This document shows, piece by piece, positions 1 to 64,000 of a stretch of 64,000 nucleotides of DNA. The position numbers and the translations under genes were made by a program. This DNA comes from an uncultured Saccharospirillaceae bacterium (GTDB taxonomy: Bacteria > Bacteroidota > Bacteroidia > Flavobacteriales_D > CAJJDF01). Below the pieces are notes generated by a model. It saw nothing but the letters and a program-made list of their open reading frames with translations, was not told the DNA's origin and made no database searches. Location: the NCBI GenBank assembly GCA_950054195.1, contig CATLPG010000001.1:62001-126000 (forward strand). The letters run 5' to 3'. Position 1 is the stretch's first letter, and each line of letters starts with the position of its first letter.

Positions 1-1
1 T

Positions 2-127
2 GATGATACAGTAGTGCTTATTTTCTCTGATCATGGAAGCAAATACCTAAGCAAATTTTACGATACAGAATGGCAAGTAGACAATGGTTTGGAAACTATT
101 GAAAATGTTATTCGGGTTACTGAATAA
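2..127 (+). CDS. C-terminal end of a PLP-dependent cysteine synthase / cystathionine beta-synthase-type protein (partial)
   Basis: Only the last 41 codons lie in the window; the 5' part is cut off by the window edge. The reading frame beginning at base 2 gives a tail with SDHGSKYLSKFYDTEW. This matches the PDxGxRY(L)xKxYxxxW end of the catalytic domain in fold-type II PLP enzymes of the cystathionine beta-synthase / cysteine synthase family. The frame stops about 20 residues later, so no C-terminal CBS (Bateman) domains follow, unlike the longer regulated CBS enzymes. The usual Pro of the motif is Ser here. The family call rests on this short motif alone; the exact reaction cannot be told from the fragment. 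Confidence 0.6.
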   Translation, partial: DDTVVLIFSDHGSKYLSKFYDTEWQVDNGLETIENVIRVTE

Positions 128-167
128 AGAGAATCAACCATTTATTAATAGGTTAAATTAAAAACTA

Positions 168-3100
168 CTACTGTTTAAGTATCTGTTTAGTAAACTCAAA
201 ACCATCTCCTTTAATTTTCAATAGATAAACCCCTTTCTCTTGGTTTAAAGGTATATTGATTATGTTTTTATTCTTTTCCTTCATATAGGATTTGATGAAT
301 CGTCCCTTACTATCATAAATGATTATTGTAGCCTCCCCTTTTACATCCCCCATATTAGCTTGAAAGTAATCGGTAAATGGATTAGGGTAAATAGTAATTA
401 AATCACTTATTGATTCTTCTATGCTGGAACAATTATCTACAGTAACCAAAACAGTATCCTTATCTGAGCATCCTTCTGGAAGATTAAATACCTCAACAAT
501 AAATGTAGAGACTCCAACAGGTAAATTACGACCTACAATTACTGAGCTAGTTTCTCCAGTGTTCCATTGGTAAGCATCATAGCTATTTCCAGCAAATAGT
601 ATTACAGAATCAAAATCACAAATTAATATATCCGAACCTAAGTTGACCGGAATAACAGCAGGAGCTTCAATTACATGAATATCGATTAAGCTATCACAGC
701 CATCAACAGTTGTTAACGTATCAAAAATAACTGTATCCGATAGATACCAATTTCCTTTTACCAGTACACTATCTCCAACACATATGTAAGCGGTATCATT
801 TGTATTAATAGAATTATTAATTGTTATATCATAAATAAAAATGGAGTCGCAACCTTGTTGGGTTGCTACGGTGTCTCTGTAAAAGCCAGAAGCATAAATT
901 ATCTCGCCATTTAAATTAAAACTATCACAGGCTTGAATCATTAATGAATCTGTTAAGGAGTTCACTATTAAAACATCATATACAATTATAGAGTCACATC
1001 CTGCTTGAGACAAAATCGTATCAATATAAAACCCTGATGAATCAATCGTTTGCCCGTTAATTACGGTTATATTACATGAAGTATCTTTAACAGTATCTAA
1101 CGATGAGTAATTAACAACAACCTCATAAATATAGATAGAGTCACAGCCATTTGAACGAACTAAGGTATCGTAAAAAGTACCTGTTGTGGTAATTACATTG
1201 CCTAAAACCGTAAGTAAGCTATCACATACTATTTGGCTAACCGTATCATAAGATGATTTTTTAATAAATAGATCATAGACAATGACCGAGTCACAACCCT
1301 CAATCGTTGGTACAGTATCTAAATATATTCCAGAGCTATCATATGTTTTTCCGCTTACCGAGATATAAGTGTCACAAACCGTATCCACTATAGTATCTAA
1401 ATAGCTTGGGTAAATGGTAACATGTGTAACAACAACACTATCACAACCTGTTAAAGTTGTTAATGTATCATTATAAAACCCACTCGTATCAACCCATAAA
1501 CCAGAAGCAATTTGAACAGAATCACATCCATTGGCAACTACTGAATCTAATGTAGCATTATTAACCACTAGATCATATACAATTACCGAATCACAATCCA
1601 TTGCATTTAGAATAGTGTCGTTATAGATTCCTGAGACAATAATAGTTTTTCCACTAGCAGTTATTAAACTATCGCATACCGTATCAATTACTGTATCAGT
1701 TGTGGCATAATTTACTGTGATATTATACACAATTACCGAATCACAGCCCATACTGTTTAAAATAGTATCGAAATATATTCCTGTTGCATTAATTAGTTTA
1801 CTATTAACCGTCAATAGGCTATCGCAAACTGTTTCTATAAGAGTATCGGTACTCGCATAGTTGATCCTTATATCAGTATATACAATGGAATCACATCCAA
1901 ATTGACTATTTAAACTATCAACTAAAAGTGTATCGGCATAATACCAGCCACTGTTAAACAGTAAACTATCGCATGAAGTAAGTGTATTCGTATCATTATA
2001 GCTCAACCAAATGGTAATATCATAAACCACTACGCTATCACATCCATAAAAAGAGGTTAGCGTGTCTGTTACAACAGTATCTGTATAATATATTTCTCCA
2101 TTAATTAGTATGCTATCGCATTGTGAAACCATTACAGAATCTAAAGAAGTGTTTATTGAAACACGGTAATAAATAATACTATCGCACCCGTTTGAAGATA
2201 ATCCAATCAATGTATCTCTTACTGTTGTATCTGAGAAATAAGTATTGCCCAGTACTATAACACTATCACAACCAATGGTATCTACAAACGTTTCTCCAGG
2301 AGGACAAAGTTTCCATAGCTCTCTTCCATTAACGGTTTCTTCTGCAGAAGAATATATCTCCCCATTGTAAACCATAGATGATCTGTGATCCAAGCCCGCT
2401 GATCCAACAATATAATCACTGAGTAGCCTTGGATTATTTATTCCATCATACACCCAATACTCTCTTCCATGGATTCCATCATTTGCAGTAAAATATAACT
2501 TACCATAAGCAACAACAAAGTCTGAAGGATTTGAACTTCCTGATAAATTAATATCAAATAAAACAGCTGTATCTAAAACAGCATCATACATCCAAAGCTC
2601 TATTCCATTGGTTCCATCATCTGCAGAGAAAAACAACTGATTATTATAAACAATTAAACCTGCTGGGTTGCTATTAAAAAAACCGGGTCTAATGTCAGCT
2701 ACAACAGTATCGTTAATACCATCAAACTTGTAAAGCTCGTTACCAACTATTCCATTGTTAGCTGCAAAGTATAACTCACCATTGTAATTAGTTAAAAAAG
2801 TTGGCGTTGCATTTGGCTTACCTGGGTAGATATCTAACACAAGCTTTACTCCTCCTGTATCAGTATATTCGTAAAGTTCGTCTCCAAAATTAGTATCAGT
2901 AGCAGAAAAATAAAGTTTATCATTAAACACTTCTTTTTGACTTGGAGAACTATTTAATGGTCCAGCAAAAACATCTTCCACTAAAACAGGCGAAGAAATA
3001 CCCTTATACTTCCATAACTCTTCCCCAACAATAGAGTCATTGGCTGTAAAATATAAGGTGTCATCATAAACAATAAAGTCTTCTGGGTTGCTTCCTGCTA

Positions 3101-3473
3101 TTGCATTGAGGCTTGCAACCAAGGTAGGTGCTAATACGCCATCGTATTCCCAAAGTTCGAAACCATTAGTACCATCATCAGCTCTAAAGTAAAGTTTCCC
3201 GTTAAATTCAGTGTAAAACCTTGGTAAACTGTTTGGCTTTCCCGTGTTTATATCAGCAACTAATGAGGCACTTGCTCCATCAAATTCCCAAAGTTCAAAA
3301 CCTGTATTAGCTGTATCTAATGCAGTAAAAACGATTTTTCCATTAAATGTTGTAAGGTATAAAGGGAAAGATCCTGCAGCTCCAGGAATAATATCTTCTA
3401 CTAAGGACAATTGACCATACCCAAAAACAGACGATAACAGAGTTAAGAATAACAGTATTTTTTTTGCCAACAT
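168..3473 (-). CDS. Secreted repeat protein with ELW-type repeats, 11 Cys-paired repeats and a type A T9SS sorting domain
   Basis: An 1101-residue exported protein with a signal peptide (residues 1-20, MLAKKILLFLTLLSSVFGYG). Residues ~25-390 hold eight repeats of the form YNGxLYFxAxDGxxGxELWxYDG, probably beta-propeller blades. Residues ~399-936 hold eleven units of ~49 residues, each with a CDS motif and a second GCDS(I/V)xVYD motif, so two Cys per unit. A short bridging domain (~945-1015) precedes a C-terminal secretion domain beginning near IYPNPFTDYF and ending in KQILKQ. That end is the type A T9SS signal, so the protein should cross the outer membrane through T9SS and be released or anchored at the surface. 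Function unknown; adhesion or surface matrix is a guess. It precedes no obvious partner and is not tightly coupled to the gene upstream of it. Confidence 0.88.
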   Translation of the reverse strand: MLAKKILLFLTLLSSVFGYGQLSLVEDIIPGAAGSFPLYLTTFNGKIVFTALDTANTGFELWEFDGASASLVADINTGKPNSLPRFYTEFNGKLYFRADDGTNGFELWEYDGVLAPTLVASLNAIAGSNPEDFIVYDDTLYFTANDSIVGEELWKYKGISSPVLVEDVFAGPLNSSPSQKEVFNDKLYFSATDTNFGDELYEYTDTGGVKLVLDIYPGKPNATPTFLTNYNGELYFAANNGIVGNELYKFDGINDTVVADIRPGFFNSNPAGLIVYNNQLFFSADDGTNGIELWMYDAVLDTAVLFDINLSGSSNPSDFVVAYGKLYFTANDGIHGREYWVYDGINNPRLLSDYIVGSAGLDHRSSMVYNGEIYSSAEETVNGRELWKLCPPGETFVDTIGCDSVIVLGNTYFSDTTVRDTLIGLSSNGCDSIIYYRVSINTSLDSVMVSQCDSILINGEIYYTDTVVTDTLTSFYGCDSVVVYDITIWLSYNDTNTLTSCDSLLFNSGWYYADTLLVDSLNSQFGCDSIVYTDIRINYASTDTLIETVCDSLLTVNSKLINATGIYFDTILNSMGCDSVIVYNITVNYATTDTVIDTVCDSLITASGKTIIVSGIYNDTILNAMDCDSVIVYDLVVNNATLDSVVANGCDSVQIASGLWVDTSGFYNDTLTTLTGCDSVVVTHVTIYPSYLDTIVDTVCDTYISVSGKTYDSSGIYLDTVPTIEGCDSVIVYDLFIKKSSYDTVSQIVCDSLLTVLGNVITTTGTFYDTLVRSNGCDSIYIYEVVVNYSSLDTVKDTSCNITVINGQTIDSSGFYIDTILSQAGCDSIIVYDVLIVNSLTDSLMIQACDSFNLNGEIIYASGFYRDTVATQQGCDSIFIYDITINNSINTNDTAYICVGDSVLVKGNWYLSDTVIFDTLTTVDGCDSLIDIHVIEAPAVIPVNLGSDILICDFDSVILFAGNSYDAYQWNTGETSSVIVGRNLPVGVSTFIVEVFNLPEGCSDKDTVLVTVDNCSSIEESISDLITIYPNPFTDYFQANMGDVKGEATIIIYDSKGRFIKSYMKEKNKNIINIPLNQEKGVYLLKIKGDGFEFTKQILKQ
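820..2290 (-). repeat. Tandem ~147-bp repeat block encoding Cys-paired units
   Basis: Within the secreted protein gene, the coding sequence is a tandem array of eleven units (the last one runs a little below 820, to about 665). Each encodes CDS...DT(L/I)...GCDS(I/V)xVYD...DT. The units are strongly related in protein but divergent in DNA, so this is an old protein-level array and not a recent expansion. The reverse-strand motif for GCDS (cacaaccat-like) recurs at roughly regular 140-150 bp spacing. Confidence 0.75.
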
Positions 3474-3492
3474 ACTAGGTTTTAGATTTCAG

Positions 3493-3500
3493 CAAATATA
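3493..3500 (-). promoter_or_regulatory. Bacteroidota -7 box (TATATTTG) for the secreted repeat protein gene
   Basis: On the minus strand TATATTTGC lies 20 bp upstream of the ATG at 3473 and fits the TAnnTTTG consensus exactly. No clear TTG is seen at the -33 distance, so only half of the promoter is supported. Confidence 0.45.
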
Positions 3501-3579
3501 GGGAACAATTTATTTGAATGGTAGCTATTTAAGCTGCGAAAGGTAACTTACTCTTTAACCCTTGATTTTATTGCACATA

Positions 3580-6500
3580 TTAGAAAAAAGCTCTTAACTC
3601 CATAGTACCTGCATGAATAGTTTTGATTCCTTGAGGCTTTCTGCCGTTATAATTAATCGTTAAGCTTAAGTTTTTTCCTATTTTTTTATTTAGAAGGACT
3701 TCCCAAGTATAGTTTCTTCCGTTCTTCAAACCTTCAAGCATTTCATATTCTACCGAAGAGTTTGTTTCTCCAATATAGTTTATCTCCACTAAATTAAACC
3801 GTGTAGTAAAGTTGACACTATTTTGCAAAGCATAAGAAACTTCGGCTCCTACATTGTGAATTTCAGCATACTGATAACTTAGCTCATTATTTTTAATTTT
3901 ATAGGTATAACTAACGTTTCCAAACTGATTAAATTCTTTTTGATACGTTGTTTTAAAAATAGCTTCTATATAATTTATCTTATAATTTCTATTTGAGGTA
4001 AAATCAGAATACAACTCTTTTGTTCCCCATTCATTATCTAAATTAAACAGTGTTTTCTTTAACTTATACCGGGCATTCGTAAACTGAAAAAATTGTGCTC
4101 TAGAATCAAAACCATTGGCGAGCAATGTTTTACTTGAGTTTTGTTGAACCCCATAATTAAACCCATATTTATAACCTGTTCTGTTAAAAAACATGGTTGA
4201 TCGCATTTGCTGTGAAATAGCTAAAAGTGAACTATCAGTAATGTTATCATTAATTGGGTTGGCTATAACTTCCAATCGATTATCGGTTATCTTTCGATCT
4301 ACTTTATAATTAGTTGTATTTGATATTTTCGATATAAATTTCAACCCCTTGGACTTACTTTTACGAAGCAATTGCTTAGGATCTATCCTCACTGATTGAC
4401 TAAACTTGTTTGTAAAAGCGGTGATATAGTTATTGCTTTGAGTAAATACTCTAATATAATTCGCTTGATCCTGAAACTGGGCAATCTCAAACTCATTAAG
4501 CTCCTTAACTCCATTGTCATTATAATCTATCCAAGTATAATTACCCTGCCCAGGATTAACCTCTATGTATAAAAATTCACGTTGTTGCTCCAATCCTGAA
4601 CCTATTTCATAATAAGTGTTTAACTGAATCAACCGTTTAATGAAATTGGTTGAAAAATCTGTTTGGTTTACAAATGTTTTTTCTGGAAGCTTTCCAATCG
4701 TTGAATCCAAAATTGTAATGGTACGATAGGCTGATTGCCCCGATAGTTTTGTTCTATTATTTTTGGTTTGGTAATTATAACTCAACCCATAATCGTTGGA
4801 CACAAGGGATCTTCTGAGTTCGTCTTCTTGCAATGTCTTTTCATTTCTCAAACTTCCATATAAACGGTACATAAACGAACTACTATCGCCATTTTGGATA
4901 AATACTTTACCATCAAAAAACTGGTAAGATGTATTTAATAATGAATCATCCAATCGAAACAAGTTATTTTCCATTTCATCCTCATAACCCAATTGAAAAA
5001 AAGAAAATCGTTTAATAACAGTTGATTTATGTCTGTAAAAATTTGTGTTTATAGTAGCTTCTGTTTGTAAGTAGCTTCCTTGATAATCCACAAGCAAAGG
5101 TTTAGTGTTTGAACTAAAAGACAAGTTGTTTTTAATGCCCTGAAACAAGGAGTCTATTAAAAATAAATCAAATTTATACCCTAAATCAAATGCTTTATTC
5201 TTCGATAAATTAAAAGCTGTGTATCCTAATGTTTGATTTTTATTGGTTACCACATTTGTTAAGTTCCAATTTCTTGAAAACTCTATCGGACGGTAAATTT
5301 CAATAAACTCAAAATTCTCATTAATAAACTCAACTTGACTTTGGTTCTTAACCTTCCATTTTTTTGATAATGCCTTTGCGTAAGACACCCCTAACTGACC
5401 TCCAAACCCTACATTGTCTTGATTACCTTCTTTTGAAAATGTATTAACATCATAAGTAGATAATGCCAGCGTTGAATTAATGCTGAAATCTTTTGAAAAG
5501 AGATACTTATTATCAAATGTGAGAAGCTGCTTTCTTTTAGGTGCTACTAATAATATAACAGGTTCGTAATTTCCATTTCTTATAATTTGCCCTGATACAG
5601 TATCTGGATTTACCCATCGATAAACCCTACCAAAAGCATTAAATCCATTTAATATGTAATCTCCATTACCGTTACCAACATTCGAAAATCTTAGCCTAAA
5701 CCTAAGGGTATCTTCGTTATCCGACTGAACGTATATTTGGTAACCTAAGCTATCTATTTTCTCGTACAAAACTGCATTTTCTTCGCCTAAAACAGAATCT
5801 TCCTTGTTAACAAACGCTTGATTTACTTGGTCTCCAACATTATTTAAAACTTGCTTTTCTATATCATCTAAATCTTGCTGCAGCGGTTGGTTTTTATGAT
5901 CTTGTTCTGCATAATACTGGAAAGATGAAGTCCATTTCTTTGTGTTATAGTCGGCCCTTGCTGTTACCAATGAACGTAGGTAGTTTTGATCCGCATATTG
6001 AAATTGCACCACAATTCTTTTGTTCTTTGTGATGAGCTGCTTTGCCATAAAGGTTATCTCTGCACTGTTATAATCTATCGTATAATCTTTATTTTGACCT
6101 CTTTCCAAAAGCTTGCCATCAATAAAAACTTGTTCTGTGCCTGATAAAACAATAATGGTTAATTCATTTTCAGCCCCAATTAGCTTATACGGACCTTGAT
6201 TCCCTTCAACTCCTTGCACCCTGTTGGTTGCAAATTTACCTCTTGATATTGCTACATCTGTTTTTCCTGATAAAGTTGAACTATCAGATAACTTAATATT
6301 TCTTTCAAACGATAAGCCCTTAGCCTTTTTATTGTATTTCATAAAATAGCCATCATTACTACGTGTAATGTAATCTCCTGCTACTAACTTCCATTTTTCC
6401 TTGTTGAATAACTGGATAAAAACCTGATCAAAATCTTGTAGTTGCTGCGTATTCCCATCAGGTTGTATAGGTATATTATCATCTGTAATAGATGCTAAAA

Positions 6501-7014
6501 CCTCAATATCCTCTGTTATTTTGCCCGAAAGCTGCAAGTTGAAGTTTGAGTTTACTCCCAAATTTTGGTTATTGCCTACGGATATTCCTCTGGATATACT
6601 TCCAGATTTTGTTAAACTATTTATTCCAATAATATCTCCTTGTTGATTGGTACTACTTTCTGGTGATCGAAAAGGATTTTTATATACATAGCGATCAGCA
6701 ATAATTGAAGTATCTCTTAATGATTTTTCAAAAGACCAATCAAAATCAAAAACCTTGTAACTTAACGTTAGTTTTGTTGGCTTAGTGCCTTTCCAAACAA
6801 ATAACGATTGAGCATAATTAATCGTATAAATGGAGTCTACTACCTCACCACTTGCATCGCTTACTTTTAATGAGCCTGGAACAATTACTAGGGAATCAAG
6901 CTTGGTTGAATCACTAACAATTTCCACAGACCTTTCTATACTGTTTGTTTGAGAGGAAACAGTACGTATACACAAGCAAAAAATTAGTAATATGACAACC
7001 CGAGGTGTATTCAC
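3580..7014 (-). CDS. Large outer-membrane beta-barrel-type protein of unknown function
   Basis: An 1144-residue exported protein. The start is GTG at 7014; no in-frame ATG precedes the signal peptide (about residues 1-21, ending near TVSSQ). Residues ~125-225 form a motif-rich block (GSISRGISVGNNQNLGVNSN, then LQLSGKITEDIEVLASITDD and later QVFIQL). From about residue 350 onward, alternating polar/aromatic strands with many Tyr/Asn turns suggest a large barrel, ending in a strand with terminal aromatic residues (MELRAFF). I recognise it only as a widespread Bacteroidota type of uncharacterised envelope protein. It resembles SprA in style of sequence but has about half of SprA's length. There is no enzyme motif. 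It is transcribed divergently from the pseudouridine synthase gene. Confidence 0.7.
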   Translation of the reverse strand: MNTPRVVILLIFCLCIRTVSSQTNSIERSVEIVSDSTKLDSLVIVPGSLKVSDASGEVVDSIYTINYAQSLFVWKGTKPTKLTLSYKVFDFDWSFEKSLRDTSIIADRYVYKNPFRSPESSTNQQGDIIGINSLTKSGSISRGISVGNNQNLGVNSNFNLQLSGKITEDIEVLASITDDNIPIQPDGNTQQLQDFDQVFIQLFNKEKWKLVAGDYITRSNDGYFMKYNKKAKGLSFERNIKLSDSSTLSGKTDVAISRGKFATNRVQGVEGNQGPYKLIGAENELTIIVLSGTEQVFIDGKLLERGQNKDYTIDYNSAEITFMAKQLITKNKRIVVQFQYADQNYLRSLVTARADYNTKKWTSSFQYYAEQDHKNQPLQQDLDDIEKQVLNNVGDQVNQAFVNKEDSVLGEENAVLYEKIDSLGYQIYVQSDNEDTLRFRLRFSNVGNGNGDYILNGFNAFGRVYRWVNPDTVSGQIIRNGNYEPVILLVAPKRKQLLTFDNKYLFSKDFSINSTLALSTYDVNTFSKEGNQDNVGFGGQLGVSYAKALSKKWKVKNQSQVEFINENFEFIEIYRPIEFSRNWNLTNVVTNKNQTLGYTAFNLSKNKAFDLGYKFDLFLIDSLFQGIKNNLSFSSNTKPLLVDYQGSYLQTEATINTNFYRHKSTVIKRFSFFQLGYEDEMENNLFRLDDSLLNTSYQFFDGKVFIQNGDSSSFMYRLYGSLRNEKTLQEDELRRSLVSNDYGLSYNYQTKNNRTKLSGQSAYRTITILDSTIGKLPEKTFVNQTDFSTNFIKRLIQLNTYYEIGSGLEQQREFLYIEVNPGQGNYTWIDYNDNGVKELNEFEIAQFQDQANYIRVFTQSNNYITAFTNKFSQSVRIDPKQLLRKSKSKGLKFISKISNTTNYKVDRKITDNRLEVIANPINDNITDSSLLAISQQMRSTMFFNRTGYKYGFNYGVQQNSSKTLLANGFDSRAQFFQFTNARYKLKKTLFNLDNEWGTKELYSDFTSNRNYKINYIEAIFKTTYQKEFNQFGNVSYTYKIKNNELSYQYAEIHNVGAEVSYALQNSVNFTTRFNLVEINYIGETNSSVEYEMLEGLKNGRNYTWEVLLNKKIGKNLSLTINYNGRKPQGIKTIHAGTMELRAFF

Positions 7015-7019
7015 GCTTT

Positions 7020-7027
7020 CAAATCTA
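7020..7027 (-). promoter_or_regulatory. -7 box TAGATTTG immediately upstream of the GTG start
   Basis: The minus strand carries TAGATTTG, an exact TAnnTTTG match, only six bases before the GTG start codon at 7014. If it is used, transcription would begin at or next to the start codon, implying a leaderless or nearly leaderless mRNA. No good TTG -33 element was seen. Confidence 0.35.
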
Positions 7028-7164
7028 CGATTAAACCCTAAAAATGTTGTTCAGACAACCATGTTATTCCACTGTTTTGCCGTTCAATAACAATCTTACA
7101 CCTTTAGATAACTTGCAAACAAAAGGATTGTTTACTTTTACATATACATTTAACCATATTTAAA

Positions 7165-7953
7165 ATGGATAATAACAAAAAAAGACACTATTCTCCTAAA
7201 AAGAGAACCAACTCAAAAAGTAATGCTAAACGATCATCAGATGGTAAAGTGAGGCTAAATAGATTTCTAGCTCAAGCAGGGATTTGCTCTAGAAGAGAAG
7301 CCGACACGCTTATATCCACTGGGTTGGTAATGATAAACGATAAAACTGTTACCGAGCTAGGAACTAAGGTTGATCCTACAACAGATCGAGTAAAATATGA
7401 TGGTAGAGAAATTAAATTTGATACTCTTAGGTATTTTGTATTAAATAAACCAAAAGATTTCATTACCACATCCAAAGATCCTCAAAACAGAAAAACGGTA
7501 ATGCACCTTATTGAAAACGCTTGCATTGAGCGCATCTACCCAGTAGGAAGATTAGATAGAAACACATTAGGTGTTTTACTTTTTACAAACGATGGTGATT
7601 TAGCAGAAAAATTAACTCATCCAAGAAATAATATTTCTAAAACGTATTTAGTAGAGTTGAATAAAAAATTCGAAGCCGATCACTCGAAAGAAATATCTAG
7701 TGGTATTGAGCTTGAAGATGGACAAATCCATGCTGATGATCTATATTTTCCAAACAAAAACGATCGAAAAACAGTTGTTATAACTATTCACTCTGGAAAA
7801 AACAGAATTGTAAGACGAATTTTTGAACACTTCGATTATCAAATAAAAAAACTTGATCGTATTGATTTTGCAGGAGTTACCAAAAAAAACCTAAAAAGAG
7901 GTCAGTGGAGACCTTTAGATGAAAAAGAAGTTGGTTTTTTAAAATTATTGTGA
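7165..7953 (+). CDS. 16S/23S rRNA pseudouridine synthase, RsuA/RluB/RluE/RluF family
   Basis: Converts specific uridines in ribosomal RNA to pseudouridine. The 262-residue protein has a basic, low-complexity N-terminal tail (residues 1-28, Lys/Arg/Ser rich). An S4 RNA-binding domain follows (about 29-75, with VRLNRFLAQAGICSRREAD), then the catalytic domain with the RsuA-family motif VGRLDRNTLG, where D131 is the expected catalytic Asp. The C-terminal IHSGKNRIVRRIF block is also typical. The ATG at 7165 follows an A-rich leader (catatttaaa). Which uridine it modifies cannot be decided from sequence; RluB-like is most likely by length and the basic tail. Confidence 0.9.
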   Translation: MDNNKKRHYSPKKRTNSKSNAKRSSDGKVRLNRFLAQAGICSRREADTLISTGLVMINDKTVTELGTKVDPTTDRVKYDGREIKFDTLRYFVLNKPKDFITTSKDPQNRKTVMHLIENACIERIYPVGRLDRNTLGVLLFTNDGDLAEKLTHPRNNISKTYLVELNKKFEADHSKEISSGIELEDGQIHADDLYFPNKNDRKTVVITIHSGKNRIVRRIFEHFDYQIKKLDRIDFAGVTKKNLKRGQWRPLDEKEVGFLKLL

Positions 7954-7959
7954 TTCACT

Positions 7960-7988
7960 TTGAAGAATGAGATAAACAAATATATTTG
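7960..7988 (+). promoter_or_regulatory. Promoter of the TerB-like gene (TTG-N18-TATATTTG)
   Basis: TTG at 7960-7962 and TATATTTG at 7981-7988 are separated by 18 bp, close to the Bacteroidota sigma-70 (SigABfr-type) arrangement of -33 TTG and -7 TAnnTTTG. The ATG follows at 8010, so the leader would be about 15 nt. It lies just after the stop of the pseudouridine synthase gene, giving the next gene its own promoter. Confidence 0.7.
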
Positions 7989-8009
7989 CGTACACAAAAA
8001 AAGAATTAA

Positions 8010-8426
8010 ATGTCAATAGCTGATATCTACGAAAGCGGAGAACAAAAACAAAACAAATCTCACTTAGAAAATTTAATTGCCATTGCTCAGGTTGATGGTA
8101 ATATTGATGAAACTGAAAAAGTTTTGCTTGCAAAATTTGCTGATCGACTCAACATCGATAGGAGTACATTTAATGAAATGATGAACCATGTAGCTAGCTA
8201 TAATGTTATTCCTCCTTTTGATAAAGTTGATCGTTACAAAATGCTTTATAGTTTGGTTAGCCTAAGTTTAGCAGATAGTGTTTTAGATGAAAAAGAAGTT
8301 TCATTATTAGAAAGATACGCTATTGGACTAGGGTATACAGAAGAGAGAGCCAATGAATTGATACAAAAATCAATCAGCTGGGTATCTAACGACATTTCTT
8401 TCGAAGAGGCTTTCGAAAATATTTAA
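8010..8426 (+). CDS. TerB-like (tellurite resistance/DjlA N-terminal type) helical protein
   Basis: A 138-residue soluble all-helical protein with two similar halves. Residues ~22-50 read LENLIAIAQVDGNIDETEKVLL and residues ~85-110 read LVSLSLADSVLDEKEVSLLERYA. The paired pattern 'DGxIDExE' and 'DxxLDxKE' is the hallmark of TerB/DjlA-N type acidic domains, which probably bind metal. There is no signal peptide or membrane segment, so it is cytoplasmic. The precise role is unknown; TerB-like proteins are linked to stress and membrane-associated complexes. It has its own promoter and a strong terminator behind it, so it is a monocistronic unit. Confidence 0.7.
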   Translation: MSIADIYESGEQKQNKSHLENLIAIAQVDGNIDETEKVLLAKFADRLNIDRSTFNEMMNHVASYNVIPPFDKVDRYKMLYSLVSLSLADSVLDEKEVSLLERYAIGLGYTEERANELIQKSISWVSNDISFEEAFENI

Positions 8427-8446
8427 TCAACAACTATTTTCTCTAT

Positions 8447-8478
8447 AAAAACCTACTTGTTAAACAAGTAGGTTTTTT
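8447..8478 (+). terminator. Intrinsic terminator after the TerB-like gene
   Basis: A perfect stem, acctacttgt (8451-8460) with acaagtaggt (8464-8473), has a 3-nt loop. Flanking A and T runs extend the pairing (8447-8450 with 8474-8477). The T-run follows directly. The A-tract/T-tract symmetry would allow it to work in both directions. Confidence 0.9.
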
Positions 8479-8608
8479 GTTTCAAGCAATTCTCTATAAG
8501 TAATTAATCTAGAACAATTCTAAATAAGAGCTACCCTTTTTTTGTATTTGTAAATGTTCTCGAGCAGTCTTAACTTTATTAAGTATAATCTTAATTTAGT
8601 AAACTGTC

Positions 8609-9301
8609 ATGGCAAAAAACGCCTTTAGGAAAACGTCTATCGGACGAAAAGTTTTAATGGCCTTATCTGGTCTTTTCTTGATGTTGTTCCTCTTACAACA
8701 CCTTACAATAAACATGTTGTCTGTGATTAGTCCAGATATGTTTAACGAAGTTTCTCACTTTATGGGAACAAATCCAATCGTTCAATTTTTATTACAGCCA
8801 ATATTAATTGCAGCAATTATCTTCCATTTTGTGATGGGAATTGCGCTAGATATTATGAATAATAAAGCTAGAGAGGTAAAATATGCGTATAACAAGCCAA
8901 GTGCTAACTCAACTTGGATGTCGCGTAACATGATCATAACAGGTTTAGTTATTCTTGCCTTTTTAGGTCTACATTTCTACGATTTCTGGATTCACGAAAT
9001 AACCGAAAAATACATTGAAGGAGACATGTCTGGGCTCAATGCTCAAGGCGAATTCAGATACCATGAAGAGCTGGTAGAAAAATTCGTTGATATTTGGAGA
9101 GTAATTATTTATTGCATATCCTTTGTGTTATTAGCACTTCACCTTCAACATGGTTTTGCTTCAGCCTTTCAATCAGTAGGAGCTAGAACTGGAAAAAATA
9201 AAACGGCATTACAAAAGTTTGGTAACATATTTGCCTTTGTTGTTCCTGCTGGATTTATTTTCATCGCATTGTTTCATCATTTCACCCATGGTGCACACTA
9301 A
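8609..9301 (+). CDS. sdhC: Succinate dehydrogenase / fumarate reductase cytochrome b subunit
   Basis: Membrane anchor of respiratory complex II, passing electrons from the iron-sulfur subunit to quinone. It has 230 residues with five hydrophobic segments (about 17-37, 60-80, 108-126, 160-182, 208-228). Several His fall in or near the segments (H26, the His in the IIFHFVMG segment, HLQHGF, and a C-terminal FHHFTHGAH), as expected for the single-polypeptide, di-heme Bacteroidota-type SdhC. No separate SdhD is present or needed. It leads the operon: sdhA begins 13 bp after its stop. Confidence 0.93.
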   Translation: MAKNAFRKTSIGRKVLMALSGLFLMLFLLQHLTINMLSVISPDMFNEVSHFMGTNPIVQFLLQPILIAAIIFHFVMGIALDIMNNKAREVKYAYNKPSANSTWMSRNMIITGLVILAFLGLHFYDFWIHEITEKYIEGDMSGLNAQGEFRYHEELVEKFVDIWRVIIYCISFVLLALHLQHGFASAFQSVGARTGKNKTALQKFGNIFAFVVPAGFIFIALFHHFTHGAH

Positions 9302-9314
9302 TTTTTTTTGAATT

Positions 9315-11330
9315 ATGTCAACATTAGATTCTAAAATACCTAAAGGTCCGTTAAAAGATAAATGGACATCGTACAAGGATAAAATAAACTTGGTTAACCC
9401 TGCCAATAAAAGAAACATTGATGTTATTGTTGTTGGTACTGGTTTAGCAGGAGGTTCTGCCTCTGCTACGCTTGCCGAACTAGGTTATAATGTTAAAGCT
9501 TTTTGCTACCAAGATAGTCCAAGAAGGGCTCACTCTATTGCTGCTCAAGGAGGGATTAACGCTGCTAAAAACTATCAAGGAGATGGTGACTCTGTTTATC
9601 GTTTATTCTACGATACAGTTAAAGGTGGTGACTACCGTTCTAGAGAAGCTAACGTTTATCGTTTAGCAGAAGTTTCTGCTAATATCATCGACCAATGTGT
9701 TGCTCAAGGAGTTCCTTTTGCAAGAGACTATGGTGGATTATTGGATAACCGTTCATTTGGAGGAGTACTCGTATCAAGAACATTTTACGCTAAAGGACAA
9801 ACAGGCCAGCAGTTATTGTTAGGAGCATATTCCGCTATGAACCGACAAATTGCTAGGGGAAAAATCCAAATGCACAACCGTCATGAAATGTTAGATGTTG
9901 TTGTTGTTGATGGAAAAGCTAGAGGAATTATAGCTCGTAACTTAGTTACTGGTGAAATTGAAAGACATTCTGCTCATGCAGTTGTAATAGCATCCGGAGG
10001 ATATGGGAATGTTTACTTCCTATCAACAAATGCTATGGGTAGTAATGCTACTGCAGCTTGGAAGATACACAAAAAAGGAGCTTATTTTGCTAATCCTTGT
10101 TATACACAAATTCACCCAACCTGTATTCCAAGATCAGGAGACTACCAATCAAAACTTACTTTAATGAGTGAGTCGTTAAGAAACGATGGTAGAATTTGGG
10201 TTCCAAAAAACATGGATGATGTTAAAGCAATTAGAGAAGGTAAATTAAAACCAACTCAAATAGCTGAAGAAAATAGAGATTATTATTTAGAGCGTAGATA
10301 CCCAGCTTTTGGTAACCTTGTGCCAAGGGATGTTGCTTCTAGAGCTGCTAAAGAAAGATGTGATGCTGGCTACGGTGTTAATGCAACAGGAGAAGCTGTT
10401 TATTTAGATTTTGCTTCTGCTATTCAACGTTACGGGAAAGAAGAAGCCTTAGTTAAAGGACTAGATGCTAGCGATGCAAAACTAGTTAAAAAATTAGGTC
10501 AAGATATAGTAAAAGCTAAGTATGGAAACTTATTTCAGATGTATGAAAAAATTACAGATGACAACCCATACGAAACACCAATGATGATTTACCCTGCTGT
10601 TCACTACACGATGGGAGGTATTTGGGTAGATTACAACTTAATGACAACCGTGCCTGGTTTATATGCTATTGGAGAGGCTAACTTCTCTGATCATGGAGCA
10701 AACAGACTTGGAGCTTCTGCTTTAATGCAAGGGTTAGCTGATGGTTATTTTGTTTTACCATATACTATTGGTGATTACCTATCAAATGACATCAGAACTG
10801 GTGAAATATCTACAGATTCTCCAGAATTTGAAGAAGCTGAGAAATCAGTTAAAGATACAATTGAAAAATTTATCAATAACAAAGGTTCTCATTCGGTTGA
10901 TTACTTCCACAAAAAGCTTGGTAACATTATGTGGAACAAGTGTGGTATGTCTAGAAACGAACAAGGCTTAAAAGAAGCTATCCAAGAAATTAAAGAATTG
11001 CGTGAGCAATTTTGGAAAGAAGTGAATGTTCCTGGAACAGCAAACGAATTTAATAAAGAGCTAGAAAAAGCAGGTAGAGTTGCTGATTTTTTAGAATTAG
11101 GAGAATTATTTGCTAAGGATGCACTACACAGAACGGAGTCTTGTGGAGGTCACTTTAGAGAGGAATCTGTTGAAACTGATGGCGAACAAAAAGGTGAAGC
11201 TTTAAGAGATGATCAAAATTTTGCTTACGTAGCTGCTTGGGAATATAAAGGAGAGCCAAGCGATGCCGTTTTACATAAAGAGCAATTAGAGTTCAATGAT
11301 ATTGAGCTTAAGCAGAGGTCTTATAAATAA
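9315..11330 (+). CDS. sdhA: Succinate dehydrogenase flavoprotein subunit
   Basis: Oxidises succinate to fumarate in the TCA cycle, or the reverse as fumarate reductase. The 671-residue subunit carries the FAD-binding [10 protein letters not shown] motif (residues 41-50). [12 protein letters not shown] follows, where H73 is the expected site of covalent FAD attachment. HxTGG-type active-site elements are later in the chain ([23 protein letters not shown]). The C-terminal SCGGHFR and the long chain are of the Bacteroidota/epsilonproteobacterial class. It should face the cytoplasm, bound to SdhB. It sits 13 bp after sdhC. The junction with sdhB is interrupted by an inserted four-helix-bundle gene. 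Confidence 0.96.
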
Positions 11331-11338
11331 GCTAACTT

Positions 11339-11356
11339 GATGACTAGTTGATTAGT
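11339..11356 (+). repeat. Left imperfect inverted repeat flanking the four-helix-bundle gene
   Basis: GATGACTAGTTGATTAGT begins 8 bp after the sdhA stop. It matches the reverse complement of 11739-11756 at 14 of 18 positions, plus one G-U wobble in RNA, so the two sequences could pair in the mRNA and bracket the inserted gene. It contains the self-palindrome ACTAGT. Confidence 0.55.
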
Positions 11357-11362
11357 ATCAAA

Positions 11363-11743
11363 ATGAATAAATTTCAATCACATAAAGAATTACTCGTTTG
11401 GCAAAAAGGTATATCCCTTGTCAAAAAAATTTATTTATTATGTGAAGAAATGCCAAAAAATGAAGTTTTTGGTCTACAAAATCAACTTAAAAGAGCTGCT
11501 GTTTCAATTCCATCAAATATTGCTGAAGGATTTGGAAGAAGTTCGAATAAGTCATTTGCTCAATTCTTGAAAGTGGCACGTGGATCATTGTTAGAAATAG
11601 AAACGCAAATTATTATAGCAAAAGAATTAGAGTTTATTTCTGAGGAAGATTTTGATAATATAAACTTGATTATAGAAGAAGAACATAAAATGTTAAACTC
11701 ATTTATTAGGTCGATTGAAAGTAACTATATTAATCAAAACTAG
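11363..11743 (+). CDS. Four-helix-bundle protein (23S rRNA intervening-sequence protein / Avd-like family)
   Basis: A 126-residue basic, all-helical protein with the family signature FQSHKELLVWQKGISLVKKIY near the N-terminus. AAVSIPSNIAEGFGRSS (about residues 50-66) and FLKVARGSLLEIETQI follow. This family is known from ORFs inside 23S rRNA intervening sequences and, as Avd, from diversity-generating retroelements; it binds nucleic acid as a pentamer. No reverse transcriptase lies in the window. I chose the ATG at 11363 over an in-frame TTG at 11348 because the family begins at this Met and the TTG lies in the flanking repeat. It splits sdhA from sdhB, has flanking inverted repeats, and looks like an acquired element. 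Cellular function unknown. Confidence 0.88.
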   Translation: MNKFQSHKELLVWQKGISLVKKIYLLCEEMPKNEVFGLQNQLKRAAVSIPSNIAEGFGRSSNKSFAQFLKVARGSLLEIETQIIIAKELEFISEEDFDNINLIIEEEHKMLNSFIRSIESNYINQN

Positions 11744-11756
11744 TTTACTAATCATC
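11739..11756 (+). repeat. Right imperfect inverted repeat flanking the four-helix-bundle gene
   Basis: ACTAGTTTACTAATCATC overlaps the stop codon of the four-helix-bundle gene (TAG at 11741-11743) and ends 22 bp before the sdhB ATG. It is the partner of 11339-11356. Confidence 0.55.
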
Positions 11757-11778
11757 TAATACACCAATACACTATAAA

Positions 11779-12522
11779 ATGAATCTTACATTAAAAATTT
11801 GGAGACAAAAAGGACCTAAAGACCAAGGTAAAATGGTCGATTATAAGGTTTCTGATATTTCAGAACACATGTCCTTTTTAGAAATGTTAGATGTTTTAAA
11901 CGAACAACTGATTGAAAAAGGTGAAGAGCCTGTAGCTTTTGACCATGATTGTAGAGAAGGAATATGTGGAATGTGCTCATTATATATTAATGGTGAAGCG
12001 CATGGTCCAGATAGGGGAGTTACAACATGCCAACTACACATGAGAATGTTTAATGATGGAGACACCATATATATAGAGCCTTTTAGAGCTAAAGCTTTTC
12101 CTATCATTAAAGATTTAACTGTTGATAGAAGTGCTTTTGATCGTATCCAACACGCAGGTGGATATGTATCCGTTAATACATCAGGAAACACACAAGATGC
12201 TAATGCTATTCCAATTCCAAAAGATGATGCAGACAAAGCATTTGACGCTGCTACTTGTATTGGTTGTGGTGCTTGTGTAGCTAGTTGTAAAAACTCTTCA
12301 GCTATGCTTTATGTATCTGCCAAGGTTTCGCAATTTGCGTTACTGCCTCAAGGACAAATAGAAGCCAAAGACCGTGTGCTAAACATGGTAAACCAAATGG
12401 ATTTAGAAGGATTTGGGAACTGTACAAATACTGGTGCTTGTGAGGTAGAGTGTCCAAAAGGAATTTCGCTTGAAAACATCGCTAGAATGAATAGAGAGTT
12501 CTTAAAAGCATCCATAAAATAA
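11779..12522 (+). CDS. sdhB: Succinate dehydrogenase / fumarate reductase iron-sulfur subunit
   Basis: Carries electrons from the flavin of SdhA to the quinone site in SdhC. The 247-residue protein has the N-terminal [2Fe-2S] cysteines in [10 protein letters not shown] plus a further Cys in GVTTCQ. The C-terminal domain has two cysteine clusters, [13 protein letters not shown] and [14 protein letters not shown], which ligate the [4Fe-4S] and [3Fe-4S] centres. The last gene of the sdh unit, it is displaced 448 bp from sdhA by the four-helix-bundle insertion. It should still be co-transcribed, since no terminator is visible in the gap. Confidence 0.95.
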
Positions 12523-12613
12523 AAACTTTGGCAAGCATTTTGCTAAAAACTAGTTAGTAATAACAAGCTTCGTAAAGGTGTTAAAAAATTGTGTGCTCAT
12601 CAAACAAAAAAGT

Positions 12614-12644
12614 TTGCATATTAAAGTTAATAACGTTTCCTTTG
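12614..12644 (+). promoter_or_regulatory. Promoter of acpP (TTG-N20-TTCCTTTG)
   Basis: TTG at 12614-12616 and TTCCTTTGC at 12637-12645, spaced by 20 bp, match the Bacteroidota -33/-7 pattern with one mismatch in the -7 box (TT for TA). The acpP ATG follows 29 bp later behind an A-rich leader. Confidence 0.6.
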
Positions 12645-12673
12645 CACAGCTATAAACAAAAAATAAATTTAAA

Positions 12674-12907
12674 ATGGCAGATGTTAATTCAAAAGTAATC
12701 GCGATCATCGTAGATAAGTTAGGTGTTGAAGAATCTGAAATTACGATGGAAAGTAACTTTACTAATGATCTTGGAGCTGACTCTTTAGATACTGTAGAGT
12801 TAATTATGGAATTCGAGAAAGAATTTAATATTGCTATCCCAGACGATCAAGCAGAAAAAATCGCTACCGTAGGTGAGGCAGTAAAGTATATTGAAGAAAA
12901 CGCATAA
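12674..12907 (+). CDS. acpP: Acyl carrier protein
   Basis: Carries growing acyl chains on a 4'-phosphopantetheine arm during fatty acid synthesis, and supplies lipid A and phospholipid synthesis. It is 77 residues, acidic, with the invariant DSL motif in [19 protein letters not shown]37 is the phosphopantetheine attachment site. Length and charge are exactly those of the family. fabF follows 39 bp later, the classical acpP-fabF pair. A good promoter sits just upstream. Confidence 0.97.
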
Positions 12908-12946
12908 TTGCGAACATAAAAAACAATTAACTTAAATCCATTCATT

Positions 12947-14194
12947 ATGGAATTAAAAAGAGTTGTTGTAACAGGAATTGGAGCACTAACACCTATAGGT
13001 AATAGTGCTCTTTCTTATTGGGAAGGTCTCAAAAAAGGAGTTTCTGGTGCAGCGCCAATCACAAAATTTGATGCAAGTGAATTTAAAACACAGTTTGCTT
13101 GCGAAGTAAAAGGATTTGATCCATTGGATCATTTCGATAGAAAAGAAGCTAGAAAGCTAGATCCATTCGCTCATTATGCAATGGTAACTGCCGATGAAGC
13201 TATTCAAGACTCAAAACTAGATCTTGAAAAAATCAATCTTAAAAGAGCCGGAGTTATTTGGGGAGCTGGTATTGGTGGAATTAAAACATTCCAAGATGAA
13301 GTTGGTAGCTTTGTTACTGGAAACGGAACACCAAGATTTAATCCTTTCTTTATCCCTAAAATGATTTTGGATATTGCTTCTGGGCATATCTCAATTAAGT
13401 ATGGTTTTAGAGGTCCTAACTATGCTGCTGTATCTGCTTGTGCTAGTTCTACTAATGCTTTAATCGATGCTTTTAACCTTATTCGTTTAGGCAAGGCAGA
13501 TATTATGGTATCTGGTGGTTCTGAAGCAGCTGTAACAGAATCTGGAGTTGGAGGTTTTAACGCACTTCATGCACTTTCTACAAGCAATGAAAACCCAGAA
13601 ACAGCGTCTAGACCTTTTGATAAAACCCGTAACGGTTTTGTTTTAGGAGAAGGTGGTGCATGTATCATTTTAGAAGAATACGAGCATGCGAAAGCTAGAG
13701 GAGCAAAAATTTATGCTGAGTTAGCTGGATCGGGCCTTTCTGCTGATGCTTACCATATGACTGCTCCACACCCTGATGGGGAAGGTGCAATGGACGCTAT
13801 GAGTAATGCATTGGTAGATGCTAACATGAAACCAGAAGAAATTGATTATATAAACGTTCATGGAACTTCTACTCCACTTGGAGATATTGCCGAAGTAAAA
13901 GCCATTGAGCGTGTATTTGGTGATCATGCTTACAAATTGAATATTAGTTCAACAAAATCAATGACGGGACACTTACTTGGTGGTGCTGGAGCAATAGAAG
14001 CTGCAGCTTCTATATTGGCTGTATATCATGATATCGTGCCTCCTACAATCAATCACTTTGAGGATGACCCAGAATTTGATGAAAGATTAAACTTTACGTT
14101 CAATAAACCACAAGAAAGAACAGTAAATGCTGCTTTAAGTAATACGTTTGGCTTTGGTGGACATAACGCTACGGTTATCTTTAAAAAAGTTTAA
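12947..14194 (+). CDS. fabF: Beta-ketoacyl-ACP synthase II
   Basis: Condenses malonyl-ACP with acyl-ACP in fatty acid elongation. The 415-residue thiolase-fold enzyme has the complete Cys-His-His triad: C165 in VSACASSTNA, H305 in NVHGTSTPLGD and H342 in SMTGHLLGGAGA. The C-terminal NTFGFGGHNA loop is also intact. The length is typical. Co-transcribed with acpP and followed by an intrinsic terminator. Confidence 0.97.
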   Translation: MELKRVVVTGIGALTPIGNSALSYWEGLKKGVSGAAPITKFDASEFKTQFACEVKGFDPLDHFDRKEARKLDPFAHYAMVTADEAIQDSKLDLEKINLKRAGVIWGAGIGGIKTFQDEVGSFVTGNGTPRFNPFFIPKMILDIASGHISIKYGFRGPNYAAVSACASSTNALIDAFNLIRLGKADIMVSGGSEAAVTESGVGGFNALHALSTSNENPETASRPFDKTRNGFVLGEGGACIILEEYEHAKARGAKIYAELAGSGLSADAYHMTAPHPDGEGAMDAMSNALVDANMKPEEIDYINVHGTSTPLGDIAEVKAIERVFGDHAYKLNISSTKSMTGHLLGGAGAIEAAASILAVYHDIVPPTINHFEDDPEFDERLNFTFNKPQERTVNAALSNTFGFGGHNATVIFKKV

Positions 14195-14217
14195 GCTAAT
14201 CTTTAACAATAATATTT

Positions 14218-14252
14218 AATCCCTTTACATTAAGCTGTGAAGGGATTTTTTG
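14218..14252 (+). terminator. Intrinsic terminator after fabF
   Basis: Stem aatccctttaca (14218-14229) pairs with tgtgaagggatt (14236-14247), with one G-T wobble and a 6-nt loop. A run of T's follows. Confidence 0.88.
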
Positions 14253-14267
14253 TTTTATATTACTTGT

Positions 14268-14858
14268 ATGAAAAAATTGATAAGCAAGTACCTCTATCAC
14301 ATTTTGATCATAGCGGGTTTAATACAAGTCATCTCGTGTAATGATAATAGAGAAGATCCAGAAATCAAACACTTAACATTTTATACACCAAAAAGCAAAT
14401 TTTACTATCAAAACGAAAAGATAATTGATAGTCTAGTTGATATTTGTAAAGAAATAGACCTATCAGCAAAAGACACTGTTGATTTCAGTATAATTGACAA
14501 TCGATTCTACTTTCTCAAACTAGGAAATGATTCAGACTCCACATTCAAACAGTTACATGATAATGCTCACTTCATATCTAAAAAAGGCGTATTTATGCAA
14601 AATCAGGTTTTTAAACTAGAGAACGAAACCTTTATTTTTTTGTCTAATAATTTTGATTCTCCAAAACAAGAGCATACAAAATGGGAATGGAAAACATTGG
14701 TTATACAAAGAGATAGTTTACTTTGTATTAAGCATCAAAAGTTTGGAAACCAACAAAGAAAAATAGTTATCCCTAGCGATAAGGAACAAAAAAAATACAG
14801 GAACATGATTGCGAACATGAAGTACAACTATGAAAACCCGTTGTTCAAAACAAATTGA
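14268..14858 (+). CDS. Hypothetical lipoprotein
   Basis: A 196-residue protein of unknown function. The chosen ATG (14268) begins MKKLISKYLYHILIIAGLIQ and is followed by a lipobox VISC with C24 as the lipidation site. An upstream in-frame start would add six residues encoded in the terminator region and is less likely. The mature part is polar, mixed alpha/beta, and Lys-rich, with no motif I recognise. The stop is only 4 bp before the start of the alkyltransferase-like gene, so the two are probably co-transcribed. Confidence 0.7.
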   Translation: MKKLISKYLYHILIIAGLIQVISCNDNREDPEIKHLTFYTPKSKFYYQNEKIIDSLVDICKEIDLSAKDTVDFSIIDNRFYFLKLGNDSDSTFKQLHDNAHFISKKGVFMQNQVFKLENETFIFLSNNFDSPKQEHTKWEWKTLVIQRDSLLCIKHQKFGNQQRKIVIPSDKEQKKYRNMIANMKYNYENPLFKTN

Positions 14859-14862
14859 GCGT

Positions 14863-15180
14863 ATGCAAACCGACTTCGAAACAAACGTATTCAAACTGGT
14901 TAAACTCATTCCTAAAGGCAGGGTTACCTCTTATGGCGCTATTGGAAAAGCACTTGGCTTAACAAATTCTGCTCGTATGGTTGGTCGTGTTTTAAGTCAA
15001 TCAAAACCAGATATTCCTGCCCATCGCGTAGTTAACAGAAATGGCTTGCTTACAGGTAAACATCATTTTAATCCACCTTCACTCATGCAAAAAAAACTAG
15101 AGAATGAAGGAATAAAAGTAAGTAACGACAAGATCGTAAACTTTAACAATCACTTTTGGGATCCTCTTATTGAGCTTTAA
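14863..15180 (+). CDS. Alkyltransferase-like (ATL) DNA-binding protein, MGMT family without the active-site Cys
   Basis: A 105-residue protein with the DNA-binding domain of O6-alkylguanine-DNA alkyltransferases. It has IPKGRVTSYGAIGKALGL, the helix-turn-helix SARMVGRVLSQ, and PAHRVVNRNGLLTG. The motif that should read PCHRV is PAHRV, so the acceptor Cys is replaced by Ala (A53). ATL proteins of this kind bind and flag O6-alkylguanine lesions for nucleotide excision repair instead of reversing them. I start at the ATG at 14863, after the upstream stop; the longer in-frame start at 14830 overlaps the lipoprotein and adds a non-conserved extension. Confidence 0.88.
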   Translation: MQTDFETNVFKLVKLIPKGRVTSYGAIGKALGLTNSARMVGRVLSQSKPDIPAHRVVNRNGLLTGKHHFNPPSLMQKKLENEGIKVSNDKIVNFNNHFWDPLIEL

Positions 15181-15241
15181 CCCTCATTCTACAATGTGTG
15201 GAACAATATCCCGGTATTTTTCCAGAATAAACCATAACCAT
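15167..15241 (-). other. Possible remnant or micro-ORF with a YHS/TRASH-like cysteine motif
   Basis: On the minus strand an open stretch reaches from 15271 to a stop at 15167. From the ATG at 15241 it encodes 24 residues containing VYSGKIPGYCSTHC. Another Cys (NC) lies seven residues before the ATG. The pattern C...Y.GK...YCSxxC resembles the metal-binding end of YHS/TRASH-type zinc ribbons. A stop just upstream and the small size suggest decay or chance. It overlaps the 3' end of the ATL gene by 14 bp. Confidence 0.2.
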
Positions 15242-15306
15242 TTGATTTTCAATAAAAGCACAATTATTGCTCTATTAGTATTAGACTATAAATTAAATAG
15301 ATAGAT

Positions 15307-16440
15307 ATGAAACTTATACAAAAAAAACACATTGAGCATTTAAAGGAATTAGAAAGTGATATTAATATTTCTGTGTATATGCCAACGTACATAGCAAACA
15401 ATAAAGAACTTAATCGCTTAGGGTTTAAAAACACTTTATCCGAGTTAGAGTATAAACTAAAAGAAAAAGGACTTGATGAAGAAAGAATAAGCAGTTTATT
15501 AAAGCCGCTTGTTGATTTAGAATCTTCTGATGATGATTTTTGGAACTTCCAATCAAAGGGATTAGTTGCATTTTTAAATGAAAATGTATTTGAGTATGCT
15601 ACGGTGCCTATTCGTTTTGAACACCAAAACTTGGTAGAGGATTATTTTTACTTTAGACCAGTTTTACCTTTACTAGATGAAGAATATGATGTGCTAGTAA
15701 TGTGTGTTAGTCCACAAAACATTCAATTATTTAATGCTAAAAAATATGAAATGATTGAATTCGAAGTAGAAGATTTATTTCCTCAAAATCTACAAGAGAG
15801 TCATTGGCATATCGACAAAAATAAAATCTTAAACAATCATGAATCAGGAGAAACAATTTTCCATGGTCAAGGCGGTGGAAAAGATTCCAAGGAGGAACGC
15901 GTAAAACGTTTTTTCAGGGATGTTTACACAGGTTTAGAAGAGTTTTTCAAAGGAGAGAAACGAACACTAATTTTAGCTGGTACAGACAAAACCGTTGATC
16001 TATTTAAGCAAAGCTTTCATTATGATCATATCCACGAAGAACATATTAGCGGAAATCATGATGAAACATCGGTAGAAGAATTGTACGAAAAAGTAAATGA
16101 AATCATTACAAACGATCTTGAAAAAGAAATGAGCGAATCGTTAAGCAAAATTGACGATGTAAAACACAAAGAAATCGTTCAAACCGATATCAAAGAAATT
16201 GTAAAAGCAAGTATTACTGGTAGAGTTGACTCATTATACATTAAACCAAGTGCAAAAAAATGGGGATATATTGATAACGAAAAACTAAGTATCAAATTAT
16301 CAGAATCTAAAACAAACGGTGAAATTGATCTATACGGTAGAGCAGCAATTGAAACGCTACTTAAAGGAGGAAAAATTCACTTTACCGAAAAAGTAGAAAA
16401 TGATCTTAGCTCAGATATAGTGGCATTGTTAAGACACTAA
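15307..16440 (+). CDS. Bacterial archaeo-eukaryotic release factor (baeRF)-type protein
   Basis: A 377-residue cytoplasmic protein resembling the baeRF families, bacterial homologues of archaeal/eukaryotic aRF1/eRF1 domains proposed to act in ribosome rescue or hibernation. The N-terminal part (SVYMPT... to about residue 110) leads into a DVLVMCVSPQNIQLFNAKKYE strand region (about 135-155). An RNase E/L7Ae-like middle follows (TLILAGTDKTVDLFKQSF, about 225-242). Near residues 175-200 a loop with HESGETIFHGQGGG replaces the GGQ region; it contains GQGGG, not the canonical GGQ. There is no export signal. Monocistronic by position. Function is inferred from the fold family only. Confidence 0.65.
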   Translation: MKLIQKKHIEHLKELESDINISVYMPTYIANNKELNRLGFKNTLSELEYKLKEKGLDEERISSLLKPLVDLESSDDDFWNFQSKGLVAFLNENVFEYATVPIRFEHQNLVEDYFYFRPVLPLLDEEYDVLVMCVSPQNIQLFNAKKYEMIEFEVEDLFPQNLQESHWHIDKNKILNNHESGETIFHGQGGGKDSKEERVKRFFRDVYTGLEEFFKGEKRTLILAGTDKTVDLFKQSFHYDHIHEEHISGNHDETSVEELYEKVNEIITNDLEKEMSESLSKIDDVKHKEIVQTDIKEIVKASITGRVDSLYIKPSAKKWGYIDNEKLSIKLSESKTNGEIDLYGRAAIETLLKGGKIHFTEKVENDLSSDIVALLRH

Positions 16441-16458
16441 TAGTAATCTAAAAAAAGT

Positions 16459-16502
16459 AATCCTTAATTATTTATCTTTAACTAAATGATTAAGGATTTT
16501 TT
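16459..16502 (+). terminator. Terminator-like hairpin whose 3' arm contains the start of the next gene
   Basis: aatccttaat (16459-16468) and attaaggatt (16489-16498) are perfect 10-bp inverted repeats around a 20-nt loop, followed by a T-run. The 3' arm begins directly after the ATG (16486-16488) of the next gene, and the T-run is part of that coding sequence. It could terminate the baeRF transcript, fold over the start codon, or both. Confidence 0.6.
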
Positions 16503-17112
16503 GTTTAAATACGTTTTTTTTATCGTTTTAATAGGTCTTGCAACTACTTCAAATGCACAAATGTTTGAGAGTATTAAAGTTAGCTTAAAGCATAAACCTT
16601 CCTTATATGCTACCTATGATGGTAGAGGGTCTTTCATATCAAACCGTATTGCTCAAGTTAAAAGCGTGAAATTGGGAGTTACTTACAACAAGCAATTTAC
16701 ATTGGCATTGGGCTACAATTGGCTAAAATCAGATTTTAATACCAATGTTAATGAAAATACTCCTGCTAAATTAAGGCTACAATATATATCTCCTTATGTA
16801 GAGTACTCCTTTTTAGAACATAAAAACATTGAGGTAACCATCCCTGTTATTTTAGGCTTCGGAAGATCTTTTTACAAAGGAGAAGATCAACTGCTTTACA
16901 ACACAGGTTTTATTTGTACTTATGAACCCTCTATGACTGCCACTTACCGATTTTTAAAGTATTTTGGTATCGGTGGAGGAATCGGCTATAGAATCCTGCT
17001 AGTTGGCAACCGTAAAATTATAGAGCAATTTAACTCTCCTACTTATACTTTTAAGTTTAAGCTATTTTTTGGGGATATTTACAAAGATGTTAAAGGTTAC
17101 TTAACTAAATAA
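16486..17112 (+). CDS. Small outer-membrane beta-barrel-type protein
   Basis: A 208-residue exported protein of unknown function. The signal peptide spans residues 1-25 (MIKDFLFKYVFFIVLIGLAT then TSNAQ). The rest alternates short amphipathic strands with Gly/Tyr turns (LGVTYNKQFTLALGYNWL, LQYISPYVEYSF, GIGGGIGYRILL), as in eight-stranded barrel proteins. The ATG at 16486 is needed to keep the Lys-containing n-region of the signal peptide, even though it lies inside a hairpin. The stop overlaps the end of the convergent GH3 gene by 16 bp. Confidence 0.65.
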   Translation: MIKDFLFKYVFFIVLIGLATTSNAQMFESIKVSLKHKPSLYATYDGRGSFISNRIAQVKSVKLGVTYNKQFTLALGYNWLKSDFNTNVNENTPAKLRLQYISPYVEYSFLEHKNIEVTIPVILGFGRSFYKGEDQLLYNTGFICTYEPSMTATYRFLKYFGIGGGIGYRILLVGNRKIIEQFNSPTYTFKFKLFFGDIYKDVKGYLTK

Positions 17113-18599
17113 TCACTCAATTCATCAGCTATCTTTCGATCATTGCTTAGTCTTGGGATTTTATTTTGACCACCAAGTTTTCCTCTATTCTTCATAAACA
17201 TCATAAACCCATCTTGGGCTACTTTGGTTATCTTTAGCGGTTGTAAAACACTTCCCTTAATTAAATCAAAGTAATAAACATTTTGCTCTTGCATACGTTT
17301 ATCCAGAAACTCAACAAACTCAATATAATTAGCTGGTTCTTTCTGAAACTCAACAAACCACTCGTGAAAAGGTAGTTCTTTATCTTTTGGTGTTACTTGA
17401 GGAGCTACGGTAAATTCGGTTATTTGAGCATCAAACTTTTCGCATGCTTCATTCATCGTTCGTTCAACTTCTTCGGCAATAACATGCTCCCCAAAAGCGG
17501 ATGTGTAATGTTTTATCCTACCAGAAACAATAATTCTATAAGGGTCTTTTGATACAAACTTCACGGTATCACCTATATTATAGCCCCATAAACCAGCATC
17601 GGTATTGAGTACAATCACATAATTTACACCTAACTCAACATCCTTAAGTGACAAACGCGTTGGGTTTTCATTGAAAAATTCTTCTGCTGGTATAAACTCA
17701 TAAAAAATACCCGAGTTTAATTCCAATAACATACCTTCTGCGTTTTGACTGTCTTGATAAGCAATAAAACCTTCAGAAGCAGGATACAACTCTACCGAAT
17801 CAATTTTTTTTCCTATCAGTTCTTCAAATCGTTTTTCGTAAGGCTTAAAGTTTACACCTCCATACACAAACAAGGAAAAGTTTGGAAAAATATCCTTAAT
17901 TTTTTTCCCTCCAGATTTTTCAGATAGTTTTTCGAAATACATTTGAACCCAAGCAGGAATTCCACTAATGAGTGTCATGTCCTCTTTCATCGTTTCTTCA
18001 ACGATCTTATCAACCTTTGTTTCCCAATCCTCAATACAATTGGTTTCATAGCTTGGCATTCTGTTTTTTTGAAGGTAAGCTGGCACATAGTGAGCAACAA
18101 TACCAGATAATCGACCTAAATCAATACCCGCTTTTTTATTAAGTGTTGGATTACCTTGTAAAAAAATCATTTTTCCATTAACAAAACCTGCTTTTCCTGT
18201 TTCATTAATATATGATAACAAAGCGTTTTTAGCCGATTTTATATGATGCGGCATAGAATCTTTAGAGATCGGAATGTATTTAGCGCCAGAGGTTGTTCCA
18301 GAAGTTTTAGCTAAATACAAAGGTTTACCTTTCCAAAGCACATCACTTTTTTCCTCTAAAATTTGCTCTACATACGGCTTTAAACCTTCATAATCCCTTA
18401 CAGGAACTCTTGATTTAAAATCTTCATACGTTTTTATTTCATCAAACCCATGGTCCTTACCAAACACTGTGTGTTTAGCCTCACTAATTAAGTAGTTAAA
18501 TACCTTTTCTTGGGTTTCTAAGGGATTATTAATCCACTTTTTCTCTTTTCCAATTAAATATTTAGCGTAAGGCTTACTAAGCCAAGATTTTAATCCCAT
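17097..18599 (-). CDS. GH3 auxin-responsive promoter family acyl-adenylating enzyme
   Basis: A 500-residue ANL-superfamily protein of the GH3 type. The ATP/AMP-binding signature LAKTSGTTSGAKYIPIS lies near residues 100-116. Later motifs include YPASEGFIAYQ (adenine/AMP pocket) and the GLWGYNIGDTVKF hinge region, followed by GRIKHYTSAFGEHV. Plant GH3 enzymes conjugate amino acids to acyl acids; bacterial members have no settled substrate. No signal peptide, so cytoplasmic. Its ATG is 1 bp after the stop of the degenerate LytM gene, indicating translational coupling and a two-gene operon. Confidence 0.88.
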   Translation of the reverse strand: MGLKSWLSKPYAKYLIGKEKKWINNPLETQEKVFNYLISEAKHTVFGKDHGFDEIKTYEDFKSRVPVRDYEGLKPYVEQILEEKSDVLWKGKPLYLAKTSGTTSGAKYIPISKDSMPHHIKSAKNALLSYINETGKAGFVNGKMIFLQGNPTLNKKAGIDLGRLSGIVAHYVPAYLQKNRMPSYETNCIEDWETKVDKIVEETMKEDMTLISGIPAWVQMYFEKLSEKSGGKKIKDIFPNFSLFVYGGVNFKPYEKRFEELIGKKIDSVELYPASEGFIAYQDSQNAEGMLLELNSGIFYEFIPAEEFFNENPTRLSLKDVELGVNYVIVLNTDAGLWGYNIGDTVKFVSKDPYRIIVSGRIKHYTSAFGEHVIAEEVERTMNEACEKFDAQITEFTVAPQVTPKDKELPFHEWFVEFQKEPANYIEFVEFLDKRMQEQNVYYFDLIKGSVLQPLKITKVAQDGFMMFMKNRGKLGGQNKIPRLSNDRKIADELSDYLVK

Positions 18600-18600
18600 T

Positions 18601-19428
18601 TTACTCTTTTAAAATTGTTTTTGGATCAATTGATTTTCCTTTGTACCAAAGCTCAAAATGTAATTCATCGTTTTGAACTTGTGCTATCCTTTTTCCTCTA
18701 CTTAATTGCTCCCCTATTTTTACTTGTATAGCAGCACAATTTTTGTATTTGGTTAATACACTCTCGGTATGGTAAATAATTATTGTTCCTCCTTGAATAT
18801 CAAAAACAGAACCCTCCATAGGTGAACGAATAGCCTCTGCCGAATCAGTTTCTATATTAACTCCCCAAAAACCTTGACTTTGATTTCTTGTGATAGAACC
18901 ATTTATTGGGTTAACAAAGTTTTTCTCTTTTAAAATACCCGATAATTCATCTTTTGCTTCCTCTTTGCCAAAATTTTCTACTTTCTCTCTAAGTATACTA
19001 TCCTCGGGGATGCGTTCAAAAATATTCTTTTTGTAATTGCTATCAAGCGTTTGTAATTCTTCTAAATCAGTAATTAAAATGGAATCGCTCTCCGATAGAA
19101 TATTTTTTAAGTTTTTTATCCACTTGTCCCGACTGTTCATTTCTTCAGTTAGCTCGGCTATTAACTGTTGATTTTTAATGTCTTTTTTTATGATTTCATC
19201 AGCCCTATCAATATCAGGATAACCGGGAATAAATTTCCGTAAAGAAGTATACGATATTGTTAAATAAGACAAGAACCCTATGAATAAAACAATAAACAAG
19301 AGCGATAAAATGTAGCCTGCTCTACTTAATGACAAAGAAAATTTTTCTTCAAAGGAATTTGGGTTAATTACTTGAATCTTTCTTCGTTCCCTTAAAAGCG
19401 ACAAAAAATTATTTATTTTTTCTTTCAC
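18601..19428 (-). CDS. Membrane-anchored degenerate LytM/M23 (peptidase-like) protein
   Basis: A 275-residue protein starting at GTG (19428); no in-frame ATG lies before the membrane segment. It has a cytoplasmic basic tail, one transmembrane helix (about 38-58), a coiled-coil linker (about 75-165) and a C-terminal LytM/M23 fold (about 172-270). The zinc site is degraded: the usual HxxGxD is FWGVNIETD (W188 for His), and the usual HxH is ELHFE (E255 for the first His). It should therefore be a non-catalytic LytM protein, comparable in logic to EnvC/NlpD amidase activators in the periplasm. It is transcribed divergently from the PorW/SprE-like gene and coupled to GH3. Confidence 0.82.
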   Translation of the reverse strand: MKEKINNFLSLLRERRKIQVINPNSFEEKFSLSLSRAGYILSLLFIVLFIGFLSYLTISYTSLRKFIPGYPDIDRADEIIKKDIKNQQLIAELTEEMNSRDKWIKNLKNILSESDSILITDLEELQTLDSNYKKNIFERIPEDSILREKVENFGKEEAKDELSGILKEKNFVNPINGSITRNQSQGFWGVNIETDSAEAIRSPMEGSVFDIQGGTIIIYHTESVLTKYKNCAAIQVKIGEQLSRGKRIAQVQNDELHFELWYKGKSIDPKTILKE

Positions 19429-19588
19429 TTGGTTATCGTATTTTTAGATTGAAGCCTTATTTATTGCAACTTTTAGCTTAAAGATAAAATAAATTCGTTG
19501 ATTAGAAGTTATACTGCTACTGGATGGAATAAAAGCATTAAATTTAAAAGATTTTTAAACTAGAGAAAGATCTCATTAGAGGTATTTT

Positions 19589-22282
19589 ATGAAGAATATA
19601 GTAGGTTTTATACTTTTTACAGCACTTCTATTTTTTAGTTGTTCCACCGAGAAAAATAAATGGGTAAACCGAACCTATCACAATACTACGGCTTACTACA
19701 ACGGTTATTTTAACGCACGAGAAATAATAAAGGAAGAAAATAAAATTTTCGAAAAGTCTCGATCCGAAGACTACAGCAAAGTGCTACCTGTAAATCGCTA
19801 CCCTAACGAAGAAGAAGCAAAAAACTGGGAATCTCCCATGGAAATTTCTATTGAAAAAGTTTCCAAGGTAATTCAAAAACACGCCATGCCCCGTGAAAAA
19901 AAAGGTAAATATGCCCGAGTAGAATGGGGAAATTGGATGGATGAAAACTGGTTAGTTTTAGGTAAGTCAAACTTCTATAAGCGTTCCTATCCAGAAGCTA
20001 TTGAAACCTTTGAGTATGTTGCTAAAATGTATGAGCAAGATCCATCAAAATATCATGCTAAACTGTGGTTGGCAAAAACATATATTGAGATGGGAGAATA
20101 CTCCGAAGCCAATATTTATCTCAAAGAAATTGTAAACGAAAAAGAACTTGGAGAAACCAAAGAAGAAAGAAAAGAAGCTACTGAGGAACGAAGAAAAAGG
20201 TATAAGTCTAGAAAAAGAAGATCTTCAAGCATTAAAGTTGTAAAAGGAAGAGAGAAGAAGAAAGAAGAAGAGTCCATTATTGTTCCCTTTCCAGAAAAAT
20301 TAACACACGAGTTAGTTGCTACCATTGCTGATTTTCATGTTAGAAAGGGAGAATACGAAGAAGGACTTATTATGCTTGACTCTGCTTATAACTTAGCCAG
20401 AAGAAGAAAAGATAAGGTTAGGTATAAGTTTATTGAAGCACAAATACATCAGCAGTTAGGAGAAAAATCACAAGCTTATGATTCCTATAGCTACGTAATT
20501 AAGCGAACAGCTCCTTACCAAATGACATTCTATGCGAAAATAAACAGAGCGTTACTTGCTAATGGATCAAACAGAAAAGCTCTTAAAAAGGACTTATTAA
20601 AGCTAGCCAGAGACGATAAGTACATTGAGTTTAGAGATCAAATATATTATGCTTTAGCTGAAATAGAACTTCAGGATAATGATAAGCCAGAAGCTATCAC
20701 TTACCTTCAAAAATCTGCTGCTGCTCCCCCATCAAACGAAACTCAAAAAGGGAAAACATATATTAAGCTGGCTGATCTTTATTTTATGGATAAAGCCTAT
20801 GTTCAAGCTCAAAAATATTACGACAGTAGCTTAACTAGCTTACCCAACACCTACCCAAATTATGAGAACATAAAAGAGAAAAGTGTAAGCTTAACCGATT
20901 TAGTAAAACATTTAAACAACATAAAACTTCAAGATAGTTTACAACAAATTGCTAAGCTAGATGATAAAAAACGGTTGGATAAAATTGAGGAAATTTTATA
21001 TGCTCAAAAAATTGAAGAAGAACGAATAAAACAAGAAAAAGCACTTCAGCAAAACAATCAAGTTACACAAAATAATATAGTAGCCAACAACAATTCAAAA
21101 GGACAATTTTGGATGTATAATGAACAAACCAAAGCGTATGGTTTTAAAGAGTTTAAAAGTACTTGGGGAGATATTACATTAGAAGATAATTGGCGAAGAA
21201 GCAATAAAAGTAAATCACTTATTGCTCAAACACAAGAACCTACATCCGATGCTCCTATTGTATCTGATAAAGAAATAGATGAATTTTTGGCTCGATTACC
21301 TCTTGATGATAAAGCTTTAATGAAATCTAACGAAGAGATTTTAACTTCACTCTATTTCTCTGGGTTGATATACAAGGATAAACTTAACGACCTTCCAGAA
21401 GCTATTAACTCATTTAATGAGGCAATGACACGCTTTTTTCCTACCAATGATAATGTAGTGGGTGCCATGTATCAATTATACAAAAGCTATAAGCAGAAAG
21501 GAAATTTGTCTCAAGCAGAGGATGTTAAACAAAAAATCATTAGTACGTATCCAAAAAGTGAAGAGGCTAAAATTTTAAAAGATCCTAACTACATAAGCAA
21601 TCAACAAAATCAAAATAAGTCTCAAGAAAACGAGTATAATCAAATTTATACCCTAATTGAAAACAACAATAACACACAAGCAGTAACTAAAATTGATGCT
21701 GTTTTATCTAAAAATGACGGTAATCCTTATGCTTGTCAGTTAAGATTTTTAAAGGCAAAAGCATACGGAAATATGCAACAAATGGATCAATTACAAATAG
21801 CTCTTAAAGATGTTATTGACAATTGTAAAACCGATCCTGTTGGTCCACTTGCCGAAGAAGCATTAAAAAAATTAAATCAACTGGATCAAGAAAAAGAAAA
21901 GCAAAACGCAAGAGAAAAACTATTTACGTTTGATCCTGGTGCTCCACACTTTCTTGTAATATTAGTCCCTAATGGCTCGTTTGATCTTAACAAAATGAAA
22001 GCTAGAATATCTAACTTCAATAAAGCTAATTTTAATGATAAAGGGTTAAAAACCTCACAAACGTTCCTAGAAAAAGAAACGCAAACGGTACTTGTTAAAC
22101 AATTTTCGGATAAGGCTGAGGCTATAGCTTATTTAAAAGCTTACAAGGCTAATACAAAAGAGCTAAAAGAGTTTAATAGTGAATATGAGGCATACGTAGT
22201 TTCTGCATCAAATTATTCCTCTTTGTTTGTTTCTAAGGATCTTGAGAAATATAAAGAGTTTTACGACCTAAACTATAGGTAA
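19589..22282 (+). CDS. PorW/SprE-like TPR lipoprotein of the type IX secretion system
   Basis: An 897-residue lipoprotein: the signal peptide ends in a lipobox FFSC with C18, followed by the family-like start NRTYHNTTAYYNGYFNARE. Tetratricopeptide-like helical repeats run through most of the chain (about 125-165, 235-430, 580-650, 690-760). The C-terminal part (about 770-897) is a globular domain. SprE/PorW is an outer-membrane-associated lipoprotein linking the PorK/N ring to the SprA translocon side and is needed for gliding and secretion. An unusual Lys/Arg/Glu-rich stretch occupies residues 189-230. gldB follows 33 bp downstream, which supports a gliding/T9SS role. The family assignment is from recognition of the N-terminus, not a search. 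Confidence 0.72.
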   Translation: MKNIVGFILFTALLFFSCSTEKNKWVNRTYHNTTAYYNGYFNAREIIKEENKIFEKSRSEDYSKVLPVNRYPNEEEAKNWESPMEISIEKVSKVIQKHAMPREKKGKYARVEWGNWMDENWLVLGKSNFYKRSYPEAIETFEYVAKMYEQDPSKYHAKLWLAKTYIEMGEYSEANIYLKEIVNEKELGETKEERKEATEERRKRYKSRKRRSSSIKVVKGREKKKEEESIIVPFPEKLTHELVATIADFHVRKGEYEEGLIMLDSAYNLARRRKDKVRYKFIEAQIHQQLGEKSQAYDSYSYVIKRTAPYQMTFYAKINRALLANGSNRKALKKDLLKLARDDKYIEFRDQIYYALAEIELQDNDKPEAITYLQKSAAAPPSNETQKGKTYIKLADLYFMDKAYVQAQKYYDSSLTSLPNTYPNYENIKEKSVSLTDLVKHLNNIKLQDSLQQIAKLDDKKRLDKIEEILYAQKIEEERIKQEKALQQNNQVTQNNIVANNNSKGQFWMYNEQTKAYGFKEFKSTWGDITLEDNWRRSNKSKSLIAQTQEPTSDAPIVSDKEIDEFLARLPLDDKALMKSNEEILTSLYFSGLIYKDKLNDLPEAINSFNEAMTRFFPTNDNVVGAMYQLYKSYKQKGNLSQAEDVKQKIISTYPKSEEAKILKDPNYISNQQNQNKSQENEYNQIYTLIENNNNTQAVTKIDAVLSKNDGNPYACQLRFLKAKAYGNMQQMDQLQIALKDVIDNCKTDPVGPLAEEALKKLNQLDQEKEKQNAREKLFTFDPGAPHFLVILVPNGSFDLNKMKARISNFNKANFNDKGLKTSQTFLEKETQTVLVKQFSDKAEAIAYLKAYKANTKELKEFNSEYEAYVVSASNYSSLFVSKDLEKYKEFYDLNYR

Positions 22283-22315
22283 TTTTAACCTTTCACTTTC
22301 CAACAATATTTATAA

Positions 22316-23356
22316 ATGAAAAAGTTATACACTTACATGTCGTTTTGTTTTGTTTTAATTCTGGTTTCCTGCACAAACAACCGGTTAGATGTTGATGTTT
22401 CATCTATAAACGTGAACCTTGAGGTGAACCGTATGGAAAAAGATATGTTTGAGGCCGATAGGTATAAGCTTAAAGAGTTAAACCAACAATGGAAAGCAAA
22501 ATACGGTTTATTATACGAATCCTTTTTGTATGACATGACTAACATGGGGTTGGTTGATGATTCATTAACTCCGGTTCGATTAGAAATGTTTTTGAACCAT
22601 AAAGACATGAAAGAGTGCTACGAACAGATAGACTCTGTATTTAATGATTTTTCTCCTTATAAAAACAAGTTTGAAGATGCTTTTAAGCATGTAAAGTTTT
22701 ATTTTCCAGAGAAAGAAACACCATCACTTACTACCTTCTTTTCCAGTTTTCAAGCAAAAGCTTTTCCTACGAAAGATAACATCGGTATTGGTCTAGATTT
22801 GTATTTAGGACCAAATAATAAAATAACGCAAATGCTTCCTCCAGAGTTTTACCCAGCGTATTTAAAAAGTAAAATGGACAAAGAGTTTTTAGTGAGTGAT
22901 GTAATGAAGCATTGGGTGTATTACACTTTTTCTGATCCTAAAGAATATGCCAATTTCTCGATCTACACCATTAAAGACGATTTATTGACCACCATGATAC
23001 ACCATGGCACCATGTTGTACACCCTTGAAGCCCTTATGCCTCAAGAAAAGCCTGAAATAAAATTTAATTACACACCCGAAAAACACAAGTGGTGCTTAGC
23101 GAATGAGCGATTTGTTTATCAATACTTAGTGGAGAACAGCTTAATATACACGAAAAATTATAAAGACATTTCAAAGTTTGTACAAGACGGTCCGTTTACT
23201 ACAGGCTTAAGTGACGAATCTCCATCAATGATTGGTATGTTTATGGGTTACCGAATGGTAAAACAATACATGGATAAGCATCCAGAGTTTACTATCCAAG
23301 AATTAGTAGCAGGAAAAGTTAGCCCGAAAGAGGTGTTGAGTGGGTATAAGATATAA
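22316..23356 (+). CDS. gldB: Gliding motility lipoprotein GldB
   Basis: A 346-residue lipoprotein (signal peptide 1-18, lipobox LVSC, C19) with the layout of GldB. A short V/I-rich lead (VNLEVNRMEKDMFEAD) is followed by the central GIGLDLYLGP, then LPPEFYPAYL and the C-terminal PSMIGMFMGYRMVKQYMDKHP. The central and C-terminal motifs resemble DUF2268-type peptidase-like proteins, but no intact HExxH is seen. GldB is essential for Flavobacterium gliding and for function of the T9SS. It is 33 bp downstream of the PorW/SprE-like gene, likely the same operon; its usual partner gldC is 12.5 kb away on the other strand. Confidence 0.78.
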   Translation: MKKLYTYMSFCFVLILVSCTNNRLDVDVSSINVNLEVNRMEKDMFEADRYKLKELNQQWKAKYGLLYESFLYDMTNMGLVDDSLTPVRLEMFLNHKDMKECYEQIDSVFNDFSPYKNKFEDAFKHVKFYFPEKETPSLTTFFSSFQAKAFPTKDNIGIGLDLYLGPNNKITQMLPPEFYPAYLKSKMDKEFLVSDVMKHWVYYTFSDPKEYANFSIYTIKDDLLTTMIHHGTMLYTLEALMPQEKPEIKFNYTPEKHKWCLANERFVYQYLVENSLIYTKNYKDISKFVQDGPFTTGLSDESPSMIGMFMGYRMVKQYMDKHPEFTIQELVAGKVSPKEVLSGYKI

Positions 23357-23367
23357 GTAACTCTAAT

Positions 23368-24693
23368 TTGAAGAACAAAATTTCAATTCTACTAATCATT
23401 TTTTTTGCTTCCCAAGTCGCATACGGACAAGCTGACATAGGAATTGATCAATGGGAAAAAATTATCATTGGTGATTCATACGGTGGTTGGTTTTATTTTA
23501 ACAATAAATATCAGATAAAAAGAGACGGGCTATTGCTTACCAAAGTTGAAAAACCAGATTCGGTAATAAGAGAAATTAATCCTAAATTAATTACTGAGTT
23601 AATTCAGTTACTAAAAAATGACTCAATTGAAAAGTCTAGCCCTTTAGACTGGTTTGGTAAGGACTCTTCTTGGCTAGATTCCTTATCAGCAGAATTATCA
23701 TTTAAATATAAAAATGACGGAAAGAAAAAAAACATTGCTGACTCACTTTTGGGTAGTAAAATCAGGGATATAGATAAAGCTAATAGAGTTGCACTCGCTA
23801 TGGTTGGCTCTAATAGAACCGATGATTATCCATATATCTATGTTAAATTTATTGTGAATAAAGACACCCTAACTTTTTCATCAGCAGGACAAGAACCATA
23901 TATGCTTCCCTGGAGTTCAAACGAAAAAGTAATCTATAATTATAGGATTTCAAAAATCATAGCTGATCTACTACCTAGAAAGAAAAAGAGCAATAAAAAA
24001 AGGTTAAGCGGAGATGATTTCACAAACCGTTTCATTCAAAAATTTTACCGCTATTACTGTGAGAAAGAAAGTAAATATATTGAAGCTCATGAAAAATACC
24101 AGAAGTCATTTAAATACCTTGCGAAACACTTCGAAGTTAAGGAAGCAGAAATAGCCTATATGCATTCCATAGAGTGGGGTGGTAACCTATTAAGTGCCTC
24201 TTGTCTTGAAATGACATTAGTTGACACCAATATTTCAGAAAACATTGAGTTTTACACAATTTTTGGAACTAATAATCTTTTGAACTCACCAAAAACTATT
24301 GGTAAGAAGAAAGACAAGTTAATCAAATTACTTCTAGCAAACCCTATTTATAATTACACCTTAGGTTGTGAAGATTGTATTGGTAAAATACACTGGGTAA
24401 ACTCTAAATCACTTAGCAAACAAGCTAAGAATGCGTTTAAAGAAGATTTGGTTGAAAATGGTATTAATCAAAATAAATATCGAGGTAAATTTAAAAATGC
24501 AATATTCTACGAATTAACGGAATCAAGAGATTCTAAAAGCAGTTTTTCTCGGTGGATTTTTTTAGCAGATGGTACTATCATTTTGTGGCAGATAGACGGA
24601 AACTACCTAATGAATTTACCTAAGAGCATAACTTCAAATCAAGGGTACGTTTGTACAGAAATTGATCCAAATCTCTTTGTTGACAGCAAATAA
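23368..24693 (+). CDS. Hypothetical exported protein, TTG start
   Basis: A 441-residue protein I do not recognise. It begins with a clear signal peptide (residues 1-21, KNKISILLIIFFASQVAYGQ) whose only possible start is TTG at 23368, 11 bp after the gldB stop. The mature part is highly charged. A middle region (about 205-300) carries KKKSNKKR and a helical FTNRFIQKFYRYYCEK. Cys are few: LGCEDCIGK (about 332) has a CxxC. The C-terminal RWIFLADGTIILWQIDGNYL suggests a small beta domain. It is followed by a convergent gene. It may be a recent addition behind gldB. Confidence 0.6.
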   Translation: MKNKISILLIIFFASQVAYGQADIGIDQWEKIIIGDSYGGWFYFNNKYQIKRDGLLLTKVEKPDSVIREINPKLITELIQLLKNDSIEKSSPLDWFGKDSSWLDSLSAELSFKYKNDGKKKNIADSLLGSKIRDIDKANRVALAMVGSNRTDDYPYIYVKFIVNKDTLTFSSAGQEPYMLPWSSNEKVIYNYRISKIIADLLPRKKKSNKKRLSGDDFTNRFIQKFYRYYCEKESKYIEAHEKYQKSFKYLAKHFEVKEAEIAYMHSIEWGGNLLSASCLEMTLVDTNISENIEFYTIFGTNNLLNSPKTIGKKKDKLIKLLLANPIYNYTLGCEDCIGKIHWVNSKSLSKQAKNAFKEDLVENGINQNKYRGKFKNAIFYELTESRDSKSSFSRWIFLADGTIILWQIDGNYLMNLPKSITSNQGYVCTEIDPNLFVDSK

Positions 24694-24716
24694 AGAGGTT
24701 TGAACTTTTGTACTTC

Positions 24717-25541
24717 CTACTTCAAGTCCAAAAAGTTGAATCGAATACCAATATTAATAGAAGCTCCGTTGAAGTTTACTTTGCTTGTTCTTACAGACCT
24801 TGGTCTACTAGTGTCGGTATTATCAGCGGAATTGTAAGAGTCCTTGTATTCAGTTTCTTTTTGAGAAGTCGTATAAGTGTCTAGTACGTCCGAACCATTT
24901 ACTGTTTCTTGAGTTAGTATAGTTGATTTTTTCTTAATTTTTAATGTTACTAGTTCTACTTCTGCAAACACCTTTAACTTCTCTTTAATTTTTAAAGAAA
25001 CGCCTGCTGCACCGTAATAACCTAAGGACAATCCATAGTTAGTTTCCCTTTTTGTAATTGTTTCATTCGTAGAAGAGCCTGTAGTAATTACATTCTTTGA
25101 CTCTGTAAATGTTTTGCCCATTAAAGGGATAACGGCTCCTAATCTTGAATAAATCGTTAAAGCAGCATTAGATGTTTCTAACACAATACCAGGCATAATA
25201 CGAAGTTGGCTCGTTTGTGTTTTTTCGAGTGTGCTTGAGTTAACACCAGAAAAATCTTTGGTTGTTTTTTTTAAACCATATAGGTAATTCGTTCCTAGTT
25301 CCACTCCAAAGTTTTGTGTATGCTTAAATCCTGCTTTTAATGTAGCGTTAATTCCTGTGCCGTACGTGCTGTATATATTTGTTCTGATAAGGTCTCCATT
25401 AGAGGTTGCGACAATTTTTGTTCCTATGGTATCAGAAGCAACTGGAAAAGCATACCCCACATGAAAAGAGGCATAAGGACCAATTTGACCGTAACTAACA
25501 AACGAAATAAAAACAACAAAAAGTAACGCCAGCTTTTTCAT
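24717..25541 (-). CDS. Outer-membrane beta-barrel protein
   Basis: A 274-residue exported protein: signal peptide 1-18 (MKKLALLFVVFISFVSYG), then alternating amphipathic strands and Ser/Thr/Lys-rich loops. It starts with GPYASFHVGYAFPV and ends with the typical barrel closing strand INIGIRFNFLDLK. Length and strand pattern fit the 'outer membrane beta-barrel' (OMP_b-brl) families common in Bacteroidota. Extracellular-type loops (residues ~82-105, ~140-165 and ~205-245) are rich in Thr, Ser and Lys. No specific function can be assigned. Confidence 0.68.
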   Translation of the reverse strand: MKKLALLFVVFISFVSYGQIGPYASFHVGYAFPVASDTIGTKIVATSNGDLIRTNIYSTYGTGINATLKAGFKHTQNFGVELGTNYLYGLKKTTKDFSGVNSSTLEKTQTSQLRIMPGIVLETSNAALTIYSRLGAVIPLMGKTFTESKNVITTGSSTNETITKRETNYGLSLGYYGAAGVSLKIKEKLKVFAEVELVTLKIKKKSTILTQETVNGSDVLDTYTTSQKETEYKDSYNSADNTDTSRPRSVRTSKVNFNGASINIGIRFNFLDLK

Positions 25542-25595
25542 AATAGAATAGTTTAGATGACTAAAATAATTAAATAAAAATTATTCATTTCAATG

Positions 25596-25988
25596 TCACC
25601 TATTTATTATCCTAATATCCATTATTATGCCCTTATAGTTTTCAAAAATTAAACTAGCTCCGTAATATTTACCTTGTTCATCAGCCAAAGATTCTTCGAT
25701 AAATAACTCTCCATTTTCGTTAATGTCGACATCAAATAATGAATTGATAATATCTAAAGAATAAAATTTAAAGAATGACTTATTTTTTTCAATTTCGACA
25801 GCAAGCTCAAAAGCTAAATGACTATTAAAAACACCATCCAAATTGGATTTTTCCAAGTACATACTGTCAATTGACCTATATATTTTAACAGAACAACATT
25901 TTAAACTCAATGAATCAATTGGCTCTTTAGCCTTACTAGAAAGAGTAATATTAAAGATCAAAAATATTAAGAGTAGAAATCTAACCAT
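25596..25988 (-). CDS. Hypothetical small exported protein
   Basis: A 130-residue protein with an N-terminal hydrophobic segment that is probably a signal peptide (MVRFLLLIFLIFNITLSSKA). The mature chain of ~110 residues is acidic, with two adjacent Cys (KCCSVKIY, residues ~31-32). The C-terminal part reads GASLIFENYKGIIMDIRIIN. I recognise no family. It lies 55 bp downstream of nothing obvious and 19 bp before the DUF3050 gene in coordinates, but is transcribed after it, so it may be read through from that unit. Confidence 0.5.
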   Translation of the reverse strand: MVRFLLLIFLIFNITLSSKAKEPIDSLSLKCCSVKIYRSIDSMYLEKSNLDGVFNSHLAFELAVEIEKNKSFFKFYSLDIINSLFDVDINENGELFIEESLADEQGKYYGASLIFENYKGIIMDIRIINR

Positions 25989-26007
25989 TAAAAAATGAAG
26001 ACATTAA

Positions 26008-26805
26008 TTAATTTGAAAACACAGTTTTGTCAATAGGTTCACGCTTTACAATAAGATCATCAATAGCATCCCAAAGGGCTATTCTCATTTCTAACGACTT
26101 TTTAGCCACAGCTGATACACCTTGCCATTTGTTCTCGTCATTTCCACATAGCTCATTGATCATTTTTAAAGCTAATGGTCCATGTTCGTCTCCATCAAGC
26201 TCAATATGTCTTTCTAAGTAATAAACCAATTTGCTGAACGATTCTTTGGATGAAGAAGAGTTGTTTAAGATTTCAAAAAACATATCTGGAATTACATCTT
26301 CCCTACCAAACGTAAACGAAGCAGCTACTAAGTGAGGCTCTCCAGTTTCGATGATTGAAAACGTATAGTTTAAAAAGGCTGCTACACGAGAATCAATATC
26401 AATTTCGTTTAACGCATAATCAATGGCATTTCCTTTTTGTATAAGGCTTATAAAACGATCTATTTGGTGTGTACTAGCCTTTATTTGATTCATAGCATCC
26501 AAGTACATTTCAAAATGACTTTTAGGCTCTCCAAGTTCGTTTAAATCACTTTCTTCACCATGAACAATTTCATTAATGAATCTTGCTAATGCTGGATTTT
26601 TTGGCGCTGTCCAGGGTAAGCTTACAGTAGTTAATTCAATTTGTAAGCTTTTAAGTAACGACATAAAATCCCACACTGCAAATACATGATTTTCCATGAA
26701 CGTTTTAATATCATCTATGGAAGATAGGTTTTTGTATAGTTGATGATTTTTTAATTGATCTCTTAATCCTGAGATTTCGTTTTCAATCGCTGAAATTCTG
26801 TCCAT
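26008..26805 (-). CDS. DUF3050 family protein (heme-oxygenase-like fold)
   Basis: A 265-residue cytoplasmic helical protein. Its signature is an N-terminal helical region [13 protein letters not shown] then [20 protein letters not shown] (about 31-50), followed by [24 protein letters not shown], and [16 protein letters not shown] near residues 180-195. The conserved His/Glu/Asp ([31 protein letters not shown]) resemble the di-metal or heme ligands of TENA/heme-oxygenase-like enzymes. The reaction of DUF3050 proteins is not established. It follows mpl by 13 bp in the same direction. Confidence 0.8.
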
Positions 26806-26818
26806 GGTAACTAAACGT

Positions 26819-28183
26819 TTAGCCTTTAATTAATTCCTCAGCTAGTTTTTCCAAATCAACACCTCCAAAATTCCCCGAACTCATTAAAAGAAGGTTTTTG
26901 TTATTGTAATTTTTTTCTTTTAACTGTTTTACCAAAACGGTAGAGTCGGTAAATATTTCTACGTGTTCGGCATCAAATGCATGTTTAACATCTTCTGGAT
27001 TTAGATCTGCTAACTTTTTGTGCTTCACAGCCTCTGGGTTAAAGTAAACATATGCTATATCAGCATGGTTCATTGCCCCCTTATATAAAGTTAAGAAAGT
27101 TTGATTTAAACTGCTAAACGTATGCAGTTCCATACACGCAATAAGCTCTCTGTTAGGATATTGTTCTTTTAGTGCTTTTGTAGTTGCTTTTAGCTTAGAA
27201 GGAGAGTGTGCAAAATCTTTATAAATGACTGTGTGTTCGTTTTCTTCCAATAATTCTAAGCGTTTACTTGCTCCTCCAAATGTTTTAATTGCTTCTAAAA
27301 AATTATTGGTGGAAATCCCCATTTGTTCGCAAACCAAACGTGCCCCATTTAAGTTTTGCAGGTTGTGTTCTCCAAAAACCGATAAAGGTGTTTGCTTACC
27401 TTCAACCTCAATAGTTGTAACCCCATTACTAATGGTGTGTTTTGGTGTATGATATGGGGTAAAATCGATTGAATGATTTGATTTGTTCACTAAACCAACT
27501 ATTTCTTTATCTCCCTCAAAATAAACTAGCGATCCATCTTTTTCGATTAAATCAATAAAAATCTTGAATTGCTCTACATAGTTTTCGAATGTTGGAAACA
27601 CGTTAATATGATCCCAAGCAATTCCACTTAGTAATGCTATATTAGGTTTATACAGATGGAATTTTGGTCTGCGATCAATTGGAGATGAAAGGTACTCATC
27701 CCCTTCTAAAATAGCAAAAGGAGCATCATCTGTTAATTTAACCATCACTTCAAACCCTTCGAGTTGAGCACCAACCATATAGTCAACATCAATATTTAAA
27801 TGATGACAAACATGCAAAATCATGGAAGTAATAGTTGTTTTACCATGACTACCTCCAATAACTACACGTGTTTTGTTTTTGGTTGCTTCATAAATGTACT
27901 CTGGATAGGAGTATATCTTAATTCCCAGCTCTTTCGCTTTTAATAACTCTGGATTGTTTTCACGTGCATGCATTCCGAGGATTATAGCATCTAACCCCTC
28001 ATTAATATTCCCTTCATCCCAACCAATTGTATTTGGAAGCAAACCATACTTTTCCAATCTACCTTTTGAAGGATCAAAAATTTCATCATCCGAACCCGTA
28101 ACGTTAACTCCTTTTTTATGAAGAGCGATAGCTAAGTTGTGCATAGCACTGCCTCCTATGGCTATGAAATGAATGTTTTGCAT
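26819..28183 (-). CDS. mpl: UDP-N-acetylmuramate:L-alanyl-gamma-D-glutamyl-meso-diaminopimelate ligase-type enzyme
   Basis: Recycles peptidoglycan by ligating the tripeptide to UDP-MurNAc, in the cytoplasm. The 454-residue Mur ligase has the N-terminal Rossmann-type [18 protein letters not shown]. The ATP P-loop is [12 protein letters not shown] (about 109-120), followed by [18 protein letters not shown] and the central [15 protein letters not shown] typical of Mpl. The C-terminal domain has [15 protein letters not shown] with DFAHSP. The order of motifs and length are those of Mpl, not MurC. It lies 11 bp downstream of crcB in a compact minus-strand run. Confidence 0.88.
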
Positions 28184-28194
28184 AATAAACAGTA

Positions 28195-28548
28195 TTACTT
28201 AAAGCTAGCTTTAAATAAATAAAAAACAAAAAGACAGAAGCCTATGCTCACACCAATGTTTAATAGCGCATATACAACTTGATTGTTTTTTAATAGGGTA
28301 AATGTTTCGTAACTGAAGGTAGAGAACGTACTAAAACCGCCACAAAAGCCTATAACTATAAATGGTTTCCAAAAATCTGAAGTGACAATTTTACTTGAAA
28401 AGTAATTGATTGATAAAGCCAAAATAACACAACTTAGCACATTAGCAAGAAGTGTATGCAAAGGAAAGTCTATATTAATAAATTTGCTTAAGACAAAGCG
28501 AAGTAAACTACCCAATCCTCCTCCTAAGAAAACAGCTAATATTGTCAT
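28195..28548 (-). CDS. crcB: Fluoride exporter CrcB/Fluc
   Basis: Forms a dimeric fluoride channel in the inner membrane that removes toxic fluoride. It has 117 residues and four hydrophobic segments (about 2-20, 33-50, 63-85, 95-115). Signature motifs are GGGLGSLLRF (residues 8-17) and GFCGGFSTFSTFSYE (about 67-81), which carries the pore phenylalanines and the conserved STFS sodium-site segment. It overlaps the PAP2 gene upstream by 4 bp. No fluoride riboswitch is visible, which fits its embedded operon position. Confidence 0.93.
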   Translation of the reverse strand: MTILAVFLGGGLGSLLRFVLSKFINIDFPLHTLLANVLSCVILALSINYFSSKIVTSDFWKPFIVIGFCGGFSTFSTFSYETFTLLKNNQVVYALLNIGVSIGFCLFVFYLFKASFK

Positions 28549-29129
28549 GTTGTTTGGAACTTTTTATTCGTTAAAACAAACTTTTTAGTGAGCCAAAAGG
28601 TAAGCCAACCTATTGTAGAGCCAAAAATTGCTCCACAAAGAATATCTAATGGATAATGAACACCAAGATAAATTCTACTGTAAGATATGATTGCTGCCCA
28701 TAAAATTAAACCGATAAGCATATACTTAATTTTTGGTTTTAAATACAAACCTATTAATACAGCTAAACCGAACACGTTGGATGCATGAGAAGAGAAAAAA
28801 CCGTAGTATCCTCCACGATGATTATTCACAACATGAACAAGGTCTTTAATTTGTGGGTTGTGCGTAGGTCGTAAACGTTGAATTCCTTTTTTAAAAACTT
28901 CGGTAGAAACCGTGTTCGTTATAGCAAAACAAACCACTACAGAAACTCCAAGAATCAAACCTGTTTTCCATCCGTAATGTTTTATTAATAGATAAAGTAA
29001 TAATGCGTAAAAAGGCACCCAAAAAAATTTGTGGCTAAACCAATACATCACTTCATCCCAAAAGGAATTATGTATACCGTTTAAAAATAAAAAGAGGTCT
29101 TGATCTATTTGTAAGAGTTGGTCGAGCAT
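28545..29129 (-). CDS. PAP2-family membrane phosphatase
   Basis: A 194-residue integral membrane phosphatase with all three acid phosphatase motifs: KKGIQRLRPTHNP (K-x6-RP), GFFSSHASNVF (the PSGH motif as SSHA) and SRIYLGVHYPLDI (SRxxxGxHxxxD). Five to six hydrophobic segments surround them. The active site faces the periplasm. Likely substrates are undecaprenyl pyrophosphate or lipid A/phospholipid phosphates; sequence alone does not decide. It starts 3 bp after DUF6089 and overlaps crcB by 4 bp. Confidence 0.9.
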   Translation of the reverse strand: MLDQLLQIDQDLFLFLNGIHNSFWDEVMYWFSHKFFWVPFYALLLYLLIKHYGWKTGLILGVSVVVCFAITNTVSTEVFKKGIQRLRPTHNPQIKDLVHVVNNHRGGYYGFFSSHASNVFGLAVLIGLYLKPKIKYMLIGLILWAAIISYSRIYLGVHYPLDILCGAIFGSTIGWLTFWLTKKFVLTNKKFQTT

Positions 29130-29132
29130 GAA

Positions 29133-29957
29133 TTAATACCTCATAGCTTTACACTCGTCTGGGCGATAAAGAATAAATGTAACACTCACTCCTGCGAAAT
29201 AGTACCAGTCGGATAGCTCAGAGATTCCTCGGTTAACTCCAATGTTACGGTCTCCAATTTGGTTGTAACTTCTATCTGCTAAATCAACCGTTAGAGAACC
29301 TGACTCTTCTGCCAATACACCAGGATCAACATATTTTTTGCTTACATCATCCAAATAATCGGTAAATGTTTTACGTACACCATACTCAAATGCTAACCCT
29401 ATTTGCTTGCTAATATTCATTTTTAAACCAATACCAAATGGAACAGCAAACTGATTTAAGCTATAATAATCGGATGAGTTTACAGTTGTATTTTGACCTT
29501 CGGTACCTAGTGGCTGAAGCTCCAACCATTCGTTTTGGTAATATGCTTTGGGGTTAAAGTGAAAATAGGATACCCCAAGGAATAAAAACGGACTAATAGC
29601 TCTTGTTCTTGTATTTCCTAACTCGTACTTTTTAAAATTCACCTCCCAAATAGCACCAACTTCAAATATTTCGCTGCTAAAGTTTAAGTTTCTATTATCT
29701 AAAAAGGCGTTATCGCTTTGGTGATCGTATGCCTCTACTTTTCCGTACATAGCATGTAAACGATACGCATATCGGTATCCTCTTGATGTTCGTCTGTATA
29801 TAAGACCAGCAGCAGGATTGGTGTTTTGGCTAAAGTGTTTATCTGGATTTAGATCACCTGTGTAATAGGATGCACCCAAAAATATCCCTAATTCATCACT
29901 TTGTGAGTATGAAACAGTTGAAGTTACTAGTAAGAGTATGATGCAAAAGTATTTCAT
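29133..29957 (-). CDS. DUF6089-type outer-membrane protein
   Basis: A 274-residue exported protein. After the signal peptide (MKYFCIILLLVTSTVSYSQ) comes ELGIFLGASYYTGDLNPDKHF, the characteristic start of this family of putative Bacteroidota barrel proteins. RYAYRLHAMYG and NLNFSSEIFEVGAIWEVNF follow. The C-terminal WYYFAGVSVTFILYRPDECKAMRY is also typical and ends with a conserved Cys-containing tail. Presumed outer-membrane location; function unknown. It is the first gene of the DUF6089-PAP2-crcB-mpl-DUF3050 run, with a possible promoter at 29987-29994. Confidence 0.8.
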   Translation of the reverse strand: MKYFCIILLLVTSTVSYSQSDELGIFLGASYYTGDLNPDKHFSQNTNPAAGLIYRRTSRGYRYAYRLHAMYGKVEAYDHQSDNAFLDNRNLNFSSEIFEVGAIWEVNFKKYELGNTRTRAISPFLFLGVSYFHFNPKAYYQNEWLELQPLGTEGQNTTVNSSDYYSLNQFAVPFGIGLKMNISKQIGLAFEYGVRKTFTDYLDDVSKKYVDPGVLAEESGSLTVDLADRSYNQIGDRNIGVNRGISELSDWYYFAGVSVTFILYRPDECKAMRY

Positions 29958-29986
29958 CTAACCTATTTGACGTAATTTGCCTAATG

Positions 29987-29994
29987 ATATTGCA
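29987..29994 (-). promoter_or_regulatory. Possible -7 box TACTTTTG for the DUF6089 operon
   Basis: The minus strand carries TACTTTTG (an exact TAnnTTTG match) about 40 bp upstream of the DUF6089 start, in the spacer after the DUF3137 gene. Position is approximate to a few bases; the -33 TTG is not clear. Confidence 0.35.
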
Positions 29995-30050
29995 CAAAAG
30001 TACGAAAAAGAATAGGCTTAGTTGCTTATACTCCCTTAAAAAACTATCTT

Positions 30051-30989
30051 TTAGTCTCTCAATCGCTTGTTTTCACTTTTAACTCCCGTGCTAATTTCAT
30101 CTATAATATCCACAGCTAATAAACACTGGATTATTTGGTTGTAAATACGTGTTACTTGATCCAGGTTTAGCTCCTTTTTTAGGTTAGGTTCAAAATAATT
30201 ATGAGGTGTTTCAATTGCAATATGAGCAGATTTAGGAAATAACGAGATATAAATTGGTCCATTGAAAGCTTGCTTTATGTCTTGAAGTTGAGAAAGTACA
30301 CGGTCATTAATAATGTTAATGTAATTTTCCTCGGAGTAACCAATAACTTTAAACGCTTTATTAAAATGAGGATGCGATTTTGATAGGTCGATCATACTCA
30401 TATTCTTAGAGGAGTATATATACATTGCATCCCTTGAGTAAATACGAATAGATTTTTTAATAGGAAAATCACCAAAGCATTTTATTAAAATACCTTTAAA
30501 GGTATATTGATCATCTAGCTTTGTTTTAATTTCTGAAAAACGAAAGCTTGTGTTTCCTCTTTTACCTGTAAATAAATCTTCACCTCTAGCTTTTTCTGAT
30601 TTATACTTAAATAACCGAGCACCTCTTAAATTACTTGCTGATAAATTATCTGATGGCTGATAGGTAATTTCGGGGATGAGGTGTTTAATAATTATTTTGA
30701 TGACTTCATTCTTAAATTGACGAATTGGACCAGACTTACTTCTCCATAAAGCCAGATAAATAAGGAATGTAAGAACTAATGAAATAGTTACAAATCTAAC
30801 AGGAGATTCTTTCACCCATTCAGTTTGATTAAAACTAAAGCTAATAAGACATATCAAGAAAAATAGGAATACACCTATTGCTGTGTAGTTTTTTTCTTTT
30901 CTTGCTTCTGCTGTTTCTTGAGCCTTTTTTAATCGATCTAAAAGCTCTTCTCTTGTATTACCTGCAAGTTGTGGTAAATGGTGATCCAT
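30051..30989 (-). CDS. DUF3137 membrane protein
   Basis: A 312-residue protein with an N-terminal coiled segment (HHLPQLAGNTREELLDRLKK). Two closely spaced transmembrane helices (about 38-54 and 65-85) follow, then a large cytoplasmic domain. The domain has the DUF3137 pattern FRFSEIKTKLDDQYTFKGIL and FGDFPIKKSIRIYSRD, then SLFPKSAHIAIETPHNYFEP. Function not established. It begins directly after the mannose-1-phosphate guanylyltransferase stop (adjacent bases), so the two genes are translationally coupled. Confidence 0.8.
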   Translation of the reverse strand: MDHHLPQLAGNTREELLDRLKKAQETAEARKEKNYTAIGVFLFFLICLISFSFNQTEWVKESPVRFVTISLVLTFLIYLALWRSKSGPIRQFKNEVIKIIIKHLIPEITYQPSDNLSASNLRGARLFKYKSEKARGEDLFTGKRGNTSFRFSEIKTKLDDQYTFKGILIKCFGDFPIKKSIRIYSRDAMYIYSSKNMSMIDLSKSHPHFNKAFKVIGYSEENYINIINDRVLSQLQDIKQAFNGPIYISLFPKSAHIAIETPHNYFEPNLKKELNLDQVTRIYNQIIQCLLAVDIIDEISTGVKSENKRLRD

Positions 30990-32072
30990 TTATGCCTCTA
31001 CTTCTCCTTTAAGTTTAATTTGTTGAACAAATTGTTTGATGCGTTGCTCTTCTTTCTTTTTACAAACTAGTAATATCCCTTTTTCTTCAACAACAATGTA
31101 ATCCTCTAATCCTTGAAGAACTACTAATTTATCTTTTGGCATACGCACTACACAATCATTAGAATCATATAGATTTACGTGATCACCGATGATAGCATTA
31201 CCTTGAGCATCTTTTTCGAGGTGTGTATAAAGCGATCCCCAGGTACCTAAATCACTCCAGCCAAAATCGGAAAGGACTACATATACATTTTCAGCTTTTT
31301 CCATGATTCCATAGTCAATGGAAATGTTTTTACACTCAGCATAGATATGGTTGATGAATTCATTTTCCATATCGGTATCATACACATTTTCGCCTGATTT
31401 GAATAAATCATTGATAGAACCTAAATGTTTTTCGAAAGCGTTAATGATTGATTCTGCTGTCCAAATAAAAATCCCTGAATTCCAGTAAAACTCTCCACTT
31501 TCCAAAAACTGCTCTGCCATTTCTAGTTCTGGCTTTTCAGTAAACATTTTTACCTTCTTCACCTGATCAGAAACTGTTCCCTCATCATCTTTAAATTGGA
31601 TATAGCCGTAACCCGTATCAGGGCGACTTGGTTTAATCCCTAAGGTTACCAAACACTCCTCTTTTGATGCTTGTGCAATGGCTGTTTCTAACGTTTCTTT
31701 AAATACATCATCTTTCATCACTAAGTGATCGGATGGAGCTACTACTATATTTGCATTAGGGTTTCTTTTTTTGATTTTATAACAGCCATAAGCAATACAA
31801 GGTGCAGTATTTCTTCTTGATGGCTCTAATAAAATTTGACTTTCATCAATTTCCGGTAGTTGTTTAGCTACTAAATCTTTATAGTCGGCATTGGTAACAA
31901 TAAAAATATTTTCTTTTGGGCAAACAAGGTTCATTCGGTCGAAAGACATTTGCAATAATGTTCTGCCAATTCCTAAAACATCATGGAATTGCTTTGGAAA
32001 TTTTTCGGTACTCATAGGCCAAAACCTACTTCCTATTCCGCCAGCCATTAAAATACAGTAGTTATCTTTCAT
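30990..32072 (-). CDS. manC: Mannose-1-phosphate guanylyltransferase
   Basis: Makes GDP-mannose from mannose-1-phosphate and GTP for surface glycans. The protein starts MKDNYCILMAGGIGSRFWPM, with the nucleotidyltransferase signature GGxGxR. VAPSDHLVMKD, VTLGIKPSRPDTGYGYIQ, FYWNSGIFIW and SDFGWSDLGTW follow, all diagnostic of the ManC family. At 360 residues it lacks the C-terminal cupin (PMI) domain of bifunctional enzymes. I choose the ATG at 32072. The in-frame GTG at 32096 overlaps a -7 promoter box, so it would lie at or before the transcription start. Confidence 0.93.
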   Translation of the reverse strand: MKDNYCILMAGGIGSRFWPMSTEKFPKQFHDVLGIGRTLLQMSFDRMNLVCPKENIFIVTNADYKDLVAKQLPEIDESQILLEPSRRNTAPCIAYGCYKIKKRNPNANIVVAPSDHLVMKDDVFKETLETAIAQASKEECLVTLGIKPSRPDTGYGYIQFKDDEGTVSDQVKKVKMFTEKPELEMAEQFLESGEFYWNSGIFIWTAESIINAFEKHLGSINDLFKSGENVYDTDMENEFINHIYAECKNISIDYGIMEKAENVYVVLSDFGWSDLGTWGSLYTHLEKDAQGNAIIGDHVNLYDSNDCVVRMPKDKLVVLQGLEDYIVVEEKGILLVCKKKEEQRIKQFVQQIKLKGEVEA

Positions 32073-32095
32073 TTTGAATATCTTTTTATTAGCCA

Positions 32096-32103
32096 CAAAT
32101 GTA
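32096..32103 (-). promoter_or_regulatory. -7 box TACATTTG upstream of manC
   Basis: The minus strand carries TACATTTG, an exact match. A TTA in place of TTG lies 18 bp further upstream. The box overlaps the alternative GTG codon and supports the start at 32072, with a leader of about 17 nt. Confidence 0.5.
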
Positions 32104-32152
32104 GCTATTTAAATGTAATGCTAATCTTAATTTTTCTTAAACTAAGCGATTG

Positions 32153-33367
32153 TTAAAGTGCTGCCATTAGCAACTCAATATTTTTATATGGTAAACCAAA
32201 CGCACTTCCTAATGCTTTGCTTGTTAATGCTCCTTTAAAAATATATACTCCATTTCTAAATCCACAATCGTGTTTAATCATATTAGAAACTCCTCCTTCT
32301 TCACCAATTTGGATAAGTAGCGGACTAAAAATATTGCTTAGTGCAAAAGACGATGTTCTTGGAACTGAAGAAGCTATATTAGGCACACAGTAATGCACCA
32401 CATCATACTTTTTAAATGTTGGTGTTTTATGGTTTGTTGCTCTTGATGTTTCAAAGCAGCCTCCTTGATCAATACTTACATCAACAATTACTGATCCTTT
32501 TTTCATTCTTGAAACCATGTCTTCACTAACTATACAAGGTGTTCGTCCGTTTTGGCTACGAAGTGCTCCAATAACAACATCGGCTCTCATTAATGCTTTT
32601 TCTAGCACTTTAGGATTAATTACAGATGTCCATACACGAGAGTCTAAGTCACTTTGCAGCCTACGAAGTTTATAAATGGAATTATCAAATACTTTTACAG
32701 AAGCTCCTAAACCTAATGCTGATCGAACGGCATATTCACCTACAGTTCCTGCTCCTATTACAACAACTTCGGTTGGACTAACACCAGCAATTCCTCCAAG
32801 AATGATTCCTCTACCTCCATCGTAACAAGTGAGTAAATATGACGCTATTGATATAGACTGTGTTCCTGCCAGCTCTCCCATTGATCTAACGATGGGATAA
32901 ATGCCATCTTCATCTTGAATAAAATCCCATGCGATAGCTGTAATTTTTTTTTGCATGAGTTTTTGTAGGGTATGCTTAGGCTGAACGGATAGTTGCAGGG
33001 CCGAAAATAAGGTTTGTTTGCCTGTCATCAACTCGATTTCCTCATCACTAGGCGGTGCCACTTTTACAATAATATCTGCCTGGAAAACCTCTTTTGTGTT
33101 GTAGCAAATTTCTGCTCCTACTTCGCTATAATCTTGATCAGACCAATTGGCATTTTCTCCAGCTTTTGTTTCAACAAGTACGCGATGACCGTTGTTTACT
33201 AATAATGCAACAGCTTCTGGAACTAAGGCAACTCTATTTTCTTGAAAAGATGTTTCTCTAGGAATGCCTATAAATAGCTTTTTACCTTTTGAGTCTATTG
33301 GTTGGAGTTTTTCTTGAGGCATTAATAAAGCCTCCTTCGCTAGAGATTTTAACAGGTCATTATTCAT
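32153..33367 (-). CDS. ald: Alanine dehydrogenase
   Basis: NAD-dependent oxidative deamination of L-alanine to pyruvate and ammonia. The 404-residue protein has the N-terminal substrate domain motif FIGIPRETSFQENRVALVPEAV (K/R and E for pyruvate binding). The Rossmann motif EVVVIGAGTVGEYAVRSALGLG sits near residues 205-226, followed by SVIVDVSIDQGGCFETSR. The family also contains N5-(carboxyethyl)ornithine synthase and transhydrogenase alpha subunits; the motif DVSIDQGGCFETS favours alanine dehydrogenase. An N-terminal extension of about 30 residues precedes the core. It begins right after tsaE, with adjacent stop and start. Confidence 0.9.
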   Translation of the reverse strand: MNNDLLKSLAKEALLMPQEKLQPIDSKGKKLFIGIPRETSFQENRVALVPEAVALLVNNGHRVLVETKAGENANWSDQDYSEVGAEICYNTKEVFQADIIVKVAPPSDEEIELMTGKQTLFSALQLSVQPKHTLQKLMQKKITAIAWDFIQDEDGIYPIVRSMGELAGTQSISIASYLLTCYDGGRGIILGGIAGVSPTEVVVIGAGTVGEYAVRSALGLGASVKVFDNSIYKLRRLQSDLDSRVWTSVINPKVLEKALMRADVVIGALRSQNGRTPCIVSEDMVSRMKKGSVIVDVSIDQGGCFETSRATNHKTPTFKKYDVVHYCVPNIASSVPRTSSFALSNIFSPLLIQIGEEGGVSNMIKHDCGFRNGVYIFKGALTSKALGSAFGLPYKNIELLMAAL

Positions 33368-33802
33368 CTATTCTTCAACTTTTAGGACAGTAACAGCTAT
33401 TTCTCTTACTTCGTTTTTAACATCTATACTCACCTTTACGTAATCGGAAGGTAAAAAGTTTAATATTTTTTCGGGCCATTCAAAAAAACAAATAGCATTA
33501 CTATCTAAAATGTCTTCAATTCCAATATCTAGCAGTTCTATTTCATCATTTAATCGATACAAATCGAAATGATAGATTGGTTTCTCTCTTTTTGTTTGGT
33601 ATTCATTTACAATTGCATATGTAGGGCTAGAAATATTATCTATTACTCCTAATTGTTCGCAAATACTTTTTATTAGCGTTGTTTTTCCGGCTCCCATGGG
33701 TGCATCAAAACAAAAGTGAGAGTAGTTTGTAGTTAACTCTGCAATTTTTGCTGCAACTTGCTGGAGCTCGTTTATGCGATTAATTGTAAATGATAAAGAC
33801 AT
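33368..33802 (-). CDS. tsaE: tRNA threonylcarbamoyladenosine biosynthesis ATPase TsaE
   Basis: Needed with TsaB and TsaD to make t6A37 in ANN-decoding tRNAs. The 144-residue protein has a Walker A motif, DAPMGAGKTTLIKSI, near residues 33-47. SSPTYAIVNEY, YHFDLYRL and the C-terminal FFEWPEKI follow, all typical of TsaE. I place the start at the ATG at 33802. The longer open frame to 33919 lies inside the upstream OmpA gene in another frame and adds 39 unrelated residues. It is 7 bp after the OmpA-type gene and immediately before ald. Confidence 0.94.
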   Translation of the reverse strand: MSLSFTINRINELQQVAAKIAELTTNYSHFCFDAPMGAGKTTLIKSICEQLGVIDNISSPTYAIVNEYQTKREKPIYHFDLYRLNDEIELLDIGIEDILDSNAICFFEWPEKILNFLPSDYVKVSIDVKNEVREIAVTVLKVEE

Positions 33803-33809
33803 GCTTTGT

Positions 33810-35819
33810 CTATTTCTTAAACTCAACAACTTTAAACTCAACCCTTCTGTTTTTTTGTTTGTTTTCGTCACTCGTGTTAGGAGCAATAGGATTGGACTCT
33901 CCGTATCCTTTTGAAACAATTTTTTTATCAGAAACGCCTAAGCTTTTTAAATATTCGGTAACTGATTTTGCTCTATTTAAGCTTAGGTTTAGGTTATACT
34001 CATCAGAGCCATCACTATCGGTATGACCTGATATTTCTATTTTAATACTTGGTTGTTGTTTGATAATTTTTGCTAGTGCGTCTAACTCCACAAAAGACTC
34101 TTTGCGAAGAGTTGCTTTGTCTACATCAAAATAAATATTATTCAATACTAACGAGGCATCCTTTTCAATTGGGACTAGAAAAAGGTCTACATTTTTTTCC
34201 TCATATTTTGTAAGTGTTCCCAAATCTAAAGAAGAAGAAACTGGTAAAAAGTTAACCTTATTTGCCGAAAAGCCATAGTTGTCTCCAGCTGGTAGTACAA
34301 TTTTATATTCTCCTGTTTGTGGGTTACTTACTGCTTCACCAACAGGTTTGTTTGATGTAAGAGAGTAGTATACAATTTTAGATGATAAGTAGCTACTGTC
34401 TTTTCTGTTAAACACTTTACCTTGAACTAAAACAACAGGATTTGGTTTTAACTCTTTTGGAAGTTTAGCTCTGTAAATATCTGCTTCGCCATAACCGTCT
34501 TTTCTGTAAGAAACGAAATATACATAATCCCCACTTGCTGGTAATGAGTAATAAGCATCAAACCTAGGGGTATTTAAATACTTTCCTAAATTTACAGGAG
34601 TTGTCCAGTTATCCCAAGAATCTCCAATTCGCTTTGTTACAAAAATATCCTTTCCTCCAAATCCTGGATAGCCAGAGGTTGAGTAGTATAAAGTTCTATT
34701 ATCTGCAGCTAAAAATGGGGAGGTTTCATTAGAGGCTGTGTTTACTACTGGACCTAATGAAGCTGGGGCTGTCCATGTGTTATCTTCCTTTTTTAAAGAA
34801 TAATAAACATCTTTTCCTCCATATCCATTTTTTCTTTGGACGGTCATTAATAGTACATTCCCTGTATTTATCAAATAGTATTCACCAAATTTATTATCGT
34901 TGTAATAATCATCTATTTTAATTTCTGTTGGCACCTCCCATATAGAGTCGGATACTAGTGCCTCTGACAAGCCTTTAGTAGTTGTTCCATCGGGCAAATA
35001 TTTATTTAAAAGAGTTGCTTTTTGACCATCTGGCGTTATAGAAGTTAATGAGTTATTTGATTTATTATTAAGCGGAGCTCCTAAGTTTTTTGCTGTAGTA
35101 AAACCTGTATCAGTTAATTCGCTTAACCAAATATCTTGATTTTTCGGCACTACATTTTGAGGGTGATTTTGCCTTGTAAAAAATAGTTTTTTACCATCTG
35201 GACTAATTACTGGGCATAGCTCATCGTATGGTGAGTTTATTTTTGCTCCTAGATTTTCTGTCTCTATTTCGTTTAATCCTTCCAGTTCGTTTATAGTAAC
35301 TTTATAATCATTACTTGTTGATGATATACCTATAGCGTCTATTTGGTTATGCCCCTTTACTATTGAAGTCGCTAGTAGAACCTTAACTGATTTTACCAAG
35401 TAGTTAGTTAATGGTATTTCAATTTTTAGTAATCTTCCATTTTTAAGAGGCTTGACATCCTCGTCTAAATACACTGAATGAAATTTATCACCGGTATCTT
35501 TGATTAATACCTCTTTTACTGACCCAGCATTGTAGTTTTCATTAATGTATATTTCTGCTACTTGTTGAGGGTTGGTATAACCAACCTCTATCCACTCGCT
35601 TCCTCCATTAGGTTTATCGGATGCCCATGCACAAGGTGAAGATCCAAAAGAAGGTAAAACACTAGGTGAACCTAATGTTTGTTTTGCTCTATATTGAACT
35701 GGAGCAGTTTTATAATTAAACTCTGATGAAAAACCTATTAAGGTATCTGCCCATTGAACTTGTGAGCCTAATGTACTTGTACTAATAACAAGCAATAGAA
35801 ACAATACTTTTTTTAGCAT
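33810..35819 (-). CDS. OmpA-family protein with discoidin-like and PD40 beta-propeller domains
   Basis: A 669-residue exported envelope protein. It has a signal peptide (residues 1-18), a discoidin/F5-8-like N-terminal domain (about 22-165, with WIEVGYTNPQQVAEIYI) and a WD40-like PD40 propeller (about 185-450, with PDGKKLFFTR, NETSPFLAADNRTLYYST, YYSLPASGDYVYFVS). A CarboxypepD-regulatory-like insert (about 470-545) and a C-terminal OmpA domain (about 555-669, IEISGHTDSDGSDEYNLNLS) follow. The last binds peptidoglycan. Bacteroidota proteins of this layout include PorE-like T9SS accessory proteins. The ends differ in that this one is a lone exported protein with no barrel. It lies between gldC and tsaE. 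Confidence 0.88.
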   Translation of the reverse strand: MLKKVLFLLLVISTSTLGSQVQWADTLIGFSSEFNYKTAPVQYRAKQTLGSPSVLPSFGSSPCAWASDKPNGGSEWIEVGYTNPQQVAEIYINENYNAGSVKEVLIKDTGDKFHSVYLDEDVKPLKNGRLLKIEIPLTNYLVKSVKVLLATSIVKGHNQIDAIGISSTSNDYKVTINELEGLNEIETENLGAKINSPYDELCPVISPDGKKLFFTRQNHPQNVVPKNQDIWLSELTDTGFTTAKNLGAPLNNKSNNSLTSITPDGQKATLLNKYLPDGTTTKGLSEALVSDSIWEVPTEIKIDDYYNDNKFGEYYLINTGNVLLMTVQRKNGYGGKDVYYSLKKEDNTWTAPASLGPVVNTASNETSPFLAADNRTLYYSTSGYPGFGGKDIFVTKRIGDSWDNWTTPVNLGKYLNTPRFDAYYSLPASGDYVYFVSYRKDGYGEADIYRAKLPKELKPNPVVLVQGKVFNRKDSSYLSSKIVYYSLTSNKPVGEAVSNPQTGEYKIVLPAGDNYGFSANKVNFLPVSSSLDLGTLTKYEEKNVDLFLVPIEKDASLVLNNIYFDVDKATLRKESFVELDALAKIIKQQPSIKIEISGHTDSDGSDEYNLNLSLNRAKSVTEYLKSLGVSDKKIVSKGYGESNPIAPNTSDENKQKNRRVEFKVVEFKK

Positions 35820-35820
35820 G

Positions 35821-36159
35821 CTACTTCATTTGATCTAACTTCATTTTTTCGGCAAAATGCGCACAATAGTCTCTTAAGTCTTCTACGATTGCTGTTTCGT
35901 TAGTCGCTTTTTGAAAATTATCAGCCATGGTCACAAGTGTTTGATAGAAAAACATTTTCATTTCATCTACCATCATTTCACCTGTCCATAAATCCATACG
36001 CAAAGCATGTTTATCTTCTTTATCCCAAAGGGCTAAAAACATAGCTTTACACTCCTTGTTATCTATGTTAGCTTCGGTAGCTGTCCATTTAATTTTTTGA
36101 GGGATTTTATTTTCGTTTGTTTCTACGTTAATAATGATATCTCCTTTTTTCTCGCTCAT
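35821..36159 (-). CDS. gldC: Gliding motility protein GldC
   Basis: A 112-residue cytoplasmic protein with the GldC pattern: I-I-N-V-E-T-NENKIPQKIKWTA near the N-terminus, then KAMFLALWDKEDKHALRMDLWT and MMVDEMKMFFYQTLVTMAD. In Flavobacterium johnsoniae gldC is next to gldB and enhances gliding. Here gldB is 12.5 kb away. It starts 5 bp after the DUF4249 stop and its stop is 1 bp before the OmpA-type start, so it is in the middle of a tightly packed unit. Confidence 0.93.
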   Translation of the reverse strand: MSEKKGDIIINVETNENKIPQKIKWTATEANIDNKECKAMFLALWDKEDKHALRMDLWTGEMMVDEMKMFFYQTLVTMADNFQKATNETAIVEDLRDYCAHFAEKMKLDQMK

Positions 36160-36164
36160 AATTT

Positions 36165-36962
36165 TTATAATGTTTGCTTAACAAATGCTGTTTTTGTTCT
36201 AACTCCAGTTGTTAAAAATACACCTAATGCTCCATTATCCCAATTTGTTTTGGGATTAGCTGGTGCAACATTACCTCCTCCTGAGTTTCCTACTATGTTA
36301 TCTAACGTTGTGTAATAATCGTAACCGGCTTTGTTTAAAGAGTGTAGGTTTGCCTTTATTTCTTGACCGTATTGGTAAATTTCTCCAAAAACTGGAATAA
36401 TTACGACATTACCATCGGTAAACTGATCATCAAAGTAATACAAATCATCAACTCCTTTGGTAAACTCTCCATCTACTTCAACAGTTCCTCTAAAGTAGTT
36501 TGTTACTTGTGGGTCATCTTGGAAAACAAAAAAGCAAAAATAACCAGAATCTGTAAAAGCTGAAGGTTCTTGAAAATCAAACCCTAGTGTATCTAGGTTT
36601 GTAATGGTTGGCATAGTCGACTCTGCTGTATAAGTAGTGCCTTCTAAATCAACTTTAAGCGTGTATGTTACATTTTCGGAAGCAGTATAACTAGGCAAGC
36701 TATATGTTCCATCGTTGTTATTTATTAAAGCCACATCGGTTGTGCCATCATTTAATGTTACAGTGGCATTTGAAATAGTTTCTGGTTGTCCTTCAAAATA
36801 ACTCCCCGTTTTGGAAACCTTTGTTACAAAAGCATTGGTTCCTTCTAATAATTCTGCTTCAATAACAACTTTTGGAGGTGCATCATCCAAATCTAATTCG
36901 ATAACTTTTTCGCAACTACTAACTACAAAAAGAACTGATATATATATAAATAAATTTTTCAT
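36165..36962 (-). CDS. DUF4249 lipoprotein paired with a TonB-dependent receptor
   Basis: A 265-residue lipoprotein: signal peptide MKNLFIYISVLFVVSSCEKV with a lipobox Cys (C17). The DUF4249 start ELDLDDAPPKVVIEAELLEG, an Ig-like beta-sandwich region (LNDGTTDVALINNNDGTYSL) and the C-terminal TLDNIVGNSGGGNVAPANPKTN follow. Genes of this family usually stand directly downstream of a TonB-dependent receptor, as here (11 bp). It is expected to be an outer-membrane partner of the receptor, by analogy with SusD-type pairs. The substrate is unknown. Confidence 0.88.
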   Translation of the reverse strand: MKNLFIYISVLFVVSSCEKVIELDLDDAPPKVVIEAELLEGTNAFVTKVSKTGSYFEGQPETISNATVTLNDGTTDVALINNNDGTYSLPSYTASENVTYTLKVDLEGTTYTAESTMPTITNLDTLGFDFQEPSAFTDSGYFCFFVFQDDPQVTNYFRGTVEVDGEFTKGVDDLYYFDDQFTDGNVVIIPVFGEIYQYGQEIKANLHSLNKAGYDYYTTLDNIVGNSGGGNVAPANPKTNWDNGALGVFLTTGVRTKTAFVKQTL

Positions 36963-36973
36963 GCTATTTTTTA

Positions 36974-39283
36974 TTAAAATTCGAAGTTGTAGGTTACTGA
37001 TGGAATCATTCTAAACAAAGATGTTTGAACAGCTTCGTTAACATTTGGGTTATCTTCATTTTCTCTAAAAGTAATCGTAAATGCATTTTCCCGAGCATAG
37101 AGATTATAAATAGAGAATGTCCAACTGGATTTCCATTTCTTCGTTTTTTTGCCGTACCAAGTTGCTCCTACATCCATACGGTGGTAATCTGGAAATCGTT
37201 GAGAATTTCTATCAGTATAGTAAGGTATTGTTACTCCCTGTATTTTGTACTGACCTGCTGGGAATGTGGTTGGTTGACCAGTATTATAAACAAAGGTTCC
37301 AGAAAATGCCCATCTATCAGAAAGTTTATACATTGCTACAACAGAAACATCATGGATTCTATCCTGCAGAGCATTATACCTTTCACCGTTGTTAACTTGA
37401 TCGAATGTTCTAAATGCTCTAGAAAAAGTATATCCTATCCAACCTGTTAGCTTCCCTTTGTTTCTTCGTAGTAAAAACTCTGTACCAAAGGCAATTCCTT
37501 TCCCATAAACTAAATCTCCTTCAACATTTTCATTTAAAAATAATTGAGCCCCATTACGGTAATCTATTTGGTTTTGTAGGTTTTTATAATATCCTTCAAC
37601 CGAAAACTCATACGTGTTAGATTTAAAGTTTCTAAAATAACCTAACGCTACTTGATCAATAATTTGTGGCTTTACATTATTTGAGCTTGGCACCCAGTTA
37701 TCTGTTGGAGAAGATGATGTAGTATTGGATAGTAAATGAATGTATTGAAAGTTTCTATTGTAGGATGCTTTTATAGAACTTACATCATTTAACATATATT
37801 TTGCTGCAAACCTAGGCTCTAAACCATTATAAAACTTAATGCTTTCCCATGAATCATATTCCGTTGATGTTAATTCGTTTCCATCATTATCAAAGGTTTT
37901 TGCTGTTCCTTTACCCATGTAGTTAAACACTGAATACCTCAACCCGTATTGTAATGTGATTATCTCACTAATTTTCTGTTCGTTTTGAAGATAAACAGCT
38001 CCTTCCAAAGCATAACGCTTAGGAAGTATAATATTATTAAAACTAGGGTTTTCTGCACTAAGCTCTCCTGGACTAAATGTATGATGAATAGCATTTAACC
38101 CAAATTTTATAGTGTTTTTTCCGTTTAAGTAGTATGAAAAATCTTCTTTAAAGTTATAATCAAATATAGAGGCTTTAACACCAAATTGATCCTCTCCTTC
38201 TCCAATACTAAAGGCATAATCATAATTACTTACTATAAATGTAGTGTTAGAAAATAGTTTGTCGCTAAATAAGTGATTCCATCGAATAGTTCCTGTTGCA
38301 TTTCCCCAATCAAAACCAAAAGCATCATTTCCAAATTTATCTCTTCCAAAGTAACCAGAAAGATATACCCTGTTTTTTTGATTAATTGTATAGTTTGCTT
38401 TAAGGTTTAAATCATAGAAAAAAAGTGCCGTATTTCTAAGGTTTTCATCAGCACTAAACTTTAAAAACAAATCGGCATAACTTCTACGACCAGCAATTAA
38501 GAAAGATCCTTTATCTTTTACGATTGGGGCCTCAACAGTTAACCTAGAGGATATTAATCCTATCCCTCCTTTTGCTCCAAACTTTTTATTATTCCCATCG
38601 CGCATGGTGATATCCATTACAGAGGATCCCCTTCCTCCATACTGTGCAGGAATACCTCCTTTGTAAAGGGCCACATCCTTAATTGCATCCGAATTAAAAA
38701 CAGAGAAAAACCCTAGCAAATGAGAAGCATTAAATACTACAGCTTCATCTAATAAAATTAAGTTTTGATCTATTCCTCCACCTCTAACAAAAAAACCTGA
38801 ACTACCTTCTCCTGCCGATGAAATACCCGGTGAAAGCTGTAATGTTTTCACAACATCTGCCTCTCCTAATAAAACAGGTATTGTTTCGATACTTTTAGGG
38901 TCTAGCTTGACTAAACTCATTTGAACCTCCCGAACATTCGCGTCATTATCTGAAGTATCGGTTACTACAAAGTCTTTTAATTTTGTAGTTGCTTCAGCCA
39001 ACTCAATATTAATCGTTTTATTTTCAGTAAGAGTTACTGTTTTTTCAACGTCTCCAAACCCTAAAGATTGATATACTAACGTATAATTTCCAGGCGCAAC
39101 ACTTAAGGAATAAAAACCATAAACATTGGTGCTTGCTCCTACACCATTGAGTTCTTTTACACGAACTGTAGCTCCTATTAAATCTTCCCCATTGGAAGCA
39201 TCCTTAACTGTTCCGCTTATTGTAACTTTTTGAGAATAAAGCCCCGTACTAACAAGTAGAAAAGAGATGAGTACTCTATACAT
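36974..39283 (-). CDS. TonB-dependent receptor with carboxypeptidase-like regulatory domain
   Basis: A 769-residue outer-membrane transporter, powered from the inner membrane through TonB. Domains: signal peptide (1-17), CarboxypepD_reg beta-sandwich (about 20-95, VTISGTVKDASNGEDLIGAT), plug (about 105-225, LQLSPGISSAGEGSSGFFVRGG then NAIKDVALYKGG-like), and a 22-strand barrel to the terminal FEF. SusC-type receptors are longer (~1000), so this is the shorter class that pairs with DUF4249. The ligand cannot be told. A -7 promoter box lies at 39317-39324, so this probably starts the TonB-DUF4249-gldC-OmpA-tsaE-ald unit. Confidence 0.93.
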   Translation of the reverse strand: MYRVLISFLLVSTGLYSQKVTISGTVKDASNGEDLIGATVRVKELNGVGASTNVYGFYSLSVAPGNYTLVYQSLGFGDVEKTVTLTENKTINIELAEATTKLKDFVVTDTSDNDANVREVQMSLVKLDPKSIETIPVLLGEADVVKTLQLSPGISSAGEGSSGFFVRGGGIDQNLILLDEAVVFNASHLLGFFSVFNSDAIKDVALYKGGIPAQYGGRGSSVMDITMRDGNNKKFGAKGGIGLISSRLTVEAPIVKDKGSFLIAGRRSYADLFLKFSADENLRNTALFFYDLNLKANYTINQKNRVYLSGYFGRDKFGNDAFGFDWGNATGTIRWNHLFSDKLFSNTTFIVSNYDYAFSIGEGEDQFGVKASIFDYNFKEDFSYYLNGKNTIKFGLNAIHHTFSPGELSAENPSFNNIILPKRYALEGAVYLQNEQKISEIITLQYGLRYSVFNYMGKGTAKTFDNDGNELTSTEYDSWESIKFYNGLEPRFAAKYMLNDVSSIKASYNRNFQYIHLLSNTTSSSPTDNWVPSSNNVKPQIIDQVALGYFRNFKSNTYEFSVEGYYKNLQNQIDYRNGAQLFLNENVEGDLVYGKGIAFGTEFLLRRNKGKLTGWIGYTFSRAFRTFDQVNNGERYNALQDRIHDVSVVAMYKLSDRWAFSGTFVYNTGQPTTFPAGQYKIQGVTIPYYTDRNSQRFPDYHRMDVGATWYGKKTKKWKSSWTFSIYNLYARENAFTITFRENEDNPNVNEAVQTSLFRMIPSVTYNFEF

Positions 39284-39316
39284 AGTTTATCCTATTAAAT
39301 TCGAATTAAAATTAAA

Positions 39317-39324
39317 CAAAAATA
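39317..39324 (-). promoter_or_regulatory. -7 box TATTTTTG for the TonB receptor operon
   Basis: The minus strand carries TATTTTTG, an exact TAnnTTTG match, 34 bp upstream of the ATG at 39283. No convincing TTG -33 is visible at the right distance. Confidence 0.4.
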
Positions 39325-39389
39325 AATCACAGATAATACCATTAAAAAATTTATACAACCGCTCGTAAATATGAGAAGTTGAGATTATT

Positions 39390-40250
39390 CTAATTTGGCA
39401 ATTCCATGGCTTGCTTTAATAGATCAAAAACTTCTGTTGTTTTTAGGTCAATTAAGTCTTCTTCTGCAATCTCATCTTTAGGGTCATCTAAAAACAGAGG
39501 ATCGTTGTGGTAATCATATATTGTCCATTCTCCCTGGTTGTATTCTAAACTTGTTAGGTTTTCAACCCAGTCTCCAGAATTTAAATAGGTAATTGTTCCC
39601 TTGTGAGTGGTTAATTTTTTAATTACTGGTTGATGGATATGTCCACAGATTACATAATCATATCCATTTAGAATAGCTATTTCTGCAGCAGTTTCTTCAA
39701 AGTTATTGATGTGTTTAACTGCACTCTTAACACTGCTTTTTATCTTTTTAGAAAAAGAATATTTACCTCTCCCTGTTTTTTCTAACAGTAAATTTACACC
39801 TCTATTAATTAATATTAACATATCATATCCTGCACCTCCTAATTTGGCTAACCATTTAGAATGCTTCATTACAACATCAAATACATCCCCGTGAAAAACC
39901 CAAGCTTTTTTATTATCATCATGGATTACCATCTTATTTACTAAAGAAAATGATCCCAAATTAAAATCGGCAAACTTTCTTAGCATTTCATCATGGTTTC
40001 CTGTTATATAGTACACAGGCACACCTTTTGAGATAAACTTAGTTAACTCTTTAATCACTTTCATGTGTGATTTTGGCCAATAACGTTTTTTGAAATTCCA
40101 AATATCAATAATATCTCCATTAAGAATAATTTCCTCTGGATCAATTGATTTTAAATAATTAAGGAGTTCTTTTGCATGACACCCGTAAGTTCCTAAATGA
40201 ACATCTGAGATGACTACTCGCTCTACTTTTCTTTTACTCTTTTTCTCCAT
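39390..40250 (-). CDS. LpxH-like metallophosphoesterase (UDP-2,3-diacylglucosamine diphosphatase-like)
   Basis: A 286-residue calcineurin-fold phosphoesterase with all metal-binding motifs: VISDVHLG, ILNGDIIDIW, YITGNHDEML, VFHGDVFD and YVICGHIHQP. It is closest to LpxH-type hydrolases, which cut UDP-2,3-diacylglucosamine to lipid X in lipid A synthesis. However, the window has a second, more typical LpxH at 55269. A polybasic segment (about 160-190, KKIKSSVKSAVK) may mediate membrane association. It follows porX by 65 bp on the same strand. Confidence 0.8.
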   Translation of the reverse strand: MEKKSKRKVERVVISDVHLGTYGCHAKELLNYLKSIDPEEIILNGDIIDIWNFKKRYWPKSHMKVIKELTKFISKGVPVYYITGNHDEMLRKFADFNLGSFSLVNKMVIHDDNKKAWVFHGDVFDVVMKHSKWLAKLGGAGYDMLILINRGVNLLLEKTGRGKYSFSKKIKSSVKSAVKHINNFEETAAEIAILNGYDYVICGHIHQPVIKKLTTHKGTITYLNSGDWVENLTSLEYNQGEWTIYDYHNDPLFLDDPKDEIAEEDLIDLKTTEVFDLLKQAMELPN

Positions 40251-40315
40251 TTCTTTGTTTTTACAAAGATAGATGGAGCATGTTTATTTTAGGTAAAGTA
40301 AAGGTTATGCAGCAA

Positions 40316-41866
40316 TTAAGATTTGCTCTTCATTTTAACAATAGGAATCAATACTTCCTCTAGAGAGATGCCCCCGTGCTGAAATGTGTTTTTGTAAAAA
40401 TTCACATAGTAATTGTAGTTATTAGGATAAGCAAAAAAGTCATCATCTCTAGCAAAAATATACTTGGTTGTTACGTTAAGTTTGGGCAAATAAGCGTCAT
40501 CTGGGTCAGTAACCTCTAATACTTCTTTTGCATCGTAACTTAAGTTTTTACCAAGCTTGTACCGAAGATTTGTATTTACATTTTTATCTCCAATAACTTT
40601 AACTGGATTAGTAACCTTAACCATTCCATGATCGGTTGTTAATATTAATTGAGCTCCACTTTGTGCTATGTTTTTAATAAGGTCTAGCAAAGGTGAGTTT
40701 TTGAACCAGCTAATAGTAAGTGAACGATAGGCTTTTTCATCATCTGCCAACTCTCTTATCACTTCCATATCGGTTCTAGCATGTGAAAGCATATCAACAA
40801 AGTTGTATACCACTACATTTAGATCATTTTGGAGCAAATCATTAAAACTTTCTACAAGTTTTTTTCCTTTTTCTAGGTTTGTAATCTTGTTATATGATGT
40901 TTTAACCGTTTGTCCTAATCTTTTAAGCTGATCTAAAAGAAAATCCTCTTCATGGTTGTTTTTACTTCCTTCTTCATCCTCATCTTTCCATAATTTTGGA
41001 AATCTTCTCTTAATTTCTGAAGGCATTAAACCTGCAAAAATTGAGTTTCTAGCATACTGAGTGGCAGTTGGTAATATGCTGTAATACATTTCATCTTCCT
41101 CAATAGTAAAATACTCAGAAAAAATGGGCTGCATAATTTTCCATTGGTCATATCTTAAGTTATCAATTACCAATAAAAATGTTTTATTACCCTTTAAGTG
41201 AGGGGCTACTTTTTTACTAATTAAGTTGTGAGATAATACAGGAACTTCATCAGACTGTCCATTAATCCAGTCTAAGTAATTCTCCTCAATAAACTTACAA
41301 AACTGCTGATTAGCCTCTTTTTTCTGCATGTGGAAAATTTCAGCCATGCTTTTATCAGAAGATTCGTCCATTTTCAAGTCCCAGTAAACAAGTTCGTCAT
41401 ACAGTTTTTTCCAATCATCGATATCTAAACGATCCATAAGCTTCATGCTTATTTGTCTAAACTCCTGTTGATATGACGAAGTAGTTTCTTCACTCACTAA
41501 TCGACTTTTATCAACATTTTTCTTTATTGACAGCAATATTTGATTAGGGTTCACTGGCTTTATAAGGTAATCTGAAATATTTCTTCCAATGGCCGTTTCC
41601 ATAATTGTTTCTTCCTCGCTTTTTGTAATCATTATGATAGGCAAGGACGGCTTTATTTTTTTTATTTCTGTTAATGTTTCAAGACCAGTTAGCCCTGGCA
41701 TGTTTTCATCCAAAAAAACCAAATCATAACCTTTTTCTTTTACCATATCAATAGCCTCATCCCCATTGTTTATGGTATCTACTGAGTAACCTTTTTGCTC
41801 TAAAAAAAGAATGTGTGGTTTTAAAAGCTCGATTTCATCATCGGCCCATAGGATGTTTGCTGCCAT
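40316..41866 (-). CDS. porX: T9SS response regulator PorX (receiver + PglZ-type phosphatase domain)
   Basis: A 516-residue cytoplasmic regulator of T9SS genes. Residues 1-120 are a receiver domain (ILWADDEIELL, phosphoacceptor D53 in LVFLDENMPG, then KPVNP). A helical linker runs from about 125 to 205. From about 215 onward it is a PglZ/alkaline-phosphatase-like domain, with LLVIDNLRYDQWK, ILPTATQYARNSIFAGLMP, VYNFVDMLSHARTD and LTTDHGMVKV carrying the metal ligands. That pair is unique to PorX, which is activated by PorY and works with SigP. It is divergent from the HD-domain gene across 57 bp, and a TATCTTTG box lies in the spacer. Confidence 0.95.
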   Translation of the reverse strand: MAANILWADDEIELLKPHILFLEQKGYSVDTINNGDEAIDMVKEKGYDLVFLDENMPGLTGLETLTEIKKIKPSLPIIMITKSEEETIMETAIGRNISDYLIKPVNPNQILLSIKKNVDKSRLVSEETTSSYQQEFRQISMKLMDRLDIDDWKKLYDELVYWDLKMDESSDKSMAEIFHMQKKEANQQFCKFIEENYLDWINGQSDEVPVLSHNLISKKVAPHLKGNKTFLLVIDNLRYDQWKIMQPIFSEYFTIEEDEMYYSILPTATQYARNSIFAGLMPSEIKRRFPKLWKDEDEEGSKNNHEEDFLLDQLKRLGQTVKTSYNKITNLEKGKKLVESFNDLLQNDLNVVVYNFVDMLSHARTDMEVIRELADDEKAYRSLTISWFKNSPLLDLIKNIAQSGAQLILTTDHGMVKVTNPVKVIGDKNVNTNLRYKLGKNLSYDAKEVLEVTDPDDAYLPKLNVTTKYIFARDDDFFAYPNNYNYYVNFYKNTFQHGGISLEEVLIPIVKMKSKS

Positions 41867-41912
41867 AGTTTTTGTTTTATTTCAAGTTATGATTACCTTA
41901 ATCTTGTTTTAT

Positions 41913-41920
41913 CAAAGATA
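41913..41920 (-). promoter_or_regulatory. -7 box TATCTTTG for porX
   Basis: The minus strand carries TATCTTTG, an exact TAnnTTTG match, 46 bp upstream of the porX ATG. A TTG lies 22 bp further upstream, slightly beyond the usual 18-21 bp and inside the start of the divergent HD gene. Confidence 0.4.
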
Positions 41921-41923
41921 ACA

Positions 41924-43138
41924 ATGAAGATATTTAACGACCCAATATATGGTTTTATTTCAACTCGGTATTCAATTCTTTTAAAATTAATTGATCATCC
42001 CTACTTTCAAAGATTAAGCAGAATAAAACAGCTTGGGTTGACTTATCTAGTATATCCAGGTGCTCACCACACAAGGTTTCATCATGCTATGGGAGCCATG
42101 CACTTAATGCAAGAGGCTGTTAATAGCATCAGAGACAAAGGAAACGAAATTACTGAAGAGGAAGAGATTGGTGTTTTGATCGCTATTTTACTTCACGATA
42201 TTGGTCATGGTCCTTTTTCACACACCCTAGAGCATAGTATCGTAAATGGTGTTAGTCACGAGGATATATCTAGTATATTAATGGAGAAACTCAATCAAGA
42301 ATTTAAGGGAGAACTAACCACAGGTATTCAAATTTTCAATAATACGTACCGTAAAAAATTTTTACATCAATTAGTATCTAGTCAGCTGGATATGGATAGA
42401 CTTGACTATTTAAAAAGAGACAGTTTTTATAGTGGGGTTAGTGAAGGAGTTGTAAGTAGTGATCGTATCATTAACATGCTAAATGTTTACAACGATGAGT
42501 TAGTAGTAGAACAAAAAGGTATCTACTCCATCGAAAAGTTTATTGTCGCAAGAAGACTAATGTATTGGCAAGTATATCTTCATAAAACAGTTATTGCTGC
42601 CGAATCAGTATTAGTTGAAGTTTTAAAAAGAGCTAAATACTTAGCGAAACAAGGTGAAGAGCTTTTTGCTAGTCCAGCTTTCAAAAAGTTTCTATATACT
42701 GATTATTACAAAGAAGATTTTTTACACGAAGATATTTTAAAAGCATTCACACAATTAGATGATTCTGATATTTTAACATCAATAAAAGTATGGTGTGGAC
42801 ATGAAGACAAAACATTAAAAACACTTTCACAGTCACTGATAAATAGAAAGCTTCCAAAAATTTCTTTATCTAAAACTCCTTTTAATAAAGAGTATATAAA
42901 CCAAAAAATAGATGAAGTAAGTCATGTTTATGAATTGTCTAAGGAAGAAGCTAAACATTTTGTTTTAACGGGCTCTATAAAAAACAATGCTTACAACATT
43001 CTTGAAGACAGTATAAAAATTGCTTTCAAAAATGGAGAAATTAAAGATATTTCTGAGGCATCTGATAATTTTAATATTCAAAGCTTAACAGTTCCTGTAG
43101 AAAAACACTACTTATGCTTTCCTAAAATAATACTATGA
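41924..43138 (+). CDS. HD-domain phosphohydrolase
   Basis: A 404-residue cytoplasmic protein of the dGTPase/SAMHD1-like HD superfamily. Motifs: HHTRFHHAMGAMHLM (about 48-62, first His), LLHDIGHGPFSHTLEH (about 90-105, the HD pair) and SQLDMDRLDYLKRDS (about 152-166, second Asp). All metal ligands are intact, so it is likely an active nucleotide or phosphate-ester hydrolase; the substrate is unknown. It overlaps lpxK by 4 bp (ATGA), and lies divergent to porX, an order seen in other Bacteroidota. Confidence 0.9.
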   Translation: MKIFNDPIYGFISTRYSILLKLIDHPYFQRLSRIKQLGLTYLVYPGAHHTRFHHAMGAMHLMQEAVNSIRDKGNEITEEEEIGVLIAILLHDIGHGPFSHTLEHSIVNGVSHEDISSILMEKLNQEFKGELTTGIQIFNNTYRKKFLHQLVSSQLDMDRLDYLKRDSFYSGVSEGVVSSDRIINMLNVYNDELVVEQKGIYSIEKFIVARRLMYWQVYLHKTVIAAESVLVEVLKRAKYLAKQGEELFASPAFKKFLYTDYYKEDFLHEDILKAFTQLDDSDILTSIKVWCGHEDKTLKTLSQSLINRKLPKISLSKTPFNKEYINQKIDEVSHVYELSKEEAKHFVLTGSIKNNAYNILEDSIKIAFKNGEIKDISEASDNFNIQSLTVPVEKHYLCFPKIIL

Positions 43139-44196
43139 GTATTTTAAGGTTTTTATTATTTCCCTTTGCTTTAATTTACTGGTGTGCAACAGCATTAAGA
43201 AATTTTCTTTATTCAAAAGGCATTTATAAATCTAGTGAGTTTGATTTACCTATAATCTCTGTGGGTAACCTATCTGCTGGCGGAACAGGAAAAACACCTC
43301 ATGTAGAGTATTTAATACGATTATTGAGCACCAACTTTAATGTAGCTACCTTAAGTAGAGGATATGGTCGAAAAAAAGCTGGTTTTCAACAAGCAAATCT
43401 AAACTCAACGTCAAAAGATATAGGAGATGAGCCGCTTCAATTTTTTTCTAAATTTCAACCAAAGGTTCATGTTTTTGTAGATGCTAAAAGAGTTGACGGA
43501 GTAATACAAGCTATTAGAGAGGAACCTGAAATAGATCTCTTTTTACTAGATGATGCTTTTCAGCATAGAGCAATAAAACCGGGACATTCAATTTTACTCA
43601 CAGATTACAGTTCTCCTTTTTACAACGATTACATACTTCCCATTGGGATGCTCCGTGAACAAAAAAGCCAGTATAAAAGAGCTAATACAATTATTGTATC
43701 TAAATGTCCAGAAACATTAACGCTAAATGAAAAGCAAGAGATTACTAACAAGATCAACCCTCTACCATCACAAACTGTTTACTTTACATACTTGAAATAT
43801 GGAGCAATTAAAAGCTTTAACTCAAAAAATGCTTTTATAAATTTAGAAAGTATTACTAACTATACAGTATTACTAATAACTGGTATAGCCAAACCTAAAC
43901 CACTAATAGATAAACTAAAAGAAAAGCAAATTAACCACCAGCATCTCAAGTTTCCCGATCACCATAACTTTTCCAAAAAAAATATTTCAAACATTATTAA
44001 TATATTTGACAACATCAATAGCGAGAAAAAAATCATTCTAACTACTGAAAAGGATGCTATTAGAATGAAGCATATAAATGAACTCTCACAACTACCAATC
44101 TTCTTCATAGAAATAGAAGTTGATTTTATTGATAATAAAGAACAATTTGATAAGGATATTATAGATTATGTTAGAGCAAATAAAACAAACAGCTGA
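43135..44196 (+). CDS. lpxK: Tetraacyldisaccharide 4'-kinase
   Basis: Phosphorylates the 4' position of the lipid A disaccharide at the inner membrane. The 353-residue protein begins with a membrane-interacting helix (ILRFLLFPFALIYWCATALRN). The P-loop ISVGNLSAGGTGKTPHVEYL lies at about 40-59. Family motifs LLDDAFQHRAIKPG and ILPIGMLREQKS follow, and the C-terminal ILTTEKDAIRMK. Stop/start overlaps link it to the HD gene upstream (4 bp) and to purine nucleoside phosphorylase downstream (29 bp). Confidence 0.95.
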   Translation: MSILRFLLFPFALIYWCATALRNFLYSKGIYKSSEFDLPIISVGNLSAGGTGKTPHVEYLIRLLSTNFNVATLSRGYGRKKAGFQQANLNSTSKDIGDEPLQFFSKFQPKVHVFVDAKRVDGVIQAIREEPEIDLFLLDDAFQHRAIKPGHSILLTDYSSPFYNDYILPIGMLREQKSQYKRANTIIVSKCPETLTLNEKQEITNKINPLPSQTVYFTYLKYGAIKSFNSKNAFINLESITNYTVLLITGIAKPKPLIDKLKEKQINHQHLKFPDHHNFSKKNISNIINIFDNINSEKKIILTTEKDAIRMKHINELSQLPIFFIEIEVDFIDNKEQFDKDIIDYVRANKTNS

Positions 44197-44980
44197 TTTT
44201 TTAAAAAACAAGCTAAACGAGGATTACAAAATTGGAATCATACTAGGAACTGGACTTGGTGGTTTAGCTAACGAAATTGAAATAGATCATAGCTTTGCTT
44301 ATGAAGACATACCCAATTTCCCTGTTTCAACTGTAGAGGGTCATAGCGGAAAACTGATTTTTGGTAAGCTTGGAGGAAAAAACGTAATGGCTCTACAAGG
44401 GAGGTTTCATTATTACGAAGGATATAACATGAATCAAGTGGTTTTTCCTGTTCGAGTAATGAAATTTTTAGGTCTTGAATTTTTATTTGTTTCTAACGCT
44501 AGTGGAGGTGTAAATCCTGATTTTGAGATAGGAGAAATCATGATCATTAACGATCATATCAACCTATTTGGAGACAACCCTTTAATGGGAAAAAACATCG
44601 ATGAGTTAGGCCCAAGGTTTCCTGATATGAGCGAACCTTACGACAAAAAAATGATTGCTAAAGCAAAGGAAATTGCTAAAAGCAATAATATTGATGTATC
44701 AGAAGGAGTTTACGCTGGTTTATCAGGACCAACACTTGAAACACCTGCTGAATATAAATACGTAAGAATTATTGGAGCTGATGCTGTTGGTATGTCAACC
44801 GTACCAGAAGTAATAGCTGCAAGACACATGGGAATACCTTGCTTTGGTTTTTCAATCGTAACTGATTTAGGAGTACCAGGAAAAATTATAGAAATGACTC
44901 ATGAAATTGTGCAATCTGTAGCGGTTAAAGCTGAGCCTAAAATGACAACAATTATCAAAGGCTTAATTGCGTCACTATAA
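44168..44980 (+). CDS. Purine-nucleoside phosphorylase
   Basis: Cleaves inosine/guanosine with phosphate in purine salvage. The 270-residue trimeric-class enzyme has IGIILGTGLGGLANEI (phosphate loop), VEGHSGKLIFG, ALQGRFHYYEGY, VSNASGGVNPDF, GPTLETPAEYKYVR and GADAVGMSTVPEVIAARHMG. FSIVTDL completes the purine site. The start ATG at 44168 lies inside lpxK; 29 bp overlap gives likely translational coupling. It is followed by the T9SS cargo cluster. Confidence 0.94.
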   Translation: MLEQIKQTADFLKNKLNEDYKIGIILGTGLGGLANEIEIDHSFAYEDIPNFPVSTVEGHSGKLIFGKLGGKNVMALQGRFHYYEGYNMNQVVFPVRVMKFLGLEFLFVSNASGGVNPDFEIGEIMIINDHINLFGDNPLMGKNIDELGPRFPDMSEPYDKKMIAKAKEIAKSNNIDVSEGVYAGLSGPTLETPAEYKYVRIIGADAVGMSTVPEVIAARHMGIPCFGFSIVTDLGVPGKIIEMTHEIVQSVAVKAEPKMTTIIKGLIASL

Positions 44981-45019
44981 AAGCAACCTTTTTCACACCA
45001 TTTCGTTTTTTTAATTGAA

Positions 45020-47566
45020 ATGAGGTTAGTATTTAGCATCTTAACACTATTTATGTGTTCTACCCTATTGTCACAAGAGATATGTGATAATGGAATAGAT
45101 GATGATGGAAACGGACTTATTGATTTAAATGATACAGCTTGCGATTGTACTGGTTTTGGATCATCACAAACAATAAGCAGCTTGATTCCTAACAGCTCAT
45201 TTGAAACAAATACTTGTTGCCCTTCTAATCACAGCCAGTTAAACTGTGCAGACACATGGATACAAGCATCTGGACCTACTTCTGATTATTATAACACCTG
45301 TGGATATACCCAAATAGGTGCTCAAACAGTACCCTCTCCTCTGCCTGATGGTGATGGCTATGTAGGTTTTTATAATGGAAATTCTTTTGACCCTCAATAC
45401 AAGGAATATATTGGCTCTTGCTTATTAAGCACAATGACAGCTGGAACTTCTTACACCATTAACTTTTTTGTTGGTGGTGCAGGAACAAATAAACCCATTA
45501 ATGTAACTATTTTTGGAAGTGACGATTGTAATAATTTACCATTTACGTCAAACTGCCCCACTAATCCTGTAAACACAGGTACGTGGGTAGAGCTAGGTAA
45601 TGTTCTCGAAGATCCAGATGCATCAGGAGCTTGGATAAATACCTCTATAACATTTACCCCCACAATGGATATAAATGCCTTTGTAATAGGACCAGATTGC
45701 AACGATGACCCTGGTTTAAACTATTATTATGTTGATGGATTAACTTTAGCAGAAACATCTGGTTTTGGAACGGTAACTATTACAGAATCTGGAGGAGCCT
45801 GTAGCAATGACCTTACACTTAATGCTACTGCAGACACGTCTGGAACTTGGCAATGGTACTTAGATGGTGTAGCCATCATAGGTGAAACATCTTCATCTAT
45901 CGATATTTCGGGAAACAACTATGGAACTGGAACATATACTGCTAGGCTAACTAATGGAAATAAATGCGAAACTGGAGATTATATTATTTCTGTTCCATCG
46001 ACTCCAAATGCAGCATTTTACACAAGTAATGTTTGTGAGGGTGAGCCAGTAATGTTTACAGATACCTCAAATGACTCAACCGGAACAATTACAAACTGGC
46101 AATGGGACTTTAACAATGATGGAATAATAGATGATACTTCTCAAAATCCTTCTTTTACTTATCCAATAGCTGGAACATTTACTGCTACATTAATTGCTAC
46201 TAACAGCGCTGGATGTAATGACACAACCACTTCAAATCCATCTTACGATCCAAATGATTCTTTAGATGTATTGACTTCTGCACCACTCGTAATTGTGTCT
46301 CCAAAACCAACAGCTAATTTTACTTTTGATACAGTATGCTTAGGTAACCCAACTAATTTTCTTGACAGTAGTTATGGAGCAAATATCTCTATGTGGGAAT
46401 GGATAATAGACGGAAGCACAAATGCTAATCAAAACCCATCTTACCAATACACTACAATGGGACCACATACAGTATCACTAAAAGTCACTAGCGATAGTGG
46501 CTGTATGGACTCTATTACTAAAAATGTTGTATTACAGGCCGCTCCTTTAGCATCATTTAGTTTTACCGGTGTTTGTGAAAATGATCTATTTTTATTTACA
46601 AATGAAACAACTATTGGCGGAAATCCTGCTACTTCTAGTATTTCATATGCTTGGGATTTTGGAGACATGACTACCTCAACCGATGAAAACCCTACAAAAG
46701 CTTATACTTCGGGAACATATAATGTTCAACTTTCTGTAAACACTCCGTCTGGATGCTTTGATGATACAATCATTCCCCTATCAGTAGCTCCAAGCCCTGT
46801 AGCATCATTTTCTAATACGGAAGTTTGCTTTGGAGAATCAACCACTTTAACAGATCAATCAACTCCCCCTAATGGTGGAAGTATAATAAATTATCAGTGG
46901 TCACTTGATGAAACAAACTTTAACTCTCAAAATGTTATTCATACATTTTCGAACTCAGGAAATAACATTGTTACTTTAATTGTAACAACAGCTGATGGTT
47001 GCACAGATACAGCTAGTAATATAACTATTGTTCATCCTCTACCAATAGCAAATTTTGATTTTAACCCAAAAGACATAGATTTTTTTGACACAAGGGTTTG
47101 CTTTGACAACTTATCAATTGACGGATCTATTTACCAATGGGATTTTGACTTTCAAGGTGGGCAATCAGTCCAGCAAGACCCTTGTATTAATTTCCCTCAA
47201 CTTTTAGAAGGAGAATATGATGTCCAATTATGGGTTAGTAGCATTCATGGATGTTTAGACTCCATTACTCGAACTGTAATAATTGAAGAAGGATTAACAG
47301 TTTATGTTCCAAACACATTTACTCCTGATGGTGATGGAACAAATGATTTGTTTCAACCATCATATAAAGGAGTTATCGAAGCTGAGCTTTTTATCTTTAA
47401 CCGATGGGGACAATTAATTTATAGCTCAGATAGGCTCGATGCTGCTTGGGACGGCTCTCATCAAGGGGTTGCTGCTAAAGAAGACACTTATGTATGGAGG
47501 ATAGTTATTAGAGATTTATTTAGGACTAAACACATCTATAACGGTCATGTAAACTTACTTAGATAA
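45020..47566 (+). CDS. Multi-PKD-domain T9SS type B cargo protein (first of a tandem pair)
   Basis: An 848-residue secreted protein. It has a signal peptide (about 1-18), then a Cys/Asp-rich CDNGIDDDGNGLIDLND motif (about 22-38), resembling calcium-binding MopE-type repeats. A galactose-binding-like region (about 55-240) leads to several PKD-like Ig domains (about 325-760) with WDFNNDG, WDFGD and WDFDF signatures. The C-terminal ~85 residues are the gliding motility-associated type B sorting domain: VPNTFTPDGDGTNDLF, LFIFNRWGQLIYSS, WDGSHQGV and the end HIYNGHVNLLR. It should be exported through T9SS and may depend on PorV/SprF-like partners. A paralogue follows 49 bp downstream. Confidence 0.93.
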   Translation: MRLVFSILTLFMCSTLLSQEICDNGIDDDGNGLIDLNDTACDCTGFGSSQTISSLIPNSSFETNTCCPSNHSQLNCADTWIQASGPTSDYYNTCGYTQIGAQTVPSPLPDGDGYVGFYNGNSFDPQYKEYIGSCLLSTMTAGTSYTINFFVGGAGTNKPINVTIFGSDDCNNLPFTSNCPTNPVNTGTWVELGNVLEDPDASGAWINTSITFTPTMDINAFVIGPDCNDDPGLNYYYVDGLTLAETSGFGTVTITESGGACSNDLTLNATADTSGTWQWYLDGVAIIGETSSSIDISGNNYGTGTYTARLTNGNKCETGDYIISVPSTPNAAFYTSNVCEGEPVMFTDTSNDSTGTITNWQWDFNNDGIIDDTSQNPSFTYPIAGTFTATLIATNSAGCNDTTTSNPSYDPNDSLDVLTSAPLVIVSPKPTANFTFDTVCLGNPTNFLDSSYGANISMWEWIIDGSTNANQNPSYQYTTMGPHTVSLKVTSDSGCMDSITKNVVLQAAPLASFSFTGVCENDLFLFTNETTIGGNPATSSISYAWDFGDMTTSTDENPTKAYTSGTYNVQLSVNTPSGCFDDTIIPLSVAPSPVASFSNTEVCFGESTTLTDQSTPPNGGSIINYQWSLDETNFNSQNVIHTFSNSGNNIVTLIVTTADGCTDTASNITIVHPLPIANFDFNPKDIDFFDTRVCFDNLSIDGSIYQWDFDFQGGQSVQQDPCINFPQLLEGEYDVQLWVSSIHGCLDSITRTVIIEEGLTVYVPNTFTPDGDGTNDLFQPSYKGVIEAELFIFNRWGQLIYSSDRLDAAWDGSHQGVAAKEDTYVWRIVIRDLFRTKHIYNGHVNLLR

Positions 47567-47615
47567 AACAGCGTAACCAGCAACCTTTTACTTTACTTTT
47601 CGTTACCTTAGTGTT

Positions 47616-50129
47616 ATGTGGAGACTTATGTTTTCTTTGCTTTTTTGCTCAATACTATTCTCAGCTTCTGGTCAAGAAATATGTGATAATGGAATAGATG
47701 ATGATGGTAATGGCATGATTGATTTAAACGATACAGCTTGTGTTTGTAACGGCTTTGGTTCTTCGCAAACCATAAACAGTCTAATACCAAACAGTTCTTT
47801 TGAAGATCGATCTTGTTGCCCAACCACGTTTAGTGAGTTAAACTGTGCAGACACATGGATACAAGCCTCTAACCCTACATCAGATTATTGGCATGACTGC
47901 GGAAGTGGTTTTGCTCCTGCTTATGGAGATCCAGGTCCAAAGCCCGATGGTCAAGGAATGGCTGCTTTTTTAGATATTGGTAGCTATAAAGAATATATAG
48001 GAGCCTGTTTATTAGCTCCAATGCAAGCAAACACATCCTATACTCTTGATTTTTTTGTAGGCATGGTAGCAAGTAGCCTACCTATGGATATGACCGTATA
48101 TGGGACTCCAAACTGTGGTGATCTACCATTTAATGACGGTTGTCCTGTAGGGGAAGGCTCTTGGGTTGAATTAGGTAGTGTAAATGTGAGTGGTTCTGGC
48201 TGGCTCAACGTTCAAGTTACCATTTTTCCTACTCAAAACATTAATGCCATGGTCATAGGTCCCCCTTGTGCTTTGAACGATGGAAGTACTGCATATTACT
48301 ATATTGATGGCTTAACGCTTGCCGAAACATCAGGGTTTGGATCGGTTACTATTACAGAAAATGGTGGTATTTGTAGCAATGATTTAAACTTAAATGCTAC
48401 TGCCGATACTACCGGAACATGGCAATGGTTTAAAGATGGCATTGCTTTAGTTGGTGAAACTAGTCCCACTATTGATATTTCTTCCAACGGCTATGGTGTT
48501 GGAATTTATACTGCCAGAATTACAAATGGAACAAAGTGCGAAACAAATGATTATTTAGTCGAATCTCCTCTAAAACCAATAGCGTCATTTTTGGCCGATA
48601 CCGTGTGCTCAGGACAAGCAATTCAATTTACAGATCTATCAAGTGACACTACTGGAGAAACAATAACAGGCTGGCAGTGGGATTTCAATAACGATGGATT
48701 AATTGATGACAATGCTCAAAACCCAACATTTACCTATCCAATATCAGGAACATTTACTGCTACACTAGTAGTAACAAATAACGCTGGATGTAGTGATACT
48801 GTTACCTCTACTCCAGGATATACCCTTGGTGATACAACATCAGCCCCCTTAGTTATTGTTTTGCCTAACCCTACAGCTAATTTTACTTTCGACACCGTAT
48901 GCCTTGGAAACCAAACCTCGTTTACAGATAGTAGTTTTGGAGCTACCATCACCACTTGGGAATGGAGCATTGATGGTACAACAGACAATAGTCAAAATCC
49001 AACATACACATTTAATGCTGTTGGTCCGTTTCCAGTACAATTAAAAGTAGCCAATAGCTTTGGTTGTGCCGATTCAATTATTAAAAACGTTTTTCTAGAA
49101 ACATCTCCTTTGGCTAGTTTCTCTTACACAGGCACATGCGATTACGAAACGTTTAACTTTACGAACCTAACAACAGTTTCTGGGGCTCCGGCTCCATCCA
49201 ATTATTTATACACTTGGGATTTTGGAGATATGAGCACCTCAACAGATGTAAACCCTACCAAAACCTACGCCAACGGTTCATTTAATACTACGCTAACTGC
49301 TACATCTCCTGCAGGCTGTCAAGACGACACCATAATACCTGTTACAGTTTATCCATCTCCCACAGCAAGCTTTACTTCAAGCGAAGTTTGCTTTAATGAA
49401 CCTACAACATTAACGGATCAATCTTCAACTCCAAATGGAGGGACTATTGTTGGCTACTCTTGGAATGTTGAAGGAAATACACTTAGCTCTCAGAACGAAA
49501 TTTATACTTTTTCAACCACTGGGAGTCAACCAGTAACTCTAACTGTAATAACAGCTGATGGCTGTGTAGATAGCATAACCAACCAAGTAATAGTGAACGA
49601 ACTTCCAATAGCTAATTTTGATTTTTCTCCAAAAGACGCCACATTTTTTGATACTCGTATTTGCTTTCAAGATTTATCCATTAATGGAGACTTGTATGCT
49701 TGGGATTTTGATTTTATTGGAGGACAATCTGTTCAGCAAGAACCATGCATAGAATTCCCCAAGCTTACAGAAGGGGAATATAATGTCCAATTAGTTGTAA
49801 GTACCATTAATGGTTGTTTAGACTCCATTACGCGAGTAATTACCATTCAAGAAGGATTAACGGTTAACATACCAAATGCATTTACTCCAGATGGTGATGG
49901 TCAAAACGATATTTTTCAGCCACTTTATACTGGTGTAAGCGAAGTTGAACTGCTTATTTTTAATCGTTGGGGACAGTTAATTTTTAATTCAGATAGACTA
50001 GATGCTTTTTGGGATGGATCATACCTAGGTGTTCCTGCGAAAGAAGATGTATATGTTTACCGAATCATTTTAAGAGATTTAGCAAGGAAAAAACATATTT
50101 ATAACGGGCACATAAATCTTCTTAGATAA
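47616..50129 (+). CDS. Multi-PKD-domain T9SS type B cargo protein (second of a tandem pair)
   Basis: An 837-residue paralogue of the preceding gene with the same order: signal peptide (1-19), CDNGIDDDGNGMIDLND, beta-rich N-terminal domain (about 55-235), PKD-like repeats (about 320-750, FNNDGLIDDNAQNPTF, YTWDFGDMSTSTDV, YAWDFDFIGGQSVQQ), and the type B sorting domain (PNAFTPDGDGQNDIFQP to HIYNGHINLLR). The two proteins are alike over the whole length, with long identical patches in the first ~80 residues and in the sorting domain. Function is unknown, likely surface or extracellular matrix. Confidence 0.93.
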   Translation: MWRLMFSLLFCSILFSASGQEICDNGIDDDGNGMIDLNDTACVCNGFGSSQTINSLIPNSSFEDRSCCPTTFSELNCADTWIQASNPTSDYWHDCGSGFAPAYGDPGPKPDGQGMAAFLDIGSYKEYIGACLLAPMQANTSYTLDFFVGMVASSLPMDMTVYGTPNCGDLPFNDGCPVGEGSWVELGSVNVSGSGWLNVQVTIFPTQNINAMVIGPPCALNDGSTAYYYIDGLTLAETSGFGSVTITENGGICSNDLNLNATADTTGTWQWFKDGIALVGETSPTIDISSNGYGVGIYTARITNGTKCETNDYLVESPLKPIASFLADTVCSGQAIQFTDLSSDTTGETITGWQWDFNNDGLIDDNAQNPTFTYPISGTFTATLVVTNNAGCSDTVTSTPGYTLGDTTSAPLVIVLPNPTANFTFDTVCLGNQTSFTDSSFGATITTWEWSIDGTTDNSQNPTYTFNAVGPFPVQLKVANSFGCADSIIKNVFLETSPLASFSYTGTCDYETFNFTNLTTVSGAPAPSNYLYTWDFGDMSTSTDVNPTKTYANGSFNTTLTATSPAGCQDDTIIPVTVYPSPTASFTSSEVCFNEPTTLTDQSSTPNGGTIVGYSWNVEGNTLSSQNEIYTFSTTGSQPVTLTVITADGCVDSITNQVIVNELPIANFDFSPKDATFFDTRICFQDLSINGDLYAWDFDFIGGQSVQQEPCIEFPKLTEGEYNVQLVVSTINGCLDSITRVITIQEGLTVNIPNAFTPDGDGQNDIFQPLYTGVSEVELLIFNRWGQLIFNSDRLDAFWDGSYLGVPAKEDVYVYRIILRDLARKKHIYNGHINLLR

Positions 50130-50164
50130 GCCATAAGTAACAAAATACCGTATATTTATAATAT

Positions 50165-51550
50165 ATGAGATCAATTTTACTAGCATTAATAATAAGCATA
50201 TCGAGTAGTGCTATTTCCCAAGATAGTTTAAACATGTCTTTACTCTACCATTGGAAAGACTCTTCAATAACAGGCAGCTCGTTATACAACAACGCCTTCA
50301 ATGAAATATGGGGCTACGCATCTAATGGAAGAGAATATGCTATTATAGGGTCTACCTTGGGCACACACTTTTTTGATGTTACCGACCCCGTTAATAGTCA
50401 ACAAATAGATTTAGTAATTGGACGAGATACAGGTGCAAATATTGTACATAGAGATTATCATGACTATAACGGGTATTTGTACGCTGTTACAGATGAAGGA
50501 GATGGCTCATTACAAATTATTGATTTATCATATCTACCAGACTCTGTTCATGTAGTTTACGATGATGACAGTAAAATTAAACTATCACACAATATTTTTA
50601 TAGATAGTGCTACAGGAAAACTATACTCTTGTGGAACAAATAGGTTTGAAGTATATGATTTAACGAACAATCCAACTGACCCTGATCGATTAGTTTGGTG
50701 CAACTTTGATATTCCTTGGTGGAATTCTACCATCGGAAGTAATGGATATGTGCATGATTTATTCGTAAGAAACGATACGGCCTATCTTAATGCTGGAAAT
50801 GGGTTGTACATTGTAGACTTTTCCACTCCTACAACCCCAGTAGTACTTGGTTCATTTAATACTTATCCCGATCAAGGGTACAACCACTCTGGATGGTTGA
50901 GTGAAGATGGAAAAACCTATTGCTTAGCAGACGAAACATGGGGCAAAAAAGTAAAGGTTTTAGATGTTAATGATGTATCAGATATACAATTCATCGACAC
51001 AATAGGTCCAGATATTCACCCAAACTCTATTCCTCATAACTTAATTATAAAGGGCAATTATTTATATGTATCGTTTTATGTGGACGGAACATATATTTGG
51101 GACATTTCAATTCCTAGTTCACCAAGGTTAGTTGGGTTTTACGACACCTCAACCGAACCACATCTCCAAGACTACAGAGGAAACTGGGGTATTTATCCTT
51201 TCCTACCCTCTGGGATACTTTTAGCTTCTGATATGCAAGAAGGCCTATTTATTTTTGATGTGCAAGAAGCAACTTCAAGTATAAGTATAACCGAAAACAA
51301 GAAATTATTTAATGTATATCCTAATCCAACCAAGGGAGAAGTAAGCATTTTAGGTCTAGATCATTTTGGTGAATCTTTTGATGTTACATTAACTGATATT
51401 AATGGTAAAATTGTATTTGAGGGGGATTTCGAAAATCAGTTTTTAAGCAAAAAAACATTTCTTGTGCCTCAACACATTGAAAGTGGGATTTACATTCTTC
51501 ACATTAGTAATAAAACCTACCGTCAATCTCAACAAATTATTAAGCAATAG
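50165..51550 (+). CDS. Choice-of-anchor-B family protein with type A T9SS sorting domain
   Basis: A 461-residue secreted protein. The signal peptide is MRSILLALIISISSSAISQ. A beta-propeller built of LVIVD(L/F)S-type blades runs from about 25 to 370. Motifs include EIWGYASNGREYAIIGSTLG, THFFDVTDP, NIVHRDYHDYNGYLYAVTDEG and LSHNIFIDS, which mark the choice-of-anchor B family. The C-terminal ~75 residues are the type A sorting domain (NVYPNPTKGEVSI, GKIVFEGDF, SGIYILHISN, ending QIIKQ). It is the third T9SS cargo gene in a row, 35 bp after the previous one. Confidence 0.93.
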   Translation: MRSILLALIISISSSAISQDSLNMSLLYHWKDSSITGSSLYNNAFNEIWGYASNGREYAIIGSTLGTHFFDVTDPVNSQQIDLVIGRDTGANIVHRDYHDYNGYLYAVTDEGDGSLQIIDLSYLPDSVHVVYDDDSKIKLSHNIFIDSATGKLYSCGTNRFEVYDLTNNPTDPDRLVWCNFDIPWWNSTIGSNGYVHDLFVRNDTAYLNAGNGLYIVDFSTPTTPVVLGSFNTYPDQGYNHSGWLSEDGKTYCLADETWGKKVKVLDVNDVSDIQFIDTIGPDIHPNSIPHNLIIKGNYLYVSFYVDGTYIWDISIPSSPRLVGFYDTSTEPHLQDYRGNWGIYPFLPSGILLASDMQEGLFIFDVQEATSSISITENKKLFNVYPNPTKGEVSILGLDHFGESFDVTLTDINGKIVFEGDFENQFLSKKTFLVPQHIESGIYILHISNKTYRQSQQIIKQ

Positions 51551-51562
51551 CTCAACTTTACT

Positions 51563-51595
51563 AAGTCAAATATTAATGGTATTTTTGACTTTTAA
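51563..51595 (+). terminator. Probable intrinsic terminator after the cargo cluster
   Basis: aagtcaaa (51563-51570) pairs perfectly with tttgactt (51584-51591) around a 13-nt loop. A short T-run (tttt) follows. It lies between the choice-of-anchor-B gene and gatB. Confidence 0.5.
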
Positions 51596-51609
51596 ATTAA
51601 AATCAATCT

Positions 51610-53061
51610 GTGTCTAGCATTTACGACAAATACGAAGCGGTAATTGGGCTTGAAGTACACGCTCAATTACAAACAAAATCAAAAGCTTATTCTTCTGATA
51701 AAAACGAGTATGGGGCTACACCAAATACAAATGTAAGCGTTGTTTCGCTTGGTCATCCTGGTACTTTACCAATGATGAATAAAGAGTCTATTCGTTTTGC
51801 CGTTAAAATGGGGTTAGCTTGTAAAAGTGACATCACTGAAGACATGATTTTTGCTAGAAAAAACTATTTCTACGCAGATTTACCAAAAGGGTATCAAATA
51901 ACGCAAGATAAAACACCCATTTGTACAGGAGGATCTGTAGAAATTAAAGATGAAAATGGAGAGGTTAAACATATTAACATTACTCGAATTCACCTAGAAG
52001 AAGATGCAGGTAAAAGTATTCACGACCTAGACCCATACAATACATTAATTGATTTAAATAGAGCTGGAGTTCCTTTGATTGAAATCGTTTCTGAACCAGA
52101 TATCAAAAGTTCTCAAGAAGCCTATAACTATCTACAAGAAATTAGGAAACTGGTTCGTTATCTAGATATTTGTGATGGTAACATGGAAGAAGGAAGTTTA
52201 AGATGTGATGCCAATGTTTCTGTTAGATTAAAAGGAAGTAATGAGCTTGGTCAACGAACGGAAACCAAGAACATGAACTCTATGCGAAATGTTCAAAAGG
52301 CTATTGAATATGAAATAAAACGTCAAATTGATTTAATCGAAGCTGGCGAACAAATCCACATGGAAACAAGAACGTTTGATGTTGCTACTGGAACAACCAA
52401 AAGCATGCGTAGCAAAGAGCAAGCTCATGATTACCGCTATTTTCCTGAACCAGACTTACAACCGTTAAAAGTTTCTCAAGAATATGTAGGAAAGGTTAAA
52501 GAGCAAATGCCTCCACTACCAAAAGAACTTTTTGAAAAATATACTTCTTCTTTATCACTATCAGATTATGATGCCAATGTTTTGACTGAAACAAAGGAAA
52601 TCGCTCTATACTTTGAAGAAGTAATTAAATCAACCGAAAATTATAAGGCAGCCGCTAACTGGGTAACTGTTAATATTAAATCATTTTTGAACGAACAAGC
52701 TATTGAGATTGATGATTTTTCTGTTAATCCTAAAACCATAGCAGAAATTATTGATTTAATAGACGAAAACAAAATTAGCAACTCTGTTGCCTCTCAAAAA
52801 ATATTTCCTTTAATTGCTAAAGGAAGCGATCAATCACCTATTAAAATAGCAGAAGAAAATAACTGGATTCAAAACAGCGATTCGGATGCAATCACAACCT
52901 ATGTTGAACAAGCATTAAGCAAATTCCCAGATAAGGTTGAAGAGTATAAATCTGGAAAAAAAGGATTGCTTGGTTTGTTTATGGGAGAAGTAATGAAAAT
53001 ATCTGGAGGCAAGGCAGACCCTAAAGCTGCTAGTGCTAAACTTAGAGAAATTCTTGATTAA
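51610..53061 (+). CDS. gatB: Asp-tRNA(Asn)/Glu-tRNA(Gln) amidotransferase subunit B
   Basis: Transamidates misacylated Glu-tRNA(Gln) with GatA and GatC. It is a 483-residue cytoplasmic protein. Motifs: YEAVIGLEVHAQLQTKSKAY, YADLPKGYQI, THIHLEED-like (NITRIHLEEDAGKS), GVPLIEIVSEPD, MEEGSLRCDANVSV, and KEQAHDYRYFPEPDL. The C-terminal YqeY-like tail domain is complete (about 385-483, KKGLLGLFMGEVMK). The start codon is GTG at 51610; no ATG precedes it in frame and the conserved SSIYDKYEAVIGLEVH start supports it. The stop overlaps the next ATG by 1 bp (TAATG). Confidence 0.96.
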   Translation: MSSIYDKYEAVIGLEVHAQLQTKSKAYSSDKNEYGATPNTNVSVVSLGHPGTLPMMNKESIRFAVKMGLACKSDITEDMIFARKNYFYADLPKGYQITQDKTPICTGGSVEIKDENGEVKHINITRIHLEEDAGKSIHDLDPYNTLIDLNRAGVPLIEIVSEPDIKSSQEAYNYLQEIRKLVRYLDICDGNMEEGSLRCDANVSVRLKGSNELGQRTETKNMNSMRNVQKAIEYEIKRQIDLIEAGEQIHMETRTFDVATGTTKSMRSKEQAHDYRYFPEPDLQPLKVSQEYVGKVKEQMPPLPKELFEKYTSSLSLSDYDANVLTETKEIALYFEEVIKSTENYKAAANWVTVNIKSFLNEQAIEIDDFSVNPKTIAEIIDLIDENKISNSVASQKIFPLIAKGSDQSPIKIAEENNWIQNSDSDAITTYVEQALSKFPDKVEEYKSGKKGLLGLFMGEVMKISGGKADPKAASAKLREILD

Positions 53062-54218
53062 TGATTAAAGCATATAAAATACTAGTATTACTTGTTGGCA
53101 TCAGTTTAGTTAGCTGTGGCTCTGGCGACAAGATTGGCATTGAAGGAAAAATAGACAACTATGATCCTAACAGCCCTATTAAGCAAGTTTATTTATTTCA
53201 ATTACAAGGGCAACAATTAGTTGCTAAGGATACAGCATTAATTCAAGAAAACGGAGTTTTCAAAATAAAAACGAATAATCTTCCTGTTGATTTATATACT
53301 GTTGGAACAAGCATTAAAAATAGTGTGTTAGTTTATATTGAAAACGAAGAAAAACAACAACTTACTATTCATGATAATACTGCTTGGGGTTTTAATTATT
53401 CAATCGAGGGGAATGAATCATCAAACAAAATTCATGATTTTGTAGAAATAGTAAACGAGCGTGTCAATTTAGGTCAAACATATAATAAAAAAATGAGCGA
53501 GCTAGATTTTAATGATACTACTAGGTTAAATCAGCTACGAAATGAGTTTGAGAAAGAGTTAAACAATATAAAAGACAAGCGAAATCAGTTTATCGAGGAC
53601 AATCTAACCAGTCCTGCTTTATATGTTACCATAAACGAAATAAACCCTAATCAAGAGTTTCCTTTACTAAAAAAAGTAGTAAACGAAGGTTTAGCAAAAT
53701 CCATCCCTCAATCTTATTTTTATAAAACGACTAAACAGTCCATCGATCAATTTGAACAGCAAAAACAAGAACAAGAACGCTTGGCAAACCTTTTAAAGCC
53801 AGGAACGCCAGCTCCAGAATTAAGCTTTCCTAGCCCTGATGGTAGTATTATATCTTTGAGTTCGCTTAAAGGTAAAACTGTTTTGATAGATTTTTGGGCG
53901 AGTTGGTGTAAACCATGTCGAATAGAAAACCCTAGAGTAGTTCGTCTTTATAACAAGTATCAAAAATCTGGGTTTGACATTTATAGCTTCTCTTTAGATA
54001 AAGACAAAAGTAGATGGGTTAACGCAATACAACAAGATGGGTTAATTTGGAAAAATCATACAAGTGATTTAAGAGGTTGGCAAACAGCTGCAATTCCTTT
54101 GTATGGTTTTAACGCCATTCCTTTTACCGTTTTAATTGATAAAGACGGTAATGTTATCGCAAAGAATTTGAGAGGTCCTGCATTAGAAGAAAAATTAAAA
54201 TCACTATTTGGTTATTAA
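53061..54218 (+). CDS. TlpA-family thiol-disulfide lipoprotein (DUF4369-type N-terminus)
   Basis: A 385-residue lipoprotein: signal peptide and lipobox LVSC (C19), then a DUF4369-like beta domain (about 25-125). A helical charged linker (about 130-240) and a C-terminal thioredoxin fold of the TlpA/AhpC-TSA type (about 245-385) follow. The active site is DFWASWCKPCRIENP (CxxC as CKPC), with cis-Pro in NAIPFTVLIDKDG. It acts on thiols in the periplasm, with electrons probably from a DsbD/CcdA-type protein not in this window. It overlaps gatB by 1 bp and is followed by a paralogue. Confidence 0.92.
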   Translation: MIKAYKILVLLVGISLVSCGSGDKIGIEGKIDNYDPNSPIKQVYLFQLQGQQLVAKDTALIQENGVFKIKTNNLPVDLYTVGTSIKNSVLVYIENEEKQQLTIHDNTAWGFNYSIEGNESSNKIHDFVEIVNERVNLGQTYNKKMSELDFNDTTRLNQLRNEFEKELNNIKDKRNQFIEDNLTSPALYVTINEINPNQEFPLLKKVVNEGLAKSIPQSYFYKTTKQSIDQFEQQKQEQERLANLLKPGTPAPELSFPSPDGSIISLSSLKGKTVLIDFWASWCKPCRIENPRVVRLYNKYQKSGFDIYSFSLDKDKSRWVNAIQQDGLIWKNHTSDLRGWQTAAIPLYGFNAIPFTVLIDKDGNVIAKNLRGPALEEKLKSLFGY

Positions 54219-54243
54219 TCAAATGGATTTAAAAACAAAAAAA

Positions 54244-55269
54244 ATGAAATATATTTTAATAGCTGTGCTCAGTTTATTATGCTTTTCTATAAAAGCTCAA
54301 GAACCAACAATTATTAAAGCCAAAATTAAAGGAAACAAAGGTAAATACGTTTATCTACAAAAATCGGGAGACAAAACCACCTTAGATTCTGCAAAAAACC
54401 ACTGGCTTTTTGGTAGAGCGAAGTTTAATATTACCGTTGATGAACCTTATTATTACCAAATAGGAGCCAGCAAAACCAATACCGTTCCTTTGGTGTTAAC
54501 TGGAGGAGAAAATGTTTGTGTAAAGGCAAATTCTCCACGTTTAAAAACCTATGATGTAGAAGGTTCTCCAGACTCTGAGCTGGTACAAGAGTATTTTGCT
54601 GTTAAAAACAATCCAAAAATCACAAAAGACTCACTAGCCAATTTCGCTGAAGCATTTATCAAAAAAAACAATTCTTCATTAGCTCTTTTTGTTGCCTTAG
54701 GTGATGTTAGAAACCAAAAGGAATCATTTGCTGTTGCCGAAAAAGGAATTGGTAAAGCTTATCCCAACAGTGCTTATCATGAACTCCTTAAAAAATATAT
54801 CAAAGCTTACGAAGAAAAAAATAGCGATAAACAAACTGGTCCTGCTCGTATGGGGCAAGTAGCGCCAGAGTTAGATTTTCCTAATCCTGATGGTAAAGTA
54901 ATAACATTAGAATCATTAAGAGGAAAATATGTTTTGGTTGATTTTTGGGCTTCTTGGTGTGGTCCTTGTAGAAGAGAAAATCCTACAGTAGTTAGGTTGT
55001 ATAACAAGTACAAAGACAAAGGCTTTGATGTTTACAGTGTTTCTCTTGATAATAATAAAAGTAGATGGGAAGCTGCCATTGAAAAAGATGGTTTAATTTG
55101 GCCTAATCATGTGAGTGATTTAAAACAATGGAGAAGCGCTGCTGTAAAAAAATATGGTTTTGGAGGAATTCCTTACACTGTTTTGTTAGACAAGGAAGGG
55201 AAAGTTATAGCAACCAAGCTTAGAGGAGCTCAATTAGAGAATAAGCTTAGAGAACTTTTTGGGTTTTAA
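54244..55269 (+). CDS. TlpA-family thiol-disulfide oxidoreductase (paralogue)
   Basis: A 341-residue exported protein with signal peptide MKYILIAVLSLLCFSIKAQ. A DUF4369-like beta domain (about 20-115), a helical linker and a thioredoxin domain (about 205-341) with DFWASWCGPCRRENP and cis-Pro in GGIPYTVLLDKEG follow. The active site is CGPC, while the neighbour has CKPC. The last ~130 residues of the two proteins align almost without gaps. The first is a lipoprotein but this one has a cleavable signal, so they may be soluble and anchored versions. I prefer the ATG at 54244; an in-frame ATG at 54223, 4 bp after the preceding stop, is also possible. Confidence 0.9.
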   Translation: MKYILIAVLSLLCFSIKAQEPTIIKAKIKGNKGKYVYLQKSGDKTTLDSAKNHWLFGRAKFNITVDEPYYYQIGASKTNTVPLVLTGGENVCVKANSPRLKTYDVEGSPDSELVQEYFAVKNNPKITKDSLANFAEAFIKKNNSSLALFVALGDVRNQKESFAVAEKGIGKAYPNSAYHELLKKYIKAYEEKNSDKQTGPARMGQVAPELDFPNPDGKVITLESLRGKYVLVDFWASWCGPCRRENPTVVRLYNKYKDKGFDVYSVSLDNNKSRWEAAIEKDGLIWPNHVSDLKQWRSAAVKKYGFGGIPYTVLLDKEGKVIATKLRGAQLENKLRELFGF

Positions 55270-56024
55270 TGCAACTTCCCTCTGGTAAAAAAATTTACTT
55301 TGCTTCTGATTTTCATTTGGGAGTTCCCAATGAAAAATCAAGCAAAGAACGAGAACATCAAATTGTTTCTTGGCTAAATTCTATTTCGAAAGATGCACAT
55401 GAAATTTATTTAGTTGGTGATATTTTCGATTTTTGGTTTGAGTATAAAAGAGCCATTCCAAAGGGGTATACTCGCTTTTTAGGTAAAATAGCAGAGTTAG
55501 TTGATAACGGCATTAAAATTCATTTTTTCACTGGTAATCACGACATGTGGATGTTCGATTATTTTGAAAATGAATTAGGCGTAACCATACATAGAGAAAA
55601 AATCACTTTCGAATACAACAAAAAGAAATTTTTAGTTGCTCATGGTGATGGTTTAGGTCCTGGAGACCATGGATACAAATTCATCAAAAAAGTATTTAGG
55701 AATAAGTTCTGCCAGTGGTGTTTTGCTCGTTTGCATCCTAACTTTGGAATTTGGTTAGCAAACTTTTTCTCTAAAAAAAGTAGGCAACACACCGAAGAAG
55801 ATAAATTTTTAGGCGAAGACAAAGAATGGCTAATCACTTATTGCAAAAAGAAACTTACTGAAGACAACTACAGCTACTTCATTTTTGGTCATCGACACTA
55901 CCCTATAGATTTTAAGCTTGGAGAAGACGCAAGATACATCAACCTTGGTGAGTGGATATCACAAGACAAACACTTTGCTGTTTTTGATGGTAATGAGTTA
56001 AGCTTAAAGAAGCTTGACGCTTAA
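55269..56024 (+). CDS. lpxH: UDP-2,3-diacylglucosamine diphosphatase LpxH
   Basis: Hydrolyses UDP-2,3-diacylglucosamine to 2,3-diacylglucosamine-1-phosphate in lipid A synthesis. The 251-residue metallophosphoesterase has IYFASDFHLGVPN, YLVGDIFDFWFEY, FFTGNHDMWMF, LVAHGDGLGPGDHGYKF and YFIFGHRHYPIDFKLG, each a di-manganese ligand or specificity motif. The F-W-F-E-Y and GDGLGPGDHGYK stretches are LpxH-specific. It overlaps the TlpA stop by 1 bp and its own stop overlaps the convergent regulator gene by 4 bp. Confidence 0.93.
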   Translation: MQLPSGKKIYFASDFHLGVPNEKSSKEREHQIVSWLNSISKDAHEIYLVGDIFDFWFEYKRAIPKGYTRFLGKIAELVDNGIKIHFFTGNHDMWMFDYFENELGVTIHREKITFEYNKKKFLVAHGDGLGPGDHGYKFIKKVFRNKFCQWCFARLHPNFGIWLANFFSKKSRQHTEEDKFLGEDKEWLITYCKKKLTEDNYSYFIFGHRHYPIDFKLGEDARYINLGEWISQDKHFAVFDGNELSLKKLDA

Positions 56025-56695
56025 TTTACCATTAACTTAAAGCCTTTTCCGTGAATATTTACAATTTCTACGCTTTCGTCCTTTTTTAGGTATTTCCTAA
56101 GCTTAGTGATGTAAACATCCATACTCCTTCCATTAAAGTAGTTGTCATCACCCCAAACAGCTTTAAGCATGTCGTTTCTATCAACCTCTTTTCCTTTGTT
56201 TTTACAAAGAATTTTTAATAATTCACTTTCCTTAGTTGTCAACTTGTCTTCCTCTCCATTTAGAGATAAAATACGTGTGTCGTAATTAAAGCTATATGAG
56301 CCTATAGCAAACTCTTTTTTATCTTCCACTTCTATACCCGAACGTTTAATAATAGCATTCATTCGAGCTAAAAGTTCTTCCATGCTAAAAGGTTTGGTTA
56401 GGTAATCGTCTGCTCCAATTTCAAATCCTTTGAGTTTATCTTCTTTCATTCCTTTAGCAGTTAAAAACAAAATAGGTATTTCTTTATCAATACCTCTAAT
56501 GTCTTTAGCAACAGAAAACCCATCTTTTTTGGGCATCATTACGTCAAGAATCACAAAATTATACGATCCGTTAATGAATCTATCGTATGCTATTTCCCCA
56601 TCTGGACATAGTGTAGTCTCAAACCCTTTAGCTCTTAAAAACTGATTTAATAGTAATCCTAAATTTGGATCATCTTCCGCCAATAAAACCTTCAT
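56021..56695 (-). CDS. OmpR/PhoB-type response regulator (RprY-like)
   Basis: A 224-residue transcription factor. Receiver domain 1-120 has acidic pocket E7/D8/D9, phosphoacceptor D51 in FVILDVMMPKKDGF, and the conserved Lys in DDYLTKPF. The DNA-binding domain (about 128-224) is a winged helix: LTTKESELLKILCKNKGKEV, MLKAVWGDDNYFNGRSMDVYITKLRKYL. Closely resembles RprY regulators of Bacteroidetes. It follows the histidine kinase gene by 34 bp and is transcribed with it. The regulon is unknown. Confidence 0.93.
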   Translation of the reverse strand: MKVLLAEDDPNLGLLLNQFLRAKGFETTLCPDGEIAYDRFINGSYNFVILDVMMPKKDGFSVAKDIRGIDKEIPILFLTAKGMKEDKLKGFEIGADDYLTKPFSMEELLARMNAIIKRSGIEVEDKKEFAIGSYSFNYDTRILSLNGEEDKLTTKESELLKILCKNKGKEVDRNDMLKAVWGDDNYFNGRSMDVYITKLRKYLKKDESVEIVNIHGKGFKLMVN

Positions 56696-56729
56696 ATGCT
56701 TAAATAATTAATTGTAAATGTATGCTTAG

Positions 56730-58061
56730 TTAATTTAATTCTGCTTGTTTAGGAAAACAAACAGCAAAAATACTTCCTTTACCGTATGTGCTTTTAACTG
56801 TAACTTTTCCTCCGTGAGCTTCCACAATGGATTTTACATAATTTAATCCTAAACCAAATCCCTTCACATCATGCACATCCCCAGTTGGAACTCTGTAAAG
56901 CTTATCAAAAATCTTGTCTATATTTTCTTTTTTTATTCCAATTCCCTTATCCGCTACTTGTATACAATACGATTGGGCTTTTTCTTTTATTTTAATTGAA
57001 ATTTCTGGCGGTTTTGAGGAATACTTAATAGCATTATCAATTAAGTTCCTTATAACGTTTGAAATGTGTTGATGATCGCCTTCAATGGTCGAGTGCAAAT
57101 GATCTTCCTGAACCGTTATTTTACCATCTGCTTGTTTAATTTTAAGCTTAAAATCATTCACTACGTCCCCCACTAAATCATTTAAATCTAATGAAGCTAT
57201 TTTTAATTTTAGCTTTCCTTTATCCAAAACAGCTGTTTTTAAAACTGTTTCTACTAAATCGCCCAATCGCTTATTTTCTGAATGAATAATATCTACAAAA
57301 CCATCCTTGTTTTCTACATCCACCATGTCAGGATCTTTTAAAGCTTCGCACGCTAACTGAATCGTTGATATTGGAGTTTTCAACTCATGAGTCATGTTAT
57401 TGATAAAATCATTTTTTATTTCGCTAAGCTGCTTCTGTTTAAAAATAGTGTTTACAGTATAATAAAATGCATACACAACTATAAGTATAAGGATAACTGA
57501 AACACTAATAATTAACCACATTTTACTAAACACATAACTGCTCTTTTTAGGGAAAAATATACTTAAGTGAAGATCGTTTAAATCAAAGAACCCGCCTTGC
57601 AAAATCATAATGTTAAACCCTATATCTAACAGCTCTTGAGTAAAAGCTTTTGAACTGCTATCTCTGTAAAAAACAGGCTGTCCTCGTTGGTTAAATACAC
57701 CGTAAACGTATTTTGTATTTATACCTTTTTTAGAAAACTCTCTTTTAATCAATGAATCTAACTGCTTAGGAGTAATTTTATCCTGTGGTGATTCAAAACC
57801 AGACCTTATAACTATTGTTTGACTAGAAAAAGGTGTGTTAGACTCATTTCGATAGACCTCTTTTACATTTTTATTATAGTTCTCCTCAACTATTGCAGGT
57901 ACTTGTTGGGCAACATCACGCATAGCAATACGCACATCTTGATCAAATTGAGCATTTTTTAAAATCAAGGCGTTTTTAACCCAAAAAACCTGAATAACAA
58001 TTAACCCCAATATGGTTATGCTTATCGCTACAATTAATATATTTATTTTACTCTTTACCAC
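56730..58061 (-). CDS. Sensor histidine kinase (RprX-like)
   Basis: A 443-residue membrane kinase, starting with GTG at 58061. Two transmembrane helices (about 9-29 and 178-202) flank a ~150-residue periplasmic domain. The HisKA box NDFINNMTHELKTPISTIQLA (catalytic His near 226) follows, then the ATPase domain with N-box NLIDNAIKYSSKP, G1 DKGIGIKKENIDKIF, G2 GFGLGLNYVKSIVEAHGG and GKGSIFAVCFP. There is no HAMP domain, as is common in Bacteroidota kinases. It is the upstream gene of a two-gene operon with the regulator. PorY, the kinase of PorX, is of similar layout, but pairing here favours the adjacent regulator. Confidence 0.9.
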   Translation of the reverse strand: MVKSKINILIVAISITILGLIVIQVFWVKNALILKNAQFDQDVRIAMRDVAQQVPAIVEENYNKNVKEVYRNESNTPFSSQTIVIRSGFESPQDKITPKQLDSLIKREFSKKGINTKYVYGVFNQRGQPVFYRDSSSKAFTQELLDIGFNIMILQGGFFDLNDLHLSIFFPKKSSYVFSKMWLIISVSVILILIVVYAFYYTVNTIFKQKQLSEIKNDFINNMTHELKTPISTIQLACEALKDPDMVDVENKDGFVDIIHSENKRLGDLVETVLKTAVLDKGKLKLKIASLDLNDLVGDVVNDFKLKIKQADGKITVQEDHLHSTIEGDHQHISNVIRNLIDNAIKYSSKPPEISIKIKEKAQSYCIQVADKGIGIKKENIDKIFDKLYRVPTGDVHDVKGFGLGLNYVKSIVEAHGGKVTVKSTYGKGSIFAVCFPKQAELN

Positions 58062-58233
58062 TTATTATTGCCTGTTTAGACCATTAAAAGTAATCTATTA
58101 AATTCACATCAATAAACTATGATGTTTGTATTTAACATGATTTAACACCAATAATATTTTAACGAAACAATCCTGTAATGCTTCAATTTAATCTGTTTTT
58201 AGGTATTTTAGACCGACTTTATAAACCCACTGA

Positions 58234-58767
58234 ATGAATTTTATTGATGTTTTTGTTTTAGTCTTATTTGTGTGGTTTGGCTACAAAGGCTTTACTAAAG
58301 GTTTGGTTGTAGAATTAGCTAGTATTGTGGCTTTAGTTGTGGGTGTATATGGTGGCTTAAAATTCTCTTACATTGTTTCAAACCTCCTTGTAGAAGATGT
58401 AGAAGGAAAATACCTCCCCATCGTGAGCTTTACTATTACCTTTGCCATCATTGTTTTAATTGTATTTTTAATTGGTAAACTTCTAGAAAAAATAATCAAT
58501 TTAGCTGCGCTAAAAATTGCAAATAAATTAGCTGGTGCAGCATTTGGGGTATTAAAAGTCGCTCTTGCCTTATCCGTTCTAATTACAATTGTTGAGTCAT
58601 ACGACAGGAAATTAAACCTAATTCCTCCAGATCAAAAAGAAAATTCGGTGTGTTATAAGCCCATGTTAAACCTTGCTGGAGTTATTTTGCCTGAGCTGGA
58701 AAAAAACCAACTATTACAAGAAGTTGGCAATGAATTTACAAAGGAACAAAAGTCACAAGCAGAATAA
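58234..58767 (+). CDS. CvpA family inner-membrane protein
   Basis: A 177-residue inner-membrane protein with four hydrophobic segments (about 5-20, 24-48, 64-85, 98-120). The CvpA pattern is NFIDVFVLVLFVWFGYKGFTKGLVVELASIVALVVG at the N-terminus, with a second half ALKIANKLAGAAFGVLKVALALS. CvpA proteins are linked to colicin V production and to maintenance of the cell envelope; the mechanism is unclear. It diverges from the histidine kinase and precedes the pseudo-peptidase/TolB protein by 26 bp. Confidence 0.9.
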   Translation: MNFIDVFVLVLFVWFGYKGFTKGLVVELASIVALVVGVYGGLKFSYIVSNLLVEDVEGKYLPIVSFTITFAIIVLIVFLIGKLLEKIINLAALKIANKLAGAAFGVLKVALALSVLITIVESYDRKLNLIPPDQKENSVCYKPMLNLAGVILPELEKNQLLQEVGNEFTKEQKSQAE

Positions 58768-58793
58768 ATTCCTTTTTCGTACTTTTAGTAATT

Positions 58794-61700
58794 GTGCAAA
58801 AATCGATCATTAAATATCTCCTTTTTTTGTTTGCTACTTTATGTTTTTCAGCGAATGTAAAGAGCCAGTTTTATACAGGTTCTCACCAAGAATTTGGTAA
58901 AAACAGAGTACAGCATGTTAATTTTGCATGGCAATCGCACAACTATAAAAAGTTTAACGTGTTTTTTTATGGAGGTGAAAAACAGCATGCAGAATTTGTT
59001 GCTCGAGCCGTACATGAAAACCTAAAAGAATTACAAAAATTCTTTGAAGTAGAACTAGAAGATAAGTTTAGCGTATTGGTTTATACCCGCTATTCCGATT
59101 TTAAACAAAGTAACCTGGGTTTAACTAATGATATTAGTTCTAATGTAGGGGGGAAAACACAGTTAATTGGAGATAAACTTTTTGTTTATTTCGAAAAAGA
59201 CCAACCAACTTTTGAGGCAAATATTAGAGCTGCTATTGCTCGACTGCTAGTTACTAAAATGCTTTATGGAGGGGATTGGAAAAAAGTATTGCGTTCATCT
59301 GCAACACTCAAGTTACCCGATTGGTTTACCGAAGGATTATATTCTTTTTGTGGTGAAAGCTGGAATCCCGAAATCGACAATATTGTAAAGGATGGCATTT
59401 TATCTGGACGTTATGAAAAACTAACCTATCTAGAAGGAGAAGAAGCCATCCATGCAGGGCATTCCCTATGGAATTATATTTATCAGGTTTATGGTCAAGA
59501 TGTAATTCCAGATATCATTTACATGGTAAATATTTCCAAAAACTTTGAAAGCGGCTTTAAGTTTGTTTTAGGCAAACCAACCAAAACAGTTGTAAATGAA
59601 TGGCTAGCTTACTACCAAAAGCAATATCAAAACGATGAAAATAATCGGTCAAACCCTAAGCAAGAAAAACTAACGCTTAAAAAGAAAAAAACACGAGGAA
59701 AAATAACTGATATAAAATTAAGTCCTAAAGGAGATAAAATTGCCTATGTTAGCAATGAAATAGGCAAACATAAAATCTGGATTTACTACTTAAATAAAAA
59801 TAAATATACTAAGGTAGAGGCTAGAGGCTTTAAAGTAAGAAGAAAAACAGATTACTCAAACCCATTATTAGCATGGAGTACTGATGGTGGTACACTAGCC
59901 TTTATAGATGAATTTGAAGGAGCGGTTAACCTTACCACATACAACTTAACATCAAAGGAAAAAGTTAGAAAAATTGTTCCTGGATTATCTAAAATATTGA
60001 GTTTCGAGTATAGTCCTAAACCTAATGAAATGGTTTTTTCTGCATTAAAAAAAGGACAAGTTGATTTATGGATGTACAACATTAACGGGAACAGTGTAAA
60101 ACAACTTACCGATGATTTCTATGATGATTTATACCCAAGCTTTACCGATAATGGAGAAAAAATAATTTTTTCATCAAATAGGCCTGAAGAAGAACTTTAT
60201 CCAGAAGTAGAAATAAAACCTTTCAATTCTACATATGATTTATACATCATTAACGCAACTGTTAAAGGTAGAAAAGAGCTTAAACGTGTTACAAATACAC
60301 CAAAAATAAACGAAACACTTCCTAGAGAAGTTGATTATCTAAAGTATACTTACATCGCTGATGAAAACGGTATTAAAAATCGATACATAGCAACTTTTGA
60401 TAGTACCATTGCTGCAGTAGATACAGCAATCACTTACCGTTATTTTTCAAAATCATCAATAGTTACAAATTATAAGCGAAGCCTTATTAACTATGATTAT
60501 GTAAGGAAAAAAAATAAAATTGCTCTTTTACAATATAAGGATAGAAGCTACCAAATATATGTAGGGAAAGAAAGTGTTGACCAAATGCTTCTTTCTGAAT
60601 CGGTTATGGACACCTATTTTCAAAACATTGCAAATAACGAGGTAGACTCTTTAAATCAAATTAAAACAGATATTGAAATTGTTAATATCATTCCAGAGTC
60701 TAACAAAAATCAAGTATCAGTCTCTAACTATATGTTTGATGACGACAAAGAAACTCCTAACATATACAACAAGTCTCGAATTAGTGTAAACGACAATTCT
60801 ATTCAAAACGATGAAGAGAAAAAGAAATTTAAACTAGGAAAACAAAAAGAGTATAAGGTAAACTTTACTATAGATAACTTAACCTCTCAAATCGATCAAA
60901 GCTTTTTAAACAACAGTTATCAATTATTTAATCCTGCCTCCCCAAGTTTTAACAACCCAAGCATTAACTTATTTAACATGGTTGAGCTTAAAGATTTAAT
61001 GGAGGACTACCGACTAATAGGTGGAATAAACTTAAATTTTGACTTAGTAGATAACAACTACCTTGTTTCCTTCGAAGACCTAAAATACAGGATAGATAAA
61101 AAATATTTATTTGTTCGTCAATCCTACAGCTCCTTAGAGGACTTAGTACCTATCAAAACAAAAACCCATGAGTTTAAATACCGTTTAAAATATCCATTTA
61201 ACGAAGTAATGGCAGTTGCAGGAACATTCAGTTATAGAAATGACCGAGCAGTTGTTGGTTCAGTAGATCAACCTACACTTGATGAAAGAGGATTTATGAA
61301 TCATTTAGGAGGAGCTAAATTGGAATTTATTTTTGATAACACATTTTATAAAGGAATAAACCTATTGGAAGGTTTTAGGTATAAGTTTTTTGCTGAATTT
61401 TTTCATCAGCTTGATCAAGCTAAAACAGACTTTACAGTTATTGGTGCCGATTTTAGACATTACCAAAAAGTCCATAGAGATTTAATCCTAGCCTCTCGTG
61501 TGGCAGCAAGCACATCCTTTGGAAACCGGAAATTAATCTATTATTTAGGAGGTGTTGATAATTGGATTTTACCTCGATTTAACAATAATGCTGTTATACC
61601 AACTGATAAAGGCTTTACCTATCAAACAATTGCTACACCAATGAGAGGGTTTATACAAAATTCTCGCTTTGGAAATAGTTTTGCTGTAATCAATAACGAA

Positions 61701-62033
61701 TTTAGGTGGCCTATTGTTCGATACTTTAGTAAATATCCTGTACAAAGTAACTTCTTAGATAATTTTCAAATTGTTGGTTTTGGAGATGTTGGTGCTGCAT
61801 GGACAGGTAGCAACCCATACTCAAAAGAAAACTCTTTTAATAAAACAATTATTAGTCAAAAGCCTATTACCGTTGAAATTGAAAACCAACGTGAACCAAT
61901 TGTATTTGGTTACGGCTTTGGGTTAAGATCACAGCTGTTTGGTTATTTTATACGGTTCGATTGGGCCTGGGGAGTTGATGATGGTGAAATTCAAGCCCCA
62001 ATTAGATACTTTTCATTATCTCTAGATTTTTAA
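58794..62033 (+). CDS. Exported MA-type pseudo-peptidase, TolB-like propeller and outer-membrane barrel protein
   Basis: A 1079-residue exported protein, with GTG start at 58794 in front of the signal peptide (about residues 1-24, ending in KSQ). Domain order: gluzincin-like region (about 30-285, with LPDWFTEGLYSFCGESWNPEID), then a PD40/TolB-like beta-propeller (about 300-560, LSPKGDKIAYVSNEIGKHKIWI, WSTDGGTLAFIDEF, ISFNGEKIIFSSN-like). A C-terminal ~450-residue region (from about 690) resembles a BamA/ShlB-type barrel (FGNRKLIYYLGGVDNWILPRF, FGDVGAAWTG, YFIRFDWAWG, terminal LSLDF). The MA-family HExxH is not present where expected, so peptidase activity is doubtful. It overlaps nothing and runs 1 bp before the TauE-like gene. 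Confidence 0.75.
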   Translation: MQKSIIKYLLFLFATLCFSANVKSQFYTGSHQEFGKNRVQHVNFAWQSHNYKKFNVFFYGGEKQHAEFVARAVHENLKELQKFFEVELEDKFSVLVYTRYSDFKQSNLGLTNDISSNVGGKTQLIGDKLFVYFEKDQPTFEANIRAAIARLLVTKMLYGGDWKKVLRSSATLKLPDWFTEGLYSFCGESWNPEIDNIVKDGILSGRYEKLTYLEGEEAIHAGHSLWNYIYQVYGQDVIPDIIYMVNISKNFESGFKFVLGKPTKTVVNEWLAYYQKQYQNDENNRSNPKQEKLTLKKKKTRGKITDIKLSPKGDKIAYVSNEIGKHKIWIYYLNKNKYTKVEARGFKVRRKTDYSNPLLAWSTDGGTLAFIDEFEGAVNLTTYNLTSKEKVRKIVPGLSKILSFEYSPKPNEMVFSALKKGQVDLWMYNINGNSVKQLTDDFYDDLYPSFTDNGEKIIFSSNRPEEELYPEVEIKPFNSTYDLYIINATVKGRKELKRVTNTPKINETLPREVDYLKYTYIADENGIKNRYIATFDSTIAAVDTAITYRYFSKSSIVTNYKRSLINYDYVRKKNKIALLQYKDRSYQIYVGKESVDQMLLSESVMDTYFQNIANNEVDSLNQIKTDIEIVNIIPESNKNQVSVSNYMFDDDKETPNIYNKSRISVNDNSIQNDEEKKKFKLGKQKEYKVNFTIDNLTSQIDQSFLNNSYQLFNPASPSFNNPSINLFNMVELKDLMEDYRLIGGINLNFDLVDNNYLVSFEDLKYRIDKKYLFVRQSYSSLEDLVPIKTKTHEFKYRLKYPFNEVMAVAGTFSYRNDRAVVGSVDQPTLDERGFMNHLGGAKLEFIFDNTFYKGINLLEGFRYKFFAEFFHQLDQAKTDFTVIGADFRHYQKVHRDLILASRVAASTSFGNRKLIYYLGGVDNWILPRFNNNAVIPTDKGFTYQTIATPMRGFIQNSRFGNSFAVINNEFRWPIVRYFSKYPVQSNFLDNFQIVGFGDVGAAWTGSNPYSKENSFNKTIISQKPITVEIENQREPIVFGYGFGLRSQLFGYFIRFDWAWGVDDGEIQAPIRYFSLSLDF

Positions 62034-62034
62034 T

Positions 62035-62427
62035 ATGGGTGGATCAACGTTTTTTATTTTGGTTGCTATCGGTTTAATAGCTGGTGTTGCTTCGGGCTTT
62101 GTAGGCATTGGAGGAGGTATTATCATTGTCCCTTCACTAGTATACATTGTCGGATTAACTCCTCTTCAAGCTCAAGGAACAAGTGTAGCGCTTATGTTAC
62201 CCCCAATTGGAATATTAGCTTTTATGGAATATTACCGATCAGGAAATGTAAACATTTGGTTTGCTATCGTAATTGCATCTGCCTTTATCATTGGTGGGCT
62301 ATTTGGTGCAAAATTTGCACAAAAACTTGATCAAAATTTAATCAAATTAATTTTTGGGGGCATCATGATACTAGCTGCTATTAAACTCATTATCGATGGC
62401 TCTAAGTACTTTTTTAATCAATCATAA
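62035..62427 (+). CDS. Half-size TauE/SafE (TSUP) membrane protein
   Basis: A 130-residue inner-membrane protein with four predicted transmembrane helices (about 4-30, 40-62, 74-96, 100-122). It has the TSUP start GLIAGVASGFVGIGGGIIIVPSLVYI and LTPLQAQGTSVALMLPPIG, then GAKFAQKLDQNLIKLIFGGIMILAA. Full-length TauE/SafE sulfite exporters have two such halves in ~250 residues; here only one is present and the frame is intact on both sides. It might work as a homodimer. Substrate (sulfite, sulfoacetate or another anion) is unknown. It starts 1 bp after the propeller protein gene and 3 bp before the amidohydrolase. Confidence 0.85.
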   Translation: MGGSTFFILVAIGLIAGVASGFVGIGGGIIIVPSLVYIVGLTPLQAQGTSVALMLPPIGILAFMEYYRSGNVNIWFAIVIASAFIIGGLFGAKFAQKLDQNLIKLIFGGIMILAAIKLIIDGSKYFFNQS

Positions 62428-62430
62428 CGG

Positions 62431-63603
62431 ATGATCGATCGCATTAAAACATTAGCTAAAGAAAAACTAAAAGAGGTTGTTTCAATTAGGAGGCACTTAC
62501 ACAAACATCCAGAATTGAGCTTTGAGGAACACAAAACCTCCGCATTTATTCAACAAAAACTAACCGAATTAGGCATTCCATTTAAAAATGGCTTTGTTAA
62601 AACAGGTATTGTTGCTCATATTGAAGGTAAAAACCCTACAAAAAAAGTAATTGCTTTAAGAGCAGATATTGATGCTTTACCCATTCAAGAAGAAAACCAA
62701 GTGGCTTACAAATCGATTAACGATGGAGTGATGCACGCATGTGGACATGATGTTCATACTTCTTCACTATTAGGAACGGCAGCAATTTTAAACGAGCTAA
62801 AAGATCAATTTGAGGGAACAATTAAACTTCTTTTTCAACCTGGTGAAGAAAAACTACCCGGTGGAGCTTCACTAATGATTAAAGAAAATGCCCTAAAAAA
62901 CCCTGATGCTGCTTTAATTATTGGTCAACACGTATTCCCTGATTTACCCTCAGGAAAGCTTGGTTTTAGAAGTGGAATGTACATGGCTTCTGCCGATGAA
63001 ATCTATTTAACCATTAAAGGTAAAGGTGGACATGCTGCACTCCCGCACAAAGTCATCGACCCAATTTATATTAGTTCAGTAATTCTTTCGAGTTTACAAC
63101 AAGTAGTTAGCAGAAATGCTCAACCAACTGTTCCTACAGTACTCTCATTTGGTAAAATAAACTCAAAAGGAGGAGCCACAAATGTTATCCCTGATGAAGT
63201 TTACATTGAAGGTACCTTTAGAACAATGGATGAGGAGTGGAGAGCTAAAGCCCATGAAATAATAACTTCAATTGTAAATAGCACCGCTCAATCTATGGGA
63301 GGATCAGCAATTGTTGACATCAGAAAAGGCTATCCTTTTTTAATGAATAATGAGGAGATTACCATTAAAAGTATTTCTAATGCAAAAGAGTTTTTAGGCG
63401 AGCAAAATGTGATTGACTTAGATTTAAGAATGACTGCTGAAGACTTTGCTTATTACTCACAACAAATACCCGGATGTTTTTATCGATTAGGAACGGGAGA
63501 AAGCACAGGGTTACATACCTCAACATTTAATATCAATGAAGCAGCACTAGAAACCAGCATTGGTTTTATGGCTTACAATGCAATAAAACAACTTAATTCT
63601 TAA
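62431..63603 (+). CDS. M20D-family amidohydrolase / N-acyl-L-amino acid amidohydrolase
   Basis: A 390-residue zinc hydrolase that removes acyl groups from amino acids or related amides. Motifs: IRRHLHKHPELSFEE (N-terminal), ALRADIDALPIQEEN, MHACGHDVHTSSLLGTA (metal binding, C, H and D), LLFQPGEEKLPGGASLMIKENAL, the dimerisation domain (about 185-290, GKGGHAALPHKVIDPI), VIPDEVYIEGTFRTMDE and the C-terminal MTAEDFAYYSQQIPG. All zinc and cysteine ligands are present. No signal peptide, so cytoplasmic. Whether it prefers hippurate, N-acetyl-amino acids or IAA-type amides cannot be read from the sequence. Compactly linked to the TauE-like gene. Confidence 0.93.
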   Translation: MIDRIKTLAKEKLKEVVSIRRHLHKHPELSFEEHKTSAFIQQKLTELGIPFKNGFVKTGIVAHIEGKNPTKKVIALRADIDALPIQEENQVAYKSINDGVMHACGHDVHTSSLLGTAAILNELKDQFEGTIKLLFQPGEEKLPGGASLMIKENALKNPDAALIIGQHVFPDLPSGKLGFRSGMYMASADEIYLTIKGKGGHAALPHKVIDPIYISSVILSSLQQVVSRNAQPTVPTVLSFGKINSKGGATNVIPDEVYIEGTFRTMDEEWRAKAHEIITSIVNSTAQSMGGSAIVDIRKGYPFLMNNEEITIKSISNAKEFLGEQNVIDLDLRMTAEDFAYYSQQIPGCFYRLGTGESTGLHTSTFNINEAALETSIGFMAYNAIKQLNS

Positions 63604-63768
63604 CAACTAAGTCTTATCTACAATAAGTAACTATTAAAAACGTTAAATAAAAACTGAAAATGGATGTTTACCATAGCTAGAAAACTTATGCAATAATCAA
63701 TAAATTAATACTAGTTTGACCTTATAAACATAAAAGAAGTTAAGCAACCATTTTATAACCTATAAAAA

Positions 63769-64000
63769 ATGAATAAAAACATTTTTCTTCCACTTTCACT
63801 TCTTCTTTTTTCTATAGTTAGTAATTACTCTCAAAGTGTTCCTATTGGTCAATGGAGAGAGCATTTATCCTACAATAATGCTATTTCAATTACCCAAGCA
63901 GGAAGTGTTATATACACTGCTTCCAACAATGGTATCATCTCTTATGATGTAAGTGATAATGAAGTGAAGTTTTTGAGTCGTGTTGAAACACTTAGTGATA
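63769..64000 (+). CDS. PorZ-like exported beta-propeller protein (5' part; continues past the window)
   Basis: Only the first 77 codons are inside the window, so the gene is cut at its 3' end. It starts with ATG at 63769 and a signal peptide (MNKNIFLPLSLLLFSIVSNY, then SQ). The following IGQWREHLSYNNAISITQAG and IYTASNNGIISYDVSDNEV are the opening of the propeller in PorZ-type proteins (two-component-regulator-like propeller repeats with a T9SS C-terminal domain). PorZ delivers A-LPS to the T9SS sortase complex in Porphyromonas. The identity depends on these first blades only. Confidence 0.7.
   Translation, partial: MNKNIFLPLSLLLFSIVSNYSQSVPIGQWREHLSYNNAISITQAGSVIYTASNNGIISYDVSDNEVKFLSRVETLSD

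Follow-up and report, generated by a model that had tools for sequence, protein, structure and literature searches.

Previous studies have described the intervening sequences (IVS) of 23S rRNA in Coxiella, Leptospira and Salmonella as insertions with IVP/S23p open reading frames and complementary ends, which are cut out by RNase III and whose mobility is unexplained (PMC4990558). Separately, short tandem repeats of 7 nt have been described in several bacteria. Heptamer arrays have the unit GGGAATC in Xanthomonas, with 70 and 75 inverted pairs, and GGGGA(T/C)T in Nostoc (PMC4692102). Heptanucleotides of Calothrix are referred to here as cited in PMC4692102, and TAACTGA repeats are present in Beggiatoaceae, cyanobacteria and Bacteroidetes (PMC4679880). 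An IVP gene between arrays is absent from the texts of PMC4692102 and PMC4679880, neither of which mentions S23 or four helix, and no paper linking IVP genes with heptamer arrays was found in a search of openly accessible literature.

The window analyzed here, a stretch of DNA of 64,000 nucleotides, contains an IVP gene within an sdh operon. Judged from sequence comparisons, the 448-bp spacer that holds this gene is probably (a probability of roughly 0.55) one copy of a widespread mobile DNA element with IVP as its single gene, the terminal arrays of which would evolve in concert at the DNA level. The likeness to the 23S rRNA IVS lies in the protein family, the single ORF, the complementary termini, a sporadic distribution, recurrent insertion sites and unexplained mobility. 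In contrast to the IVS, the element is located in mRNA-coding operons, its ends are 7- or 8-nt tandem arrays with a copy-specific unit, and there is no sign of selected RNA pairing. The described heptanucleotide arrays are similar in their degenerate, intergenic 7-nt tandem unit, and in Xanthomonas also in their inverted pairs, with the window copy itself having a period of 8. However, the papers treat one unit per genome, whereas the unit found here is specific to each element.

The sdh operon of the window

A sequence-only reading of the window had described a short gap between sdhC and sdhA and a much longer one between sdhA and sdhB, filled by a single four-helix-bundle gene. Both points were confirmed. 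The gaps are 13 bp and 448 bp, the three sdh genes are co-directed, and the longer gap is filled by one gene that matches PF05635 (E=6e-39) (Table 1). In profile searches, the protein scored 132.9 bits against PF05635 (cut-off, 33.8), with positions 1-106 of 106 covered, and 126.2 bits against TIGR02436 (cut-off, 24). The nearest solved structure is 2gsc (XCC0516). There were no Rfam matches in the window, and the gene is located between sdhA and sdhB, not inside 23S rRNA.

Table 1. Features of the sdh region (positions in the window)
Feature	Position	Strand	Basis
sdhC-like membrane anchor gene (host operon)	8609..9301	+	ORF; named by the sequence-only reading and gene order
sdhA (host operon, upstream neighbor)	9315..11330	+	ORF; C-terminal part used as query for the homologous junction in relatives
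Left terminal array, degenerate octamers GATGACTA GTTGATTA GTATC, TAG recurring at 8-nt spacing	11339..11359	+	Sequence; inverted match to right array
IVP gene, 126-aa four-helix-bundle protein, PF05635 / TIGR02436 (ATG to stop)	11363..11743	+	Profile matches; solved relative 2gsc
Right terminal array, degenerate octamers CTAGTTTA CTAATCAT CTAATACA CCAATACA	11740..11772	+	Period 8; complementary to left array
sdhB (host operon, downstream neighbor)	11779..12522	+	ORF; homologues in 59/60 relatives

Imperfect inverted repeats of 18 nt had also been proposed to bracket the gene. The match of GATGACTAGTTGATTAGT (11339-11356) to the reverse complement of 11739-11756 was indeed 14 of 18 Watson-Crick pairs, but there are two wobble pairs rather than the one that had been counted. 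The inverted repeats are above chance: their score was equaled by 9 of 5,000 dinucleotide shuffles of the two spacers, and an ungapped 14/18 inverted match was reached by 13 of 1,500 shuffles. These 18-nt repeats are portions of longer, degenerate octamer arrays at the ends of the copy. At a lag of 8, 19 of 30 positions match in the right array (equaled by 2 of 2,000 shuffles), and this arm overlaps the stop codon of the IVP gene. In agreement with the suggestion that the repeats could pair in RNA, a computed fold is predicted to join both ends around the ORF (z=-2.3). The array match of the window copy was modest compared to that of other copies (rank 15 of 84). Alone, the window copy is unremarkable, and its reading rests on the pattern of the family.

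Matching ends within each copy

In order to compare ends, the left flank of each full-length copy was aligned with the reverse complement of its own right flank and with partners from other copies. Own-end complementarity averaged 20.0 over 163 copies from Bacteroidota and other phyla, and the mean was at most 12.2 in 2,000 permutations with random re-pairing. In 49 of these copies the own end was the best-scoring partner, in 100 it ranked within the top 5%, and the same result was seen in separate copy sets. Ends of different copies scored ∼11.5 when paired, which is the level of chance, and the terminal inverted repeat is not conserved between copies. The architecture of the window copy, with a 7- or 8-nt unit repeated in inverted arrays at both ends, is common to 162 other copies. 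Tandem periods of 7 and 8 were detected in 24% and 8% of the flanks, respectively, compared to ∼1% in control stretches 440-560 nt away, and nothing was found at periods of 6 and 9 in the flanks.

The units include GGCAATA, ACTAGTG, GGATCGC, CTAATGTG, TTCAAATG and GTTGACGA, and separate copies within one genome carry different ones. Copies on cyanobacterial plasmids and IMG/VR virus contigs follow the same rule (24.1 for own ends versus 11.1); a Nostoc plasmid copy, for example, has GGGAGTA at both ends. The ACTAGT-rich flanks that the sequence-only reading anticipated at other copies were not seen; units vary by copy, and only the inverted-array architecture is common. A shared target or end motif was likewise rejected, with only a loose TAG/AAG preference in left arrays. 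Two copies from Clostridia MAGs (L172 and L218) have a near-identical long terminal stretch with TTAGC arrays and GCGGGACACCCGCACCCGA, the sole case seen of ends that are alike between genomes.

The matching of arrays within individual copies held even at one junction. When different families had a copy at one and the same junction, scores were 12 to 24 for own ends and ∼10, which is chance, for cross-paired ends. Even G007 and G134, which are of one genus, differ in the unit of their sdh copies, and each copy is self-complementary. On these comparisons, array units change fast yet jointly at both ends of one copy.

An alternative is that heptamer or octamer arrays come first and IVP genes home to them, inserting into or between members of an independent class of intergenic repeats like that of cyanobacteria, Xanthomonas and Beggiatoaceae. 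Abundant heptamer arrays have been described (PMC4692102 and PMC4679880), and solo arrays without IVP were found at the purF site of G061 and G088 and elsewhere in G051, which indicates that arrays need not belong to the element. Homing nevertheless seems unlikely. Arrays away from IVP were rare (5 in 400 kb; 0 in 200 kb of G007, a region with 2 IVP copies; none at a score of at least 16 in the window), the units differ among copies of one genome, and the solo arrays may be scars of IVP loss, as the paired repeats at the sdh junction of G019 suggest.

The octamer TTTGAACA of G051 was present both in long solo arrays (L240:2906-2957 and L235:293-339) and as the right array of IVP copy L109, and thus IVP is not required for the spread or persistence of a unit. 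A search of 400 kb for other cargo between inverted arrays yielded no second gene family and only a terminator within one pair. The same genome has an inverted pair of 8-nt arrays without an IVP gene at L236:9368-9519 (G051:C2:429368-429519), which surrounds a hairpin resembling an intrinsic terminator between convergent genes.

The sequence-only reading had related the matching ends to pairing and excision of RNA. If pairing in the mRNA kept the ends complementary, then tolerated transition mismatches should favor G-U over A-C. Among 587 transition mismatches in the paired ends of 143 copies, 298 were G-U and 289 were A-C (observed ratio, 1.03; expected, 0.98; P=0.56), and the isolated mismatches flanked by pairs (n=181) comprised 97 G-U and 84 A-C. 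Terminator-like hairpins from the same data with similar scoring, which served as a positive control, had 16 G-U and 4 A-C in a small set of only 20 hairpins. These counts gave no support to the idea that the ends match because of pairing or excision at the RNA level. The ends can pair in RNA, yet selection on that pairing is not visible, and the sequence evidence favors concerted evolution at the DNA level.

It also seems unlikely that the IVP segment is an RNA element of the IVS type located in an mRNA. In that case, pairing of the ends in the transcript would form a stem for cleavage by RNase III or a different nuclease, which would either release the segment or divide the polycistron, as happens when 23S rRNA is fragmented. 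The predicted fold around the ORF and the strong sense bias of the copies would be expected of such an element, and the protein family and complementary termini are also found in the 23S rRNA IVS that RNase III cuts (PMC4990558). However, neither the 587 transition mismatches nor the 181 isolated ones had the excess of G-U over A-C that terminator-like hairpins have. Furthermore, the arms are arrays that grow freely on one side, as in L246, in which the left array is expanded to dozens of units compared to L245, and none of the 20 copies tested outside Bacteroidota was located in rRNA.

Insertion, dispersal and turnover

The insertion into the operon supposed in the sequence-only reading was supported by relatives with an empty site. 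The sdhA-sdhB junction of a same-genus relative is 14 bp without an insert. Among 49 sdhA-sdhB junctions, from the window's genome and 48 relatives of the order, 5 had an IVP gene, 1 had a different insert, and 43 were 5-123 bp. The five occupied junctions are from five different families of the order. The different insert (L077; G023:C15:20550-21650) is 651 bp and resembles a nucleotidyltransferase (MNT) plus HEPN pair, and thus this junction looks like a hotspot for insertions in general. Among the nearest 80 database IVP copies, 24 are at the sdhA-sdhB site. Database copies at this site extend from Polaribacter, Arenibacter, Lacinutrix and Capnocytophaga to Dysgonomonas, Parabacteroides, Bacteroides and Prevotellaceae, as far as Bacteroidales.

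The genome of the window has three IVP copies, each of which splits two subunit genes of one enzyme (sdhA/sdhB; fadB/fadA, alpha/beta of the fad operon; and scoA/scoB). One to 10 copies per genome were found in 39 of 60 relatives, some of the copies having stops. Recurrent junctions include fadB-fadA, sufB-sufC, hmgA-hppD, thiolase-paaY-like, deoC-aldehyde dehydrogenase and, in Flavobacterium, gmk-nadD. The copies have a strong bias in orientation, with 112 in sense between two co-directed genes and 10 antisense. On Pseudanabaena and Anabaena plasmids (L324 and L327), an IVP gene is located between cas6 and cas4 of a CRISPR-Cas operon, again a recurrent junction.

In a tree of 89 copies, those from the same site grouped together (12 changes versus 23.1 in shuffles). 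The five sdh copies were in one clade (97/89), together with one G002 copy from another site. The identities of sdh-site IVP proteins and of SdhB were correlated (Spearman 0.51; Mantel 0/999), and therefore much of the history at this site may be vertical. The hmg and deoC sites are occupied by unrelated IVP clades. In L194 and L216, SdhB is 98% identical, the IVP proteins are only 54% identical and the arrays differ, with DNA identity breaking off between the sdhA stop and the sdhB start. A duplicate at two sites of G008 (L101 and L119) is 79% identical over 506 bp, and homology stops within the arrays. A second dispersed palindrome, similar to CGCTCCGCTAATCGCGCGGCAGCG, adjoins both of these copies in opposite orientations.

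Possible scars of former copies are the paired arrays at the G019 sdh junction, which lack IVP, and the short solo arrays at purF in G061 and G088. In a search for empty sites at purF-kdtA, gene order differed in most congeners and the boundaries were unreadable; the short solo array is retained in two congeners. Taken together, insertion into junctions with empty and occupied alleles, dispersal, the duplicate within one genome and the different occupants of near-identical sdh contexts support the mobility that had been proposed for the element. The sequence comparisons revealed no transposition event and no mobilizing enzyme. No target-site duplication was found, the empty junctions being short and too diverged to read one.

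An ordinary host operon gene that is inherited vertically with frequent loss, e.g., a regulator setting the sdhA to sdhB ratio, would fit the clustering of sdh-site copies in the tree, the purifying selection on the protein (see below), the correlation with SdhB and the three split enzymes of the window's genome, but it is very unlikely because presence is sporadic (5/49 junctions), the family is found in unrelated operons, one site can hold unrelated clades (hmg and deoC), IVP has been replaced under a 98% identical SdhB, and copies occur on plasmids and viral contigs.

The putative element and its relation to described systems

The mobile element favored here would be made up of a single IVP gene (PF05635) and, on either side of it, an array of a 7- or 8-nt unit, the two arrays being inverted relative to each other. 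It would be inserted in sense within an operon and presumably transcribed by read-through from the host promoter. The arrays would be kept alike by events at the DNA level and not by selection for mRNA pairing. Candidate events are slippage within an array combined with copying between the inverted arms, via template switching or gene conversion. Alternatively, both ends may be renewed as the element moves. Lineages would mostly stay for a long time at one operon junction; losses would be frequent, and now and then a lineage would be replaced by a different one or would jump.

The protein may contribute to this process. In eight close pairs of IVP copies other than that of the window, dN/dS was 0-0.18, which demonstrates purifying selection in these related copies and indicates that the IVP protein is not passive filler. 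The IVP family forms oligomers and is related to Avd. Action of IVP on the arrays of its own element is the simplest putative link between a conserved protein and ends that change fast yet remain self-consistent. It is possible, though this part of the proposal is weaker, that an oligomeric, Avd-like IVP binds its own terminal arrays and aids the persistence or movement of the element, with the movement itself relying on enzymes of the host or on others provided in trans.

Candidate partner enzymes were considered. The statement of the sequence-only reading that a reverse transcriptase is lacking was accurate for the locus: none adjoins the window IVP gene, and the genome has a single match, at G000:C112:367-987, on a different contig from that of the window (C1). 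As far as the assemblies show, 81 of 152 IVP copies are in genomes without a reverse transcriptase match and 42 of 152 in genomes without a Y1 transposase match, and both enzymes were rejected as obligatory partners. The presence of either was associated with IVP (Fisher P=0.02 for reverse transcriptase and 0.001 for Y1), with genome size and ancestry as confounders.

The Avd proteins of diversity-generating retroelements (bAvd, PF22296) are distantly similar to IVP in sequence and belong to the same fold family, but the window protein is below the cut-offs for them (21.6 bits versus 40 for bAvd; 25.8 versus 80 for DivGenRetAVD). In further contrast to these retroelements, no reverse transcriptase adjoins the window gene, and a template or variable repeat was not seen. 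Insertion sequences and MITEs are likewise small, with inverted ends and dispersed copies, but in the element described here the terminal sequence matches within a copy only, and there is no transposase. No described mobile element was found in which the ends differ between nearly all copies but match within each.

More tentatively, these elements could be a new class of mobile element, in which the terminal inverted repeats are a copy-specific 7- or 8-nt array and not a fixed sequence. Both ends would be rewritten together, perhaps through snap-back copying of one from the other as the element moves, and an IVP oligomer would act on them. If so, the same process might be the source of the heptamer arrays in cyanobacteria, Xanthomonas and Bacteroidota, and the rRNA IVS would be a special case.

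IVP genes rank among the most frequent small genes of Bacteroidota that lack an explanation, and the question of how IVS elements spread is decades old. The comparisons show that the family usually resides in operons, not in rRNA, and they tie IVP genes to heptamer repeats that had previously been reported without explanation. The rule of matching the two ends of one copy, rather than the ends of different copies, can be put to the test in any sequence. Terminal repeats of the kind suggested by it would escape the usual mobile-element finders, which seek shared ends.
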